From: Candidatus Abyssobacteria bacterium SURF_5
GTDB lineage: Bacteria > Abyssobacteria > SURF-5
Direction: 5' to 3'
DNA: 58,344 nucleotides
Assembly (NCBI GenBank): GCA_003598085.1
Contig: QZKU01000139.1
Coordinates: forward strand, 1 to 58,344
Shown: positions 1 through 58,344 of the stretch, in pieces
Layout of the letters: each line of letters starts with the position of its first letter
How positions within the stretch are numbered: position 1 is the stretch's first letter
Translations under genes and position numbers: made by a program
The notes under the pieces: generated by a model
Databases searched by the model: none
Told to the model about the DNA's origin: nothing
Seen by the model: only the letters and a program-made list of their open reading frames with translations

Positions 1-76
1 CCGCTTCGCTACCTGCTGTACGAGCAATTAGCAGGATAATCACGTTTCAGATTATAAAGTCAGCCAGGCTTTTCCT

Positions 77-187
77 GGCACACCAGAGGCGCAGAGGTCG
101 CAAAGGAAATAGAAAGAAGAAATGAGAGAGAGAAATTTCCGGTTTCGTGTCTTTCTCCGCGGTCATTGCGCCTTTGCGGTTTATGAA
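77..187. repeat. AGAGGCGCAGAGG-type intergenic element
   Basis: The segment contains AGAGGCGCAGAGG near 85-97 and the perfect 8-base inverted arms CGCAAAGG (99-106) and CCTTTGCG (171-178). Between the arms is a purine-rich stretch. It resembles intergenic elements of the general form 'cgcagaggcgcagag ... ctttgcg' that I recall from many environmental bacterial genomes. That resemblance is from memory and copy number cannot be judged from one window. Confidence 0.4.
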
Positions 188-223
188 AGTGGTTGAATGG
201 CGATTGAATGAAGCGGGATGTAG

Positions 224-244
224 GGGCGACTCGATGAGTCGCCC
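224..244. repeat. perfect inverted repeat (9-bp arms)
   Basis: GGGCGACTC at 224-232 is followed by a 3-base loop and its exact complement GAGTCGCCC at 236-244. It could fold as a small hairpin. There is no T-tract after it, so it is not a typical terminator. It lies in the same gene-free region as the neighbouring purine-rich element and is probably part of a dispersed intergenic repeat. Confidence 0.5.
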
Positions 245-432
245 GTCAGGTGGAGGGGATATGGCTTGGGCATGGCGGAGTGTTGGAGCCATCTTGAAGA
301 TCGCCGCGGCGGGGGTATGAGATGCAGCGGAAATTGGAGCCAATTTGACCAAGCACAATGCCCTAAGAACACGATGCAGGGGCACGGCACGCCGCGCCCA
401 GAAAAGTACAGGTCCCGGCATTGTTTCGCCAC

Positions 433-461
433 TTGCTTGTGCTATGCAAAAAGTATATGAT
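433..461 (+). promoter_or_regulatory. possible sigma-70 promoter for the multi-PAS kinase
   Basis: TTGCTT (433-438), a 17-base spacer and TATGAT (456-461) fit the -35/-10 pattern. The -10 hexamer has five of six consensus bases. The start codon at 520 lies about 50 bases past the expected transcription start. Confidence 0.4.
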
Positions 462-519
462 TTCAGCAAAAAATGATGTTGCGCGTAGGGCGCACAGTAC
501 CCGATTCACGAGGTGAGCC

Positions 520-3417
520 ATGGCTCATGTGGACCAGACAAAAGAGGAACTCATTCGAGAACTCGAAGCGGCCCGCGCCCGCATAGCGGAATTGGAAAAA
601 GAAGCGTCCGAGCGAGAAGAGCGCTTCCAGGCCTTCATGGATAACAGCCCGGCAATCGCCTGGGCCAAGGATGAGGAAGGGCGATATATATATTTAAACC
701 AGGCCGTTAAGAATCGATTTCAAACCCGTTTCAATTGGCGCGGGAAGACCGACGCCGAGTTGTGGCCGGCGGCAGTTGCGGAGAAATTCCGCAGGAATGA
801 TTTGGCGGTTTTGGAAAGCGGGCGAACGATGGAGGTGGTCGAAGAAACTGTTAATCCAGGCGGGCGCATCCGATATTGGTGGAATTTCAAATTCCCCTTT
901 CAGGATTCTTCTGGGCGGCGATACATCGGCGGGATCGGCGTGGAGATCACCGAGCGCAAGAAGGCGGAGGAGGCTCTGAAGGCAACCGAAAAACAACTGC
1001 GCGAGCAAGCAGCGCGCCTGCAGGCTACTTTGGATGCCGCTCCCGTGGTCATTTTGAGCGCGCGGGATAATGAATGCCGCGAGATATTTGGAAACCGATT
1101 CGCGAGAGAGCTGGCGGGCGTTCCCGAAGGGACCAACATGTCAAGAACAGGCCCCTCGCCGGGATTCAACTGGCCCTTCCGCCTCTTCAAGGATGGGCTG
1201 GAAATGCGGGCGGAGGATTTGCCGATCCAGCGAGTGTCCGCGTCCGGAAGGGAATTGCGGAATTACAGCTACGATTGGGTCTTTGACAATGGGGACGTTC
1301 GAACGATGTTCGGCAACATCGTTCCAACATTCGACTCCGACGGCAGACCAAACGGAGCAGTTGCCGCCTTGATGAATATCACTGAACGCAAGCGGATGGA
1401 AGAGGTGTTGCAGCAGAGCCAGGAACAGATTCATCAGCAATTGACCGAACTCGAATCCATTTATCATTCCGCACCGGTTGGTTTATGTGTCTTCGATCGC
1501 GAACTTCGGTATGTTCGGATTAATCAGCGGCTGGCGGATATGAACGGGGTCCCGATCATTGATCATATCGGCAAGACAGTCCGGGAGATCGTGCCCGATC
1601 TGGCGCCGCTCGCCGAAGAAATCGCGGAAAAAATTTTGCGAACCGGGGAAGCTGTTCTCGATATTGAATTCAGCGGAACGACCGAATTCCAACCCGGCGT
1701 GCAGCGATATTGGATCGAGCATTGGCTTCCCCTTAAGGGCGCTGATGGCGAAGTGTTTGGGATCAATGTGGTCGTCAATGAAGTCACCGAACAAAGGCAT
1801 TCCGAGCAGGCGCTGCGCAGAAGCGAACGCGGCCTGGCTGAAGCGCAGCGAGTCGCTCACATGGGGAGCTGGGAGTGGAATCTTCAGACGGGTGAAATGC
1901 ATTGGTCCGAAGAAATGTATCGTGTCTTTGGGCAAGACCCAATGACTTATGTGCCCACACCGGAAGGGAATCTGGCTATTGTCCATCCCGATGATAGGGA
2001 AACTGTAAGGGAATTGAGAAATCTCATTACCTCCGGATGCACGCGCATCAGCGTCGACTATCGCATATTATTGTCAGATGGTTCGGTGAGGATATTGCAT
2101 TCGGAAGCTAATGTTACCGATTTTGACGTATCCGGTAAGCCTGTCCGGCTGGTTGGCATGATTCACGATATTACTGAGCGCAAGCAGGCGGAGGAGGCCC
2201 TGAAGAAGGCGCTGAGCGAAGCAGAGCGCCAGAAGCGTCAACTCGAAGCGGTTATGGAGGCCTTGCCGGTGGGGGTAGCCATCGTGGACAAGCACGGCGG
2301 GATCATCCGCTCCAACAGCGAGTATGAGAGAATCTGGGGAGGAAATCACGGCAAATCGATTCCGCCGGTGGGTGCAGTAAAAGATTACGCTGCGTTTCAA
2401 GCGTGGTGGGCGGACAGCGACAAACTTGTGAGGCCGGAAGAATGGGGGGCGGCACAGGCCGTCCAAAAAGCGGAGACGGTTTTCGGACAGTTGCTCGAGA
2501 TCAGGCGGTTCGACGGCTCGCACGGCTTTGTTCTTAACAGCGCAGCGCCCATCCGGGATGCAGGCGGAAAAATTCTCGGCGCTGCCGTCGCCATCCAGGA
2601 CATAACAGAACTGAGGCGAACACAGGATGCGCTGCGCGAAAGCGAAGAAAAATATCGCCGACTTGCGAAGAGCCTTAAGAAGACGGTTAAAGAGCAGGTG
2701 GAGCAACTCCAACAGGCAGAAAATCTGGCTGCCATCGGACGAATGGTGGCGATTGTGGCACACGAGATCCGCAACCCGCTTCTGAATATTCAACTGGGAG
2801 TGGATACCTTTTGCACCACCCTGAGCGACAGTAAGGAGAACACGGAGATACTCGCCGAGCTCGAGTACGGGCTCCATCAATTGAACGGCACGGTCAACGA
2901 GCTGCTGGAATATGCGCGTGCAGTACGACTCGAGCCGGTAATGCAGCCGGTAGGCCCTATGGTCAGTCGTGTCCTGAAGAACCTGCTGTACAGATTTGAT
3001 AGTGTCGTCGCTGAGGTAACGCTCGAGAACGAAAAGAGAGAGATCTTCGCTGATACCTCAAAGATAACGCGGGCTCTCACAAACATCGTTTTAAATGCCG
3101 CGGAAGCAATGCCCCAGGGCGGCGCACTCAAGGTGGAGTCCAGATTGTCCGGCCCAAACCGGCTTTGTTTGTCAATAACGGATACCGGGCGGGGAATGAA
3201 TTCAGAAGCCATGAAGAGACTCTTTCAGCCGTTTTACACGACGAAAACAACCGGGACCGGGCTTGGGCTCGCCATCAGCCGGAAAATAGTGGAAGCACAT
3301 AACGGAAGGTTGACTATACAGAGCAAGATGAATAAAGGTACTACGGTGAAGATTTATCTACCTCTTGGTCTTCCGAAAGCGTCAAGAAAGGGCGGGGACA
3401 GCGGGGCGGTCCAGTAA
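520..3417 (+). CDS. multi-PAS sensor histidine kinase (orphan)
   Basis: A 965-residue histidine kinase. After a short coiled coil (about 1-36) I read five PAS-type sensor units (roughly 37-145, 165-290, 305-420, 425-555 and 570-690). Most end in the usual D/E-I-T-E-R linker. A HisKA domain with HEIRNPL (His748) and a HATPase domain with N, G1 (DTGRGM) and G2 (TGTGLGL) boxes follow. No transmembrane segment is visible, so it should be a cytoplasmic sensor that autophosphorylates His748. The start has a good ribosome-binding site (GAGGTGA, 510-516). No response regulator lies beside it; the partner must be elsewhere. Signal and cofactor cannot be told from sequence. The kinase assignment is firm; the exact PAS count is approximate. 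Confidence 0.9.
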   Translation: MAHVDQTKEELIRELEAARARIAELEKEASEREERFQAFMDNSPAIAWAKDEEGRYIYLNQAVKNRFQTRFNWRGKTDAELWPAAVAEKFRRNDLAVLESGRTMEVVEETVNPGGRIRYWWNFKFPFQDSSGRRYIGGIGVEITERKKAEEALKATEKQLREQAARLQATLDAAPVVILSARDNECREIFGNRFARELAGVPEGTNMSRTGPSPGFNWPFRLFKDGLEMRAEDLPIQRVSASGRELRNYSYDWVFDNGDVRTMFGNIVPTFDSDGRPNGAVAALMNITERKRMEEVLQQSQEQIHQQLTELESIYHSAPVGLCVFDRELRYVRINQRLADMNGVPIIDHIGKTVREIVPDLAPLAEEIAEKILRTGEAVLDIEFSGTTEFQPGVQRYWIEHWLPLKGADGEVFGINVVVNEVTEQRHSEQALRRSERGLAEAQRVAHMGSWEWNLQTGEMHWSEEMYRVFGQDPMTYVPTPEGNLAIVHPDDRETVRELRNLITSGCTRISVDYRILLSDGSVRILHSEANVTDFDVSGKPVRLVGMIHDITERKQAEEALKKALSEAERQKRQLEAVMEALPVGVAIVDKHGGIIRSNSEYERIWGGNHGKSIPPVGAVKDYAAFQAWWADSDKLVRPEEWGAAQAVQKAETVFGQLLEIRRFDGSHGFVLNSAAPIRDAGGKILGAAVAIQDITELRRTQDALRESEEKYRRLAKSLKKTVKEQVEQLQQAENLAAIGRMVAIVAHEIRNPLLNIQLGVDTFCTTLSDSKENTEILAELEYGLHQLNGTVNELLEYARAVRLEPVMQPVGPMVSRVLKNLLYRFDSVVAEVTLENEKREIFADTSKITRALTNIVLNAAEAMPQGGALKVESRLSGPNRLCLSITDTGRGMNSEAMKRLFQPFYTTKTTGTGLGLAISRKIVEAHNGRLTIQSKMNKGTTVKIYLPLGLPKASRKGGDSGAVQ

Positions 3418-3446
3418 AGATTCTCCGCCGGGGACATTAGGATCGT

Positions 3447-3532
3447 TGTCATTCCGAGGAGCAAGGCGACGAAGAATCTACTCTTCTTTGACTTCTCAGG
3501 CTGAAGAGAGATTCTTCGCTACGCTCAGAATG
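3447..3532. repeat. imperfect palindromic element between convergent genes
   Basis: CATTCCGAGGAGCAAGGCG near 3450 is complemented imperfectly by CGCTACGCTCAGAATG at the other end, and both arms contain GAAGAATCT or AGATTCTTC. The element sits between the 3' ends of the kinase gene (plus) and the secreted-protein gene (minus). I recall near-identical 'cattccgaggagc...gaagaatct' palindromes between genes in many uncultured bacteria; that is from memory. It may also act as a bidirectional terminator. Confidence 0.5.
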
Positions 3533-3606
3533 CCATGCCGCAATGCGCCATTTCACGAGAAAGTAGGCCAGAACCAGCTTTCTTCTCGTCGCATGTGACA
3601 GATTCG

Positions 3607-4062
3607 TTATTTACAGGTAATGGGGAACAGTTCTCCGGTTCCGTGATCCATCCCAATATTATCTGGATCCGGGGAATCAATCTCATGGCAGAATCCGAAC
3701 CCTTCGTATGTTCCGCTCAACGTCGGCAAGCTCAGTACGATTCTGTTGATGTAGGCGAATGTGTCAGTATCATCAGTACCCGCAGAAACAAGCGTCATGT
3801 GAACGTTTCCCGCGTTCATCTCAGCACTGCCAATCAGAGCTTCGACTTTGCCTTCAATCGAGGTATACCTGCCATTTATCAAAAAATGCTGGCTGCCCAT
3901 ATCCGTCGCAACAAGTATTAAAACGCCCCCCTCCTCGTTTTCCCAGCAAAAGGTGCTGCCTGCGCTTGGCCATTTCGCAGCCTCACTTGGTCCGATAAAC
4001 AACCAGCTCGACAAGAGAATAATTGCGCCGCACAAACCGATCACCCATCCGAATTTCCTCAT
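3607..4062 (-). CDS. small secreted protein of unknown function
   Basis: A 151-residue protein that I do not recognise. Residues 1-28 form a signal peptide (basic start, hydrophobic core, then a small-residue SEA-A site). The mature part of about 120 residues has three cysteines (FCWEN, GFGFC and the C-terminal TCK), no further membrane segment, and looks like a small beta-rich domain with alternating hydrophobic stretches. The start is supported by AAAGGAG about 6 bases upstream. A promoter-like site overlaps the end of cobQ, so it may be transcribed alone. Periplasmic location is inferred from the signal peptide. Confidence 0.7.
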   Translation of the reverse strand: MRKFGWVIGLCGAIILLSSWLFIGPSEAAKWPSAGSTFCWENEEGGVLILVATDMGSQHFLINGRYTSIEGKVEALIGSAEMNAGNVHMTLVSAGTDDTDTFAYINRIVLSLPTLSGTYEGFGFCHEIDSPDPDNIGMDHGTGELFPITCK

Positions 4063-4117
4063 GCGCTGCTCCTTTCCCGACTCGGGTCCTGCCTGGGACG
4101 TCCCCGGTGAATGAAGA

Positions 4118-4147
4118 ATTAAATCATTTTACCAATTGATATGTCAA
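4118..4147 (-). promoter_or_regulatory. possible sigma-70 promoter for the small secreted protein
   Basis: On the minus strand TTGACA (4147-4142) is followed by an 18-base spacer and TTTAAT (4123-4118). It overlaps the stop codon of cobQ and lies about 60 bases before the start at 4062. Confidence 0.4.
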
Positions 4148-5667
4148 TGAGAGCGCTGCGCCTGAGCATTCAGAACGCGGTAGATCGCGTCGATATCGAG
4201 GTTTTGGCGCAGCAGCGCGGCCAGCTTATCGTATTCGAGATCGACATCATAGCGGGTCATTACCGATCCCAACGGTTGAAGGTTTTTTCGCTCGCGGATC
4301 GAATCAATGAAGCTCCTGCGGAAAACATCGTCGTCGAACAGCCCATGAACGTATGTTCCCCAGGCGCGGCCGTCCGCAGAGACCGCTCCGTCATCGAGTG
4401 AAAGGCCGGTGCGGGAATTTCTGGAGAAGAGCCGTAGTGCGGGGCGGGCGCCCAAGCCGAGATGGGTTTCGCCCATATGGATTTCATAGCCGCGGACACT
4501 CAGGCCTGATTGCGCATGGACCGCCTCCACCTGGTAGAGGTGTTTTTCCTTCAGGAAAACGGTCTCGACATCGAGTAAGCCGAGACCGCGCGTTTCTCTC
4601 GCCTCCGACTCGACGCCGTCGGGATCGCTCAGTCTTTTCCCGAGCATCTGATATCCGCCGCAAAAGCCGATGAGCGTACCGCCGTTACCGACGAACGAGA
4701 TGATCTGATTGTCGATGCCGCGCTCGCGCAGGTAAAGGAGGTCGTCGATGGTACTCTTGGTGCCCGGTAGGACAAGGACGTCGCATTGGGGCAGGCTTTC
4801 TCCCGGGTGCAGGTAGCGGAGGTTGACGTCGGGTTCCGCCTCGAACGGATCGAAATCGGTAAAGTTCGAGACGTGCGGCAGGAAAACGATCGCGATATCG
4901 ATCGCATCGTTCCTGCCTTTCTTTTTGAGCGCCGCTTTCCTGGCGAGCGAGTCTTCCTCGGGAATCCGAATTTCGGTGAAATAGGGAATGGTTCCAAAGA
5001 CGGGTCTCCCTGTGCGCCGTTCGAGGAAGTCGACAGCCGGCGCAAGCAGTTTTCTTTCGCCCCGGAATTTGTTGATGATGAATCCCTTGATTCTGTTCCT
5101 CTCCTGCGGCTCGAGCAGTTCGAGCGTTCCCACAAAAGAGGCGAATACGCCTCCCTTATCGATATCTCCAACGAGGATAACCGGCGCATCCGCGATCTCA
5201 GCCATTGCCATATTCACGATGTCGCCGTCTCGCAGATTTATCTCCGCCGGGCTGCCGGCGCCCTCAAGGACGACAATTTCATGTGTGCTTGCAAGGTTCT
5301 CATACGCCTGCCGCACAAAATGCTCGACGCGCGTGCGATACGTCGGAAATGCTTCTGCCGGCAGATCGAACGCGGGTTTCCCCATCACGACCACCTGCGC
5401 CTTGCAGTCGCTTGAGGGCTTGATCAGCACCGGATTCATATCCACGTGGGGATGAAGCCGGCAGGCCTGCGCCTGCACCGCCTGCGCGCGCCCGATCTCG
5501 TGGCCTTCCCGCGTCACATAAGAATTGAGCGCCATGTTTTGCGATTTAAAGGGGACGACATCATGACCATCCTGCAGGATAATCCGGCATAAGCCGGCCA
5601 CTATCACACTCTTACCAACATCGGAGCCGGTTCCCTGTATCATGAGCGGCCTGGCTTGGAGCGGCAT
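4144..5667 (-). CDS. cobQ: cobyric acid synthase
   Basis: A 507-residue CobQ/CbiP. It amidates the b, d, e and g side chains of (adenosyl)cobyrinic a,c-diamide using glutamine and ATP, a late step of cobalamin synthesis in the cytosol. The N-terminal synthetase domain starts with the P-loop-like GTGSDVGKS and the family signatures PFKSQNMALNS and MNPVLIKP. The C-terminal glutamine amidotransferase has VLPGTKST, the nucleophile in GFCGGYQML (about Cys336) and a histidine in TYVHGLFD. An in-frame TTG lies 12 codons upstream, but the ATG at 5667 has AAGGGA at proper spacing and starts with the usual family sequence. No other B12 gene is nearby; the cobalamin-dependent mutase in this window may be a client. 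Confidence 0.96.
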   Translation of the reverse strand: MPLQARPLMIQGTGSDVGKSVIVAGLCRIILQDGHDVVPFKSQNMALNSYVTREGHEIGRAQAVQAQACRLHPHVDMNPVLIKPSSDCKAQVVVMGKPAFDLPAEAFPTYRTRVEHFVRQAYENLASTHEIVVLEGAGSPAEINLRDGDIVNMAMAEIADAPVILVGDIDKGGVFASFVGTLELLEPQERNRIKGFIINKFRGERKLLAPAVDFLERRTGRPVFGTIPYFTEIRIPEEDSLARKAALKKKGRNDAIDIAIVFLPHVSNFTDFDPFEAEPDVNLRYLHPGESLPQCDVLVLPGTKSTIDDLLYLRERGIDNQIISFVGNGGTLIGFCGGYQMLGKRLSDPDGVESEARETRGLGLLDVETVFLKEKHLYQVEAVHAQSGLSVRGYEIHMGETHLGLGARPALRLFSRNSRTGLSLDDGAVSADGRAWGTYVHGLFDDDVFRRSFIDSIRERKNLQPLGSVMTRYDVDLEYDKLAALLRQNLDIDAIYRVLNAQAQRSH

Positions 5668-5700
5668 CTTTTTATCCCTTGTTTGTCGAATTCGGCAACA

Positions 5701-5714
5701 CAAAACCGGTTTTG
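5701..5714. promoter_or_regulatory. perfect palindrome at the cobQ transcription start
   Basis: CAAAACCGGTTTTG is a perfect 14-base palindrome. It lies between the cobQ -10 site (5722-5727) and the gene, close to the expected transcription start. That position would suit a repressor operator. I see no cobalamin-riboswitch consensus in the short leader. Confidence 0.3.
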
Positions 5715-5721
5715 CATGCTC

Positions 5722-5750
5722 ATTATATCCTGACGTTTTGGTTAAATCAA
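5722..5750 (-). promoter_or_regulatory. sigma-70 promoter for cobQ
   Basis: On the minus strand TTGATT (5750-5745), a 17-base spacer and a perfect TATAAT (5727-5722) precede cobQ. Confidence 0.55.
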
Positions 5751-5847
5751 AAGATTTATTGCGATTATCGATAACAAGTTGATTTAAATACAGAAGAGAG
5801 GAGGGTACCCCTCACACGCCGGGTGGGAAAAATTTTCCAAAATAATG

Positions 5848-5876
5848 TTGACAATGTTTCATCGCTATGATAACAT
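5848..5876 (+). promoter_or_regulatory. possible sigma-70 promoter for the TPR gene
   Basis: A perfect TTGACA (5848-5853) is followed after 17 bases by TAACAT (5871-5876, four of six). The expected start point lies about 30 bases before the GTG at 5914. Confidence 0.4.
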
Positions 5877-5913
5877 CATGTTGTATTAGTTACCGGAATT
5901 AATACCAGAAGTT

Positions 5914-8223
5914 GTGGACTCCCGATTTGCAGTCGTTTTCCCCGAGCCGGCGGCAGAGCAGATGATAGAGCATGCGGACAGCGAGATTCCGGAACAAAGC
6001 ACGACGCGAAAGGCCTCTGAACCCCCCCTATCATTCCTTCGGATATCCGATACCTTATCCAGTATTTCCTCATTTTTCAGAAAAATGCCGGTCTTTCTTT
6101 CATCGCTGGTACGCGAAAAAGTCGGACTTTCTATCTGCGCTGGGGCTGGCGCCGGATTGCTTATGGCGTGCGGTTTTCTGTTCTTTGAGACGGGTAAAGA
6201 GCAGTGGATGCTGAAGCAGAGATATCCGCAGGCCATGAATTGGGAAGAGCGGTATCTGATGTACTCGCAAGATCTTTTGGCCGAGGGAAATGTGGAGAAA
6301 GCGGAACAGATGCTGCTGCGGCTCCTTCAGAAGGAGTCCACTAGTGTTACGCATGCTGATGGGCTGTTGCTCTGTGCGCAGACGATCGAACAATTGCGGC
6401 AGGACGAAAGCTCAGCGGCCGAGGCGCGGGAATTGTATGAGAGATTTCTAACTCGTTATCCGGCAGAGCCCCGTGTTCCATTTGCCCGGATGCAGCTTGC
6501 GGAGAATTTCGCCGATGTGGGTTATTTTCCCGAAGCGAACGCCGAATACCAGAAAATGCTGGGCGCGTTGCGGGAACCGGAAAAGGCAGATGAAATCAGG
6601 CTTCTGCTCTCCAGAAACCACTACAGATCACGCGATTTTGTACGGGCTCGTAACCTGCTCACGCTTCTGATCCAGGAATCCTCGAATGAGAATCTGGTTC
6701 GGGATGCGCGGTTTCTGTTGGGTCAAACACATTGGGAACTCGGGGAAAAGCATCATGCCGAAACTCAGATGAAAGCCCTCGTTCGCGATGCTCCCGGGAG
6801 TCCGCATGCTGCCGCAGCGCTGCAATTTCTTGCTCAATCCGCGCTCGATGAGCAGGCATATCAGGAGGCGGCGAATTACTGCATACAGTGGCTGAAGGAA
6901 TCGCCGGTTGCTCACGGACGTCCGGAAGTTATGCTGCTTCTCGGCAGAGCGAAGCTGGGGCTGAACAAGGCGGACGAGGCGGTTAAAGCCGCTTCGGATG
7001 TCATCACTTTTTTTCCCGATTCACCTGTTTTGTCCGACGCATTCATGCTGAAGGGAGAAGCGCTCGAATCGCTCGCTCGGGTCGAAGATAGCCGCAACGC
7101 ATTTAAGGAGGCGGCTGGATTCTTCCCAGAAGCGCCGCTGCCGCTGCTGGAACTTGCCCGGATTGAATCCGAGATGGGCAATCTTTCGGAGGCGATCTTC
7201 CTGACGGAGCGGGCATGTGGGCTCGATTTTGAGAATGATTCCGCTCTCGTCGGGCTTGCAAAATTGTATTGGAAAAATGGCGAAAATGTAAAAGCGATAC
7301 GGCTTCTGCAGGATTTCACCCGGGAGCGCCAGCTTTCGCCAAGCATAGCGGAGGCGTTCCTTCTTCTGGCCGACATACAGGCGAGCCTAAAAGATTTTGA
7401 CGGGGCATATAAAACACTCGACCGCCTGCTCGCTTCAGGAACAACAACGATTGAACAGCATGTTGTAATCGAGAGGCAGGGGGACATCTACTTGCAGGCC
7501 GGCTTATATAATGACGCGCTTGAAGCCTACGAATCAGCCCGCGAAAAAGGCGCAAAGTCGCCAGCTTTTTCTTTAAAAATCGCCAGAACGCTTTTTGAAG
7601 CCGGCAAATTCGAGGACTTTTTGAAAGCGGCTTCGTCGATCAACCAGGATTCACTTTCGCCCGCCGAAAAGTTTGACCTCCTTTACTTGCAGGCAAGAGC
7701 AAACGCCGAACTTGGATCTTTCAAGAAAGCACGCCGCGAGATCCATCAGGCGATCGCGCTGAAGACGGCGAAGGAAAATTTTTCCACGTTGGCATTATTA
7801 ATGCACATTAACCTCCAACTGGGCGATGAAGCTGAAGCAGCAAGAATACACGACGTAACTCGCAAACTTATCGGGATGGAACAGGCGGAGGCCCCTTTCG
7901 AAGCTCGAAAAATCGTGCTCGATTGGGCCGACCGGTTCTATGAGAGGGCGAATTATCAGAAAGCTGCAAGCTTATACTCGGCAATTTCCCCTCCGCAATT
8001 TCCGTTGTCAGATGCGGCCTGGGCGTTGTGTCAGAGAGGAAACTGTTATTTCAGGCTTGCGCAGTATTCGAAGGCGAGAGAAGACTATTCCGAGTTGGAG
8101 CGCAGGTATCCCGATTCTGAATATGTTTCCGTCGCAAAGCAGCGGAGGACGCTGTTGGATCTAAGGGTGAAACGGTCCAACCCCGATGCCGGAGATGCTG
8201 AAGCCGATGCGCGAATCGATTGA
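5914..8223 (+). CDS. membrane-anchored TPR-repeat protein
   Basis: A 769-residue protein made mostly of tetratricopeptide-like helical repeats. A single hydrophobic segment (about 71-90, LSICAGAGAGLLMACGFLFF) suggests an anchor, with the repeats (about 105-750) on one side of the membrane. Typical repeat phrases include NVEKAEQMLLRLL, DFVRARNLLTLL and QYSKAREDYSELERRYPDSEY. Such proteins are usually scaffolds; the partner is unknown. The start is uncertain: GTG 5914, ATG 5962 and ATG 6085 are possible and none has a strong ribosome-binding site. Its end overlaps the FlgN-like gene by 38 bases, so it may be co-transcribed with the flagellar regulators, which makes a role in motility possible but unproven. 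Confidence 0.75.
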   Translation: MDSRFAVVFPEPAAEQMIEHADSEIPEQSTTRKASEPPLSFLRISDTLSSISSFFRKMPVFLSSLVREKVGLSICAGAGAGLLMACGFLFFETGKEQWMLKQRYPQAMNWEERYLMYSQDLLAEGNVEKAEQMLLRLLQKESTSVTHADGLLLCAQTIEQLRQDESSAAEARELYERFLTRYPAEPRVPFARMQLAENFADVGYFPEANAEYQKMLGALREPEKADEIRLLLSRNHYRSRDFVRARNLLTLLIQESSNENLVRDARFLLGQTHWELGEKHHAETQMKALVRDAPGSPHAAAALQFLAQSALDEQAYQEAANYCIQWLKESPVAHGRPEVMLLLGRAKLGLNKADEAVKAASDVITFFPDSPVLSDAFMLKGEALESLARVEDSRNAFKEAAGFFPEAPLPLLELARIESEMGNLSEAIFLTERACGLDFENDSALVGLAKLYWKNGENVKAIRLLQDFTRERQLSPSIAEAFLLLADIQASLKDFDGAYKTLDRLLASGTTTIEQHVVIERQGDIYLQAGLYNDALEAYESAREKGAKSPAFSLKIARTLFEAGKFEDFLKAASSINQDSLSPAEKFDLLYLQARANAELGSFKKARREIHQAIALKTAKENFSTLALLMHINLQLGDEAEAARIHDVTRKLIGMEQAEAPFEARKIVLDWADRFYERANYQKAASLYSAISPPQFPLSDAAWALCQRGNCYFRLAQYSKAREDYSELERRYPDSEYVSVAKQRRTLLDLRVKRSNPDAGDAEADARID

Positions 8224-8665
8224 GCGGGAATTTGAGCGGTTTCAACAGATGCTGCGCGCCCAGGCGGAGCTCTATCGAACACTAATCGGCCTGGCGAAGA
8301 AACAGGCGCAGAAGATTGCGGAGAAGCACATTGACGGATTCATCGGCGTTCTTGAAGAAAAAAGAACGATATTGCAGGAAATAGAATCCATTGAAGTTTC
8401 AAGCGCCCCCTTGCGCGATGCCTGGGAATCGCGGAGCCAACTGGCCGACGAGGAGACGCGACGGCGCGTGCGCGGGCTTGTGGACGAGATACGGAGGCTG
8501 CTCGAGGAGCTCCTCGAGCTCGAATCAAACAGCCAGAGTGAGCTCGGACATGCGAAGGATCTGGTTGAAGAGCAACTCCGGCAGGTGAATGCCGGCCCCG
8601 ATGCGATGCGGTCGTATAAAGGACCTGTTCAGTGCAAACCACGGTTCATGAACGAAATTGGCTGA
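8186..8665 (+). CDS. flgN: FlgN-like flagellar export chaperone
   Basis: A 159-residue, highly charged, all-helical protein. The pattern LYRTLIGLAKKQAQKI, then VLEEKRTILQEIESIE and a long acidic/arginine-rich helix matches the FlgN family (usually 140-160 residues). FlgN proteins hold the hook-associated proteins FlgK and FlgL before export. flgK and flgL are not in this window. The position, overlapping the TPR gene and the FlrB-type kinase gene, supports a flagellar role. Starts at 8186, 8195 or 8207 are possible; GGAG at 8191-8194 would favour 8207. The family call rests on helix pattern and context, not on a sharp motif. Confidence 0.6.
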   Translation: MPEMLKPMRESIEREFERFQQMLRAQAELYRTLIGLAKKQAQKIAEKHIDGFIGVLEEKRTILQEIESIEVSSAPLRDAWESRSQLADEETRRRVRGLVDEIRRLLEELLELESNSQSELGHAKDLVEEQLRQVNAGPDAMRSYKGPVQCKPRFMNEIG

Positions 8666-9912
8666 ACCCGGAGCCAAGCGCGAGTCTGGCGGAAGCGGTA
8701 TCCGCATTTAACGACAGCACACAGCAATTGCAGCGCGCATATATCGCGCTTCAGGTCAAATTCGCGGCGCTCAACCGCAAGCTCGAGGAGACGAACCGCG
8801 AACTCAATCACAAAGTAGGCGAGTTGAGCGAAGTCAAGGAATATCTCAACAGCATTCTCCAGAGTGTCACGAATGGAGTGATCGCTCAAAGACCGGACGG
8901 TACCATTACCGCGTTCAACACAGCCGCCGAAAAGATTACCGGCCTGAACAGCGCCGACGTTCTTGGAAGAAGATATGAAGATGTTTTCGAGAGCCCGTTC
9001 AGCATGGCTGCTCCGGCAAACGCTGCCGGCGGCGCCGCGGACAATAGACATGTGACGCGTGAGATGAAGGTTAAAAGACGCCCGGCATTTCCCGTGCGGG
9101 AAAGCACTTCGCGCACGCGCGACAGCCGCGGGCGACTGACTGGCGCCGTGAAGGTGTTTGAAGATCTGAGTGAGTTGCGCGATTTGGAAGAGCAGGCCCG
9201 GCGGCAGGACCGGCTGGCGGCGCTCGGGCAAATGTCGGCGACCGTCGCTCATGAAATCCGCAATCCACTCGGCGGGATCGAGGGCTTTGCTTCGCTGCTG
9301 GCGCGCGATTTCGATGCGGACGACCCGCGTCTCAAACTGGTGACAAAGATTCAGGAGGGCGCACGCAGTCTCAATCGGATTGTGAGCGAGTTGCTGTTAT
9401 TCACGCGGCCAATGAAACTGAACTGTCAGGAGTTTGAGGTCAGCACTTTGATATCAAACGTCCTTGGATATCTTTCGGAGGAAATCAAGAGATCCCGAAT
9501 CTGCGTACACAAGAAGCCGGGGCCGAAGAAAGGCAAACTTCACGGTGATTTCGAGCAGTTGAAACAGGTACTGCTGAATATCATGTTGAATGCAATTCAG
9601 GCGATGCCGGGCGGCGGGGCTTTAGATATCGCTTGCCGCAGGCGGAGGCTTCCTCCGGGGGCTCTGGCGGCGTTGGGATCTTGCCGCAACGGGACGTGGC
9701 TGGACATCGGCATAAAGGACACGGGTCCGGGAATCGACGAGGCCAAGGTTCCCCTGATTTTCAATCCGTTCTATACGACAAAGGAAAAAGGAACGGGGCT
9801 TGGATTGGCCATCGCCTCGAAGATCATTGAAGCGCATAACGGGCAGATAGTTGTTACGAATCCGCCTGAAGGCGGAGCGTTATTTACGATATCAGTTCCA
9901 TCGGCAGGTTAG
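8632..9912 (+). CDS. flrB: FlrB/FleS-type PAS histidine kinase (flagellar)
   Basis: A 426-residue soluble kinase. It has an N-terminal coiled coil (about 15-70), one PAS domain (about 70-180), a HisKA domain with VAHEIRNPLGG (His207) and a HATPase domain (about 300-424) with DTGPGI and GTGLGLAI boxes. The sequence after the histidine (GIEGFASLLARD) is characteristic of FleS/FlrB kinases that phosphorylate the NtrC-type regulator of class III flagellar genes. The GTG at 8632 has AAAGGA (8618-8623) at ideal spacing and overlaps the previous gene by 34 bases. The regulator gene follows 25 bases downstream, so the two form a cognate pair. Confidence 0.9.
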   Translation: MQTTVHERNWLNPEPSASLAEAVSAFNDSTQQLQRAYIALQVKFAALNRKLEETNRELNHKVGELSEVKEYLNSILQSVTNGVIAQRPDGTITAFNTAAEKITGLNSADVLGRRYEDVFESPFSMAAPANAAGGAADNRHVTREMKVKRRPAFPVRESTSRTRDSRGRLTGAVKVFEDLSELRDLEEQARRQDRLAALGQMSATVAHEIRNPLGGIEGFASLLARDFDADDPRLKLVTKIQEGARSLNRIVSELLLFTRPMKLNCQEFEVSTLISNVLGYLSEEIKRSRICVHKKPGPKKGKLHGDFEQLKQVLLNIMLNAIQAMPGGGALDIACRRRRLPPGALAALGSCRNGTWLDIGIKDTGPGIDEAKVPLIFNPFYTTKEKGTGLGLAIASKIIEAHNGQIVVTNPPEGGALFTISVPSAG

Positions 9913-9937
9913 GGATGAATGAGAGCGGAGGCTTCAC

Positions 9938-11326
9938 ATGCCGCGCGCACAGATTCTAGTAATCGACGATGAGCCGCTCATGCGCGACTTTCTCGAAGAA
10001 ACTCTTTTTCGGGCGGGATATGAGCTAATCACTGCGGCCGACGGCAACGCCGGTCTGGACGAAATCAAAAATAACGCATTCGATCTCATCGTCACCGACC
10101 TCAAGATGCCGGGAATCGACGGGCTTGAACTGCTGAGCAACGTGAAGAGAATACAGCCGGACACCTCGGTTGTCATCATGACGGCCTATGCCTCGGTCGA
10201 GACGGCGGTACAGGCGCTCAAGGCCGGCGCCGCGGATTACATCATGAAGCCGTTCACTCCGGATGAGATCGAGCACGTGGTGAGGAAGGCTTTATACGAG
10301 CGCAAGCTGGAAAACGAAAACAGGTATCTTCGTTCGGAGATCGAGCAGAGCTTTAATTTTCAGGAAATGGTCGGATCAAGTCAGGCGATGCTTGCGATCT
10401 ACGACCAAATAAAGAAGATTTCACAGAGCAAGGCATCCGTGCTGATCCGCGGCGAGAGCGGGACCGGCAAGGAATTGATCGCACGCGCGATCCATTACGC
10501 AAGTCCGCGCAAAGACAAGCCGTTCATCAAGATAAATTGTGCGGCGCTTGCGCCGACTTTGCTTGAAAGCGAACTGTTTGGCCATGAGAAGGGCTCGTTC
10601 ACCCATGCCATCAACAAAAAGATCGGCCGATTTGAATTAGCCGATGAAGGGACGCTCCTGCTGGACGAAATAGGAGAGATGGATCCCGGCCTGCAGAGCA
10701 AGTTGCTGCGCGTGCTGCAGGAGAAGGAGTTCGAGCGGGTCGGCGGGACCAAACCGATCAAGGTGGATGCGAGAATCATCAGCACGACGAATCGGGATCT
10801 GGAAACCGCAATCGAACAGCAGCGGTTCCGCGAGGATCTGTACTTCAGGTTGAATGTCATTCCGATCAAGATAACGCCCTTGCGCGACCGCAAGGAAGAC
10901 ATACCGGCACTGGCCCAACATTTTTTGAAGAAGCATGCCCTGGAAAACAACGACCAAATGAAGAAGTTGGATCCCGAGGCTCTTGCCCTGCTGATGCGCC
11001 ACAACTGGCCGGGCAACGTGAGAGAACTGGAGAATTGTATTGAGCGTGCCGTGGTTCTTTGTCCCGGAGAATCGATCACCCCGGAATACTTTGCATTCCC
11101 TCTACAGAAAACCCGGCCGCAGTCTTCGGACGGCGTCTTTTTACCAGAAAGCGCAACGATCGGAGAGGCTGAACGGCTGATGATATTGCATACGCTGAAG
11201 AGAACCAATAACAACAAGACGCGGACGGCGGAAATCCTGGATATCAGTGTGCGAACGTTGAGGAATAAGCTCAAGGAATACCGGGAAAACGGTTTGGCGG
11301 AGGCTGTTTCATCGGATGAAGGCTGA
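9938..11326 (+). CDS. flrC: FlrC/FleR-type sigma-54 response regulator
   Basis: A 462-residue NtrC-family activator. Residues 1-120 form a receiver with Asp54 as phosphoacceptor (TDLKMPG), the conserved T in MTAYAS and K in MKPF. The AAA+ domain (about 145-380) has Walker A GESGTGKE (from 172), Walker B LLLDEIGEM and the arginine-finger region FREDLYFRLNV. The C-terminus (about 415-455) is a Fis-type DNA-binding helix-turn-helix. The loop that touches sigma-54, normally GAFTGA, reads GSFTHA (219-224): Phe and Thr are kept but the second Gly is His. It should activate flagellar promoters such as the one at 11533. Ribosome-binding site GCGGAGG precedes the ATG. Confidence 0.92.
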   Translation: MPRAQILVIDDEPLMRDFLEETLFRAGYELITAADGNAGLDEIKNNAFDLIVTDLKMPGIDGLELLSNVKRIQPDTSVVIMTAYASVETAVQALKAGAADYIMKPFTPDEIEHVVRKALYERKLENENRYLRSEIEQSFNFQEMVGSSQAMLAIYDQIKKISQSKASVLIRGESGTGKELIARAIHYASPRKDKPFIKINCAALAPTLLESELFGHEKGSFTHAINKKIGRFELADEGTLLLDEIGEMDPGLQSKLLRVLQEKEFERVGGTKPIKVDARIISTTNRDLETAIEQQRFREDLYFRLNVIPIKITPLRDRKEDIPALAQHFLKKHALENNDQMKKLDPEALALLMRHNWPGNVRELENCIERAVVLCPGESITPEYFAFPLQKTRPQSSDGVFLPESATIGEAERLMILHTLKRTNNNKTRTAEILDISVRTLRNKLKEYRENGLAEAVSSDEG

Positions 11327-11532
11327 TTTTTCCCGTTCTGCAATGGCGGCAGCAATCTCACTTGCTGCGAGAACCCACGAGAAAAAGGCGAAACCGCTCC
11401 GTTTCACATCCCGGCATTTTTTTCCGCACAAAGTGGCAGTTTTTACCTGGAGTCGAGAAAGCGTTTTCTTCTTCAACAATTTAACCCACTGCGTGGCAAG
11501 GTCTTACGATTTATTGTCACATGCAGTTCTCA

Positions 11533-11548
11533 TGGCACAGTTATTGCC
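11533..11548 (+). promoter_or_regulatory. sigma-54 promoter of the flagellar operon
   Basis: TGGCACAGTTATTGCC matches the -24/-12 consensus TGGCAC-N5-TTGC exactly, with 10 bases between the invariant GG (11534-11535) and GC (11546-11547). It lies about 65 bases before flgB, in the 284-base gap after the sigma-54 activator gene. The expected transcript starts near 11559, giving a leader of about 50 bases. Confidence 0.85.
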
Positions 11549-11610
11549 CGGAAAAAGGCATCGACGGATATGCCGAATTTCGACTTGAATGGTCCGATTA
11601 GGGAGGCGCC

Positions 11611-12003
11611 GTGAGTACTAGCGAAGTTACAACCATACTCGAGCACGTGCTCGGAGTTTTGGAGGCATCGCAGCGCGTACTCGCGAATAACGTGGCCAAT
11701 GCGAACACTCCGAATTTCACCCCGACTCGTATTTCATTCGCCGATAGCCTTCGACAAGCGATGCAAAGCAGCGGTTCGATTTCTCTGAGGGTAACGAGTC
11801 CCGGGCATATCAGGCAGCCTTCGGCGCGGCCCGCGCTGGTTACCGCAGCCGACGACTATGCGGCCGGGCGGACTGACGAGAGTAAGTTTGACGTGGATCG
11901 GGAGATGGTCGAAGTACTGAAGAACTCCAGCAGTTACGACGTTTTTTCCAGCATATTAAGGGGCCGGTATCAGCAAGTGCGCGACGTACTGCGGATGCCA
12001 TAA
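11611..12003 (+). CDS. flgB: flagellar basal-body rod protein FlgB
   Basis: A 130-residue proximal rod protein and the first gene of the operon. It has the rod/hook N-terminal signature LANNVANANTPNFTPTRISF and an amphipathic C-terminal helix (DREMVEVLKNSSSYDVFSSIL) that packs in the rod. Length is typical. It is secreted by the flagellar export apparatus and assembles in the periplasm on the MS ring and FliE. The start is GTG at 11611 with GGGAGGC just upstream. FlgC follows after 12 bases. Confidence 0.95.
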   Translation: MSTSEVTTILEHVLGVLEASQRVLANNVANANTPNFTPTRISFADSLRQAMQSSGSISLRVTSPGHIRQPSARPALVTAADDYAAGRTDESKFDVDREMVEVLKNSSSYDVFSSILRGRYQQVRDVLRMP

Positions 12004-12015
12004 GAGGATGAGGGA

Positions 12016-12429
12016 ATGCCGATATTCTCAGCCTTGGATATAAGCGCGAGCGGGCTCTACGCTGAGCGGGTGCGAATGGATGTGATTGCGAACAACCTTG
12101 CCAATGTCAATTCCACTCGCACGGCTGAAGGGGGGCCGTTCCGGCGACAGCTTGTGATTCTGAAATCGATGGGGGCCGGCGGTGCGCCTTATGGTTCTGC
12201 CGGAGTCCGGGTGGCGGGAGTTGTTGACGATCCGACGCCTTTCCCCGTCGTATACGATCCCGGCCATCCCGATGCGGATGCAGATGGTTACCTGCAGATG
12301 CCGAATGTGAGCGTTGTGGAAGAGATGGTTGACATGATGACCGCTCTGAGAGCCTATGAGGCCAATATAACGGCTATTGACGCGACGAAGTCGATGCTGG
12401 GGCGCACGCTGGATATCATCAGGGAATAG
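12016..12429 (+). CDS. flgC: flagellar basal-body rod protein FlgC
   Basis: A 137-residue proximal rod protein. The N-terminal rod signature ALDISASGLYAERVRMDVI is followed by NNLANVNSTRTAEGGPFRRQ, and the C-terminus has the family helix VSVVEEMVDMMTALRAYEANI. Length is normal. It builds the rod with FlgB, FlgF and FlgG. The start ATG has AGAGGATGAGGG upstream. Confidence 0.95.
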   Translation: MPIFSALDISASGLYAERVRMDVIANNLANVNSTRTAEGGPFRRQLVILKSMGAGGAPYGSAGVRVAGVVDDPTPFPVVYDPGHPDADADGYLQMPNVSVVEEMVDMMTALRAYEANITAIDATKSMLGRTLDIIRE

Positions 12430-12478
12430 AAAAGGCTGGACGGCTGATCGGCCAACGTAAAGAGAAGGGAACAGGGCA

Positions 12479-12793
12479 ATGGCTGATGAAATCTTGATCG
12501 GCGGCATAAACGCTCCGCAACCCATTCTTCCGGCGATACCGAAGCCGAGCGTTCAACAGCCGGAGGAGGCTGGTCTCTCGTTCAAGGATTATCTGGCGAA
12601 CTCGATCAGCGAGATCCAGCAATTGCAGACGGCGGCTGACGAGACGATCGGCAAATTGATCACCGGCGAGATCACCAACGTGAGCGAAGCGATGGTCGCC
12701 ATAGAGAAGGCGAATGCCGCCTTTCTAACGTTGTTGCAGGTTCGCAACAAGATCATTTCGGCTTACGATCAGATTCAGCGGATGCAGGTGTAA
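12479..12793 (+). CDS. fliE: flagellar hook-basal body protein FliE
   Basis: A 104-residue adaptor between the MS ring (FliF) and the rod (FlgB). The C-terminal two thirds match the family: SFKDYLANSISEI, then GEITNVSEAMVAIEKANAAF and LLQVRNKIISAYDQIQRMQV. The first 35 residues are proline-rich and variable. A ribosome-binding site (AGAGAAGGGA) precedes the ATG. It is exported early in assembly. Confidence 0.94.
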   Translation: MADEILIGGINAPQPILPAIPKPSVQQPEEAGLSFKDYLANSISEIQQLQTAADETIGKLITGEITNVSEAMVAIEKANAAFLTLLQVRNKIISAYDQIQRMQV

Positions 12794-12823
12794 CGGGGCG
12801 GCGGAGGGAGAAGGCGCGCATAA

Positions 12824-14386
12824 ATGGATTTTCTTCGTCAGTTGTATCAGCAGACGAGCAGGCTATGGAACGCATTGAACGTTCAGCAGCGGTTTTTCCT
12901 GGTCCTCTGTTTCGGAGGTGTGTTCGCGGGGTTGCTTTACCTTATCGTCTTCCAGACGACTCCCCGGTATGGCACACTCTTCAGCAACCTCCAGCAGTCG
13001 GATGCCGGTGAGATAGCCGCAAAGTTGAAAGAGGGCGGTATTCCCTTCACACCATCCGACGATGGCTCCAGTATCAGTGTTCCGGCGGCGCGGGTTGCGG
13101 AGACGCGCCTGCTCCTCGCGCAGGAAGGCCTGCCTCGCGGCGGCGGAGTCGGCTACGAGATTTTCAACCAGTCGCGACTGGGGATCACCAGCTTCGAGCA
13201 GAAGATCAATCTGAAGCGTGCCATCGAAGGCGAACTCGCCCGGACGATCAATCAACTCAAAGAGGTTCGGTGGTCGCGCGTCCAGATTGCGATGCCGGAA
13301 GAACGGCTCTATACCGACCAGCAACAGCAGCCGAGCGCGTCGGTTTTTCTCGAATTGGCGATCGCGGATTCGCTGGACCGGCGTCAAATCAAGAGCATCC
13401 AGCACCTGGTGGCGAGCAGCGTTGAGGGGTTGAATCCGGGAAATGTGACGATTCTGGACCAATATGCGAATCTGCTTGCGATGCCAACCGAGCCCTCGAT
13501 GGCTCCTTCCGAAATGAGCGCGACGCAATTCGAGATGCGCTCGCGGGTCGAGAAGTACTACCACGACAAGCTCAAGAGCATGTTCGACCGGATCCTCGGC
13601 CCGGGCAACTCGGTGGTGAGCGTTTCGATAGAGTTGGACTTCGATCAGATCGAAAGGACGGAAGAGAAGTTCGACCCGGACAGCGTGGCGGTTCGCAGCG
13701 AGCAGCGTCAGAAGGAGAAAACGATGCTGCCGGCGGGCGCTGGGGGAGTTGCGGGCATCAGCTCGAACCTGCCCGAGGTTGCCTCGCTGAGCGCGCAAAG
13801 GGGTCCCCTCAGAGAAGCCTCTTTTGCGATCACGAATTACGAAATCAGCAGGACCGTCGACCACATCATAAAATCGCAATCGAGCATCAAGAGCATCTCG
13901 GTTGCAGTTGTGGTCGATGGCACGAACAACAGAATCAGCAAGCCGGACGGCATCACGACGGTCGAGTATGTGCCGCGCAGCGACGATGAACTGGATAAGT
14001 ATCGACGAATGGTGCTGGCGGCGGTGGGAGAGCCGGCGGTGAAAAACGTTGAAGTCATCAATGTGCCTTTGAGCACAGCCGCCGTTGAGAAAGAGCGCGA
14101 GATCGCCGTTGCCGCTCAAAGGGAACAGACTCGCGACCTGTATTTTTCAATTGCGAAAACGGCGATTACCATTGTCGCGCTTCTTCTCTTATTTTTCCTT
14201 GTTCGCTCGCTGGTCAAGCGAATCATTCCGGCGCTTCCGCCGGTGCTGCACAAAGATGAAATCGGCGGCCATGTGGACCTGGTGAGCGGCGGCGAGATAG
14301 ATCTTACAACTGACGTGAAGGAACTCGTCGAGAACAAGCCCGACGAGGCGGCCTCTTTACTCAAAGTCTGGTTGAAGGAACAGTGA
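12824..14386 (+). CDS. fliF: flagellar MS-ring protein FliF
   Basis: A 520-residue MS-ring protein. Transmembrane helices lie at about 22-46 and 439-462. Between them is the large periplasmic part with ring-building motifs, including the GLPRGGGVGYEIF and RAIEGELARTI regions. The C-terminal cytoplasmic tail (about 490-520, ending in EAASLLKVWLKEQ) is the usual FliG-binding helix. It is slightly shorter than the enteric protein (about 550) but complete. GGAGGGAGAAGG precedes the ATG. Confidence 0.95.
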   Translation: MDFLRQLYQQTSRLWNALNVQQRFFLVLCFGGVFAGLLYLIVFQTTPRYGTLFSNLQQSDAGEIAAKLKEGGIPFTPSDDGSSISVPAARVAETRLLLAQEGLPRGGGVGYEIFNQSRLGITSFEQKINLKRAIEGELARTINQLKEVRWSRVQIAMPEERLYTDQQQQPSASVFLELAIADSLDRRQIKSIQHLVASSVEGLNPGNVTILDQYANLLAMPTEPSMAPSEMSATQFEMRSRVEKYYHDKLKSMFDRILGPGNSVVSVSIELDFDQIERTEEKFDPDSVAVRSEQRQKEKTMLPAGAGGVAGISSNLPEVASLSAQRGPLREASFAITNYEISRTVDHIIKSQSSIKSISVAVVVDGTNNRISKPDGITTVEYVPRSDDELDKYRRMVLAAVGEPAVKNVEVINVPLSTAAVEKEREIAVAAQREQTRDLYFSIAKTAITIVALLLLFFLVRSLVKRIIPALPPVLHKDEIGGHVDLVSGGEIDLTTDVKELVENKPDEAASLLKVWLKEQ

Positions 14387-14420
14387 CTGGGACGCTAACC
14401 CGAGAAGGCGGCATGTTTTT

Positions 14421-15434
14421 ATGATTGATCCTTCCGAACTCTCCGGCAAGCAAAAGGCGGCCATCCTGATGGTGACGCTTGGCAGTGAATCCTCATCGAA
14501 GATCATGAAGCAGCTCGATCCGGAACTGCTCGAGGAATTGACGTTCGAGATCGCCAGCCTGGGCAGCATTCCTCCCGAATTGAAGCGGAAGGTGGTTGAA
14601 GAATTCGTCCATATGGCCCAGGCAAAGGATTTTCTCTCATACGGCGGAGTGGAATATGCGCGCGAGACGTTAAACAAAGCCGTCGGGATCGAGAAAGCCG
14701 CAGAGATATTGACTCGCCTGGAAACCGCAATCAAGGAAACGCCGTTTGAGTTCGTGCGCAAGGCCGATCCAAGCCAGATCCTGAGTTTCATTCAGGACGA
14801 GCATCCGCAGACCATTGCGCTCGTATTGGCTCATCTGACGCCCGCCGTTGCTGCTATGGTGCTTGCGGCGCTGCCGGAAGAGTTACAGACCGAAGTCATT
14901 TATCGTGTTTCCAACATGGAGCAGACCTCGCCGGAAATCATTCGAGACGTTGAGATGGTTTTGGAGCGCAAACTTGCTTCGGTTATCAGGCCGGAGATGA
15001 CGAAGGTCGGCGGAGTGAAAAATGTAGCGGAGCTATTGAACCGCGTCGATCGCGCGACCGAGAAAAGTATTCTCTCCAATCTCACCGAACGTGATCCCGA
15101 GCTGGCCAATGAGGTACGCAGCCTGATGTTCGTATTTGACGATATTGTCATGGTGACCGACGCGGGGATTCAGCGGACACTAAAGGAGATAGAAAACAAG
15201 GATCTGACGCTTGCGCTCAAGGCCGCTAATGAGGACGTAAAGAACAAGATATTCAGCAACATGTCGAATCGCGCGACCGAGATGGTTAGAGAGGACATGG
15301 AATATATGGGGCCGGTAAGACTTCGCGACGTCGAGGCGGCGCAGATGCGGATTGTCGAGGTAATTCGGCGCCTTGAGGATGCCGGCGAAATCGTCATTCT
15401 CGGGCGCGAAGACGAGGATAAGCTCGTTGTCTAA
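14421..15434 (+). CDS. fliG: flagellar motor switch protein FliG
   Basis: A 337-residue rotor protein. All three armadillo-like domains are present. The N-terminal part binds FliF (LSGKQKAAILMVTLG), the middle part carries the EHPQTIALVLAHL segment, and the C-terminal part has the torque helix with charged residues (VRSLMFVFDDIVMVTDAGIQ, DLTLALKAA). The family-typical MREDMEYMGPVRLRDVE-like segment is seen as VREDMEYMGPVRLRDVE. Full length. It couples MotA/MotB to rotation in the C ring. The gene order fliF-fliG-fliH is conserved. Confidence 0.96.
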   Translation: MIDPSELSGKQKAAILMVTLGSESSSKIMKQLDPELLEELTFEIASLGSIPPELKRKVVEEFVHMAQAKDFLSYGGVEYARETLNKAVGIEKAAEILTRLETAIKETPFEFVRKADPSQILSFIQDEHPQTIALVLAHLTPAVAAMVLAALPEELQTEVIYRVSNMEQTSPEIIRDVEMVLERKLASVIRPEMTKVGGVKNVAELLNRVDRATEKSILSNLTERDPELANEVRSLMFVFDDIVMVTDAGIQRTLKEIENKDLTLALKAANEDVKNKIFSNMSNRATEMVREDMEYMGPVRLRDVEAAQMRIVEVIRRLEDAGEIVILGREDEDKLVV

Positions 15435-16161
15435 GATAATCAAACCGCACCAGAGAGACGAAGTTTCAAAGGTCAAAAAGTTCGAAAAGAAGAATTTGGC
15501 GATTGTCTTGCCGTCACAAGACTCAGACCTGTCGCCGGCCTCGCCCGAGCAGGATTCCCCCCCTGTAAGCGAGCGACTTGACCAGGCGAACCCGCCCGAT
15601 GATGCTGAGAAGAAAGGCCGTCAGCCCATACCGAAAGCTCATGCCGAGCATGCTTATCTCCTGGCGCAGGAGCAGGGGTACCAAGAGGGCCTTGCGCGGG
15701 GGCGCGAGGAGGCTTTGAAGGCGCTGGAGGAAGCGAAGCAAGCTTCCGCTGAAGTGCTGGACTCTCTGGTGGCGCAGTTGAAGAGCCAGGAAGCCGACAT
15801 GATGCGCTTGCTGGTGCCTCGCCTGGCCGATCTGGCCACCGAACTTGCGAGGCGGATCATTCACCGGGAGATCAGCACCGACCGGACGCTCGTAAGGGTG
15901 CAGGCTCAGGAAGCGATCGGAAAAATCCTGGAGCGCGAGAAGTTGATCATTCGGGTGAACCCGGCGGACGAAGACATCATGAAAAGCCACAAACAGCCGC
16001 TCATGAGCATGTTCGACGGGATCGAGAAGATCGAAGTCATCGGCGATCAGAGTATCGAGCGGGGAGGATGTATTATCGAGACGCATCTCGTCAAGGTGGA
16101 TGCGCAGCCTCGTTCTCAACTGCAAGCGGCGCGAAAGACGTTGCTTGCGGACGCGGAATAA
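15427..16161 (+). CDS. fliH: flagellar assembly protein FliH
   Basis: A FliH-type regulator of the export ATPase, 244 residues from TTG 15427. It has the N-terminal variable segment, the repeated glycine/alanine-heptad region (YLLAQEQGYQEGLARGREEALKALEEA) and the C-terminal V-ATPase-E-like domain (LVPRLADLATELARRIIHREI and VIGDQSIERGGCIIET). TTG with GAGGAT upstream overlaps the fliG stop by 8 bases. ATG codons at 15373 and 15379 would add up to 18 residues but lie deep inside fliG. It binds FliI in the cytosol. Confidence 0.88.
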   Translation: MSKIIKPHQRDEVSKVKKFEKKNLAIVLPSQDSDLSPASPEQDSPPVSERLDQANPPDDAEKKGRQPIPKAHAEHAYLLAQEQGYQEGLARGREEALKALEEAKQASAEVLDSLVAQLKSQEADMMRLLVPRLADLATELARRIIHREISTDRTLVRVQAQEAIGKILEREKLIIRVNPADEDIMKSHKQPLMSMFDGIEKIEVIGDQSIERGGCIIETHLVKVDAQPRSQLQAARKTLLADAE

Positions 16162-17519
16162 TGAACATATTGCCTGAAATCCAGAGTTGGCGCGAGCGGA
16201 TAGAGAAGGCGGAACTGATAAAGACTTGCGGAAAAGTGACGCGGGTGACCGGTTTGATTGTCGAATCGACCAGTCCGGGTCTTTCGCTCGGGCAGATGTG
16301 TACGATTTATCCCGGCAATGGAACGAAACCAGCTCTTGCCGAGGTCGTCGGTTTTCGCGACAGCAAGGCGTTGTTAATTCCGCTCGGCGACATTCGGGGG
16401 GTCGCGCCCGGCAGTGTTGTGCAGCCCTGCGACAGGCCGTTGAAGATGCGTGTAGGCCCCGATATGCTCGGCCGCGTGATCGACGGCACCGGACAGCCCA
16501 TTGATGGGAAAGGCCCGATCCGATTGGAAGATGAATATCCCGTCATGGGAGAGCCAATCAATCCAATGCATCGCCGTCGCATCACCGAGCCGCTTCCTCT
16601 CGGCATCAGGTCGATCGACGCCTGTCTCACGTGCGGGAAAGGACAGAGGCTGGGCATTTTCTCGGGCAGCGGTGTGGGAAAGAGCGTGCTTTTAGGAATG
16701 ATCGCGCGCAACACGGAGGCCAAAGTCAACGTCATCGCTCTTATCGGTGAGCGGGGAAGAGAAGTGAAGGATTTTATTGAGAAGGATCTGGGTGAAGAGG
16801 GATTAAAGCGATCCGTGGTCGTGGTCGTTACATCGGATCAACCCGCCCTGCTCAGGTTGCACGGCGCCTTTGTCGCCACCGCTATCGCCGAGTATTTTCG
16901 CGACCTCGGGCACGACGTGTTGCTCATGATGGACTCGGTCACCCGGTTTGCGATGGCGCAGCGCGAGATCGGACTGGCAGCGGGCGAACCCCCCACGACG
17001 AAAGGATATCCGCCGTCGATGTTTATGCTGCTGCCGAAATTGTTCGAGCGGGCCGGCGCGTCGCCTGTGGGCAGCATCACGGGGATTTATACGGTTTTTG
17101 TCGAAGCTGATGACTTCAATGAGCCGATTTCCGATACCGCCCGTTCCTTGCTGGACGGCCACATCATGCTGTCGCGGAACCTCGCCGCACAGGGCCTTTA
17201 TCCTGCGGTCGATCTGCTCGACAGCATTAGCCGCTTGATGGTTGATATCGTCCCGGAAGAGCAGGTCGGCCTCGCGCACATTGCGCGGGACGTTCTCGCC
17301 ACGCACCGCGAGGCCCAGGATTTAATCAATATCGGCGCGTATGTCAAGGGGAGCAATGCAAAGATCGATTACGCGCAATCGAAAATCGACGAAATGAGCC
17401 GGTTCCTCAAACAGAAAATGAATGAGAAAGCTTCTTTTGAGGGAAGCGTAGCGGGCCTGTATGAGGTATTCGGAGATCGTCTCGCCCAGATACAGGAACC
17501 GGCAGCGAAGGCCGTATGA
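16161..17519 (+). CDS. fliI: flagellum-specific ATPase FliI
   Basis: A 452-residue ATPase of the flagellar type III export apparatus, related to F1-beta. Walker A is GSGVGKS (from about residue 169). Further family signatures are ALIGERGREVKDFI, the LLMMDSVTRFAMAQREIGL Walker B region and GEPPTTKGYPPS. The ATG overlaps the fliH stop by one base (TAATG). Upstream in-frame codons exist but extend into fliH and lack family similarity. Complete and highly conserved. Confidence 0.96.
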   Translation: MNILPEIQSWRERIEKAELIKTCGKVTRVTGLIVESTSPGLSLGQMCTIYPGNGTKPALAEVVGFRDSKALLIPLGDIRGVAPGSVVQPCDRPLKMRVGPDMLGRVIDGTGQPIDGKGPIRLEDEYPVMGEPINPMHRRRITEPLPLGIRSIDACLTCGKGQRLGIFSGSGVGKSVLLGMIARNTEAKVNVIALIGERGREVKDFIEKDLGEEGLKRSVVVVVTSDQPALLRLHGAFVATAIAEYFRDLGHDVLLMMDSVTRFAMAQREIGLAAGEPPTTKGYPPSMFMLLPKLFERAGASPVGSITGIYTVFVEADDFNEPISDTARSLLDGHIMLSRNLAAQGLYPAVDLLDSISRLMVDIVPEEQVGLAHIARDVLATHREAQDLINIGAYVKGSNAKIDYAQSKIDEMSRFLKQKMNEKASFEGSVAGLYEVFGDRLAQIQEPAAKAV

Positions 17520-17992
17520 AAGCGTATCGGTTCAGATTTGAAAAGCTACTGAAGACGAAGAAAATCATCGTCGACGATCTCGCCGCCAAGACTGCGCGCG
17601 CGCGAAAAATCCTGTTGATGGAGGAGAAGAAGCTTCAGCAAATCCGGGAGAGACATGCCGACTGCATGGACAGGCTTGCCGCGCTTCAGACGGGAGAGAT
17701 CGATGCGTATGAAATTCAGCGCTGCCATCGATACCTTCAGCAGCTGCAGCAATCGCTGAACCATCAGACCGCGCTGGTGAAGGAAATTGAGCTCAGGGTG
17801 GAAATGCTGCGCAAGATGCTTGTTGAAACGGAAAAAGAGAAGAAACTGCTTGAGAAACTGGATGAAAAGGAGCGAGAGGCGTATATCCGTGATTTCCTGA
17901 AAATCGAGCAGAAGATCATTGATGAAGTTGGAATTGGAAAGTTCGTTCAGCGAACGGCATATCAGCATGCCCGGTTCCCGCAGCAAGCATAA
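17516..17992 (+). CDS. fliJ: flagellar protein FliJ
   Basis: A 158-residue coiled-coil protein that starts with the family signature YRFRFEKLLKTKKIIVDDLA. The rest is one long antiparallel coiled coil rich in Lys, Glu and Gln. FliJ forms the central stalk of the FliI ring and recycles export chaperones. Its ATG overlaps the fliI stop by 4 bases (ATGA), which suggests translational coupling. Confidence 0.88.
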   Translation: MKAYRFRFEKLLKTKKIIVDDLAAKTARARKILLMEEKKLQQIRERHADCMDRLAALQTGEIDAYEIQRCHRYLQQLQQSLNHQTALVKEIELRVEMLRKMLVETEKEKKLLEKLDEKEREAYIRDFLKIEQKIIDEVGIGKFVQRTAYQHARFPQQA

Positions 17993-18046
17993 ACCAGCGC
18001 TTAGTGGATGGAGAAGCCGGCGGCGCAGCGCCGCCGGGAGGCGGAC

Positions 18047-18625
18047 ATGAAAACGGCCCTCCTGATCCTGGTTTGCCTGGTGTCGATGACAGCCGTAGGC
18101 GCATACGCGCTCCGTGAGAGGGGACTACTTACTGCCGATGTAATCAAACTGTTTGTGCCCAAACCGCCTGGAGAGAAAGAGGAGGAGCCTGCCCCCGCAC
18201 CCGTCGGTCTGGCTGCTTCTCTGCAGGAGAAGGAACGGCAACTCGAAAAGCAGTACCGTGAGGCTGAAGTGCTCGATACACGCTTGAAACAACAGCGCGA
18301 CGAATTGGCGAAAGATAAGAAAAGGCTGGATGAGCAACTGCGGGCATTGGAGGAGGCGGTAGGGGCGCAGAGCGGCCCCGCGTTTGGCAAAGAGAGAATG
18401 ACAGAGCTTGTGAAGATATATGAGGGGATGGAGCCGGAAGGGGCTGCTTCCCTCCTAGAGAATCTACCGGATCAGACGGTGGCGGAAATTTTGCTCCAGA
18501 TGCGCAGGAGACAGGCTGCGCAGGTGATGGAGTCGCTTTCAATCGCAAAAGGAGTCGCTGTGAGCGCTCGTATTCTTCCTGAGAAAAGCGGGGCGGCCGG
18601 CTTGCAGCAGAAGGAGATCAATTAA
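18047..18625 (+). CDS. MotE-like flagellar protein (MgtE N-domain-like)
   Basis: A 192-residue protein. It has an N-terminal membrane segment (about 4-22), a Lys/Glu coiled coil (about 55-110) and a C-terminal MgtE-intracellular-like helical domain (YEGMEPEGAASLLENLPDQTVAEILLQMRRRQAAQVMESL). This layout matches MotE, the chaperone for MotC in epsilon-proteobacteria, and the similar gene next to fliJ and fliK in many bacteria. Thirteen more residues are possible from ATG 18008, but ATG 18047 has GGGAGG at ideal spacing. In those relatives the protein lies in the periplasm. Its exact role here is inferred. Confidence 0.75.
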   Translation: MKTALLILVCLVSMTAVGAYALRERGLLTADVIKLFVPKPPGEKEEEPAPAPVGLAASLQEKERQLEKQYREAEVLDTRLKQQRDELAKDKKRLDEQLRALEEAVGAQSGPAFGKERMTELVKIYEGMEPEGAASLLENLPDQTVAEILLQMRRRQAAQVMESLSIAKGVAVSARILPEKSGAAGLQQKEIN

Positions 18626-19821
18626 TGGCCGGAATTCTTCTTTCTCAACTGGCGACGCTGGTGCAAGTGGGGATAAAGATTCCGAACACCTGCCTAGTCG
18701 AAGGCGCCGTCGCCCCGGAAAAGAACGATTCTGAACCTGAAATCACGTCATTCGAGGCCGTCTTCCGGAAGCTATCTGAGAAATTCGCCGTCCCCGATCT
18801 TTCCTTCTGCCCGACAAATCAATCCATGACTGGCAATTTTCCTGTGAAGGCCGGCGGCGGAGGGGCAGTTGGGTCTGCAGCCGCCTCCCAGGTCGTGGTT
18901 TCAGGAGATTTTGCTGAACCTGGAACACCGGTTTTCGCGTTCGAGCGAGCGATCCCTCTGCAGAATCCGCACGCCTTTGTTTTTGAAGGAACGGGGACTG
19001 ACATGGTGAGATTTTTCGGGCCGAAGCAGATGAATCCGGATCAGCAAATCGGCGATGTGACGGCGAACTCGTCATTTGATACTCAGTATCCCGAGGCACA
19101 GATCAGATCGTTTTCTTCCTATTACCAGGCGCCACAAATGGAGCAGATAGATTCAAATTCGGCCTCGGGTGAAACTGCGGAAGCGGCCGCGCGCGGAGTC
19201 GTGTTGCCCGCTGTGGCGACCGTTTCGGCAGCGCCTGCCGAAATGGAAGCACATTCACTGGTTATCCCGCTTCTACAAGAATACGTCGAAGGGCAGACCG
19301 GCGTCAGCAATGAAAACACGGGAACACAACAGCCGCCGACCGCGCCCGGAGCGGTCGTGATCGCTCAACAATTTTCTGAAACATCAGCAGTTCAGCCGAC
19401 CGCTCATATTATCGATACAGATTCGTTGGTCGAGCAGATTGTGCAGGGCGCGCGTCTCGTGCAACATTCGGGGGCGAGCGAATTACACGTGTACCTGAAG
19501 CCCGAATTTTTGGGCAAACTAAGCATCAAGGTGCTCTCCGACCTGCACGGGATCCGCATGGAGATAAGAGCCGAGAACGAAACGGTGCGGCAGATCATGC
19601 AGGATAATCTTGGCGACCTGCAGCAGCGACTGGCAAACAAAGGTATTGCGCTCGACCACTTGGCTCTGTTCTCAGGTTCCGATTCGCCGCCCCGGCGAAA
19701 ATCCGATCAATTTTTACAGGCGCCACCTCCTGTTTCGGTTCTTGAGCGGGAGGGCCTGGTTGAAAGCATGCCGGCGGTTGCAATGCCGGGGCGCCTGTCG
19801 CTTCTCGATTATTTTGCTTAG
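18625..19821 (+). CDS. fliK: flagellar hook-length control protein FliK
   Basis: A 398-residue protein with a low-complexity, poorly conserved N-terminal two thirds and a conserved C-terminal hook-length domain (about 268-355). The domain shows ELHVYLKPEFLGKLSIKV, IRAENETVRQIMQDNLGDL and LANKGIAL. FliK is exported, measures hook length and switches export specificity from hook to filament. The ATG overlaps the previous stop by one base. It is directly followed by flgD, as in many operons. Confidence 0.88.
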   Translation: MAGILLSQLATLVQVGIKIPNTCLVEGAVAPEKNDSEPEITSFEAVFRKLSEKFAVPDLSFCPTNQSMTGNFPVKAGGGGAVGSAAASQVVVSGDFAEPGTPVFAFERAIPLQNPHAFVFEGTGTDMVRFFGPKQMNPDQQIGDVTANSSFDTQYPEAQIRSFSSYYQAPQMEQIDSNSASGETAEAAARGVVLPAVATVSAAPAEMEAHSLVIPLLQEYVEGQTGVSNENTGTQQPPTAPGAVVIAQQFSETSAVQPTAHIIDTDSLVEQIVQGARLVQHSGASELHVYLKPEFLGKLSIKVLSDLHGIRMEIRAENETVRQIMQDNLGDLQQRLANKGIALDHLALFSGSDSPPRRKSDQFLQAPPPVSVLEREGLVESMPAVAMPGRLSLLDYFA

Positions 19822-19839
19822 AGAAAGGAGGTGAAGAGG

Positions 19840-20295
19840 ATGTATACCGATCCAATGATAAGTCCGGCAGCTTCCGCGCCGGCCGGCGGGACGGGTTATA
19901 CGCTTTCCCCCGGCACACAGGAACTTGGTGAGGACGATTTTCTGTCGCTCCTCATCACGGAACTGATGAACCAGGATCCGATGGATCCGCTTGCGGACCG
20001 CGATTTCATTGCGCAGGTGGCTCAGCTCAATACGCTCAGTCAGACGATTGAGTTGAATGAAAACCTGGTCACTCTGCAGATGCTTGAGGCGACCTCGCTA
20101 GTCGGCAAGGAAATTGAGGCAATCGGTCCAAATGGAGATCATGTCGAGGGAACCGTGACCGGTGTGTGGTTCATTGATTCGGAGCCATGGCTCGTGATCG
20201 ACGAAGAGCTGGTTGTGGATCTGGATTATGTTGTTCGCATCGAGGAGGCTCCTGTCGAGGAAGACGTCCCCGACGACGAAGCGGGTGAAGAATGA
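19840..20295 (+). CDS. flgD: flagellar hook cap protein FlgD
   Basis: A 151-residue hook-capping protein. The N-terminal conserved part is complete (LGEDDFLSLLITELMNQDPMDPLADRDFIAQVAQLNTL). It lacks the long C-terminal FlgD/Tudor domains of enteric FlgD (about 230 residues) and ends in an acidic tail, as in many short FlgD proteins. AAAGGAGGTG at 19825-19834 sets the ATG at 19840; a GTG at 19831 is inside that site. It overlaps the next gene by 4 bases. Confidence 0.93.
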   Translation: MYTDPMISPAASAPAGGTGYTLSPGTQELGEDDFLSLLITELMNQDPMDPLADRDFIAQVAQLNTLSQTIELNENLVTLQMLEATSLVGKEIEAIGPNGDHVEGTVTGVWFIDSEPWLVIDEELVVDLDYVVRIEEAPVEEDVPDDEAGEE

Positions 20296-20687
20296 TGAAT
20301 AGGGTGAATCTGAACGAAAGCCAGCCGGTACAGCAGATTCGGCAGGCGCATCCGGCTCCCGGTTCCGGCGCGACGCGGGAAACCTTTGATGCCGTGATGC
20401 GGAAGGAGCTTGCAAAGCTCCGGGACGTGAAATTCTCAGCTCATGCGCTTTCGAGGATTGCCTCTCGCAATATTCAGATGGAGGCAAACGAGCGCACCCA
20501 AATCGCCGAAGCGGTCAATCGCGCCGAGGCGAAGGGCGCTCGCGATTCACTTGTGCTTCTCGATAAAGCGGCTCTTATTGTGAGCGTCGAAAACCGGACC
20601 GTAGTGACGGTGCTCGATCGGGAAGAAATGCGCGGCAATGTGTTCACGAACATTGACAGCGCGGTTTTGATGTATGGCAGCACGTAA
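20292..20687 (+). CDS. flagellar operon protein, TIGR02530 type
   Basis: A 131-residue protein. The core VKFSAHALSRIASRNI, then AVNRAEAKGARDSLVLLDKAALIVSVENRTVVTVL and the C-terminal GNVFTNIDSAVLMYG match the family annotated only as a flagellar operon protein (TIGR02530) that sits between flgD and flgE in many bacteria. Its role in hook assembly is not settled. The ATG overlaps the flgD stop by 4 bases, so the two are probably translated together. Confidence 0.85.
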   Translation: MMNRVNLNESQPVQQIRQAHPAPGSGATRETFDAVMRKELAKLRDVKFSAHALSRIASRNIQMEANERTQIAEAVNRAEAKGARDSLVLLDKAALIVSVENRTVVTVLDREEMRGNVFTNIDSAVLMYGST

Positions 20688-20702
20688 CGCAGTTATTCCT
20701 GT

Positions 20703-20776
20703 CGAAAGCGGGTCGAGCTTTCGGGGACCGGCCCCCTCGGGGGAAGTCAAATGCCGCTGATCGACTGAAGCGGCAT
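20703..20776 (+). other. two tandem hairpins in the flgE leader
   Basis: CGAAAGC (20703-20709) pairs with GCTTTCG (20717-20723), and ATGCCGCT (20751-20758) pairs with AGCGGCAT (20769-20776). Both stems are perfect. A GC-rich stretch between them (CCCCCTCGGGGG) can also fold. They fill the 114 bases between the TIGR02530-type gene and flgE, the largest gap inside the operon up to this point. No T-tract follows, so a terminator is unlikely; RNA processing or translational control is possible. Confidence 0.5.
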
Positions 20777-20801
20777 CGGGAATGCGGTAAAGGAGCGATA
20801 C

Positions 20802-22460
20802 ATGGGACTCAGCACTGCTCTGTATAACGGGGTAAGCGGTCTCAGTACCATTTCTCAATCTCTGAATGTCATCGGGGATAATCTGGCTAATGTCAACACC
20901 ACCGGGTTCAAAGCAAGCAGCGCCCTGTTCGAGACGGTTTTCAGCCAGACGTTAGTCGGAGCAAGCGGACCGAATGGCGGACTACTCGGCACGAACCCGA
21001 TCCAGGTCGGGCTTGGCGTCAAACTGTCCGCGATCCAGAGAGATTTTACACAGGGAAGCCTGAATGCGACCGGCAGCTATGCTGATATGGCTGTTCAGGG
21101 CAATGGGTTCTTCATACTTAGCGACGGCGAAGGGTTAGCGTATACTCGCGATGGTTCATTCGGTCTGGCCGTGGATGGAACGCTCGTTGATCCTGCCACC
21201 GGCTTGCGCGTGCAGGGATACCAGGCCGTTGACGGCGTTGTGAACTCGACGGGAGCGGTCGGTGATATCGTGGTTCCCATCGGCATGTCGATTGCGCAGG
21301 AGACTTCGGTCGCCCAGTTCTCCGGCAATTTCGATGCATCCGGCGACATCGCGACCACCGGCACGGTGACCGACGGCCCGGCATTACTCGATGCGACCAC
21401 GGGTTTGCCGGCGACCGGGACGACCTTGCTGACAGATCTCGAGGACGCATTAGGCACGAACCTTGGGCTTCAGCCGGGCGACATCATCACGATCGAGGCC
21501 ACCAAAGGCGGAGCGGAGATAACCACGACGTACACGGTAACGGCGGCTTCCACGCTGAATGATCTCGCAGCCGCCATAGAAAGTGATTTTGGAATCGTGA
21601 ACGGCAGTGTCACCATCGATGCCGACGGTTCCATCACGATTACAGGCGACCTTGGGACTGGCAACGCTATTGAAGATGTTATCCTGACAGCCGCCGATCC
21701 CTCCGGAACGGCTCGGACGGACTTCAATAATGTATTTAATCCGGGAGGCGCTTCGGCCTTTACCGAGCTGGTTGCGGCCGATGGCGAAAGTTTTGTGGTT
21801 TCAGGACTGACCGTCTTTGATTCGCTCGGCAACGCGGTTCCTCTCAATATCACGTATACCAGGATTGGTACAAATACGGTCGAATATCTGGCGGAAAGCC
21901 CACCCGGCACAAGTGTCGGCTCCGGCGTTATCACCTACGATGAGAACGGGCAGTTTGTCAGCGTCACGAACGATCAGATCGTGATCGACCGCTCCGCGGC
22001 GGGCGCCATAAACCCGCTGGATATCACGCTGGATTTCAGCGCCACCACCTTCCTCAGCGGCGACAGCGCGCTTGCGCTGGCGAGCCAGGATGGATATCCG
22101 ATGGGTTCGCTGGCGGAATTTTTTGTGGGTGTCGACGGGACGATAACCGGCTTCTTCACCAATGGGCAGACGCTGACGTTGGGCCAGGTCGCGCTGGCGA
22201 CGTTTTCGAATCAACAGGGTCTCCTTTCGATTGGCAACAACCTGTTTGTTACGTCGGCCAATTCAGGCGAGCCGATGGTCGGCGTAGCCACCACTGGTGG
22301 GCGCGGCGCCATAATCGGAGGGTTCCTTGAAGGCTCCAACGTCGACATTGCGAAGGAATTGACGAACATCATCATCGCGCAGACGGGCTTTCAGGCGAAT
22401 GCGCGTACGATTACGGCGGCTGACACCTTGCTGCAGGAGATACTGACACTGGTAAGATGA
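20802..22460 (+). CDS. flgE: flagellar hook protein FlgE
   Basis: A 552-residue hook protein. The N-terminal rod/hook helix (LSTALYNGVSGLSTISQSLNVI, then NLANVNTTGFKAS) and the FlgE D1 phrases (MAVQGNGFFILSD, YTRDGSFGL) are clear. The C-terminus has the family helix (VDIAKELTNIIIAQTGFQANARTI). It is longer than enteric FlgE (about 400). Residues 205-300 hold an insert with the look of a flagellin/hook IN motif (GDIITIEATKGGAEITTTYTV), probably an outer surface domain. Exported, it polymerises into the hook. GGAGCG precedes the ATG. Confidence 0.95.
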   Translation: MGLSTALYNGVSGLSTISQSLNVIGDNLANVNTTGFKASSALFETVFSQTLVGASGPNGGLLGTNPIQVGLGVKLSAIQRDFTQGSLNATGSYADMAVQGNGFFILSDGEGLAYTRDGSFGLAVDGTLVDPATGLRVQGYQAVDGVVNSTGAVGDIVVPIGMSIAQETSVAQFSGNFDASGDIATTGTVTDGPALLDATTGLPATGTTLLTDLEDALGTNLGLQPGDIITIEATKGGAEITTTYTVTAASTLNDLAAAIESDFGIVNGSVTIDADGSITITGDLGTGNAIEDVILTAADPSGTARTDFNNVFNPGGASAFTELVAADGESFVVSGLTVFDSLGNAVPLNITYTRIGTNTVEYLAESPPGTSVGSGVITYDENGQFVSVTNDQIVIDRSAAGAINPLDITLDFSATTFLSGDSALALASQDGYPMGSLAEFFVGVDGTITGFFTNGQTLTLGQVALATFSNQQGLLSIGNNLFVTSANSGEPMVGVATTGGRGAIIGGFLEGSNVDIAKELTNIIIAQTGFQANARTITAADTLLQEILTLVR

Positions 22461-22574
22461 TTCATCAGTTCCTCATCCGGGGGCTGAAGCCGCAGCGGCG
22501 ACTTCGAGAGGCAAGGGATGCCTGCTTAGGCGGTGACTCGCAGCTTCGATCTCTGCAAGGGGGCGCACCTCGAC

Positions 22575-22790
22575 ATGATCAAGTTGACTCGTTTTGACGG
22601 CTCGGAACTCGCGGTAAACGCCGAGTTGATCAAATTCGTCGAATCAACCCCCGATACGATTGTGACACTGACGAGCGATCAGAAAATTCTGGTGCTCGAA
22701 ACGGTTGATGAAGTAATTGCAAAAGTGATTGCCTACAAACGAGAGTCGGCGGGGGAACCGTCGAAAAAGAGGGAGCGCGATACCGAGTAA
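22575..22790 (+). CDS. flbD: flagellar protein FlbD
   Basis: A 71-residue FlbD-type protein. Starting at ATG 22575 it begins MIKLTRFDGSELAVNAELIKF, the family start, and continues with TVITL-type strands (TIVTLTSDQKILVLETVDEVI) and a charged tail. An earlier in-frame GTG at 22533 would add 14 residues of non-family sequence. This small protein commonly lies between flgE and motA; its molecular role is poorly defined. It is unrelated to the Caulobacter regulator of the same name. Confidence 0.88.
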   Translation: MIKLTRFDGSELAVNAELIKFVESTPDTIVTLTSDQKILVLETVDEVIAKVIAYKRESAGEPSKKRERDTE

Positions 22791-22838
22791 AGCAGTAAGT
22801 TGACTTTCTCTCGGCCGCGCTCCAGGAGCACAATTGCT

Positions 22839-23621
22839 GTGGATGTCGCAACCATTATCGGGATCATATCCGGGTTATCCTTCGTTTGCATCGCAATGAG
22901 CCTGGGCGGCTCGGGCCTTGCAATTTATATTCATCTTCCTTCCTTGATGATCACGGTGGGAGGGACGGTGGCGGCCACCCTGATCAATTACCCGCTCCAT
23001 GAGATCCGCGGCGTGATGGGTACAGTGCGCAATGCCTTTGCCTTTGAGATGCAGACACCGGCGGCGGTGATTGAAAGGATCGTTTCGTATGCCACCAAAG
23101 CCCGGCGTGAAGGCATTCTCACACTCGAATCGGAACTGGAAACTGCGAACGACGCGTTCCTGATCAGAGGAGTGCACCTGGCAATTGATGGGACTGCCCC
23201 CGAATTGATCCGCGACATTCTGACTACCGAGCTTTCCTATGTTGAGTCGCGCCATGCCCTTGGCCAAGGGATCTTCACGATGATGGGGACGTATTCTCCG
23301 GCTTTCGGCATGATCGGCACGCTGATCGGTCTCATCAGCATGCTTCGCTCACTGCAGGACCCCTCGCAGATCGGCCAAGGGATGGCGACCGCGCTAATCA
23401 CCACCTTTTACGGGGCGCTGATGGCAAACCTGATTTTTCTGCCGATTGCGGGGAAGCTGCGGTCGAGAACCCAGAACGAAATGCTCATTAAGGAAGTCAT
23501 CATTGAGGGCATCCTCTCGATTCAGTCGGGCGATAACCCGCGAATTGTAGAGCAGAAGCTGAAGGCATTCATCTCGCCGAAACTCCGGGACCAGGTGCAC
23601 ACGTCGATCAAGGCGCGCTAG
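22839..23621 (+). CDS. motA: flagellar motor stator protein MotA
   Basis: A 260-residue stator subunit with four membrane segments (about 4-22, 31-51, 149-168 and 182-200). The family phrases GGTVAATLINYP, VESRHALGQGIFTMMGTYSPAFGMIGTLIGLI and MATALITTFYGALMANLIFLPIAGKL are present. The cytoplasmic loop carries charged residues for contact with FliG. I start at GTG 22839 (MDVATIIGI, typical for MotA, with AGGAGC 9 bases upstream); a TTG at 22800 would add 13 residues. The coupling ion (H+ or Na+) cannot be decided from this sequence with certainty. Confidence 0.93.
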   Translation: MDVATIIGIISGLSFVCIAMSLGGSGLAIYIHLPSLMITVGGTVAATLINYPLHEIRGVMGTVRNAFAFEMQTPAAVIERIVSYATKARREGILTLESELETANDAFLIRGVHLAIDGTAPELIRDILTTELSYVESRHALGQGIFTMMGTYSPAFGMIGTLIGLISMLRSLQDPSQIGQGMATALITTFYGALMANLIFLPIAGKLRSRTQNEMLIKEVIIEGILSIQSGDNPRIVEQKLKAFISPKLRDQVHTSIKAR

Positions 23622-23635
23622 GCGAAACAGATAGC

Positions 23636-24364
23636 ATGAGCAAGTATAGTAATAATGGAAACGGCAAGAATGGAGTTGAATTGCCGACTGCTCCCGGCTG
23701 GATGGTCACCTACGGGGACATCATGGGTCTCCTGCTGACCTTTTTTGTGCTGCTCATGTCGTACTCAACGATCCGCGAGGAAGAGTTTCGGCGGGCGTTG
23801 GGCTCATTTCAAGAGGCGCTGGGGATTTTGCCGCACGAGCGAAGCGTGATAGTATTTGAGCAGGTCCCAAACATACGATCAATTCCCGCCATTCCCCCGC
23901 ATGAGATCGTCCGGCGCATCCGGAAATCGATTGCATCAGCCGGACTTTCAGGCGGCATAAATGTCACTGAGGAGCGGGAGGGCGTTCGAGTTACCATCGA
24001 GAGCCCGATCCTGTTCGACTCCGGAAAAGCCGAGCTGCGAATGGAGGCGTCTCCGCTCTTAAATGAGCTTACGGCCATTCTGGCCGAGAACCCGCATGAA
24101 GTAGTTGTGGAAGGTCATACCGATACCGTGCCGATACATACGGATGAATTTCCGTCAAACTGGGAATTATCCACCGCCAGGGCCATCAGTGTCGCACGAT
24201 ATATGTTTCACAACGGAGAACTCGATGCGAAAAGATTCACTGTTGCCGGGTACGGCGAGTACCACCCTATCGCACCAAATGATACCGAAGAGGGCCGGCA
24301 AAAGAACCGCCGCGTCGAGATCCTGCTGAAATATATGGATAAAGAACAGGGGAGTGATCTATAA
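23636..24364 (+). CDS. motB: flagellar motor stator protein MotB
   Basis: A 242-residue stator subunit. A single membrane helix (about 21-43) contains the ion-carrying aspartate (Asp28 in PGWMVTYGDIMG). The periplasmic part ends in an OmpA-like peptidoglycan-binding domain (about 125-235) with VEGHTDTVPI, SNWELSTARAISVARYM and KNRRVEILLK. It anchors the stator to the cell wall. MotB is longer-linkered in enterics (about 308); this shorter form is common. The ribosome-binding site is weak. Confidence 0.94.
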   Translation: MSKYSNNGNGKNGVELPTAPGWMVTYGDIMGLLLTFFVLLMSYSTIREEEFRRALGSFQEALGILPHERSVIVFEQVPNIRSIPAIPPHEIVRRIRKSIASAGLSGGINVTEEREGVRVTIESPILFDSGKAELRMEASPLLNELTAILAENPHEVVVEGHTDTVPIHTDEFPSNWELSTARAISVARYMFHNGELDAKRFTVAGYGEYHPIAPNDTEEGRQKNRRVEILLKYMDKEQGSDL

Positions 24365-24897
24365 TGGCTGGAAAAGAGCCGGTTGAAAAAAGCAAACAGG
24401 ATGATGCTGCCGAATATGGGGCCAGGCAGGCTACATTCAGCGCAAAGAATATTCTTATCCTGATTCTTGCAGTCGCCGTCTCCTCCGTAATCGCGCTGTT
24501 TACTGTCGGGAATTATATTGCGCCGAGTATCGAAAGCAGAAGGACGGAGCAGGAATCGTTTGCCTTGTCCGACGGCAGGAAATCCGATCTTGAGAATCTC
24601 ATTTTTTACGGAATAGATCCGATAATCGTGAACCCGGCGGAAAGCAATGGTGAGCGGTATTTGAAGGCAACCGTGAGCTTGGAAGCGGATGATCCTGAAA
24701 TCGTTGCTGAAATTGACAAACGTTTGCCCCAGATAAAGAACCAGATCAATACGATTCTCAGTTCGAAGACCATAGAACAGGTGCAGACGAATGAGGATAA
24801 AGAGAGGCTTCGCCGTGAAATCCAGAGCCGGATCAACGGGCTATTGGCAACCGGGAACATAAACAACGTTTATTTTGAAGAGTTTGTTTATCAATGA
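24364..24897 (+). CDS. fliL: flagellar basal body-associated protein FliL
   Basis: A 177-residue membrane protein. It has a short cytoplasmic N-terminus, one membrane segment (about 29-50) and a periplasmic FliL domain (NPAESNGERYLKATVSLEAD, DKRLPQIKNQINTILSSKTIEQV, GNINNVYFEEFVYQ). FliL rings surround the stator and support torque. The ATG overlaps the motB stop by one base (TAATG). It overlaps fliN by 4 bases; fliM, the usual gene in between, is absent. Confidence 0.93.
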   Translation: MAGKEPVEKSKQDDAAEYGARQATFSAKNILILILAVAVSSVIALFTVGNYIAPSIESRRTEQESFALSDGRKSDLENLIFYGIDPIIVNPAESNGERYLKATVSLEADDPEIVAEIDKRLPQIKNQINTILSSKTIEQVQTNEDKERLRREIQSRINGLLATGNINNVYFEEFVYQ

Positions 24898-25295
24898 ATC
24901 CGAAAGATTTTGAAGTGAGTAAAGCGAAAGAAGCGACGGTATCGGGACCCGTTATTGATGCGGCATCATCTCGAAAATCGCGGTTGCGCAGGGCGGCGGG
25001 AGAAGTCGCCAATGACATTGCCCCCGGCCTCGAGTTTCTCTCGGATGTGAATCTGAAGATCAGCGTCATTCTTGCAGAAACAAAGATGCCGGTGCGCGAG
25101 CTGCTTGCGCTGCGTACCGACTCTGTTGTGCAACTGGATAAGCTTTCGGGCGACCCGGTGGATATTTTCGTGGAGAATCAAAAGTTGGGAAAGGGCGAAG
25201 TGATCGTTCTGCAGGAGAAATTGCGGATTCGTCTTCTGGAGATAACGCCGCCGTCAACCCTTTTCGAATCCTCCCCGAGATCGAAAGATGGCTAG
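24894..25295 (+). CDS. fliN: flagellar motor switch protein FliN
   Basis: A 133-residue C-ring protein. The SpoA-type domain (about 43-120) is complete: LSDVNLKISVILAETKMPVRELLAL, SVVQLDKLSGDPVDIFV and KGEVIVLQEKLRIRLLEI. The N-terminus is short and charged, with no FliM-like CheY-binding motif or CheC-like middle domain. So it is FliN, not a FliM or FliM-FliN fusion. It starts within the fliL stop (ATGA) and overlaps fliO by 8 bases. Confidence 0.94.
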   Translation: MNPKDFEVSKAKEATVSGPVIDAASSRKSRLRRAAGEVANDIAPGLEFLSDVNLKISVILAETKMPVRELLALRTDSVVQLDKLSGDPVDIFVENQKLGKGEVIVLQEKLRIRLLEITPPSTLFESSPRSKDG

Positions 25296-25935
25296 AAAAG
25301 CCTGCCTCGTATTACTGGCCGTGCTCATGATTCTGATTCCCGCAGTATCCACCCGAGCCGGCGCAGAGGAAGCGTCTCCTGCGAATGTATCACCGCCTGC
25401 CTCAGAGCCGGAGGATAATGGGGCCGGCTACCTCCCTTACTCGGAGCCTTCCCCGTTTGGAACGGGTGGGATGCTTGGCTCGATAACCCGCACGATTTTC
25501 TCTCTTGTAATTGTTTTGGGGCTGTTGTATGTCGCGCTTTGGGGGCTCAAGAAAATTTCCGCGAATTCGCCGGTTACCGCATCAGGCGGCTCGATTCGTA
25601 TTGTTGGCCGCGTGTATCTGAATCCGAAGAGCGTAATTCATTTTGTCCGGCTCGTCGATGAACTACTGGTCATCGGAACAAGTTCAGGAAATATCGCGCT
25701 GCTCTCTACCGTAAAGGATGCCGCTCAGATCGAGCAGATCGAAAGCGCTTTGAAGGGAAGCCATCCGATGGCATCGGGGAAGTTGTTCTCCCGATTCTTT
25801 CAGAAGTCTCTCCTCGGTTTTCAGCAACAGACGCAAAAAGATGATCCGGCATTTGACGACCGACTCCGGGCGCTTGACGACCAGATCGGGCGTCTGAAAG
25901 GTCTGTCCCGAAAGAGACGCAGCAGTGAAGAATAG
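25288..25935 (+). CDS. fliO: flagellar biosynthetic protein FliO
   Basis: A 215-residue protein with an N-terminal signal peptide (about 1-27), one membrane helix (about 67-88, TIFSLVIVLGLLYVALWGL) and the FliO domain after it (GSIRIVGRVYLNPKSVIHFVRL, LLVIGTSSGNIALLSTV). The positively charged tail is cytoplasmic. FliO helps the FliP ring assemble in the export gate. Context between fliN and fliP is the standard one. Confidence 0.9.
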   Translation: MARKACLVLLAVLMILIPAVSTRAGAEEASPANVSPPASEPEDNGAGYLPYSEPSPFGTGGMLGSITRTIFSLVIVLGLLYVALWGLKKISANSPVTASGGSIRIVGRVYLNPKSVIHFVRLVDELLVIGTSSGNIALLSTVKDAAQIEQIESALKGSHPMASGKLFSRFFQKSLLGFQQQTQKDDPAFDDRLRALDDQIGRLKGLSRKRRSSEE

Positions 25936-26689
25936 AAGATTTTTCCTCATAATGCTCCTTGGCGCCCTCGCGCTTGCGATGGGAGGGACCGCGATTGCGC
26001 AACAGCAAGGGATAACACTGCCCAGCGTCGGCATCCAGATCGGCCAGGCCGACAGCCCGCAACAGGTCTCGACCACGCTGCAGTTGTTGTTCCTGCTGAC
26101 CGTTCTTTCATTGGCCCCGGCGATCCTCGTGATGGTAACTTCATTTACCAGGATCATCGTGGTGCTCGGGCTTCTCCGCCAGGCGCTCGGAACTCAGCAG
26201 ATGCCGCCGAACCAGGTGCTTATCGGGTTGGGACTTTTCCTCACGTTCTTCATCATGGCGCCTACCTATACCGAAGTCAACGAGCAGGCGTTGCAACCTT
26301 ATTTAAACAAACAGATCGGGCATGAGGAGGCTTTCGGGAGAGCCCTTGTGCCCGTGCGCGATTTCATGTTCCACCATACCCGCGAGAAAGATCTCGGCTT
26401 GTTCGTTCATCTCTCAAAAATCAATCCGCCGCGGAATCCGAATGACGTGCCGACATACGTGCTCATCCCCGCGTTCATGATAAGCGAGTTGAAAACGGCA
26501 TTTCAGATCGGGTTTCTGATATTCATTCCCTTCCTGATCATCGACATGGTGATTGCGAGCGCACTCATGTCGATGGGTATGCTGATGCTGCCCCCGATCT
26601 TTATCTCGCTGCCGTTCAAGATCGTCCTTTTTGTCCTGGCCGACGGATGGTTTCTGGTTGTCGGTTCGCTCATGAGAAGTTTCGCCTGA
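25925..26689 (+). CDS. fliP: flagellar export gate protein FliP
   Basis: A 254-residue export gate subunit. It has a signal-like N-terminus, four membrane segments and family signatures: LSLAPAILVMVTSFTRIIVV, RQALGTQQMPPNQVLIGLGLFLT, PAFMISELKTAFQIGFLIFIPF and LPFKIVLFVLADGW. Start is GTG 25925, overlapping fliO by 11 bases. It is the last flagellar gene here; fliQ, fliR, flhB and flhA do not follow, and the next gene is a Nudix hydrolase behind its own promoter-like site. Confidence 0.96.
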   Translation: MKNRRFFLIMLLGALALAMGGTAIAQQQGITLPSVGIQIGQADSPQQVSTTLQLLFLLTVLSLAPAILVMVTSFTRIIVVLGLLRQALGTQQMPPNQVLIGLGLFLTFFIMAPTYTEVNEQALQPYLNKQIGHEEAFGRALVPVRDFMFHHTREKDLGLFVHLSKINPPRNPNDVPTYVLIPAFMISELKTAFQIGFLIFIPFLIIDMVIASALMSMGMLMLPPIFISLPFKIVLFVLADGWFLVVGSLMRSFA

Positions 26690-26749
26690 CGATCCTCGCT
26701 TAACCAGCGTGCCGCATCCTGATTCTTCGCCGGTCCCCGCCGTCCTACG

Positions 26750-26778
26750 TTGTTCTCTTTTGCTTCCTGTGGTAGAAT
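26750..26778 (+). promoter_or_regulatory. possible sigma-70 promoter for the Nudix gene
   Basis: TTGTTC (26750-26755), 17 bases, then TAGAAT (26773-26778; five of six). It lies between fliP and the Nudix gene and would separate it from the flagellar operon. Confidence 0.4.
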
Positions 26779-26825
26779 CCCGAGAGCGAAAGGGGTGAAG
26801 GAGAAGGGCATCCGGTTCAAGAATC

Positions 26826-27392
26826 ATGTATGTGACTCAGGAAATATTGGCTGATATAGAGCGGAAATATGGCGTTCCTCACGTTGCCCATTTCCGTCAT
26901 GTTATGGTCAAGGTGGAGTTCGATCTGCTGCTCCGCAGCATGAGATACAACCGGGCGCACGATATCACGCTGTTCATTTCCAAAGGACGGCATTTTGTCG
27001 CCATACGAAAACACATGCACCCGGAAGGTGTATTCCGCGCTCCCAGCGGCGGTGTGAATCCGGGCGAGGACTTCGAAAAAGGTGCGTTGCGAGAGGCATA
27101 TGAGGAGACGGGCGCGACAGTTGAACTGGTGCGGTATATCCTTCGCGCTCAAGCTCTGTTCGAATATCAGGATCAGCAAGTGCCGTGGGTCTCACATGTT
27201 TTCACCGCGCGCTATATCTCCGGGGAACTGCAGCCGATTGATACAAAAGAGATTGCTGAAGTTCGGCAGGTGCTGCTCGAAGAACTTCAGGGAGAAATCA
27301 GGAGCAAAATGATCGCCAGCGGATCCGGCGGCCTTGCGTACCGGGTGGCGCTGACAGATAAAGTGGCCGAAATCCTCTCTGCCACCGCTTGA
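26826..27392 (+). CDS. Nudix hydrolase
   Basis: A 188-residue Nudix-fold protein. The Nudix box G-x5-E-x7-REUxEExGU is intact (from about residue 76: GVNPGEDFEKGALREAYEET then G), so metal-dependent hydrolysis of a nucleoside-diphosphate-linked compound is expected. The 60-residue N-terminal part (from YVTQEILADIERKYGVPHVAHFRHV) is not a Nudix element and is unlike ADP-ribose pyrophosphatases that I know. Substrate is unknown. The ribosome-binding site is weak (GAAGGAGAAGG lies about 20 bases upstream). Confidence 0.88.
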   Translation: MYVTQEILADIERKYGVPHVAHFRHVMVKVEFDLLLRSMRYNRAHDITLFISKGRHFVAIRKHMHPEGVFRAPSGGVNPGEDFEKGALREAYEETGATVELVRYILRAQALFEYQDQQVPWVSHVFTARYISGELQPIDTKEIAEVRQVLLEELQGEIRSKMIASGSGGLAYRVALTDKVAEILSATA

Positions 27393-27548
27393 GATTTATG
27401 TCATTCCTTTCCTTCCGGCGCCATTTTGGCTAATATTTCATTACGTGACATTCAAGATATGGTTTCAGCGTTCGGACAAGGATGATCATTATCCCGGCTT
27501 TGAGGCGGGATTGCGGTTGCGGCTCTTCGATATCTTTTCGAAACAATC

Positions 27549-28991
27549 ATGAAAGACATTTCACGAATCGACGCCGTTGTGGTGGGTTCCGGACCGAATG
27601 GATTGGCGGCCGCTCTTGAAATCGCGCGCGCCGGTTTTTCCGTGACCGTTCTGGAGGCACACGAGGAGTTCGGCGGCGGAACACGCTCTGCAGAGCTGAC
27701 ACTGCCGGGGTTTGTTCACGACGTTTGCTCGGCCGTTCACCCACTGGCGCCGGATTCGGCTGCGCTCGCGAAGCTGCCGCTGGCGGATCACGGCCTGCAA
27801 TGGGTTCATCCAGCCGCCCCGCTCGCTCATCCGTTTGATGATGGAAGAGCCGCGGTTCTATATCGCTCGATCAGCGAAACTGCGGCGACCCTTGGCTCTG
27901 ACGGCGATCGGTACCTGCATTTCATGTCGCGCCTGGTTTCGCTCTGGCCGGATGTTTCGAGAGATATTCTTGCGCCGCCTCATGTGCCGCGCCATCCGCG
28001 GAATCTTGCATCCTTCGCGTCTTCCGCTGTCCGGTCGGCGACCGGGCTGGCGAAATCGCTCTTTCGCGGATCACTGGCTCGGGGATTGTTTGCCGGACTT
28101 TCAGCGCATTCCTTCCTCCCGCTTGATACGCCTGCATCTGCGGCCTTTGGAATGGTGCTCGGCGTGCTGGGGCATGCTGCGGGTTGGCCGTTTCCTCGCG
28201 GGGGAAGCCGGCGGATATCCGACTCGATGATCTCCCTCTTGCGGACTCTGGGCGGGCACATGGTCGGAAATGTATCGATTGAGTCACTGCAGCAATTGCC
28301 GGCTGCAAAGATGATCATACTGAATCTTACTCCTCGCCAAATCGTCTCATTGGCAGGAAAGAGGCTGCCCTGGTGCTATCGGAAACAATTGGAACATTAT
28401 CGGTATGGGCCTGGCGTGTTTAAGATAGATTGGGCGCTGGACGGTCCAATTCCATGGAGGGCGCGCGAGTGCCGGCTTGCGGGAACAGTTCATGTTGGAG
28501 GAACGATGGAAGAAATAGCCGCGGGCGAAGCCGAGGTTTCTTCCGGAATCTATCCCGAACGCCCCTTCGTGCTGGTAGCCCAGCAGAGTTTGTTCGATGA
28601 TTCACGTGCTCCGCGCGGTAAGCATACAGGGTGGGCCTATTGCCACGTCCCGCATAATTCATCGGCCGACATGACTGAGCGGATCGAGCAGCAGGTGGAA
28701 AGGTTCGCTCCGGGTTTTCGCAAGCTGATCCTGGCGCGGCACACACGCACGGCTACAGATTTCGAGCGTTACAATCCGAATTGTATCGGAGGAGACATAA
28801 CCGGCGGTTTGCAGAATCTCAGACAGATGCTTGTGCGGCCGGCACTCAAATTAGTCCCGTACGCCACCCCTCTTGATGGAGTTTATATTTGCTCCTCGTC
28901 AACTCCGCCGGGCGGGGGGGTCCATGGACTGTGCGGCTACTATGCCGCTCAAGCGGCAATCAAGAAACTGAAAGCAGACTTGACTGTGTAA
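27549..28991 (+). CDS. CrtI-like FAD-dependent oxidoreductase
   Basis: A 480-residue NAD(P)/FAD-dependent oxidoreductase of the phytoene-desaturase-like group. The N-terminal dinucleotide-binding motif is VVVGSGPNGLAAALEIARAGFSV followed by the acidic residue VLEA and GGGTRSAE. The C-terminus carries the second FAD-contact motif (YICSSSTPPGGGVHGLCGYYAA). These features fit the CrtI/PYROXD2-type family. I see no carotenoid-synthesis neighbour, so the substrate is open. The region before the ATG has no clear ribosome-binding site. Confidence 0.85.
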   Translation: MKDISRIDAVVVGSGPNGLAAALEIARAGFSVTVLEAHEEFGGGTRSAELTLPGFVHDVCSAVHPLAPDSAALAKLPLADHGLQWVHPAAPLAHPFDDGRAAVLYRSISETAATLGSDGDRYLHFMSRLVSLWPDVSRDILAPPHVPRHPRNLASFASSAVRSATGLAKSLFRGSLARGLFAGLSAHSFLPLDTPASAAFGMVLGVLGHAAGWPFPRGGSRRISDSMISLLRTLGGHMVGNVSIESLQQLPAAKMIILNLTPRQIVSLAGKRLPWCYRKQLEHYRYGPGVFKIDWALDGPIPWRARECRLAGTVHVGGTMEEIAAGEAEVSSGIYPERPFVLVAQQSLFDDSRAPRGKHTGWAYCHVPHNSSADMTERIEQQVERFAPGFRKLILARHTRTATDFERYNPNCIGGDITGGLQNLRQMLVRPALKLVPYATPLDGVYICSSSTPPGGGVHGLCGYYAAQAAIKKLKADLTV

Positions 28992-29071
28992 TCTGTGGCA
29001 GCCTTTAGTGAAGCGTTGCCGGCAGTTCGAATGAAGAACCTGTGGGATTGGCAGATTCGGAGACGAGAAAG

Positions 29072-30112
29072 ATGACAACAAGAGCACGAACTGAAGCGTG
29101 GAGTTCCGCGACGTTGAGAGAAGAAAAATTCTGGCCGATCGATCTGTTTACAAGATCACTCACGCTTCTGGTTGCAAATAAACTTGGCGTCTTTGAACAA
29201 TTAGCCGGTGGTCCTCGGCCGCTTGTGGATATCGCCACAAACTCAGGGGCCGATCTGAAGGGAATGCGAATCCTCCTCGACGCGCTGGTAGTGCTTGAAT
29301 ACCTTAAGAAAACGGGCGAGCTGTACGAGAATGAGAACGATACTACGCTTTACATGACAAAGGGGTCCCGTGAATACATTGGGACGAGGCTGCTCCATAT
29401 TTATGACGGGCTCGATCGCTGGCTTCGTTTGGAAGACCTCGTTCGGCACGGGCAGAAATACAAATATCGATTGCCGGAATTTCACAAGACGCCGGCGGAA
29501 CAGAAGAAGAGGACGCGGGAATTCACCATCGGGCTCAGCGAATCGAGCAGATCAACAGCCGCTCTTGTCGCCAAGATGCTTGATTTGCGCGGCGTGAAGG
29601 ATCTGCTCGATGTCGGCGGCGGCGCTGGCACGTATTCAATAGAATTTGTCAGGAAGCAGCCGAAGCTGCGCGCTGTGGTTTTCGAGTTGCCGATTCCAGC
29701 CCGCGTGGCCAGAGAACAGGCAAAAGCAGCAGGGCTGGAGAAGCGGATAAGGGTCGAGATCGGCGATTTTCTTTCGCATAATCTTGGCAAGCAAGTGTAT
29801 GATGCGGTGTTTCTCTCCAACATCATCCACAACCTGAGCGCTGACGACAACAGGCGACTTCTGGAAAAGGCTTGGGTTTCCTTGCGCAGCGGCGGCAGGA
29901 TCATAGTGAAAGACATGATGCCGAACGATCGCCGAGACGGCCCCTACTATCCGCTGATTTTTGCGCTCACCATGTTAATGTTTACCGACTCGGGCGATAC
30001 GTATTCGGAAGCTGAAGTAAGAAGGTGGTTGAAAGAGATCGGGTTTGTTCGCCTCAGCCGGAAGACCGTGATCAGGGGTGAAAATTCAATTTTGATCGGC
30101 TGGAAAAAATGA
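29072..30112 (+). CDS. O-methyltransferase-like SAM-dependent enzyme
   Basis: A 346-residue class I methyltransferase of the acetylserotonin/hydroxyneurosporene O-methyltransferase group. An N-terminal winged-helix dimerisation domain (SLTLLVANKLGVFEQLAGGP, then MRILLDALVVLEYL) precedes a Rossmann domain with the SAM motif LLDVGGGAGTYSIEF and FLSNIIHNL, IIVKDMMPNDRR. The substrate cannot be inferred. ATG 29072 has GGAG nine bases upstream; GTG 29042 would add 10 residues. It is 80 bases after the oxidoreductase, so the two may act together. Confidence 0.85.
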   Translation: MTTRARTEAWSSATLREEKFWPIDLFTRSLTLLVANKLGVFEQLAGGPRPLVDIATNSGADLKGMRILLDALVVLEYLKKTGELYENENDTTLYMTKGSREYIGTRLLHIYDGLDRWLRLEDLVRHGQKYKYRLPEFHKTPAEQKKRTREFTIGLSESSRSTAALVAKMLDLRGVKDLLDVGGGAGTYSIEFVRKQPKLRAVVFELPIPARVAREQAKAAGLEKRIRVEIGDFLSHNLGKQVYDAVFLSNIIHNLSADDNRRLLEKAWVSLRSGGRIIVKDMMPNDRRDGPYYPLIFALTMLMFTDSGDTYSEAEVRRWLKEIGFVRLSRKTVIRGENSILIGWKK

Positions 30113-30126
30113 AATGCGGCCGGGTG

Positions 30127-30828
30127 TTATCGTTCCGTTCTTCGTTTGCGGGGCGCGATCGCCTGCGCCTGGCGAATATAGAGCGGCTCGATCGAATCAA
30201 GATCGTCTGCATCGCCGCGTTGGAGCCTTTTCGCCGCGAGCAGCCCCACAACCGAGGCGCGCGCCCCCATGATTGCTTCGGGAGGAAAAAGGGCCTGCTC
30301 CCCGAGCGCATCGACAATTTCCGCCCGATATCGAAGCGCACCGGTCCCGAAAAAAAGAGTCTTCTCTTTGACCTCTTTCAGAAGCTGGTGCGGCGGCAGC
30401 ACAAAGTCCTCCGAGACTCGCTCGATCTCTCCTGCTGCCGCGCGGAACCACGCTCCATAAACCTCTTTCATGCGAGCGTCGATCATCGGGCACATCGGAT
30501 AGGGGGAAAACGGGAATGCCCAGGCCATGGCCTCGAGTGTTGAAATGCCTATGATCGGTTTTGCGGCTGCTGCGGCAAGACCTTTAACCGCCGCCATCCC
30601 GATGCGAAGTCCCGTAAACGAGCCCGGCCCGACGGCGACGGCGAAACCATCGACGCTGTCCGGTGTCAAGCGCGCGATCTGCAATACGTATTGGATTGCC
30701 GGCAGCAGTTGAGATGAATGAGTCTCTTCCACGTGCAGGGCCAATTCGCAGAGAACCCCATTATCTTCCACGATTGCGACGCTGCCGGATAAGGTGGATG
30801 TCTCAATTGCCAAGATTTTCATTTGCAT
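30127..30828 (-). CDS. tsaB: tRNA threonylcarbamoyladenosine biosynthesis protein TsaB
   Basis: A 233-residue TsaB (YeaZ). The ASKHA-fold N-terminus ([17 protein letters not shown]), [19 protein letters not shown] and the [14 protein letters not shown] segment are diagnostic. With TsaC, TsaD and TsaE it makes t6A at position 37 of tRNAs reading ANN codons. TsaB has no catalytic site and serves as partner of TsaD. AACAGGAA supports the ATG at 30828. It converges with the methyltransferase gene (14-base gap). Confidence 0.95.
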
Positions 30829-30864
30829 TGATTCCTGTTGGGCCGGCAGATTGTATCTCTTATC

Positions 30865-30893
30865 ATTATAGCCGAGGGCTTGCTGGTTGAAAA
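30865..30893 (-). promoter_or_regulatory. possible sigma-70 promoter for tsaB
   Basis: On the minus strand TTTTCA (30893-30888), a 17-base spacer and a perfect TATAAT (30870-30865) lie just before tsaB. Confidence 0.45.
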
Positions 30894-30998
30894 GTGGTGC
30901 TCCCGTTTATCCGGGATGCGGGAAGCTTACGCGCACCGCATTGGAAACATGTTATCGAGCAAGAGTCTCGGCAAAAGGAGAAGAATTGTTGGAGCGGC

Positions 30999-32786
30999 TT
31001 AGTGGTTGTCTGTGTGACTCTTGGGCGACGAAGCGGCTTTTCGTTGCATTTTTCGCCTGGCGTTCCCGATGTTTCCGGCGACCTGAGGCAGGTCGGGGTG
31101 CAGTTCAAGTTCTTTTTCATATTCAGCGATGGCGAGTTCATATTCTCCCCGCATCTCGTGAATGACGCCGACGTTGCTGTGAACCCATGGCATGTAGGGC
31201 GCCAGGCGCAGGGCCTCGCGGTATTCGGCGAGAGCCCTCTCATAGTGTCCCTTATAAAAATAGCCCACCCCAAGATTAAACCGAGCCTTTGCGAAATCGT
31301 CGGCCAGACGAACGGGAATTTGTGAACTCTCAGGGAACCGGGCGAGCGTGGGCGCCAGAATTTTGACTGCGTCGTCATAGTTTCCCATTTTCAGATAGAG
31401 GGCGCTCAAGCTGAAATTTGCCTCGGGCGAAGCGGGGTCCATTGCAAGAGCGGCGTTTAGTTCCGAGACCGCTTCGGGCATGTCCCCCTTTTCGGCAAAA
31501 GCCATTCCGAGATTGATATGCGGCCTTGCTTTGGCCGGGGATTTTTCCGCGGCGTCTTTCCATAGCGTGTATTCGTTCCTCCAAACTGTGTTTCTCAAGA
31601 TTGTCGCGCCACCTAAAAGAAGGACAAGGATGGCGATGGCGGCCGGCAGGAGCCGATCTCTGCCTGCGCGTCTCAGCAGAAGGTTATGCAAAGGAGGCAG
31701 ACAGGCGACGACTGCAAGGAAGATGCCTGCCGCGGGCAGATAAATCCAGCGCTCACTCATGATATCCCAGAGAGGTATCACCGAGGTCGGGCTCAACGTG
31801 ATAAGAAACCACAGGATTCCGAATGAGACCAGTCTGTTCCTTCTGGACAGCATGATCGATATGAGGATGAGGGCAAGAAGACCAGCGAGCGAAAGGAAAG
31901 TCTTGAGTTCGAAAAGCGAATGGGAAAGTTGGATATGATGATCGATATTCTGTCCAACGGGCAGGAAAATCAGGCGCAGGTACACAAAAATCACCCGGAG
32001 CTGTGTCAGGAGATTAACCGATAAAGCTCTCACCTCGAAGGGATCGCCGATCACGCCCAGGTACAGTTTTCGCCAGAGGAGAATCGCGGCAAGAACAAGG
32101 AAGAAAGGAGCTGCTCTCAGCAGAGAATGCTTCACGTCTTTCCATCGTCCCTGTTCGTGAAAATACAAATCGGCCATCAGAACGATGGCCGGCAGCGTTG
32201 CATTCGACTCCTTCACCCAGAGCGAGAGGAAAAACATGAACAACGAACTTCCGTAAAAAACGGTCCTGGTAACAAATGAGCCTGAATGAGCTTTAAGCAG
32301 CAATAAGTACAGGAGGAGAGCGGCGAGGAAAAAGGCCGCGCCCAACGATGACGCGCGACCTGCAATGTATGTGACGGATTCCGTCATCACCGGGTGAGCC
32401 GCAAAAAGAAGCGCAACAAGCAGAGGAGAATAGGCCACGCCGTTCTCAACGTCGCTCTCCGGCCGAGATGCTCTCCAAAGGATGCGGCTGATAGAATAAA
32501 GAAGGAGAGCGTTCATCATGTGAATCACAAGATTCATCACATGATAGCCTACGGGATCGGCCTGATGAAAATAATAGTTTACGGCAAACGAATACATGAG
32601 GAGGAACCTGCTGGGGAAAAGCCGGAAGATTTCGCCAGCGTTGGTTACATCCCGAACTGCGGCGTTCCCGGTTATGGCAAAAAAATCATCATAATGAAGC
32701 GACGTCCCGAGAGAGTTCGAATAGATGACCAGACAGAGGGCGGAAATCAACAGAACGGGGCTGGCTTTTCCAAACATATGTCTCAT
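30999..32786 (-). CDS. DUF1736/TMTC-like membrane protein with TPR repeats
   Basis: A 595-residue protein. Residues 1-395 carry about ten membrane helices of the GT-C type with LHYDDFFAITGN near the start (the conserved acidic loop), HPVMTESVTYIAGRA and SPTSVIPLWDIMSERWIYLPAAG. Residues 405-580 are TPR repeats (HINLGMAFAEKGDMPEAVSELNAAL and more). This matches bacterial relatives of the TMTC O-mannosyltransferases, so lipid-linked sugar transfer in the membrane is possible but unproven. A promoter-like site lies at 32888-32917. No glycosylation cluster is nearby. Confidence 0.8.
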   Translation of the reverse strand: MRHMFGKASPVLLISALCLVIYSNSLGTSLHYDDFFAITGNAAVRDVTNAGEIFRLFPSRFLLMYSFAVNYYFHQADPVGYHVMNLVIHMMNALLLYSISRILWRASRPESDVENGVAYSPLLVALLFAAHPVMTESVTYIAGRASSLGAAFFLAALLLYLLLLKAHSGSFVTRTVFYGSSLFMFFLSLWVKESNATLPAIVLMADLYFHEQGRWKDVKHSLLRAAPFFLVLAAILLWRKLYLGVIGDPFEVRALSVNLLTQLRVIFVYLRLIFLPVGQNIDHHIQLSHSLFELKTFLSLAGLLALILISIMLSRRNRLVSFGILWFLITLSPTSVIPLWDIMSERWIYLPAAGIFLAVVACLPPLHNLLLRRAGRDRLLPAAIAILVLLLGGATILRNTVWRNEYTLWKDAAEKSPAKARPHINLGMAFAEKGDMPEAVSELNAALAMDPASPEANFSLSALYLKMGNYDDAVKILAPTLARFPESSQIPVRLADDFAKARFNLGVGYFYKGHYERALAEYREALRLAPYMPWVHSNVGVIHEMRGEYELAIAEYEKELELHPDLPQVAGNIGNARRKMQRKAASSPKSHTDNH

Positions 32787-32887
32787 GTTAAACCGGAATG
32801 ACGTTTGGGTAAATGCTGCGAACGCGTATCAAGATCGGGCGAGGGAACGCTTTTAAGAATGAAGTTGTCATGCTGTAATCACCAATC

Positions 32888-32917
32888 ATAATATCAAACT
32901 CAAATCGGCAGTGTCAA
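32888..32917 (-). promoter_or_regulatory. sigma-70 promoter for the DUF1736/TPR gene
   Basis: On the minus strand a perfect TTGACA (32917-32912), an 18-base spacer and TATTAT (32893-32888) lie about 100 bases before the gene. Confidence 0.5.
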
Positions 32918-32949
32918 TCGAAGAGCAGGGGATAAATCTTCGATTTCAG

Positions 32950-32976
32950 CCTGCCTTCAGGAAGTGCAGGATTTTT
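32950..32976 (+). terminator. possible hairpin with T-tract before the amidohydrolase gene
   Basis: CCTGC (32950-32954) pairs with GCAGG (32966-32970), the inner CTTC/GAAG extends the stem, and ATTTTT follows. No plus-strand gene ends here, so if real it could be an attenuator in the amidohydrolase leader or a stop for antisense transcripts. One bulge makes the stem imperfect. Confidence 0.3.
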
Positions 32977-33060
32977 ACGAAAGAGTTTTTTGATTGTGCG
33001 GGCGGAATGTGATGCTTTATGAGACCACCGGGTAATTACTCTCCACAAGGAGCGGGAGCC

Positions 33061-34485
33061 ATGCTGGTTGATCTGTTGATCGTTCATGGGGATATTCTTA
33101 CGATGGCGGGCGAAGGTGTTGGCTACGTAGCCGACGGTTCAGTGGCTGTCAACGGAAATGAAATCGTAGCAGTTGGCCCTTCATCCGACCTGGAAAAGCG
33201 ATACGAAGCGAAGCGGGTAATTGACGCCAAGAACAAGGCGGTACTGCCTGGACTGATTGACGGGCATCTTCATACGGTCATCGGAATCCTTAGAGGATTG
33301 GGACAGGACGCCCGAAGCTGGCACGAAGGAGTGGATCCATTTTTTGAGCAGTTGACTCCCGATGCCGTGTTGGCGGGCGCGTATCTGTGCGCGATCGAGG
33401 CAGTCCGCGCCGGTACAACGACATTTGGTGATTACGGCCCGGGCATGCTGATCACGCTGCCGTTTTATGAAAAGCTCGGTGTGCGCGCGAAAGTGTGCAC
33501 TCTGATCAGCGAGGTGCCGCCGGTCGAAAGCCTTCTCCGGGAAGGCGAATTATACCCGTTCGATCCCCAGATCGGACAGATGCGGCTGCAGGAGAACCTG
33601 GAGGTGATAAACAATTGGAACGGCGGCGCCGGCGGCAGGATCACGACGATGATTGGCCCGCAGGGCGCCGATTATTGCAGCGTAGCGCTTTTCGAGAAAA
33701 TAAAGGATATCGCGGAACAGCGCGATTTGAAAATTCACATGCACATCGGTCAAGGCGAGCGCGAAATTCTGCAGATGAAAAATCGCTATGGAAAGCGGCC
33801 TGTCGAATTTCTGCACGAAATCGGTTATCTTGACGAGCGGCTTCTGGCGGTGCACATGGTCAAGTGCACGAATGACGAGGTCGCGCACATTGCCGAAAGC
33901 GGCGCCTCAATGGCGTTCTGTCCCTCAAGCCTGATCATATGCGATGGGATCGTGCCGCCGGCCGACGTTTTTCTGGATCATGGCGGCAGCGTTTGTCTCG
34001 GGACCGACGAAACCAGCTCGAACAACGGGACCAATGTATTCAGCGAGTTAAAGCTCGGCTCGCTCGCTCTTAAGATGAAAAGGCAGGACCCCGAATATCT
34101 CCCGGCGTGGAAGGCGCTCCGGATGGCCACGATTGAAGGCGCGCGAGCCATCGGACTCGATCGCGATATCGGATCGCTCGAACCGGGAAAGAAGGCGGAT
34201 ATCATTCTCGTGGATCTGCAGAAGCCGCCGACGCTGCCCGTGCTGCGCGAGCCGGTGAGAAATATCGTTCCAAACCTCGTGCTTTCGGCGCGCGGCGATG
34301 AAGTGGCCGTATCCATCATCGACGGGAAGATCATTTACGAGAACGGCAGGATCACAACTATTGATGAACAGGAGTTGCTTGGTTTTGTGCAGAAAGTCTC
34401 CGATGAAGTGAATCTTGAAGCGTCACGCGAAGTCAAAAAGAGAAAGACGTTTCAGCATCGGTTGACGCTTGAAGGAAAATATTGA
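33061..34485 (+). CDS. amidohydrolase, MtaD/SsnA-like
   Basis: A 474-residue metal-dependent amidohydrolase. The first metal site is H-L-H at residues 69-71 (GLIDGHLHTV), further ligands are H in HMHIGQGE and HMVKCTNDEV, and the late aspartate is in GTDETSSNNG. It groups with deaminases acting on methylthioadenosine, adenosylhomocysteine or related ring compounds and with TrzN/AtzA-type enzymes. The usual NTHTHAAM start of MtaD is not conserved, so I do not name the substrate. ATG 33061 has AAGGAG at correct spacing; an ATG at 33019 would add 14 residues. Confidence 0.85.
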   Translation: MLVDLLIVHGDILTMAGEGVGYVADGSVAVNGNEIVAVGPSSDLEKRYEAKRVIDAKNKAVLPGLIDGHLHTVIGILRGLGQDARSWHEGVDPFFEQLTPDAVLAGAYLCAIEAVRAGTTTFGDYGPGMLITLPFYEKLGVRAKVCTLISEVPPVESLLREGELYPFDPQIGQMRLQENLEVINNWNGGAGGRITTMIGPQGADYCSVALFEKIKDIAEQRDLKIHMHIGQGEREILQMKNRYGKRPVEFLHEIGYLDERLLAVHMVKCTNDEVAHIAESGASMAFCPSSLIICDGIVPPADVFLDHGGSVCLGTDETSSNNGTNVFSELKLGSLALKMKRQDPEYLPAWKALRMATIEGARAIGLDRDIGSLEPGKKADIILVDLQKPPTLPVLREPVRNIVPNLVLSARGDEVAVSIIDGKIIYENGRITTIDEQELLGFVQKVSDEVNLEASREVKKRKTFQHRLTLEGKY

Positions 34486-34505
34486 AATTCGGGCTGAAGC
34501 GATGA

Positions 34506-35018
34506 TCAAGGCGGACTCCCAAGATACTTGCGACTCACGCGCATGTATTTTTCGGCCCAGTACTTGTTTCCGGCGCCCTCTTCCTCCGAAAGCTGTTTGG
34601 TCACTTTTGCCGGCACTCCCACCACCTGGCTGCGCGGAGGGATCTTCGTGTTGGGCGGGATCAAGGCGCCGGCGCCTATTATTGATTGCGAACCGACCAC
34701 AACTCCATTCATGATGATCGCGCCCATCCCCACCATCACCTCGTCCTCGATGACGCATCCGTGCAGGTTCACCCCATGCCCGACCGTCACAAAGTCGCCC
34801 ACGATACAGGGCCATTCATCGGCAACGTGCACGATGGAATTATCCTGGATGTTGCTCCATCGTCCGACGCGGATGTCGTTGATGTCGCCGCGCAAGACCG
34901 TGTTGAACCAGATGCTGGCGTTCTCCCCGATTTCGACTCCCCCGATAATCTGGGCGCCTTCGGCAATAAAAGCGCTCGGCGCAATGGTAGGGCGCCGGTC
35001 TCCATAATGATGGATCAT
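34506..35018 (-). CDS. gamma-carbonic-anhydrase-like hexapeptide protein
   Basis: A 170-residue left-handed beta-helix protein of the gamma-carbonic-anhydrase family (YrdA/PaaY type). Hexapeptide repeats run through the protein, and the three zinc ligands are present as His64 (NSIVHV), His81 and His86 (VGHGVNLHGC). It starts with the usual AEGAQIIGGVEIGENASIWFN. It lies last in the minus-strand carboxylase-mutase operon, 14 bases after the mutase gene. Supplying or removing bicarbonate for the carboxylase is a reasonable idea from context, but such proteins often have low or no carbonic anhydrase activity. Confidence 0.88.
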   Translation of the reverse strand: MIHHYGDRRPTIAPSAFIAEGAQIIGGVEIGENASIWFNTVLRGDINDIRVGRWSNIQDNSIVHVADEWPCIVGDFVTVGHGVNLHGCVIEDEVMVGMGAIIMNGVVVGSQSIIGAGALIPPNTKIPPRSQVVGVPAKVTKQLSEEEGAGNKYWAEKYMRVSRKYLGSPP

Positions 35019-35031
35019 CTGGTGAAATCCC

Positions 35032-36696
35032 TCATGGATTGGTTTCGGCTGCCTCGCCGAAAATCTCTGCGAGTGTCGAACAGATTTCGCCGATCGTGGT
35101 ATAGTTCTCGACGCACTCGATAATCGGATCCATCAGGTTCATGTCGCCCTTGGCCGCCTCGCACAGCTTTTTGAGCGAACTTTCGACTGCAGCCGCATTG
35201 CGTTCGGCGCGCACCTTCTTGAGGTCGTCGATTTGTTCTGCCTGCACTTTCAAGTCGACTTCCAGGAGCTTCTCCGGCGGCGGCTCCTTCGATTGGAATT
35301 TGTTGACGCCGACAATTATTTTCTCGCCTTTTTCGATGGCTTGCTGATATTTGTAGGAGCTTTCCTGTATTTCCCTTTGCATATACCCGTTTCTGATGGC
35401 CGAGATCGCTCCTCCCATCGTGTCGATCTTTTCGATGTAGTCTTGCGCGGCTTTCTCGATTTCGTTCGTCAGTTTCTCGACGAGATAGGAGCCGCCCAGC
35501 GGGTCAATAACATCGGCGACACCGGATTCATACCCGATCAGCTGCTGTGTTCGAAGAGCCAGGCGAACCGCCTCTTCCGTCGGCAGGCAGAGGGCCTCGT
35601 CGCGCGAATTGGTATGCAGAGATTGAGTGCCGCCAAGAACGGCCGCAAGCGCTTGCATCGCCACGCGGACAACATTATTCTCATGTTGCTGCACCGTGAG
35701 TGTCGAGCCGGCGGTCTGTGTATGGAAACGGAGCTTGTAGGAGTTTTCTTTTTTCGCTCCGAAGCGGTCCTTCATGATTCTTGCCCACAGGCGGCGCGCT
35801 GCCCTGAACTTGGCGACTTCCTCGAAGAAATTGTTATGCGAGTTGAAGAAGAAGGACAAGCGGCCGCCGAAATCGTCGACATCCAGCCCCGAATCCAGCG
35901 CCGCTTGCACATATGCGATTGCGTTTGCGAGCGTAAATGCCGCCTCCTGCACCGCGGTTGAGCCGGCTTCGCGAATGTGATAGCCGCTGATGCTGATCAT
36001 GTTCCACCGCGGAAGCTTTTCGGTGCAGTATTTAAAGGTATCCGTTACCAGGCGCATTGAAGGCGCAATGGGAAAACGATGAGTGCCCCGCGCCACATAT
36101 TCCTTGAGGATGTCGTTTTGGATGGTGCCTCCCAATTGATCGAGCGGAGTCCCCCGTTTTTTTGCGAGCGCGACATACATCGCCAGCAGGATTGCCGCCG
36201 TCGCATTAATTGTCATTGATGTGGTGACTTTTTCGAGTGGGATTTGATCAAAGAGCACCTCGATATCGCGGAGGGAATCAATCGAGACGCCGACTTTGCC
36301 GACCTCTCCATCGGCCAAGGGGTGGTCCGAATCGTAGCCGATCTGGGTCGGCAGGTCAAAAGCTATGCTGAGTCCGGTTTGCCCATGATCAAGCAAGAAG
36401 CGGTAACGCCGATTGGATTCCTTTGCGTTGGCGAAGCCTGCATACTGCCTCATCGTCCACAGCCGGCTCCGATACATCGTGGGCTGTATTCCGCGGGTGT
36501 AAGGAAATTCGCCGGGAAAACCAAGGTCGTTGCCATGATCGATGTCCCGGGTATCAAGGGGGGAGTATACACGCTGCAATTCAAGCCCGGAGTCCGTCAG
36601 GAATTTTTCGGTTCGTTCGGGGAATTTTTTCAGCACCTTTCCCAGAACCGCCTGTTCCCACTGCTGTCGCTGCTTCTCGAGTTCTTGCATATCCAT
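35032..36696 (-). CDS. mcmA1: methylmalonyl-CoA mutase large (substrate-binding) subunit
   Basis: A 554-residue mutase subunit of the split type. It catalyses the adenosylcobalamin-dependent exchange of methylmalonyl-CoA and succinyl-CoA. The active-site tyrosine is in MRQYAGFA and the arginine expected for a carboxylated substrate in VARGTHRFP, which speaks against isobutyryl-CoA mutase. Other signatures: [48 protein letters not shown]. The C-terminal cobalamin-binding domain is missing, so a separate small subunit must be encoded elsewhere; none lies in this window, nor does the MeaB chaperone or an epimerase. Confidence 0.94.
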
Positions 36697-36740
36697 CGCC
36701 GACCGTCCCTTTCCGAGTTCTGCGCGGGGGATCGCGCCCT

Positions 36741-37181
36741 CTATTCTGCAATCACAACGAGCGGTATACCCTCGGCTACTGTATCGCCTTTTTTAATGGA
36801 TATTTCCTTAATAGTACCGACGCGAGGGGAGACGACATTGTTTTCCATCTTCATCGTCTCGATGACAACCAGCACATCGCCCGGCTTCACCTTGTCACCC
36901 GGAGCAACCTTGATGTCGATGATCAGACCGGGCAGTGGAGCCTTTACGGTTATAAGTCCGCCGGCGCTTTCCACCAGACACGTCTGCTGAGCGGGCGCCA
37001 CGGGCGCAGGCTGTGACGGCGCACTCTCTTTCATCATTTGCGCGAGATCCATCTTTGAAAGGTCATTGATTCCGACTTCATACGGCGTGCCGTTCACGGT
37101 GACCAGCGCGCTTTCTCCGGTGATTTTGGTAACCTCGACCAGGTATGCCTTTCCATTCAGCAGCAGCTCAAACCGTTTCAC
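36741..37181 (-). CDS. biotin carboxyl carrier protein subunit
   Basis: A 146-residue acyl-CoA carboxylase or decarboxylase biotin carrier. The C-terminal biotinyl domain (about 75-146) has the biotin-lysine in ETMKMENN (Lys111). A proline/alanine-rich linker (about 53-68) joins it to an N-terminal beta domain ([17 protein letters not shown]). It is 33 bases after the carboxyltransferase gene and 45 before the mutase gene, so all are one operon. A biotin carboxylase or sodium-pump subunit is not present here. Confidence 0.93.
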
Positions 37182-37213
37182 CTGATAAAACCTCCTGCCG
37201 GCCCCGCCGAAAA

Positions 37214-38764
37214 TCAGAGGGGGATATTACCATGTTTTTTAGGGGGATTGCTGTCGCGCTTGTGCTGGAGCATATCGAGCGCCCGGATCAATTTTGCGCG
37301 GGTCTCTTTCGGTTCGATAACCTCATCGATATAGCCCATCTGAGCCGCGATATAGGGACTGGCGAACTTTTCGCGGTACTCCTCCACCAGGCGCTTGCGC
37401 GTCTCTTCCTTATTCTCCCCGTCGCCCAGCTCCTTGCGGAACACAATGTTTACGGCGCCGTCGGGGCCCATGACGGCGATTTCGGCTGACGGCCATGCAT
37501 AATTGATATCGTTTCGAATGTGTTTCGACGACATGACGCAGTATGCGCCGCCGTATGCCTTGCGCGTGATCACGGTGATTCTTGGCACGGTCGCTTCGCA
37601 ATAAGCGTAAATCAGCTTTGCTCCGTGAACGATGATCCCGCCGTATTCCTGCGCCGTTCCCGGCAGGAAGCCAGGCACGTCCTCAAAGGTAATGATCGGG
37701 ATATTGAATGCATCGCAAAAACGGACGAAGCGCGCGCCTTTTTTTGATGCATTGATATCGAGACAGCCGGCTTGGAATTTCGGCTGGTTCGCGACGACGC
37801 CGACCGATCTGCCGCCGAGTCGCGCGAATCCGACGACGATGTTGGGCGCGTAATTGGCATGCACCTCGAGGAAGCGGCCGTCGTCAACTACCGATGTAAT
37901 AACCTGGAGCATGTCATACGATTCTTTTGGATTATCGGGAATAATCGAGTTCAATGTTTCATCGGCTCTCTGAGGGTTGTCCGAAGACGGCAAGAATGGT
38001 GCTTCTTCCAGATTGTTCTGGGGAAGATAGGAGAGCAGATCGCGCACCATCTGAAAACATGATTTCTCGTCGCACATCGCGAAATGGCAGACCCCGCTCC
38101 TGGTAGAATGCGTGACCGGCCCGCCCAACTCCTCCTGCGTTACCTCTTCAAAAGTCGTCGCCTTAATCACCTGCGGGCCTGTGATGAACATGTAGCTGAT
38201 CTTGTCCACCATGAAAATGAAGTCCGTCAGGGCCGGGGAATAGACTGCGCCTCCCGCACAAGGGCCCAGAATGATCGATATTTGGGGGATGACACCCGAT
38301 GCGAGCGTGTTCCGCAGGAAGATATCGGCATATCCCGCAAGGCTTTCGACGCCTTCCTGTATGCGGGCTCCGCCTGAATCGTTCAGCCCGATGAGCGGCG
38401 CCCCGTTCTTGAGCGCCATCTCCATTAAGCGGCAAATCTTTTCTGCGAATGCATGTCCGAGAGTTCCGCCGATAACCGTGAAATCCTGCGCGAAAACATA
38501 TACAAGCCGTTCATTTATTTGTCCGTAGCCGGTTATCACTCCGTCACCCAGAAAATGTTTTTTCTCCATCCCGAAATGAGTGCACTTGTGAGTGACAAAG
38601 GCGCCGATCTCAGTGAAGGTGCCCGGATCGAGCAGCAGTTCAATTCGCTCGCGGGCCGTCAGTTTTCCTTTCTCGTGCTGGTCCTTGATGCGGCTTTCGC
38701 CTCCGCCTGCGAGGGCCTCTTTTTGCATCTCCTTCAGTTTTTCGATGTTCTTCTGGGTCGTCAT
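37214..38764 (-). CDS. acyl-CoA carboxyltransferase (propionyl-CoA carboxylase beta / MmdA)
   Basis: A 516-residue carboxyltransferase. It moves CO2 between biotin and acyl-CoA. Signatures are [50 protein letters not shown] and the C-terminal KKHGNIPL. The family includes the propionyl-CoA carboxylase beta chain and methylmalonyl-CoA decarboxylase alpha chain; they cannot be separated by sequence reading. The mutase in the same operon points to propionyl-CoA/methylmalonyl-CoA use. Without a biotin carboxylase next to it, a decarboxylase or transcarboxylase role is equally open. It is the first gene of the operon. Confidence 0.93.
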
Positions 38765-39355
38765 TCAAAGTCCCCTTCGAGAAAATTGATTCTCCCGACG
38801 TTTGGCAATATCACTCACTTTTCAATCATTTGTAGTTTACTTTGCGACTCTTCAACCGGACAATCGAGGGCGATTCGGTCTAGGATGGCCGTCTTCAGGC
38901 ATAGTTGACTGTGCTGAATGCAGTTCAAGAATTTGCAGACGCGCAGAAAACCAGCAGGAAAGACGGGCCTCCAGCTCTTTAGAGCGGTAGTCTACCACAA
39001 ACATGAGACTGTGTCAAGAAGTACAAACGCATGAATTTGTTTATTTTATGAAGAAACCCTCTCATGGTCGGCCCGAATTGGTGAGGTCGCGAAAACTTTT
39101 CCCCGCTGGCTGTTCTTCAAATCGGCGGCTCTCTTGAAGCAGCCGTGACTTCTTTTTTCTTAATGAGGCGCATTGGCTGATCCGTGAAGGTGCACTATTG
39201 GAGACAAAACCGGAGCATGGTCTTGCTTCAGATAATTCTCAGATTTGATTCGGAATCGAATAGATTCGCTTCTTGACACACTTTTCTAATGGTTGTATAA
39301 TGACCAAATATGGTCGCGTTTCTCTAACGTTTGCAATTACTTACGGTGACTTCCA
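38765..39355. other. long divergent intergenic region
   Basis: This 591-base region separates the minus-strand carboxylase operon from plus-strand aroC. I see no protein-like frame with a start and ribosome-binding site. It contains a perfect sigma-70 promoter (39273-39301), a short palindrome GATTCGGAATC just upstream of it, and a weak CGGCT/AGCCG hairpin near 39128-39145 followed by a T-rich run. The carboxylase promoter must also be here, but I do not see a clear match. Confidence 0.6.
39273..39301 (+). promoter_or_regulatory. consensus sigma-70 promoter for aroC-aroB
   Basis: Perfect TTGACA (39273-39278), 17-base spacer and perfect TATAAT (39296-39301). The aroC start lies about 48 bases past the expected transcription start. 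This is the only full-consensus sigma-70 site seen in the window. Confidence 0.85.
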
Positions 39356-40549
39356 ATGCTGAGATATATGACCGCCGGAGAATCGCACGGGCAGGCTCTT
39401 GTCGCGATTGTCGAAGGAATTCCCGCCGGCCTGCGCGTGCGGCGAGATTTCATCCAGATGCGGATTACCGCTCGTCAAGCCGGTTATGGGCGCGGCGGCC
39501 GAATGAAGATCGAGCAGGATACCCCCTCCTTTCTCTCAGGAGTGAGGAACGGGATCACGCTGGGCAGTCCGGTGTCGGTGTTGATATCGAACAGGGATTG
39601 GGAGAACTGGCAAAAGGTGATGGCGCCCTTTAACGTTGATGAGGCGGCTGTCCAAGCGAGATCGATTTCCCGACCGCGGCCGGGCCATGCCGATCTGGCC
39701 GGTGCGCTGAAGTATGGACATTCGGACATCCGCAACATCCTCGAACGAGCGAGCGCACGCGAGACGGCGGTTAAAACGGCAATCGGCGCGATCGCAGAGC
39801 AACTTCTGCTTGAATTTGAAATCGAGATCGCGGCCCACGTCATCCGGATCGGGAAGGTATGCGCAGATACATCCTCTATTGCGCGGAAGCAGCTTCTGAA
39901 GAACTCCGAGATGTCTCCGGTTCGCTGCGCGGACCCGGCGGCTGCGGGAAAAATGATGAAGGAGATAGATGCGGCGGCGGCGGCGCGCGACACGTTGGGT
40001 GGAAAGGTCGAGGTTGTGGCCTATAACATACCAGTCGGCCTGGGCTCTCACGTGCAGCATGATCGGCGCCTCGGGGTGCGGCTGGCGGCGGCGGTAATGG
40101 GGGTTCCCGCCATCAAAGCGGTGGAAATAGGGGAGGGCGTGCGGCTGGCCGAACTGAGGGGATCAGAGGCGCATGACGAGATCTTTCATTCTCGGCGAAA
40201 GGGCATGCGTTCGGCCGGTTTCTATCGAAAGACCAATCGCGCCGGCGGCATCGAGGGCGGAATCTCGAACGGAGAGAACATCATTCTCAAGGCGACCATG
40301 AAACCGATCCCAACGCTGGGCCGCCCGCTTCGTTCGGTCGATCTTCTAACGCGAAAACCGGCGAAGGCGGCCGTCGAGCGGAGTGATATCTGTGCGGTTC
40401 CGGCAGCGAGTATTATTGCAAGAGCTGCTGTGGCTCTTGAACTCGCGTCGGCGATGATCGAGAAGTTCGGAGGCGATAGCATCGCGGAGATGAAGAGGAA
40501 TTTTACTGCGTACCTCCGTGCGCTGAGGAGCTTCGGCGGGAATGCATAA
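39356..40549 (+). CDS. aroC: chorismate synthase
   Basis: A 397-residue enzyme that converts EPSP to chorismate with reduced FMN, the last common step of aromatic amino acid synthesis. Family signatures are TAGESHGQALVAIVEGIPAG at the start, SRPRPGHADLAGALKYG, ARETAVKTAIGAIAEQLL and GGIEGGISNGENI. Full length. It overlaps aroB by 8 bases, so the two shikimate genes are coupled. Ribosome-binding site before the ATG is weak. Confidence 0.97.
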   Translation: MLRYMTAGESHGQALVAIVEGIPAGLRVRRDFIQMRITARQAGYGRGGRMKIEQDTPSFLSGVRNGITLGSPVSVLISNRDWENWQKVMAPFNVDEAAVQARSISRPRPGHADLAGALKYGHSDIRNILERASARETAVKTAIGAIAEQLLLEFEIEIAAHVIRIGKVCADTSSIARKQLLKNSEMSPVRCADPAAAGKMMKEIDAAAAARDTLGGKVEVVAYNIPVGLGSHVQHDRRLGVRLAAAVMGVPAIKAVEIGEGVRLAELRGSEAHDEIFHSRRKGMRSAGFYRKTNRAGGIEGGISNGENIILKATMKPIPTLGRPLRSVDLLTRKPAKAAVERSDICAVPAASIIARAAVALELASAMIEKFGGDSIAEMKRNFTAYLRALRSFGGNA

Positions 40550-41633
40550 GATTCATGTGGACCTCGGCGCTGACAGCTACGACATTGTCGTCGCAAACGG
40601 AGCGATAAGAAAGCTCGCGGAGTTCCTTCGCCCTCTCGTCGCTCCAAGCCGCATCCTGATCATCAGCAATTCAACCGTCTTCGGGCTGTACGGCGATACC
40701 ATAAGGGAGGCGCTGATTCCGCTGGGCTGCGAGATTTCAGCCGATCTGGTCGAGGACGGCGAACAATACAAGAATTTGGCGACCATCGAACATCTTTTGG
40801 ACGGCATGGTGAAGGCGCGGCTCGACCGGAAGTCTGTGGTCGTCGCTTTAGGCGGCGGCGTCGTCGGCGACATGGCCGGATTTGCGGCATCCATCTTCAT
40901 GCGCGGCGTGCCGTACGTACAGGCGCCGACCACTCTGCTGGCGCAAGTTGACAGCAGCATCGGCGGCAAGGTCGGCGTTGATCACGTGTCCGGAAAGAAT
41001 CTCATTGGCTCGTTTCATCAACCGCTATTGGTCTGCACCGATCCCGCACTGTTGAGTACGCTCTCAGCAAGAGATTACCGGAATGGTCTTTCGGAAGTGA
41101 TCAAGTACGGCGTCATAGCGGATGAAGGACTGTTTTCGCTGCTCGAAAGGCATATCGGCGTTCTGTGCGAACGAGGAGACGGTGTACTGACAGATATCAT
41201 CAAGCGATGTTGCCAGATAAAGGCAAGAATCATTCAGCAGGATGTGCGCGAGATAACCGGCCTGCGGTCGATACTGAATTATGGACATACCATAGGTCAT
41301 GCAGTAGAATCAGTTACAGGCTATACACGGTACAGCCATGGAGAGGCTGTCTCGATAGGAATGGTGGCCGCCGCCAGGATCGCGGGTATCCTCAATCTTG
41401 TTCCCCAGGGTGTGGAGCAGAGGCAGGAACATCTGCTCGAATCAGTTGGGTTGCCGGTGAAGGCCGAGGGTGTGGCGATGGACCGCGTGGTCGATGCGAT
41501 GCAACTGGACAAGAAGGCATCCGGTGGAAAACTGAAATTTGTTGTCCCCATATCGATCGGGCGGGGCGTGATCAGGGAAAATGTTCCCGCCGAGGTGGTA
41601 GAGCGGGCCCTGGCCGAGATTGGGGCGAAATAG
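40542..41633 (+). CDS. aroB: 3-dehydroquinate synthase
   Basis: A 363-residue enzyme that makes 3-dehydroquinate from DAHP with NAD and a divalent metal, the second shikimate step. Signatures are GGGVVGDMAGFAAS, RGVPYVQAPTTLLAQVDSSIGGKVGVDH, EVIKYGVIAD and the metal-binding LNYGHTIGHAVE and RYSHGEAVSIG. Length is normal. It follows aroC in one transcript from the 39273 promoter. Confidence 0.97.
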   Translation: MHKIHVDLGADSYDIVVANGAIRKLAEFLRPLVAPSRILIISNSTVFGLYGDTIREALIPLGCEISADLVEDGEQYKNLATIEHLLDGMVKARLDRKSVVVALGGGVVGDMAGFAASIFMRGVPYVQAPTTLLAQVDSSIGGKVGVDHVSGKNLIGSFHQPLLVCTDPALLSTLSARDYRNGLSEVIKYGVIADEGLFSLLERHIGVLCERGDGVLTDIIKRCCQIKARIIQQDVREITGLRSILNYGHTIGHAVESVTGYTRYSHGEAVSIGMVAAARIAGILNLVPQGVEQRQEHLLESVGLPVKAEGVAMDRVVDAMQLDKKASGGKLKFVVPISIGRGVIRENVPAEVVERALAEIGAK

Positions 41634-41637
41634 CACA

Positions 41638-42459
41638 ATGGACGGGGTCGAAAAAAAACCCACATTTGACGACGGGCTTACCGCCCAAATGAAGGGAGAC
41701 CTTCAGAGCGCGATCTCCATTTTTGCAAAAGTGATCGAGGAACATCCGGCGCATGCGGCAGCACATCACCAGATGGGGCGCTGTCACATGAAGCGCGGCG
41801 ATTTCAGCAAGGCCGTCCAGAGTCTCGAAACGACCGTCAGAATCGGTCCCGATCGGGTGGCAGCCCGGCTGGATCTTGGCATGCTCTATTTGACAGCCGG
41901 AGTGATATCCAAGGCAAAAGCGCAGTTCCTGAAGGCTCTTTCGATTTCCGCATCGAATGTGAAAGCTATGGCCGGCCTCGGGATCGTCCATTACCATGAG
42001 CGCGATTATGGCAAAGCGATCGCTCAATTTCAGGAAGCATGCGCGCTGAATCCGACGAACTTCTCCGCGCATTTCTACCTTGCAAAGATACACAAGTTGC
42101 TGGAGAACACTTCAGGCGCAATGGAGGAGGCGCTCAAGGCGGCGTCCATATGCCACGGGCTGATTCGGGCACGGCCGGAACAGCCGGAAGGCTATTATTT
42201 TCTCGCCGAGACATTCATCCTGCAGGACGATTATAAGCCAGCTCTCCAGAATTATCTGATTGCGCGCGATTTCTCGCCCAAAGAGGCAACCGATTTTTTC
42301 GCCTTTGGCTTACATTACAGCACGGTTGACAATTATCTCGGCATTGCCCGCTGCTATAAGAAGCTCGGAGAGAGTTCCTATGCTCGCTACTTCGCACAAT
42401 TGGTTCTGAAACTGGACGCGACAAACGAGGAAGCGAAGGCGTTTTTGAACGGCGAATAA
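41638..42459 (+). CDS. TPR-repeat protein
   Basis: A 273-residue protein built of about six TPR units, with no signal peptide or membrane segment. Examples are GDLQSAISIFAKVIEEHPAH, GDFSKAVQSLETTVRIGPD and HYHERDYGKAIAQFQEACAL. It begins 4 bases after the aroB stop and so belongs to the same operon. Binding partner unknown. TTG 41620 is an alternative start. Confidence 0.8.
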   Translation: MDGVEKKPTFDDGLTAQMKGDLQSAISIFAKVIEEHPAHAAAHHQMGRCHMKRGDFSKAVQSLETTVRIGPDRVAARLDLGMLYLTAGVISKAKAQFLKALSISASNVKAMAGLGIVHYHERDYGKAIAQFQEACALNPTNFSAHFYLAKIHKLLENTSGAMEEALKAASICHGLIRARPEQPEGYYFLAETFILQDDYKPALQNYLIARDFSPKEATDFFAFGLHYSTVDNYLGIARCYKKLGESSYARYFAQLVLKLDATNEEAKAFLNGE

Positions 42460-42480
42460 ACGGGTATTGACGGGGCCACG

Positions 42481-43092
42481 ATGGCAGACAGCAACGTACG
42501 CATCGTTCGCGAATTTCTCGAGGCGCTTGGTTTCAGCGTATTGACGAATCGCAAATTTCAACTTCAGAAGGCGGACCCGCCCGGACGCTACAGCATTGAC
42601 GTTGTGGCGACGAATCTGCGGTATGCGGAGCCGGAGGCCCCGCTTCCCATGAAGCTGAATGCCGAGCATATGCGGTTTCTCCCGAATGTGATTGTCGACG
42701 TGAAGGGATGGCATGGACATCGATTTGTCCCTTCACTGATTACTGCGACTCCGGAATTATTTTACTTTGTCAGTGCCGGCGCACTTCAATATGCGCGCAG
42801 CGTTTTCAACGGCGCTCCTTTCAAGTCGCTTCTGGTCATCTCGGAGGCCACCGCCGTCGAGCCTCTTTGGCTAAAGGTCGAAGAGATGCTGAAAGAGGGC
42901 GGAATAGATCACGTGGTGGAGTTTACCACCATCCTCGGTTTTCTGATCTCTTATGTGGAAGTGAATGTGAACTATGTGGAGAGCGAAACGCTCCAACTGC
43001 TTCGTCTCCTTAAACGATACGACCTGGTGAAGGGTCTCCAAATGGAACTCCCCTTCAAGAGCCGGTCCTCGAATCCCGAAGGTGAGGAATGA
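42481..43092 (+). CDS. unknown protein, possible PD-(D/E)XK nuclease-like fold
   Basis: A 203-residue protein I do not recognise. Its first 80 residues resemble a restriction-endonuclease-like fold: a helix with Glu14 (VREFLEALGFSV), then a strand with Asp40 (YSIDVVATNL) and a strand with Asp73-X-Lys75 (VIVDVKGW). That spacing fits a D...(D/E)XK site. The rest is mixed alpha/beta (TPELFYFVSAGALQYARSVF, FKSLLVISEATAVEPLWLKVEEML) without motifs. It lies 21 bases after the TPR gene and overlaps the acetyltransferase gene by 4 bases, so it belongs to the aro operon. The fold idea is an inference. Confidence 0.65.
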   Translation: MADSNVRIVREFLEALGFSVLTNRKFQLQKADPPGRYSIDVVATNLRYAEPEAPLPMKLNAEHMRFLPNVIVDVKGWHGHRFVPSLITATPELFYFVSAGALQYARSVFNGAPFKSLLVISEATAVEPLWLKVEEMLKEGGIDHVVEFTTILGFLISYVEVNVNYVESETLQLLRLLKRYDLVKGLQMELPFKSRSSNPEGEE

Positions 43093-43556
43093 ATATGGTC
43101 CGGAAGGCGCGGATGCAGGACGTGCAGACAATTCGCAGCCTGATCAGTTATTATTCTCAGCGGGGCGACATGCTGCCCAAGGCTCTGATTGAAATATATG
43201 AGCACCTGCGCGACTTCTTTGTATATTCCGATGAAGAGCAAAATGTGCTCGGATGCTGTTCGCTTCATCTGTTCTGGGAAGACCTGGCTGAAATTCAGTC
43301 CCTGGCCGTCGGCGAACCGGATAAGCTGAAAGGGATCGGAAGCGCTCTGGTACGAGCCTGCCTTGAGGAAGCGCAATTACTGGGAATTACGAAGGTGTTT
43401 ACTCTCACCAACAAGCCGGCTTTCTTCGAGAAACAAGGTTTTCAACAGGTTGAACGATCGGAGTTGCCGCACAAAATATGGTCAGCGTGCGTAAAATGCA
43501 TCAAGTTCCCCGACTGTGATGAGGTCGCTCTTGTCCATACGCTGAATTCGCATTAG
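43089..43556 (+). CDS. ArgA-like GNAT N-acetyltransferase
   Basis: A 155-residue stand-alone GNAT acetyltransferase of the short N-acetylglutamate-synthase type. It begins VRKARMQDVQTIRSLISYY and has MLPKALIEIYEHLRDFFVY, WEDLAEIQSLAV, the acetyl-CoA loop KLKGIGSALVRACLEEA and the C-terminal LPHKIWSACVKCIKFPDCDEVAL. Acetylation of glutamate, the first step of arginine synthesis, is the likely reaction. Its ATG overlaps the preceding stop. Confidence 0.85.
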   Translation: MNMVRKARMQDVQTIRSLISYYSQRGDMLPKALIEIYEHLRDFFVYSDEEQNVLGCCSLHLFWEDLAEIQSLAVGEPDKLKGIGSALVRACLEEAQLLGITKVFTLTNKPAFFEKQGFQQVERSELPHKIWSACVKCIKFPDCDEVALVHTLNSH

Positions 43557-43562
43557 GCCATG

Positions 43563-43592
43563 TTGCCGCCTCCGGATGGCGTCTGCTATAAT
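43563..43592 (+). promoter_or_regulatory. sigma-70 promoter for the FHA-cyclase operon
   Basis: TTGCCG (43563-43568), 18 bases, perfect TATAAT (43587-43592) with an extended -10 TG (TGC before it). It lies about 50 bases before the GTG start. Confidence 0.6.
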
Positions 43593-43642
43593 GAACTGAT
43601 TCTTTGGTAGGATAATCTTCTGGCATCCGCGAGACCGCCAAA

Positions 43643-45358
43643 GTGTACAAGTTTATAATTAAAGAAAAAGGTAAAGAGCTGCGCGACGTGCCTGTTGAAA
43701 AGTCCCGCCTGAATATCGGCAGAGACACCTCTAATGACATTGCGCTGGAGGACGATTCGGTCTCCGCATGCCATTTCAGCGTTTACATCAAACGAGACAA
43801 AGTCTTACTCAAGGACGAAGACAGCCTGAACGGCACCTTCGTCGGGAATTCGCGCGACCGCGTGAAAACGGCGGAATTGAAGGCGGGCGATATTATCCGA
43901 GTCGGGCACACTCTGATCAAGCTGGTGCAGGTTCCCGACGCGCCGCCGGTCCAGGAATTTGTGCGAAGGCAACCGCCGCGGGAAGCGCATACGATTGTCG
44001 CAAGCAATATTCGCCTCATGGAGAAAGAGCTGGATTCGGTTGAGGCTCGTTTGGGAGCTTTGCGCGCGAGCGGCGCAGGAATTCCTGCGGGCGAAATCGA
44101 CAGCTTATCAGATCCGTTTGTCTCCGCCAGAAACAAGCTCTCAGAGGTGGGCAAGTCATACGACCGCCTGTCCGCGCTCTACGAAGCCAGCAAGTATATT
44201 ATTTCCGGATTCGACCTCGAACAGCGGCTGAACCTTGTTATGGACGCTGCGATCGATGTTCTGCAGGCCGAACGCGGATTCCTGATGTTGAAGAATGATC
44301 AATCGGATGAACTGAAAGTGGTGGTCAAGCGAAAAATCGGGGGGGAAGAGCTGGACGAGCTTTCTCTCAGCATGAGTGTTGCCGCCGAAGTCGCGCGCAC
44401 GGGGGAGTCGAGGCTCACTTCGAACGCCGCCAAAGATCCGTTTTTTCGCGATCGCGGAAGTATCATCATGCACAAGATCGTCTCAATCATGTGCGTTCCC
44501 CTGAAAATCGAGGAACGCGTGCTTGGGGTTATCTACCTCGATAACAGGATATCCGAGGGCGTATTCGACGAAAGCGACAAAGAGCTTTTTTCCGCGTTTG
44601 CCAGTCTTTCGGCGATCGCGATAGAGAACGCACGGCTGTTTCAGAAGCTGCAGTATGAAGAAAAGATCCGCGCCACCATGTCCCGCAATCTGCCTACGGG
44701 CGTCGTCGAGATGTTGATGAAGAATCCCGAAGACTGGAAACCGGGCGGAACACTGCAGAAAGTGACCGTCCTGTTCAGTGATATTCGCGGATTCACGAGA
44801 CTTTCGGCCGGAATGCCTCCTGACACGACGATGGCAATGCTTAACGAGTACTTCGACGAGATGTCTAAAATCATTTTCGCGCACCAGGGAACCCTCGACA
44901 AATTCATGGGCGACGGCATCATGGCCATCTTCGGCGCTCCCTTCTCCTATGGTGATGACGCCGATCGGGCGGTTCAGGCGGCGGTTGATATGATTCAGCG
45001 CGTCCAGATTCTCAAGGAACGCGCCCGCGAAACGGGAAAGCAGTCTTTCGATATCGGTATCGGCGTTAATACGGGCGCCGCTATCGCGGGCAATGTAGGG
45101 ACCCTCGAACGGATGGACTACACGGTCATCGGAGATATGGTGAATACCGCCTTCAGGCTCACTTCGGCCGCCGGACGAAACCAGATTCTGATCAGCAAGG
45201 AAACCAAATCAAATTTGCAGGCGGTGCTTGATCTGAACGATATGGGCAGGATCAAGACGAAGGATGTTGTCGTCGAGGCGTATGAGGTTATCGTGCCGCC
45301 GGTGCAGGATGGGCAGGTTGCTCTGCACGATGAGACAATGAGAGAACCCGGGAGGTAG
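43643..45358 (+). CDS. FHA-GAF adenylate cyclase (class III)
   Basis: A 571-residue three-domain protein. Residues 1-95 form an FHA phosphothreonine-binding domain (LNIGRDTSNDIALEDDSVSACH and LNGTFVGN). Residues about 190-345 are a GAF domain. Residues about 370-545 form a class III cyclase with metal-binding aspartates in FSDIRGFT and FMGDGIMAI, the adenine-selecting Lys in DKFMGDG and Asp in MDYTVIGDMVN, and the transition-state Asn and Arg in VNTAFRL. All catalytic positions look right for adenylate cyclase. The GTG start has a weak ribosome-binding site. The PP2C gene follows 2 bases later. Confidence 0.93.
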   Translation: MYKFIIKEKGKELRDVPVEKSRLNIGRDTSNDIALEDDSVSACHFSVYIKRDKVLLKDEDSLNGTFVGNSRDRVKTAELKAGDIIRVGHTLIKLVQVPDAPPVQEFVRRQPPREAHTIVASNIRLMEKELDSVEARLGALRASGAGIPAGEIDSLSDPFVSARNKLSEVGKSYDRLSALYEASKYIISGFDLEQRLNLVMDAAIDVLQAERGFLMLKNDQSDELKVVVKRKIGGEELDELSLSMSVAAEVARTGESRLTSNAAKDPFFRDRGSIIMHKIVSIMCVPLKIEERVLGVIYLDNRISEGVFDESDKELFSAFASLSAIAIENARLFQKLQYEEKIRATMSRNLPTGVVEMLMKNPEDWKPGGTLQKVTVLFSDIRGFTRLSAGMPPDTTMAMLNEYFDEMSKIIFAHQGTLDKFMGDGIMAIFGAPFSYGDDADRAVQAAVDMIQRVQILKERARETGKQSFDIGIGVNTGAAIAGNVGTLERMDYTVIGDMVNTAFRLTSAAGRNQILISKETKSNLQAVLDLNDMGRIKTKDVVVEAYEVIVPPVQDGQVALHDETMREPGR

Positions 45359-45360
45359 AG

Positions 45361-46128
45361 GTGAAGGCGAGCGTTGTGGCGCAAAGCGATGTTGGGCTCA
45401 AACGCAGTGACAATGAAGATTCATACCTCATAGATGAAACGAGTCTCCTGTTCGTTGTCGCCGACGGCATGGGCGGGCACGCTGCCGGGAACCTTGCAAG
45501 CAGAGTCGCGGTTGAAAGCATCTGTGATTTTTATCGCCGGTATTCCGCTTCATCCGCCGATCTGCTCCCTTACGGATCCAACCCGGACCTCTCGGACCAT
45601 GCGAACAAGATCACGAATGCTATCAGTGTGGCCAATGACCAAATCAGAAAAATCGCAACGCAAAGCGAACAACTGGCGGGGATGGGAACCACGGTCGTCT
45701 GCGCTCTTCTGAACGGCAGGGTCGTCACCATTGGCAACGTTGGCGACAGCCGGGCCTACTTGTTCCGTCCGAGCGGATACCGGCAGATCAGCGAGGATCA
45801 CTCATGGGTCAATGAACAGCTACGCCAAAACCTGATTACTGCGGAGGACGCGCGCGCGCATCCATGGCGCAACGTGATCACGCGGGCGCTAGGCTCCCGG
45901 GAATTTGTGGAAGTGGATATTTTCGAAGAACGCGTTCGCGGCGGAGATCAGATCCTCCTCTGTTCCGACGGTCTGTCAGGCATGGTTGACGATATCACCA
46001 TGTTCGAGATCATCACCGACAGCGCATCGAGCCAGGAAGAGAAAGCAGAACGGCTGATCGTGGAGGCCAAGAAGGCTGGAGGGTCCGATAACATCACACT
46101 CGTCCTTATCAGGTTCATGGAGGAATAG
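45361..46128 (+). CDS. PP2C-family Ser/Thr phosphatase
   Basis: A 255-residue metal-dependent phosphatase of the bacterial Stp/PrpC group. It has the ordered PP2C motifs: SDVGLKRSDNEDSYL, VVADGMGGHAAGNLAS, AGMGTTVVCALL, NVGDSRAYLF, ISEDHSWVNEQL, NVITRALG, LLCSDGLSGMVDD and GGSDNITLVLI. All metal-binding aspartates are present. GGAGGTAGAG precedes the GTG at 45361. It should remove phosphates from Ser/Thr-phosphorylated proteins that FHA domains read. No Ser/Thr kinase gene lies in the window. Confidence 0.94.
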   Translation: MKASVVAQSDVGLKRSDNEDSYLIDETSLLFVVADGMGGHAAGNLASRVAVESICDFYRRYSASSADLLPYGSNPDLSDHANKITNAISVANDQIRKIATQSEQLAGMGTTVVCALLNGRVVTIGNVGDSRAYLFRPSGYRQISEDHSWVNEQLRQNLITAEDARAHPWRNVITRALGSREFVEVDIFEERVRGGDQILLCSDGLSGMVDDITMFEIITDSASSQEEKAERLIVEAKKAGGSDNITLVLIRFMEE

Positions 46129-46129
46129 G

Positions 46130-46939
46130 ATGACCGCCGCCAAACTCGGGATCATCGGCGCAGGCAATATGGGAAGCGCCATTATCCGGGGAGTCCTGCG
46201 GGCAGGCATCTTCGCTCCGAATGAAATCGGCGCCTGTGACGTCATCCAGGAGAAGGCGCAAACGCTTTCGCAGGAACTTCATATAACAGCGTTTGCCACG
46301 GTGGCCCAGCTTATGGCGGCCACAGATTCCGTCATTTTAGCCGTTAAACCGCAAACGATGAAAGAGTGTCTGGCCGAGGTGTACGATTCGCTCAAGCCTG
46401 CTGATTTGATAATCTCTATCGCCGCCGGCATATCGACCGCGTTTATCGAGGAGCGACTGCCGAAGGGCACGCGGGTGATTCGGGCAATGCCGAATACGCC
46501 GGCGCTTGTCGGAGCGGGCGCAACGGCTTTATGCGCCGGATCAAATGCGGGGGACAGTGATTTGGCGGTAGCCGAGAGAATTTTTGCCGGGATCGGGAAA
46601 GTATATCGGTTTCCGGAAAATCTGATGAATGCGGTGACCGCTATCAGTGGGAGCGGACCCGCTTATGTTTTTTATTTCATCGAATCTTTATTGGAAGCCG
46701 GCTTGAAGGAGGGCCTGCCCAAAGAAGCAGCCGTCGATCTGGTTGCTCAAACGCTCTATGGCGCGTCAAAGCTCTTGTTGGAATCCGGAGAGGAGGCATC
46801 GGTATTGAGGGCGAAAGTGACTTCTCCGGGCGGAACCACAGAGGCTGCTTTGGAGACAATGGACAAGCGTGGTTTCAAAGAAACAATCGCTGCCGCGATC
46901 GAGAGTGCGGTCAACCGAGGACGGGAGTTGGGGGGGTGA
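46130..46939 (+). CDS. proC: pyrroline-5-carboxylate reductase
   Basis: A 269-residue enzyme that reduces pyrroline-5-carboxylate to proline with NAD(P)H. It has the Rossmann start LGIIGAGNMGSAIIRGVL, the MPNTPALVGAGATAL segment, SGSGPAYVFYFIESLLEAGLKEGL and the C-terminal SPGGTTEAALETMDK signature. Full length. It starts one base after the PP2C stop. Its 3' end is followed after 7 bases by the divIVA-like start. Confidence 0.96.
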   Translation: MTAAKLGIIGAGNMGSAIIRGVLRAGIFAPNEIGACDVIQEKAQTLSQELHITAFATVAQLMAATDSVILAVKPQTMKECLAEVYDSLKPADLIISIAAGISTAFIEERLPKGTRVIRAMPNTPALVGAGATALCAGSNAGDSDLAVAERIFAGIGKVYRFPENLMNAVTAISGSGPAYVFYFIESLLEAGLKEGLPKEAAVDLVAQTLYGASKLLLESGEEASVLRAKVTSPGGTTEAALETMDKRGFKETIAAAIESAVNRGRELGG

Positions 46940-46946
46940 AAAGAAC

Positions 46947-47555
46947 TTGAATCAAAACATCACGCCCAACGAAATACTACAGAAAAAATTCACGCAGACG
47001 CTGAAAGGGCTCAAACCGGAGGAAGTATACGATTTTCTCAAGTTCCTGGCCGGCGAGTTTGAAGAATTACTCCGCCGAAACATGCTGATGGAGGAGAAGG
47101 TCAGGCAACTGGAGGAGGCGATTGAGGAATACCGCCACATGGAGAATACGCTGAAAAACACGCTCATTGCCTCGCAGAAAATCGGACAGGAGATCAAGGA
47201 AGAAGCCGAACGCAAAAGCAACCTGCTGATTCGCGAATCGGAACTGGACGCCGCGCGCATTATTCAGAAGGCGAAACAGCGGAAGGAACAACTGGAGGAA
47301 GAGACGTACCAGCTTCTGAACCAGCACAAGCGCTTCCGCGCTGAATTCATGGCGCTGCTGGAGACCCATCGGAAAATGGTTCACACACAGGATTCGAGGG
47401 TCCTGCTGGATTACGAACTGAAGGGGTCGCAGGACTCCACGCCGTCTGCGGAGCCGGAAATTGAACATGGCGATGGCGACGACGACAAATCCGAGGTCGG
47501 CGAGGAGGAAATGAAGGACCTCGAGATCCTCTTCCCCGATGAGAAGGAGCAGTGA
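46947..47555 (+). CDS. DivIVA-like coiled-coil protein
   Basis: A 202-residue protein with a DivIVA N-terminal domain (ITPNEILQKKFTQTLKGLKPEEVYDFLKFL), the membrane-curvature-sensing and polar-localisation region, followed by a long coiled coil (about 35-150) and a very acidic tail. The TTG at 46947 puts the family sequence at the protein start; the longer reading from ATG 46869 runs inside proC. DivIVA proteins organise pole growth and division, mainly in Gram-positive bacteria, but short relatives occur in delta-proteobacteria and others. Partner unknown. Confidence 0.8.
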   Translation: MNQNITPNEILQKKFTQTLKGLKPEEVYDFLKFLAGEFEELLRRNMLMEEKVRQLEEAIEEYRHMENTLKNTLIASQKIGQEIKEEAERKSNLLIRESELDAARIIQKAKQRKEQLEEETYQLLNQHKRFRAEFMALLETHRKMVHTQDSRVLLDYELKGSQDSTPSAEPEIEHGDGDDDKSEVGEEEMKDLEILFPDEKEQ

Positions 47556-47556
47556 T

Positions 47557-48285
47557 ATGCCAATTGCCGGAATGATCTCGCGACTGAGAATTATCGGCGC
47601 CGCGCAGCCGAGCCGCCTGGCGAAGGCTCTCTTTTTCATCCAGATGGCATTCCTGGTGGTTGTTTCAAGCGGTAATTCGGACGGCGGCTCACCTCAGCAG
47701 GAGTTCCTCGAGAAATTCCAGACGGAGCGGGAACAGGTAAAAAGCTTTTCCGCCGATTTCATTCAAAAGAAGACGCTGCCTCTCTTTGGCGAAGAGAAAA
47801 CATCGACCGGAAAGGTTTTATTTAAAGCTCCGCACCAGATGATCTGGAAATATAAAACGCCGGACAAGACGCAGATGCGGGTGACAAGCGAAGCCGTTTC
47901 TTTCTATTTCCCTTCGCTCGAACAAATTGAGGTCTACCGCATGAACCAGGGCAAAGGGGCCGCTCCGTTTTTCTTCGCCTTCGAGGCTACGGCCGAGGAA
48001 CTCGCTGCGAATTTCGACATTTCCGGCCCGGTCGATGTCGAGGGACTGCGGCGGGTTGAGTTGACTCCGAAGAGCGAACCGCTTGCGGCCGAGGTGAAAA
48101 GCGTAACGTTGTGGCTGGACCAGTCCGACTATCTGCCGCGCAAATTGTTGATCAGTGAAATCACCGGCGACACGACCGAGATAACCTTCGACAATATCCG
48201 CATAAATCGGCCGCTCGCTGATGAGGACTTACAGCTTGACGCTCCCGAAGGCACGGAAGTCATTGAGGAAAATGCCGGCATCTGA
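47557..48285 (+). CDS. lolA: outer-membrane lipoprotein carrier protein LolA
   Basis: A 242-residue LolA-type periplasmic chaperone. After an N-terminal hydrophobic segment (about 20-38, signal-like) comes the LolA beta-barrel fold: FSADFIQKKTLPLFGEEKTSTGKVLFKAPHQMIWKY, VTSEAVSFYFPSLEQIEVY and PRKLLISEITGDTTEITFDNIRIN. It carries lipoproteins from the LolCDE complex toward the outer membrane, which shows that the cell has one. AAGGAG precedes ATG 47557. It overlaps the DUF123 gene by 14 bases. Confidence 0.87.
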   Translation: MPIAGMISRLRIIGAAQPSRLAKALFFIQMAFLVVVSSGNSDGGSPQQEFLEKFQTEREQVKSFSADFIQKKTLPLFGEEKTSTGKVLFKAPHQMIWKYKTPDKTQMRVTSEAVSFYFPSLEQIEVYRMNQGKGAAPFFFAFEATAEELAANFDISGPVDVEGLRRVELTPKSEPLAAEVKSVTLWLDQSDYLPRKLLISEITGDTTEITFDNIRINRPLADEDLQLDAPEGTEVIEENAGI

Positions 48286-48676
48286 AGTCGATGCCGGATA
48301 TTATCTGCTCTGTCTGAAGCTGCCAGCGTCCATTTCGCTTCGTGTCGGCTCCCTCAAACAATTGCATTTGAAGGAAGGCAGCTATGTCTATTGCGGGAGC
48401 GCAAGAGGCAGACTTTCCCGAAGGATTGCGCGACACTTGAAAAAAGGGAAAACCGTGCGCTGGCATATCGACTATCTCACGACGCGAAAAGATGTCGTGA
48501 TCGAAGGAGTGCGGGCGTTCCCTTTGGAAATGACGACCGAATGCGGCCTAAATCGGCAGGTCCAGCAACTGCCGGGCGCTGAAGCGATTGCGCGCTTCGG
48601 CTGCTCCGATTGCTCGTGCACATCCCACCTAACCTTCTTTCGGCGCTCACCCCTCAGCGCGATTCGCCGCTTATGA
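48272..48676 (+). CDS. DUF123 / GIY-YIG-like protein
   Basis: A 134-residue protein of the DUF123 family, related to GIY-YIG nucleases (YYLLCLKLPASISLRVG then GSYVYCGSARGRLSRRIARHL). The C-terminal Cys-rich FGCSDCSCTSHLTFF is the usual family ending. The start ATG has a close GAGG. In some archaea and bacteria this domain is fused to endonuclease III. A nuclease role is likely but the substrate is unknown. Confidence 0.85.
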   Translation: MPASEVDAGYYLLCLKLPASISLRVGSLKQLHLKEGSYVYCGSARGRLSRRIARHLKKGKTVRWHIDYLTTRKDVVIEGVRAFPLEMTTECGLNRQVQQLPGAEAIARFGCSDCSCTSHLTFFRRSPLSAIRRL

Positions 48677-49266
48677 AAAATACCGGCGTGCACCCTCCCA
48701 TCATCCTTGCTTCCGCTTCACCCAGGCGTCTTGAACTGCTCCAATTGCTGAATATAATTTTTGAGGTCGTTCCCAGTGCCGTCGAAGAGGCCGAGCACGA
48801 AGGAGAATCGCCGGGTGATTTGGTGGAGCGTAACGCGTTGGCGAAAGCCCTCGATGTGGCCCGGCGGCGGGCCTCAGGATTGATTATCGGAGCCGACACT
48901 CTGGTTTGGCTGAACGACCGCGCTTTCGGGAAGCCGGCGGATATTGAAGATGCGCGGCGGATGCTGCGCGTGCTCGCTGGAAAGACGCATCAAGTTTACA
49001 GCGGCCTGGCTGTCGTGCGCATCGAAGATAACAAGCGCCTGACGGCGCACGAGGTGACAGACGTGACTTTTCGCCCGCTTTCGGAGGAGCAGATTACGCG
49101 GTACCTTGGGATGATCGATCCGCTCGATAAAGCCGGCGCGTATGCCATTCAGGGAGCGGGCGGCATAATCGTTGAAAAATTGTGCGGCTGTTACTATAAT
49201 GTTGTGGGTCTTCCACTGAATCTCCTCGACACGATGCTCGCCCCGTTCGGCGTGCGGCTCCTATAG
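48673..49266 (+). CDS. maf: Maf-family nucleoside triphosphate pyrophosphatase
   Basis: A 197-residue Maf protein that hydrolyses dTTP/UTP or modified nucleotides, a housecleaning role. Signatures are PPIILASASPRRLELLQLL, VVPSAVEE, ERNALAKA, GADTLVWLNDRAFGKPAD, HQVYSGLAV and DKAGAYAIQG. The ATG overlaps the DUF123 stop by 4 bases. An upstream TTG at 48610 would only read through the DUF123 gene. Confidence 0.93.
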   Translation: MKNTGVHPPIILASASPRRLELLQLLNIIFEVVPSAVEEAEHEGESPGDLVERNALAKALDVARRRASGLIIGADTLVWLNDRAFGKPADIEDARRMLRVLAGKTHQVYSGLAVVRIEDNKRLTAHEVTDVTFRPLSEEQITRYLGMIDPLDKAGAYAIQGAGGIIVEKLCGCYYNVVGLPLNLLDTMLAPFGVRLL

Positions 49267-49299
49267 CAAGCGCAAACGGTTTGCCGAAAGGTTGATACA

Positions 49300-50796
49300 A
49301 TGGAACGATATATTCTTGCGTTAGACCAGGGGACCACCAGTTCGCGGGCAATCGTTTTCAACCTTTCCGGTGTTCCCATAGCTTCCGCCTCAAAGGAGTT
49401 CCGGCAGATTTTCCCGCAGCCCGGTTACGTTGAGCACGATCCCGAGGAAATCTGGACCAGCCAACTGGAGGTGGCCGGACAGGCCCTCGAGAAGGCAGGG
49501 CTCGAGCCGTCCGCGATTGCGGCCATTGGTATTACCAATCAGCGCGAGACGACGGTCGTGTGGAACCGGAAAACGGGCAAGCCGGTCTCGAATGCAATCG
49601 TGTGGCAGTGCCGCCGAAGCGCGGCCATCTGCGATGATATGAAAGCGCGCGGTCTGGAAAAGACGGTGCGCGAGAAGACGGGACTGGTGATCGACGCCTA
49701 TTTTTCGGGAACCAAGATCAAATGGATTCTTGAACATGTGGCCAATGCGCGTGAAAACGCGAATCGCGGCAATCTCGCTTTTGGAACCATCGATTCCTGG
49801 TTGATTTATAAACTGACGGGCGGGCGTATTCACGTAACCGACTATACCAATGCGTCGCGCACGATGCTGTTCAACATCAATACGCTTCGCTGGGACGACG
49901 AATTATTGGAGGAGCTTTCGGTTCCGGCGAGCATGCTGCCGGAAGTCGTTCCTTCGAGCATGATCTACGGCAAAACAAACCCCTCGGTATTCTTTGGAGA
50001 GGCGATTCCCATTTCCGGTATCGCCGGAGATCAACAGGCGGCGTTGTTCGGACAGGCATGCTTCCAGCCCGGCCTCGCAAAGAATACGTACGGGACCGGC
50101 TGTTTCGTTCTGATGAATGTCGGCGCAAAGCCGGTCGCGTCCAAATGCGGTTTGATCACGACGATAGCGTGGGGGATCAATGGAGCAGTCGAGTATGCAT
50201 TGGAGGGAAGCATCTTCATAGCGGGAGCGGCGATTCAGTGGCTGCGGGATGGCCTGGGCATCATCTCCACCGCCTCCGAGAGCGAGTCGCTGGCTCTCAC
50301 GGTGTCCGACAATGGGGGCGTATATTTTGTTCCCGCATTCGTAGGTCTGGGCGCGCCATATTGGGACATGTACGCCCGAGGCACAATTGTCGGTCTCACC
50401 CGCGGATCAACAAGCGGTCACCTGGCGCGCGCGACGCTGGAATCCCTGGCGTACTTGACCCGCGATGTTATCGAGTGTATGGAAGCCGATTCCGGCCGTA
50501 AGCTTCATAGCCTGAAAGTTGACGGCGGCGCCATTCGCAATAACCTGCTGATGCAATTCCAGAGCGATATCCTCGGGGTACCGGTCAGCCGTCCCGAAGT
50601 AAGCGAGACCACCGCCCTCGGCGCGGCCTATCTTGCCGGTCTGGCCGTTCAGTATTGGGACAACCTTTCAGAGATCTCCGCCAACTGGCGCGAGCAAACC
50701 AGATTTACTCCCGCAATGAATGCAAGCGAGCGAGCGCGGCTGTATGGGCGATGGAAGCGAGCGGTGGAGTGCTCAAGAGGATGGGCAAAAGAGTAG
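49300..50796 (+). CDS. glpK: glycerol kinase
   Basis: A 498-residue FGGY-family kinase that phosphorylates glycerol to glycerol 3-phosphate. Signatures are [80 protein letters not shown] and [17 protein letters not shown]. Full length. A GAAAGG lies about 8 bases before the ATG. No glycerol transporter or glpD gene is nearby. icd follows after 3 bases. Confidence 0.96.
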
Positions 50797-50799
50797 ACT

Positions 50800-52065
50800 A
50801 TGTCCAAATACAGGAAGATGTCACGGCCGCTCGGTGATAAGATCTCCATAGCCGATGGAGAGTTGACTGTTCCCGATCAGCCGGTCATACCCTTCATCGA
50901 AGGAGACGGCATCGGTCCCGACATCTGGACCGCCGCAAGAAGAGTCCTTGATGCCGCAGTGGAGCTGGCGTACGGGCGGGCTAAGAGGATTCAGTGGTTT
51001 GAGATATTCGCGGGCGAAAAAGCATTTCACCAATATGGCGAGTACCTGCCGGACGATACCCTTACCGCTATCCGCGATTGCAGCGTAGCGATCAAGGGGC
51101 CGCTGACGACTCCCATTGGCGGCGGATTCAGGTCGCTGAACGTGACGCTGCGCCAGGAACTGGATTTGTACGCCTGTATCAGGCCCGTCCGCCATTTCCC
51201 CGGCGTCCCAAGTCCGATGTTGCATCCGGAGAAAGTTGATATCGTTATTTTTCGGGAAAATACGGAAGACGTCTATGCCGGCATCGAGTGGCCCGCCTTT
51301 TCGCCCGGCGCCAAGCAAATGATGGATTTTCTGAAGCAAACGTTCGACATTTCGCTGCGCTCTGATTCCGGCATCGGAATCAAGCCAATGAGCGCCACCG
51401 GCTCGAAGCGGCTCGTGCGGCGGGCGATCCAGTACGCAATCGACGAGCGGCTCCCAAGCGTGACTCTTGTTCACAAGGGCAACATCCTGAAATACACGGA
51501 AGGCGCTTTTCGGGATTGGGGATATGCGGTCGCACAGCAGGAGTTTGAAGATGATACGATCGCCGAGCGAGAAGTGGACGCCCAGGTGGGAGCCGGAAAA
51601 ATTATCATTAAAGACCGCATTGCGGACGCGATGTTTCAGCAGCTTCTCTTACGGCCTGAAGACTATTCCGTTCTGGCGATGCCGAATCTGAATGGGGATT
51701 ATTTTTCCGATGCCGCCGCAGCCCAGGTAGGCGGGCTGGGGATGGCGCCCGGCGCCAATATCGGCGATGAGGCCGCGGTCTTCGAGGCAACCCATGGCTC
51801 AGCGCCCCGCTATGCCGGGCAGGACAAGGTGAACCCGAGTTCGCTTATCCTGTCGGGCGTAATGATGCTGCGGCATATCGGCTGGCGTGCAGCGGCCGAT
51901 CTGATTGTGAAAGGTATCGAAAAGAGTATTGTTGCCGGCACGGTTACCTATGATCTGGCGCGGCAGATGCAGGGCGCCAAACTGGTGAAATGCTCCGAGT
52001 TTGCTAACGAGATCGTGAGACATATGAAATTGATGTTTCCTGAGAATCGGCATGCTCATTCTTGA
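50800..52065 (+). CDS. icd: isocitrate dehydrogenase (NADP type)
   Basis: A 421-residue dimeric enzyme that converts isocitrate to 2-oxoglutarate. It has [38 protein letters not shown], the isocitrate-binding [28 protein letters not shown]-like [14 protein letters not shown] and the C-terminal [18 protein letters not shown]. Length and motifs fit the E. coli-type NADP enzyme; coenzyme choice is inferred from the family. The stop overlaps the promoter of the next gene. Confidence 0.95.
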
Positions 52066-52091
52066 CTCCCGCTCTCAAATCTGTTTATAAT
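52062..52091 (+). promoter_or_regulatory. sigma-70 promoter for the Trm112-like gene
   Basis: TTGACT (52062-52067), 18 bases, perfect TATAAT (52086-52091). The -35 site overlaps the icd stop codon; the ATG of the next gene is at 52136. Confidence 0.6.
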
Positions 52092-52135
52092 TTCAAGAAG
52101 TGCAAAAGAATTGCTCTCGGAAAAGAGGTGATACG

Positions 52136-52306
52136 ATGATAGACCCGAAGCTCCTGGAGATCCTCGCCTGCCCCAAATGCAAGGGTGATATCCGATTGAA
52201 CGAAAAAGGGGACGGCCTGATCTGCGACGCCTGCAAGCTCATGTACCCCATTAAGGACGACATCCCCATTATGCTGATTGATGAAGCAATCAAGCTTGAG
52301 GAATAG
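52136..52306 (+). CDS. Trm112-family zinc-binding protein
   Basis: A 56-residue protein of the bacterial Trm112/YcaR type. It starts IDPKLLEILACPKCKGDI, has a second CXXC-type pair in LICDACKLMYPI and ends DIPIMLIDEA. The four cysteines are likely to bind zinc. Relatives often act as activators of methyltransferases or lie by lpxK and kdsB; here it is alone. AAGAGGTG six bases before ATG 52136 sets the start. Confidence 0.92.
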   Translation: MIDPKLLEILACPKCKGDIRLNEKGDGLICDACKLMYPIKDDIPIMLIDEAIKLEE

Positions 52307-52416
52307 GGCCGACCACGATTCTCCCGCCGGATTCCTTTCTCAATAGCAGCAAGTTGCGCTCGCGAAAACACGCATCTCCATACTGGGGGAAGACAAAGAG
52401 GGAGGGGAGACAGTCT

Positions 52417-53796
52417 ATGGATGCGCCTTGTTTTTCTCGTTGCTTGCTTTCTCGGTCCCGCCTATTCGACTCCGCGCGTGCAGGGAGTCGAATGCTGATT
52501 TTGCTCATTTTCTTTTTTGCGCCGCCTGCGATGGCGCAAGATGACAACCCGACCGCGATTATGGTGCGCCCGCAATATGCTAACGTCCGTCAACTTGAGC
52601 CGGTGATACAATCCCTGTTGACTTCAGCCGGCAGCCTTACGGTTTATGATCGGACGAACTCCGTGGTGATTCGCGATATCGCTTCGAATTTACGGGCCAT
52701 TGAAGATACGGTGACACGGCTGGACGTCAAGATGCCTTCGCTCAATCTCACGTTGAAATATGCGGATCCGCTCATAGTTGCGGGCAATGTTCAGGATATT
52801 CTCAGTTCCGCAGGCGGAGTCGTTCTGCCCGATCAGCGGACGCACTCGCTCTACATAAGGGCAGTGCAATCCGATCTTGACCTGGTTGAGTCCCTTATGC
52901 CCACCTGGGACAAGCCGCTGCCGCAAGTCCTGATCGAGGTGGATATCCTGGATGTTTCCTCAGCAAAGCTGAAAGAACTCGGAGTTCAGTGGGAGCTGCG
53001 GCTGGGATATGACGGTGGAGATCATGATGCCGTTATAAATGTCAATGCAGGCAGGGAGACGCCGACTGAGCCATCGAGCGGAAGCGTTTCGTTCGGAACG
53101 CCGACGATAACAATACCAGGTGTTTATGATCTTGCCGGGAATCTCGTTACACCGCCGCAGGTGATTCCCGGCTCCGATTTCAGCGCTACGATCGATGCAC
53201 TGATTGAAGACAGCTCGACCCGGACCCTCTCAAGGCCGCGCATCATGGTTCTTGATGGCCATCCCGCCCGCTTCGAGGTCGCGACACTCGAACCGTATGC
53301 GACAACCCGCTATAATGAGAGCGGGAACGCGGCCTCGCTTGAGATCGAATTCCTCGACATCGGCATCATTCTCGAGACGATCCCGCACATCAACGAGGAT
53401 GGACTTATCCTGATGGAGATTCAGCCCGAGATCTCGCGACTGGTTCGAGAAGAATTCTTCGAGACCACTATTATCCCTGAAGAGGGAGGCGTCATCACCA
53501 ATCGAATTCGCGTGCCGGTGAAGGCTCAAAGCCGCGCAACCACGAAGGTAATGGTGCGCGACAAGCAGACCATCGTTATCGGCGGCCTCAAGACTCGCGA
53601 GGATTTTGAATCAACGAGAAAAGTGCCGGTGCTGGCAGACATTCCGATCCTCGGGATTCCATTCCGCAACCTGAATCAGGCGCACGACGACCGCGAGTTG
53701 GTTATCTTCATTACGCCGCACATATCGAATGGATTTACATCGGCGGAAGCCCGTGAGCTTCTTCCGGAAAGGCCGATGACCGAAGAGCGCGAATAA
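52417..53796 (+). CDS. secretin (type II/IV-like outer-membrane channel)
   Basis: A 459-residue secretin. A signal peptide ends near AMAQDD (about residue 39). Two short N-domains follow (VRQLEPVIQSLLTSAGSLTVYDRTNSVVIRD and a second near 110-170). The secretin core (about 180-445) has VLIEVDILDVS, STRTLSRPRIMVLDGHPARFEVA, the DKQTIVIGGL and VPVLADIPILGIPF stretches and ELVIFITPHI at the end. It forms an outer-membrane ring. It is short compared with PilQ or GspD (600-700), and no other secretion or pilus gene is near. GGGAGGGGAGA upstream supports ATG 52417. Confidence 0.9.
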   Translation: MDAPCFSRCLLSRSRLFDSARAGSRMLILLIFFFAPPAMAQDDNPTAIMVRPQYANVRQLEPVIQSLLTSAGSLTVYDRTNSVVIRDIASNLRAIEDTVTRLDVKMPSLNLTLKYADPLIVAGNVQDILSSAGGVVLPDQRTHSLYIRAVQSDLDLVESLMPTWDKPLPQVLIEVDILDVSSAKLKELGVQWELRLGYDGGDHDAVINVNAGRETPTEPSSGSVSFGTPTITIPGVYDLAGNLVTPPQVIPGSDFSATIDALIEDSSTRTLSRPRIMVLDGHPARFEVATLEPYATTRYNESGNAASLEIEFLDIGIILETIPHINEDGLILMEIQPEISRLVREEFFETTIIPEEGGVITNRIRVPVKAQSRATTKVMVRDKQTIVIGGLKTREDFESTRKVPVLADIPILGIPFRNLNQAHDDRELVIFITPHISNGFTSAEARELLPERPMTEERE

Positions 53797-53871
53797 GAAA
53801 CCACCAGATGGAAGGAGAATCCGCGCGATGGATCACAATATTCTTCTCTCCCGAAATGTCCTCTCCAGGTA

Positions 53872-53901
53872 TTGACAACGCTGGCGCTGTTCTGATATAG
53901 T
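53872..53901 (+). promoter_or_regulatory. sigma-70 promoter for the CFI-box gene
   Basis: Perfect TTGACA (53872-53877), 18-base spacer and TATAGT (53896-53901, five of six). The downstream gene starts at 54287, which leaves an unusually long leader. Confidence 0.55.
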
Positions 53902-54128
53902 CCCGCTACTATAACACCCACGCGATGAAAATAATCTCACCGTCCCCCCAAAAGGCGATTTCTCAGGATTTCACTATTACTGAAGCAATTGGAATAGTGT
54001 GCCGTATGGACTGGAGATCCACCCTGACCGGACTGGAATCAAGGCGAGTCGTATCTTTGGCGGGAACACCATCTCCAGACACTCCAAGAAAAAACGGCAT
54101 TCCTGAAGAACCGACTCTGAACTGATTC

Positions 54129-54152
54129 GGACCGAGCAAAGAGTCTCGGTCC
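54129..54152 (+). other. perfect hairpin in the CFI-box gene leader
   Basis: GGACCGAG (54129-54136), an 8-base loop and CTCGGTCC (54145-54152) form an exact stem. No T-tract follows. It could be part of a structured leader. Confidence 0.45.
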
Positions 54153-54286
54153 AATAGCGAGAAGGTTCTAAATGTCCCCTGTAATAAAGAATCTGATTGC
54201 ATATCACGGCAAGGGTTGCGCGAGCTGAGGAGCAGCCCGCCAATCGCGACAGCTGGGCTTCGTAACGTACTACTTGGGAGAAAGTC

Positions 54287-56266
54287 ATGCATCTTACTAA
54301 GGGAGTTCTTTATTTCATTACCTGTCTTATTGCTACAGTGCCGCTTCTGCTTTTTTCTGCTTCTGCATCGGAGGCGGCTGTGTACCTTAACCAGCCGCTG
54401 GTCAATTTATCCTGGAGTTCCTCCGGGGCACCCGACACGAAGGGGTATGAGGTCCATCGATCCACGACCTATAACGGCGTGTTCACAAAAATCTCCGCCA
54501 CTCTCATTGAGGCCTCAACCTGGACTGATTCGAATGTTGCCGATGGCAGCACGTACTACTACAAGCTGACGGCCATTGACACGTGTGGCAATGTGAGCGG
54601 GTTATCTATTGCTTCCGATGCAGCTGTTATAGATCTCTCAGCCCCCTCGGTCTCGGCCAACCCTCCCGGCGGAACCTACCGCCAGTCTGTTTCTGTGATG
54701 CTTGAGGCAAATGAGCCGTCCACGATCTACTATACGACCGATGGAAGCGTTCCCACGACCTCCTCTGCGGTTTTCTCGGCTCCCATAATTTTGGCGAAAA
54801 GCACCGTTCTGAAATATATCGCGGTCGACCGCGCATCAAATAAAAGCCAAACGATGACAAGCACCTATACGCTCGATGTCGGCTCGATAGATGCAGACGA
54901 TGATGGATATGATTCGGACATTGATTGCGACGATACTGATCCCTTGATCAATCCGGGCGCAAGCGAGGCCTGCGGCGATTTTGTCGACAATGATTGCGAT
55001 GCCCTGGTTGACGAAGGATGCGATGATTTAATAGCGCCTGCGTACATCGATAACTCGCTTTTCCCATTCCCGGGAAATGGAATCGATGATGACGTGATCA
55101 TACCTCCCGATACCACTATTCGCCTTCGATTAGTTGACGGAGCAGGACTCGATATTTGTGAAGAGATCTACCGAACTTCAATCACTGCATCGGCTGTCTA
55201 TATTGCAGGCGGGGAGGAATTCTTCGAGCCCCTGATCGGGGAAACCAAATTCAAGGTAATCGACGAGGGGGACTGCACTGACGCGTGGATTGTTTTCGTT
55301 CCCGATTTTGAAAATGCGTATGGTGATGGGCTTCCTGTCGGCGGGATCATTGAGGTTGTTGTCGAAGCTTCGGATGTTTTTGGCAATTACACCGTTTTCT
55401 TCGAAGGCGGCTCGTACCGGTTCAGGGTAAGCGAGAATGATCCTCTGCCGTCTCAGTCTTTTGAGGATCCCAATCCGTCAGCGGATGGCAATCTCGTGAC
55501 GGTAACGCTTCTTGAAGGGCCCAATTCGGGTGTGTTCATGCAGTATCCGGATTCCATTATGCCTGCGCCATATTTCGGGCCGCCGGCTGATATTCCCGGG
55601 CTGCCTGGCAGCGTCACCCCCGTCTTGCCGGAGCCTGTTAATCTGCAACCTCCCTGTGTGTTCTTCAATGATGAATTCAGCCTGTTCATTCCGCTTCCTG
55701 ATGGCGCTGAACCGGCCTCTTTCGAGGTTTGGCGCTTCGATGCGGTAACGGGCTGGGAGGCAGCCGACAGCGGCGACGATTGGCTCGTCAACAGGATCAA
55801 TCATGCGTCATATCCGGCTCCCAATGGTCCGCCGACGGTGGAATTGATTGTCAGCCACTTCACCGGCGCTCAGCTTGCTACGGCCTCCGTCATATATGGC
55901 GGCGGCGGCGGTGGTAGCGCCAGTTGCTTTATTGCCACGGCCGCGTACGGCTCTGCCCTCGAAAAGGACGTGATGATCTTGAGGCAATTCAGAGATACCT
56001 ATCTTTTGCCGAACGTGCTGGGAAAAGAGCTGGTTGAAATTTACTACAGAACCAGCCCGGGAATTGCACAAGTGATTGCCCGGCATGAAATGTTGCGAGC
56101 GGTAACCAGAACGATACTGATGCCCATTGTCTGGGTGTGTAAACTCTCACTTGAAACTCCCGCTCGCGCCATATGGCTCCTCATGACGATGTTAATGGGA
56201 GTTATATGCGCCGGCCTTCTCACTTTCAGAATCCGGAAAAAGAGATTCTCCAAGCAGGCCTGTTGA
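54287..56266 (+). CDS. surface protein with FN3, MopE-like motif and CFI-box C-terminus
   Basis: A 659-residue secreted protein. A signal peptide (1-31) is followed by a fibronectin-III-like domain (about 35-118), a chitobiase-C-terminal-like domain (about 120-195; [21 protein letters not shown]) and an Asp/Cys-rich MopE-type motif (about 203-246; [20 protein letters not shown] and [17 protein letters not shown]), which probably binds metal. A long beta-rich part comes next. A glycine linker leads to [10 protein letters not shown] (Cys547), [10 protein letters not shown], a C-terminal membrane helix (about 629-647) and a basic tail. That end matches CFI-box-CTERM proteins. Cell-surface location is expected; function unknown. 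AACTTGGGAG-type ribosome-binding site precedes the ATG. Confidence 0.85.
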
Positions 56267-56295
56267 GAGAAGGGGAATAAAGTAAGGAAAAGACC

Positions 56296-56365
56296 GGGCC
56301 GCTTAATCAAAAGGAAGAAGCAGATCATATCGAAAACCAAATCTTCTTCCTTTTGATGGCGGCCC
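56296..56365. repeat. long near-perfect hairpin (22 paired bases per arm)
   Basis: The outer arms GGGCCGC (56296-56302) and GCGGCCC (56359-56365) pair exactly. The inner arms ATCAAAAGGAAGAAG (56306-56320) and CTTCTTCCTTTTGAT (56343-56357) also pair exactly, with only TTA opposed to G as an internal loop. The loop is 22 bases. There is no long T-tract, though CCCCC follows. It lies between the CFI-box gene and the PPG lipoprotein gene. It could be a terminator for the long surface-protein gene, or a small mobile palindrome. Confidence 0.7.
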
Positions 56366-56393
56366 CCTTCAACTTTGATAACTTCCAGAGGGA

Positions 56394-56423
56394 TTGACCG
56401 TTCAGGGCGCAATAGAATATGAT
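56394..56423 (+). promoter_or_regulatory. possible sigma-70 promoter for the PPG lipoprotein gene
   Basis: TTGACC (56394-56399, five of six), 18 bases and TATGAT (56418-56423, five of six). The start codon is at 56502. Confidence 0.5.
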
Positions 56424-56501
56424 GCACGCGCGCAGGAAAGGAGCCGAGCAAGTGGATCAATTCGGCAGAGAACTCTTTTGGACACGAGAAAGGAGTAACG
56501 C

Positions 56502-56927
56502 ATGAAATCCCTGATGCCGCTTGTGCTTATTGGAGGATTACTCTTGTCAAGTTACGGCTGTTCGTCCGTCGGTGTCGCCGGCACAATATCTGCCGGCCAG
56601 CCGACCGAAGTGTATTCCGGGCCGATCGGAATCCCTCCCGGACATTTGCCGCCGCCCGGCCAATGCAGAATCTGGTATCCCGGTTTTCCGCCCGGCCAAC
56701 AGCCGCCCCCGGGCCATTGCGATGATCTCGAATGGCGAGTGCCGCCCGGAGCATGGCTCATTTACGGTCCGTCGGCACAATACAATGATTTCGTTGTCGC
56801 GGTTTACGACGAGCGCCAGCCGGGAGTGGTGATCTCGGTGCAATATTATGATACGGAAACCGGCCGATTTCTCAAAGAGGAAAAAGGCCGTGGCCGTGGC
56901 CGGCAAAACAAGGGTGGAAAATACTGA
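56502..56927 (+). CDS. PPG-motif lipoprotein of unknown function
   Basis: A 141-residue lipoprotein. The lipobox is SSYGCSS (Cys20) after a hydrophobic signal. The middle holds two copies of a PPG-rich phrase with cysteine: GIPPGHLPPPGQCRIWYPG, then FPPGQQPPPGHCDDL and RVPPGAWLIYG. I recall this PPGH-x-PPPG-x-C pattern in small lipoproteins of many bacteria, without known function. The C-terminus is a short strand pair and a basic tail (EKGRGRGRQNKGG). GAGAAAGGAG six bases before the ATG is a strong ribosome-binding site. Confidence 0.85.
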   Translation: MKSLMPLVLIGGLLLSSYGCSSVGVAGTISAGQPTEVYSGPIGIPPGHLPPPGQCRIWYPGFPPGQQPPPGHCDDLEWRVPPGAWLIYGPSAQYNDFVVAVYDERQPGVVISVQYYDTETGRFLKEEKGRGRGRQNKGGKY

Positions 56928-57300
56928 GGCGCACCGGCTAGATTAAACTTGCGAACATGACTGTGGGAACAGCTGCGTGCATTCTCGCGCTGTCGGCGCA
57001 ATAAGCATTCCGCACGTCGCCGCAACTGCCGCGCTACCTCCTTCTTTATCTTAGGCTCTTCCTGTTTTATCGGCATAACGGCCTCCCAAGAAATCACCGA
57101 TAGCAAACCTTAATTCTCCATCACTATCGATCCAGTCCTTTAAACCGCTATATGGAAGTTCAATCTCATCGATAAAAAATAAAATAATAAGGAAGTATAC
57201 AAAAGGGCAATATTGACATGAGATAATAAACGTGATAAGTAATTATCTGAAATTGAGCTTATTACGTACCGTGCACAGAGAAGAAACAAGGAGGGCAGCC
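56928..57300. other. intergenic region, becoming AT-rich
   Basis: 373 bases between the lipoprotein gene and the unrecognised gene. The right part (about 57140-57240) is clearly AT-rich compared with its surroundings. It holds TTGACA at 57213-57218 without a good -10 site at the right distance. On the minus strand a start-less, protein-like frame runs through 57051-57242. Confidence 0.5.
57051..57242 (-). pseudogene. possible gene remnant (start-less minus-strand frame)
   Basis: An open frame of 63 codons between stops, with no ATG, GTG or well-placed TTG. The translation has protein-like character in its second half (IDEIELPYSGLKDWIDS, then DGELRFAIGDFLGGRYADK). It ends with TAA at 57053-57051. 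It may be the 3' end of a lost gene, or chance. I do not recognise a family. Confidence 0.2.
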
Positions 57301-58272
57301 ATGGAGGCAATGATAGGGGCGGGCAAGCTTCTGATTCGTGCCGACGATCTGAGGGCGATTCGCAAAGATACCGTCAGGAAATTTTCCGCAGATATGACAG
57401 CAGGCAACGAAGCAAAATTGGATTTTAGAAGCGGGACTTTGGCCTCGGCTGATATTCCGCGGGGGAGAGGGGAAGAGGTTGGGATTGGGAAGCCTCTCTG
57501 CATCCAAATAGAACGCATTTATGTAGGCAATTTACCGAAAAGATTTCCGCCAGGAACTGATGTCTTGGTGACTTCCGGTGTTAAAGCCGCTCATACCTAT
57601 GAGGCGGTTGCGAGAGCCATCAATTTGCTGAAAAAAGATGTCAGTCGATTCACGGAGATTCAATTCAGTGCTGTGGAGCCTGGCACAAAGGTGGTTTTCT
57701 ATACTCCGGCTGCAACGGATTTTGAGACTTGGGTGACAATCGAGATTATCGACGATTCCTTTCCGAAAGAAGTCTTTGAGGAGGCTTCGCAACTATTGTC
57801 CCAGGCGGGGGCGCTTCCTCTGTTCGCTGCCACAAGTGCGTACTTTTTAGCCGGATCATTGATCTTCAAGATGATCGGAGGGATCGGTGAGAGGTTGTTT
57901 GACGGCAAGCCTCATATGTCGTGCAGTAACGAAATCAGCTTTCTTGCTTCAAGAGGCGCGGAAATAGGCGCCCATGCACTTCTTTTTGCAAATCCTCGCG
58001 ATTTGAAGGAACTGGAGAACAAATATTACATAAAGAAAGTCGGTCGCAAATACGACCTGATATCAAAGGACGACGACAACTCTTCGTACGATGGGGAGGT
58101 TCCGTATGTGATTGCAGGTCTGAGCGGAATGAAGCGAGATGATTTGGCTTCTTTCACGCCTCAAGTCGCTTCGGCAGCCGTTCTTAGTCGCTTCCTTTCC
58201 ATGGGTGAAGGCGAGGGCAAGCTAGCGGGCGCTGTGTTGGAAGGACTAACCCATCTTCCGCAGTTTGACTGA
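57301..58272 (+). CDS. unknown 323-residue protein, possible beta-sandwich (C2-like) domains
   Basis: I do not recognise this protein. After a lead of about 55 residues comes a beta-rich domain (about 69-165; IQIERIYVGNLPKRFPPG, DVLVTSGVKAAHTYEAVARAI, GTKVVFYTPA). A helical pair with a hydrophobic stretch (about 175-205, LFAATSAYFLAGSLIFKMIGGI) and a second beta-rich domain (about 210-310; GAHALLFANPRDLKELE, EVPYVIAGLSGMKRDDLASFTP) follow. The two beta domains joined by a helix pair recall C2-like architectures; that is a weak, by-eye idea. No signal peptide. ATG 57301 has AAGGAGGG at ideal spacing; GTG 57232 would add 23 residues of poor quality. Confidence 0.7.
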   Translation: MEAMIGAGKLLIRADDLRAIRKDTVRKFSADMTAGNEAKLDFRSGTLASADIPRGRGEEVGIGKPLCIQIERIYVGNLPKRFPPGTDVLVTSGVKAAHTYEAVARAINLLKKDVSRFTEIQFSAVEPGTKVVFYTPAATDFETWVTIEIIDDSFPKEVFEEASQLLSQAGALPLFAATSAYFLAGSLIFKMIGGIGERLFDGKPHMSCSNEISFLASRGAEIGAHALLFANPRDLKELENKYYIKKVGRKYDLISKDDDNSSYDGEVPYVIAGLSGMKRDDLASFTPQVASAAVLSRFLSMGEGEGKLAGAVLEGLTHLPQFD

Positions 58273-58344
58273 CATTTTCCCGGCGCAGGGCAGAGAGACG
58301 AAGAAAAAAGTCGGTATTTGCAGGTGGTACTTTTTGAAAAGCCG

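What the first reader, a model, noticed from the sequence alone, without database searches (positions are those of the whole stretch)
57301..58272. Unrecognised 323-residue protein with two beta domains and a helical hinge
I cannot place this protein. Its sequence is well formed, it has an ideal ribosome-binding site, and its upstream DNA is unusually AT-rich. Two beta-rich blocks around an amphipathic or membrane-active helix pair suggest C2-like modules, a layout that can be found in membrane-acting effectors. It is the best candidate in the window for an undescribed protein family.
Basis: inference. Interest (0 to 1): 0.55.

Follow-up and report, generated by a model that had tools for sequence, protein, structure and literature searches.

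The report
Rare protein linked to lysis genes
The gene is real and belongs to a small, undescribed bacterial protein family whose Caulobacter relatives sit beside probable cell-wall-cutting enzymes and protease-based self-destruct systems, which makes the family a testable candidate for a missing part of bacterial self-lysis, though its own job is not shown.

Summary
The ORF is a genuine gene: good Shine-Dalgarno, in-frame codon signal, very AT-rich upstream DNA, and eight homologues. It matches no Pfam, NCBIfam, PADLOC, PHROG or PDB entry, and both AlphaFold models were useless (pLDDT 33.7 and 29.0). The "C2-like, membrane-active" reading is therefore untested by fold, and hydropathy argues against a conserved transmembrane segment.

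The family is rare and scattered: the window genome, two genomes of one other small phylum, a Pseudarthrobacter plasmid, and 5 of 390 Caulobacteraceae genomes. In all five Caulobacteraceae loci (three lineages) the gene is directly beside a probable peptidoglycan hydrolase without a signal peptide: a firm NlpC/P60 match in one lineage, indirect evidence in two. Four of these loci contain trypsin-like peptidases and STAND ATPases; the fifth has a weak caspase-like neighbour. In C. vibrioides the pair abuts lypABC, the published CARD-NLR-like operon whose lytic effectors are unknown; all six published catalytic residues match.

Best guess: a cytosolic partner of a cell-wall-lysis effector (0.35). 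Against it: the window gene's downstream neighbour is lost at the contig end, the other-phylum copies lack such neighbours, and the published Tn-seq text names only lypABC.

The parts
57301..58272 (+). CDS of the family member, 323 aa, ATG start; last complete gene of the contig, which ends 72 bases later
   Evidence: homologues
57288..57294 (+). Shine-Dalgarno AAGGAGG, 6-nt spacing to the ATG
   Evidence: sequence
57151..57250 (.). AT-rich upstream stretch, 26% GC
   Evidence: 5 of 11,649 overlapping 100-base windows as low or lower
57487..57756 (+). Residues 63-152: first beta-rich block, with the family signature around VVxYxP (residues 131-136)
   Evidence: alignment; propensity only
57763..57903 (+). 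Residues 155-201: helical, moderately hydrophobic stretch; not a conserved transmembrane segment
57913..58128 (+). Residues 205-276: second beta-rich block, with invariant Pro-Tyr at 268-269
58132..58200 (+). Residues 278-300: helical stretch before the C-terminus; the eight relatives continue further as a tail that this copy lacks
   Evidence: alignment, propensity

Best explanation
The protein is a member of a rare, undescribed family that appears to have moved between phyla. The family most likely works in the cytosol as an accessory partner (escort, activator or membrane-access factor) of a peptidoglycan hydrolase that has no signal peptide of its own. The pair would be a cell-lysis module held in check until a protease-centred conflict system (NucA-trypsin or LypABC/CARD-NLR type in Caulobacteraceae) triggers it. 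Shown: the family, its distribution, its adjacency to hydrolase-like genes in five Caulobacteraceae loci, and the identity of the C. vibrioides operon with lypABC. Inferred: that adjacency means partnership, the direction of the pathway, and that the window copy does the same, since its downstream neighbour is beyond the contig end.
For: Family: tblastn 30% identity, E 3e-24 to a C. rhizosphaerae plasmid; profile hits E 2.6e-16 and 2.8e-14; 5 of 390 Caulobacteraceae genomes. Neighbour hydrolases, 5 of 5 Caulobacteraceae loci, three lineages. (i) G1000: the next gene overlaps by 11 nt and is NLPC_P60 (E 1.4e-15) plus DUF1353 (E 4.2e-19), followed by trypsin-EAD1. (ii) G1080: the next gene, 39 nt on, is a 561-aa protein whose plasmid homologues are annotated SH3-domain, DUF2272 and S8 peptidase. 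(iii) C. rhizosphaerae, C. vibrioides and G1206: a divergent gene whose C-terminal part resembles proteins annotated 'peptidoglycan-binding' or 'D-Ala-D-Ala carboxypeptidase family metallohydrolase', and one NucA-type fusion. None of these three enzyme types has an N-terminal hydrophobic signal-like stretch at its likely start (C. vibrioides start re-read). In C. vibrioides the locus is lypABC: LypA S262, LypB K230 and D335, LypC S296, H471 and N505 all match.
Against: The C. vibrioides- and G1080-type hydrolases have no Pfam, NCBIfam or significant PDB match (the C. rhizosphaerae homologue stands for the first type). Adjacency inside an 8-gene island has a chance of about 0.25 per lineage, about 0.016 for three, so the specific link is modest. 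G180 and G386 copies lie beside SPFH/NfeD genes, not hydrolases. Azospirillum has the G1080-type hydrolase with no family member annotated beside it and no family match on its plasmid. G000 has no EAD1 and no C. rhizosphaerae-type hydrolase match (one search had no positive control). The LypABC paper reports 41 enriched genes and an unknown effector and names only lypABC at this locus in the text read. Its ghost cells keep their shape, which does not suggest strong wall digestion.
Confidence: 0.35

Rival explanations
1. It is itself the membrane-acting effector: the central hydrophobic helices insert after proteolytic activation, as bacterial gasdermins do, and the hydrolase next door finishes lysis.
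For: Encoded with trypsin-like or weakly caspase-like (E 0.11) peptidases in Caulobacteraceae; the relatives carry a C-terminal tail rich in charge that proteases could remove; LypABC-dependent lysis collapses the inner membrane. The central stretch has mean hydropathy 0.63 in this copy.
Against: No conserved transmembrane-grade segment: maximum hydropathy 1.05-1.43 in eight relatives, 1.66 here. No PADLOC match, no PDB match by profile. No usable fold.
Confidence: 0.2
2. It is an inhibitor or immunity-type protein that keeps the cytosolic cell-wall hydrolase silent until proteolysis removes it.
For: Two-gene cassettes with different hydrolases in G1080 and G1000, the family gene first and coupled to the enzyme gene.
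Against: One conserved family would have to inhibit unrelated enzymes (no blastp match between the three enzyme types at E below 0.1). Copies without an enzyme neighbour exist in G180 and G386.
Confidence: 0.12
3. It has nothing to do with lysis: a stand-alone cytosolic protein (sensor, metabolic or mobile-element cargo) that was picked up beside defence genes in Caulobacteraceae.
For: Stand-alone in G180 and G386 beside SPFH/NfeD; no EAD1 in G000, G180, G386 or G580; lower GC3 than its window neighbours fits a transferred gene.
Against: Direct adjacency to hydrolase-like genes in three separate Caulobacteraceae lineages and a convergent LGFP/YkuD-like wall protein in Pseudarthrobacter.
Confidence: 0.33

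Closest known systems
LypABC, CARD-NLR-like lysis system of Caulobacter crescentus (PMC13236601: abstract, sections 7, 8, 9, 10, 13 and passages read)
   Same: In C. vibrioides DSM 9893 and in G1206 the family gene, a hydrolase-like gene and DUF1353 lie directly upstream of lypABC; the six catalytic residues named in the paper match in DSM 9893.
   Different: The family protein is not LypA, B or C and has none of their domains. The paper reports no role for the flanking genes in the text read. The window genome is not known to hold lypABC.
NucA-trypsin conflict system, 'System 3' of Kaur et al. 2020 (PMC7159879: section 32 and passages read)
   Same: Trypsin_2, Endonuclease_NS, EAD1 and STAND proteins surround the family gene in Caulobacteraceae; the paper mentions lysozyme- and papain-like peptidoglycan domains in these systems.
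   Different: The family itself is not mentioned in the passages read; supplementary files could not be opened.
Bacterial gasdermins (passages in PMC13236601; otherwise recalled)
   Same: Neighbour of trypsin-like and STAND proteins in CARD-NLR loci.
   Different: No PADLOC, Pfam or PDB profile match.
Phage holin-endolysin cassettes (recalled)
   Same: A conserved small partner next to exchangeable cytosolic wall enzymes without signal peptides.
   Different: No holin-like transmembrane helices in the family; no phage match in 50,697 records.

Membership tests
C2 domain | C2 profile match | tested here: not met
   No C2 family among Pfam matches for any of 8 members at E up to 0.5 or for the window protein up to E 5
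C2 domain | Eight-stranded C2 sandwich fold | tested here: inconclusive
   Both AlphaFold models below pLDDT 34; no fold search was run on them
Bacterial gasdermin | Match to gasdermin models or structures | tested here: not met
   PADLOC none (for the window protein, for two relatives), PDB profile none; that these libraries hold gasdermins is recalled
Bacterial gasdermin | Adjacent protease | tested here: inconclusive
   Trypsin_2 genes within the locus in Caulobacteraceae; unknown in the window genome, which was not searched for Trypsin_2
Bacterial gasdermin | Pore formation in membranes | not testable with these tools
   needs biochemistry
NucA-trypsin system (System 3) component | Trypsin-like peptidase and NucA-type endonuclease in the same locus | tested here: inconclusive
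   Both in C. vibrioides and, by blastp to LypC, in G1206; trypsin without a NucA match among the proteins scanned in C. rhizosphaerae and G1000; window side unseen beyond 58344
NucA-trypsin system (System 3) component | EAD1 in the genome (subset of systems) | tested here: not met
   No EAD1 in G000; 1 of 8 genomes or records searched has it, the C. rhizosphaerae plasmid
Holin | Transmembrane helices | tested here: not met
   Maximum KD19 1.05-1.66 over nine members
The new family | Core from GKPL-type motif through VVxYxP to PY near the second beta block | tested here: met
   Invariant P65, L66, G76, Y134, P136, D152, P268, Y269, F298 in 8 of 8 aligned members

The most novel reading that the evidence does not exclude
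The family protein and the hydrolase next to it are the missing lytic effector module of LypABC and related bacterial CARD-NLR systems: on activation, the LypA/LypC proteases release the pair, the family protein gives a cytosolic wall enzyme access to the periplasm, and the cell lyses. The window copy would be the same kind of lysis partner in a little-known phylum.
Probability: 0.17. Interest if true: 0.85.

Novelty: new variant of a known kind. Interest (0 to 1): 0.48.

Why it matters
The authors of the LypABC work state that the downstream lytic effectors are unknown. The family gene and an exchangeable wall-enzyme gene lie directly upstream of lypABC in two genomes and recur as a pair in further Caulobacteraceae lineages, mostly beside other proteases. 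If the pair is the effector, a bacterial inflammasome-like system gains its executioner; if not, two simple deletions in a harmless laboratory bacterium settle it. The family has no entry in the libraries searched.

Tried and rejected
Single-sequence and two-sequence AlphaFold2: mean pLDDT 33.7 and 29.0, not used. No fold search was run on such models. PDB by profile: nothing significant. Viral and phage origin: nothing in viral contigs or phages. C2 and UFM1-ligase readings dropped: weak or no match. Internal duplication: not found. Next contig of the window: the right end was compared with 144 of 144 other contig starts and 16 contig ends, no overlap found; 128 other contig ends were not read. 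EAD1 and the C. rhizosphaerae-type hydrolase in G000: no match (one search carried no positive control). The tree does not resolve the window copy: no starred set of up to half of the rows holds it, and Pchl is a long branch. Papers: nothing for the C. rhizosphaerae protein accession or for CCNA_00585/00586.

Full report
What is there. The window is one whole contig (G000:C139) of a 5.1-Mb, 145-contig assembly. The ORF at 57301-58272 encodes 323 residues and is the last complete gene; 72 bases remain after it. The start has AAGGAGG six bases upstream. Coding signal, length against shuffles and homology all say gene; its GC3 (0.517) is below that of seven other window genes (0.571-0.669), and the 100 bases at 57151-57250 are 26% GC, matched or undercut by 5 of 11,649 overlapping windows. 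The last two points fit, but do not prove, a transferred gene.

No known family. Pfam gives only a sub-threshold hit (E 0.068), NCBIfam and PADLOC nothing, PHROGs nothing for this protein, and PDB nothing significant with the sequence or with profiles of five, six and eight members. Scanning eight members against Pfam gave one weak hit each for five different families and none shared.

Relatives. tblastn on plasmids found C. rhizosphaerae (30%, E 3e-24) and Pseudarthrobacter chlorophenolicus pACHL01 (24%, E 1e-4), 2 of 72,556 records. Profile searches found 2 of 386 genomes (own and G180), 2 of 4 in the small class of G180, 1 of 383 relatives of G029 (G180 again), 1 of 385 of the class of C. 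vibrioides (itself) and 5 of 390 Caulobacteraceae. The two other genomes held of the window's phylum lack it (1 of 3 positive), and a single-sequence search found it in 1 of 60 relatives, the window genome itself. The second genome-contig scan, with a two-member partial alignment, added C. vibrioides DSM 9893; the first, with the window protein alone, found nothing. Phages and viral contigs gave none. The family is thus rare and patchy, which suggests transfer. Pairwise identities to the window copy run from 20 to 32%. Nine residues are invariant in eight aligned members; the window copy ends before the C-terminal tail that the other eight have.

Anatomy. Hydropathy does not support a conserved membrane helix, and the two beta blocks show no detectable similarity to each other.

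Neighbours. C. rhizosphaerae: Trypsin_2, EAD1 and nSTAND1 proteins and a divergent 451-aa gene. C. vibrioides and G1206: the same divergent gene, DUF1353, then a trypsin/ATPase, a STAND ATPase and a trypsin-Endonuclease_NS protein. G1080: a 561-aa gene 39 bases downstream, and, divergent from the pair, a hydrolase, a weak caspase-like hit (E 0.11) and a pYEATS protein. G1000: an NlpC/P60-DUF1353 gene overlapping by 11 bases, then trypsin-EAD1 and a weak nSTAND1 hit. Pseudarthrobacter: a convergent LGFP-repeat protein with weak YkuD similarity, which has a signal-like N-terminus. G180 and G386: SPFH, and in G180 NfeD, convergent, no hydrolase seen. The NlpC/P60 assignment is firm. The other two wall enzymes rest on homologues annotated as peptidoglycan-binding, D-Ala-D-Ala carboxypeptidase family, SH3-domain, DUF2272, NucA or S8 proteins and on motif resemblance that I recall; neither has a Pfam, NCBIfam or significant PDB match.

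These loci match the NucA-trypsin 'System 3' of Kaur et al. (PMC7159879, section 32 read), which the authors say is mostly alphaproteobacterial and can carry lysozyme- and papain-like peptidoglycan domains. The C. vibrioides operon is also lypABC of Banks et al. (PMC13236601; abstract, sections 7, 8, 9, 10 and 13 and passages read). With LypA starting at residue 5 and LypC at residue 34 of the ORFs, S262, K230, D335, S296, H471 and N505 all fall in place, and the operon is 6,868 bases against the 6.9 kb reported. The annotation paper PMC3951458 (passages read) gives NA1000 coordinates for CCNA_00581, 00582 and 00584 that agree within a few bases with lypA, DUF1353 and a gene antisense to the hydrolase ORF; so CCNA_00583 is probably the hydrolase and the family gene probably follows near 613324. 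That last step is inference.

How it may work. A constant cytosolic protein beside three unrelated wall enzymes, none with a signal peptide, in loci with proteases (a weak one in G1080), suggests a lysis module needing a partner for access, activation or restraint. I put 0.35 on an accessory partner, 0.2 on a direct membrane effector, 0.12 on an inhibitor and 0.33 on no link to lysis. Random adjacency inside an eight-gene island would be about 0.25 per lineage and 0.016 for three lineages, so the link is modest evidence, and three lineages is a small number.

Against. The Tn-seq screen reported 41 enriched genes and the text names only lypABC at this locus, while the effector is called unknown; if neighbours had been enriched it would probably have been said. 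[quoted passage not shown] Ghost cells keep their shape. Complete lypABC was detected in only four Caulobacter species that also have GTAs, and three of these are not among the named relatives found here. The G1080-type hydrolase occurs in Azospirillum without an annotated family neighbour. For the window copy itself, neither protease nor hydrolase is seen, EAD1 is absent from the assembly and the next contig was not found.

Verdict. The value lies in the relatives' gene neighbourhood, which turns an orphan into a testable candidate for a lysis partner.

Noticed in passing
L010:6508-8810 and L020:7473-9775: DUF1353 and a hydrolase-like gene lie directly upstream of lypABC in two Caulobacter genomes; by published coordinates these are probably CCNA_00582 and CCNA_00583 of NA1000.
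   Followed up: partly
L022:10406-11425: NlpC/P60 domain fused to DUF1353, directly after the family gene; DUF1353 and NlpC/P60 also match phage tail families in PHROGs.
   Followed up: partly
L003:7060-9144: LGFP-repeat protein with weak YkuD similarity, convergent with the Pseudarthrobacter family gene on pACHL01.
   Followed up: no
L021:14305-18603: Hydrolase, weakly caspase-like and pYEATS genes divergent from the family gene in G1080: perhaps another protease-centred conflict locus.
   Followed up: no
L185:2790-5543: Sinorhizobium meliloti plasmid protein annotated DNA/RNA non-specific endonuclease that also carries the C-terminal domain of the Caulobacter hydrolase-like protein.
   Followed up: no
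G000 contig starts (L024-L163): 94 of 140 contig starts share a 21-mer in their first 120 bases with another start, and the window's left end shares about 90 bases with the start of C27: repeat-driven assembly breaks.
   Followed up: partly
window 54287-56266: Secreted-looking protein with chitobiase C-terminal, Fn3-associated and MopE metal-binding matches and a C-terminal [10 protein letters not shown] motif (recalled as a sorting-type tail, not tested).
   Followed up: no
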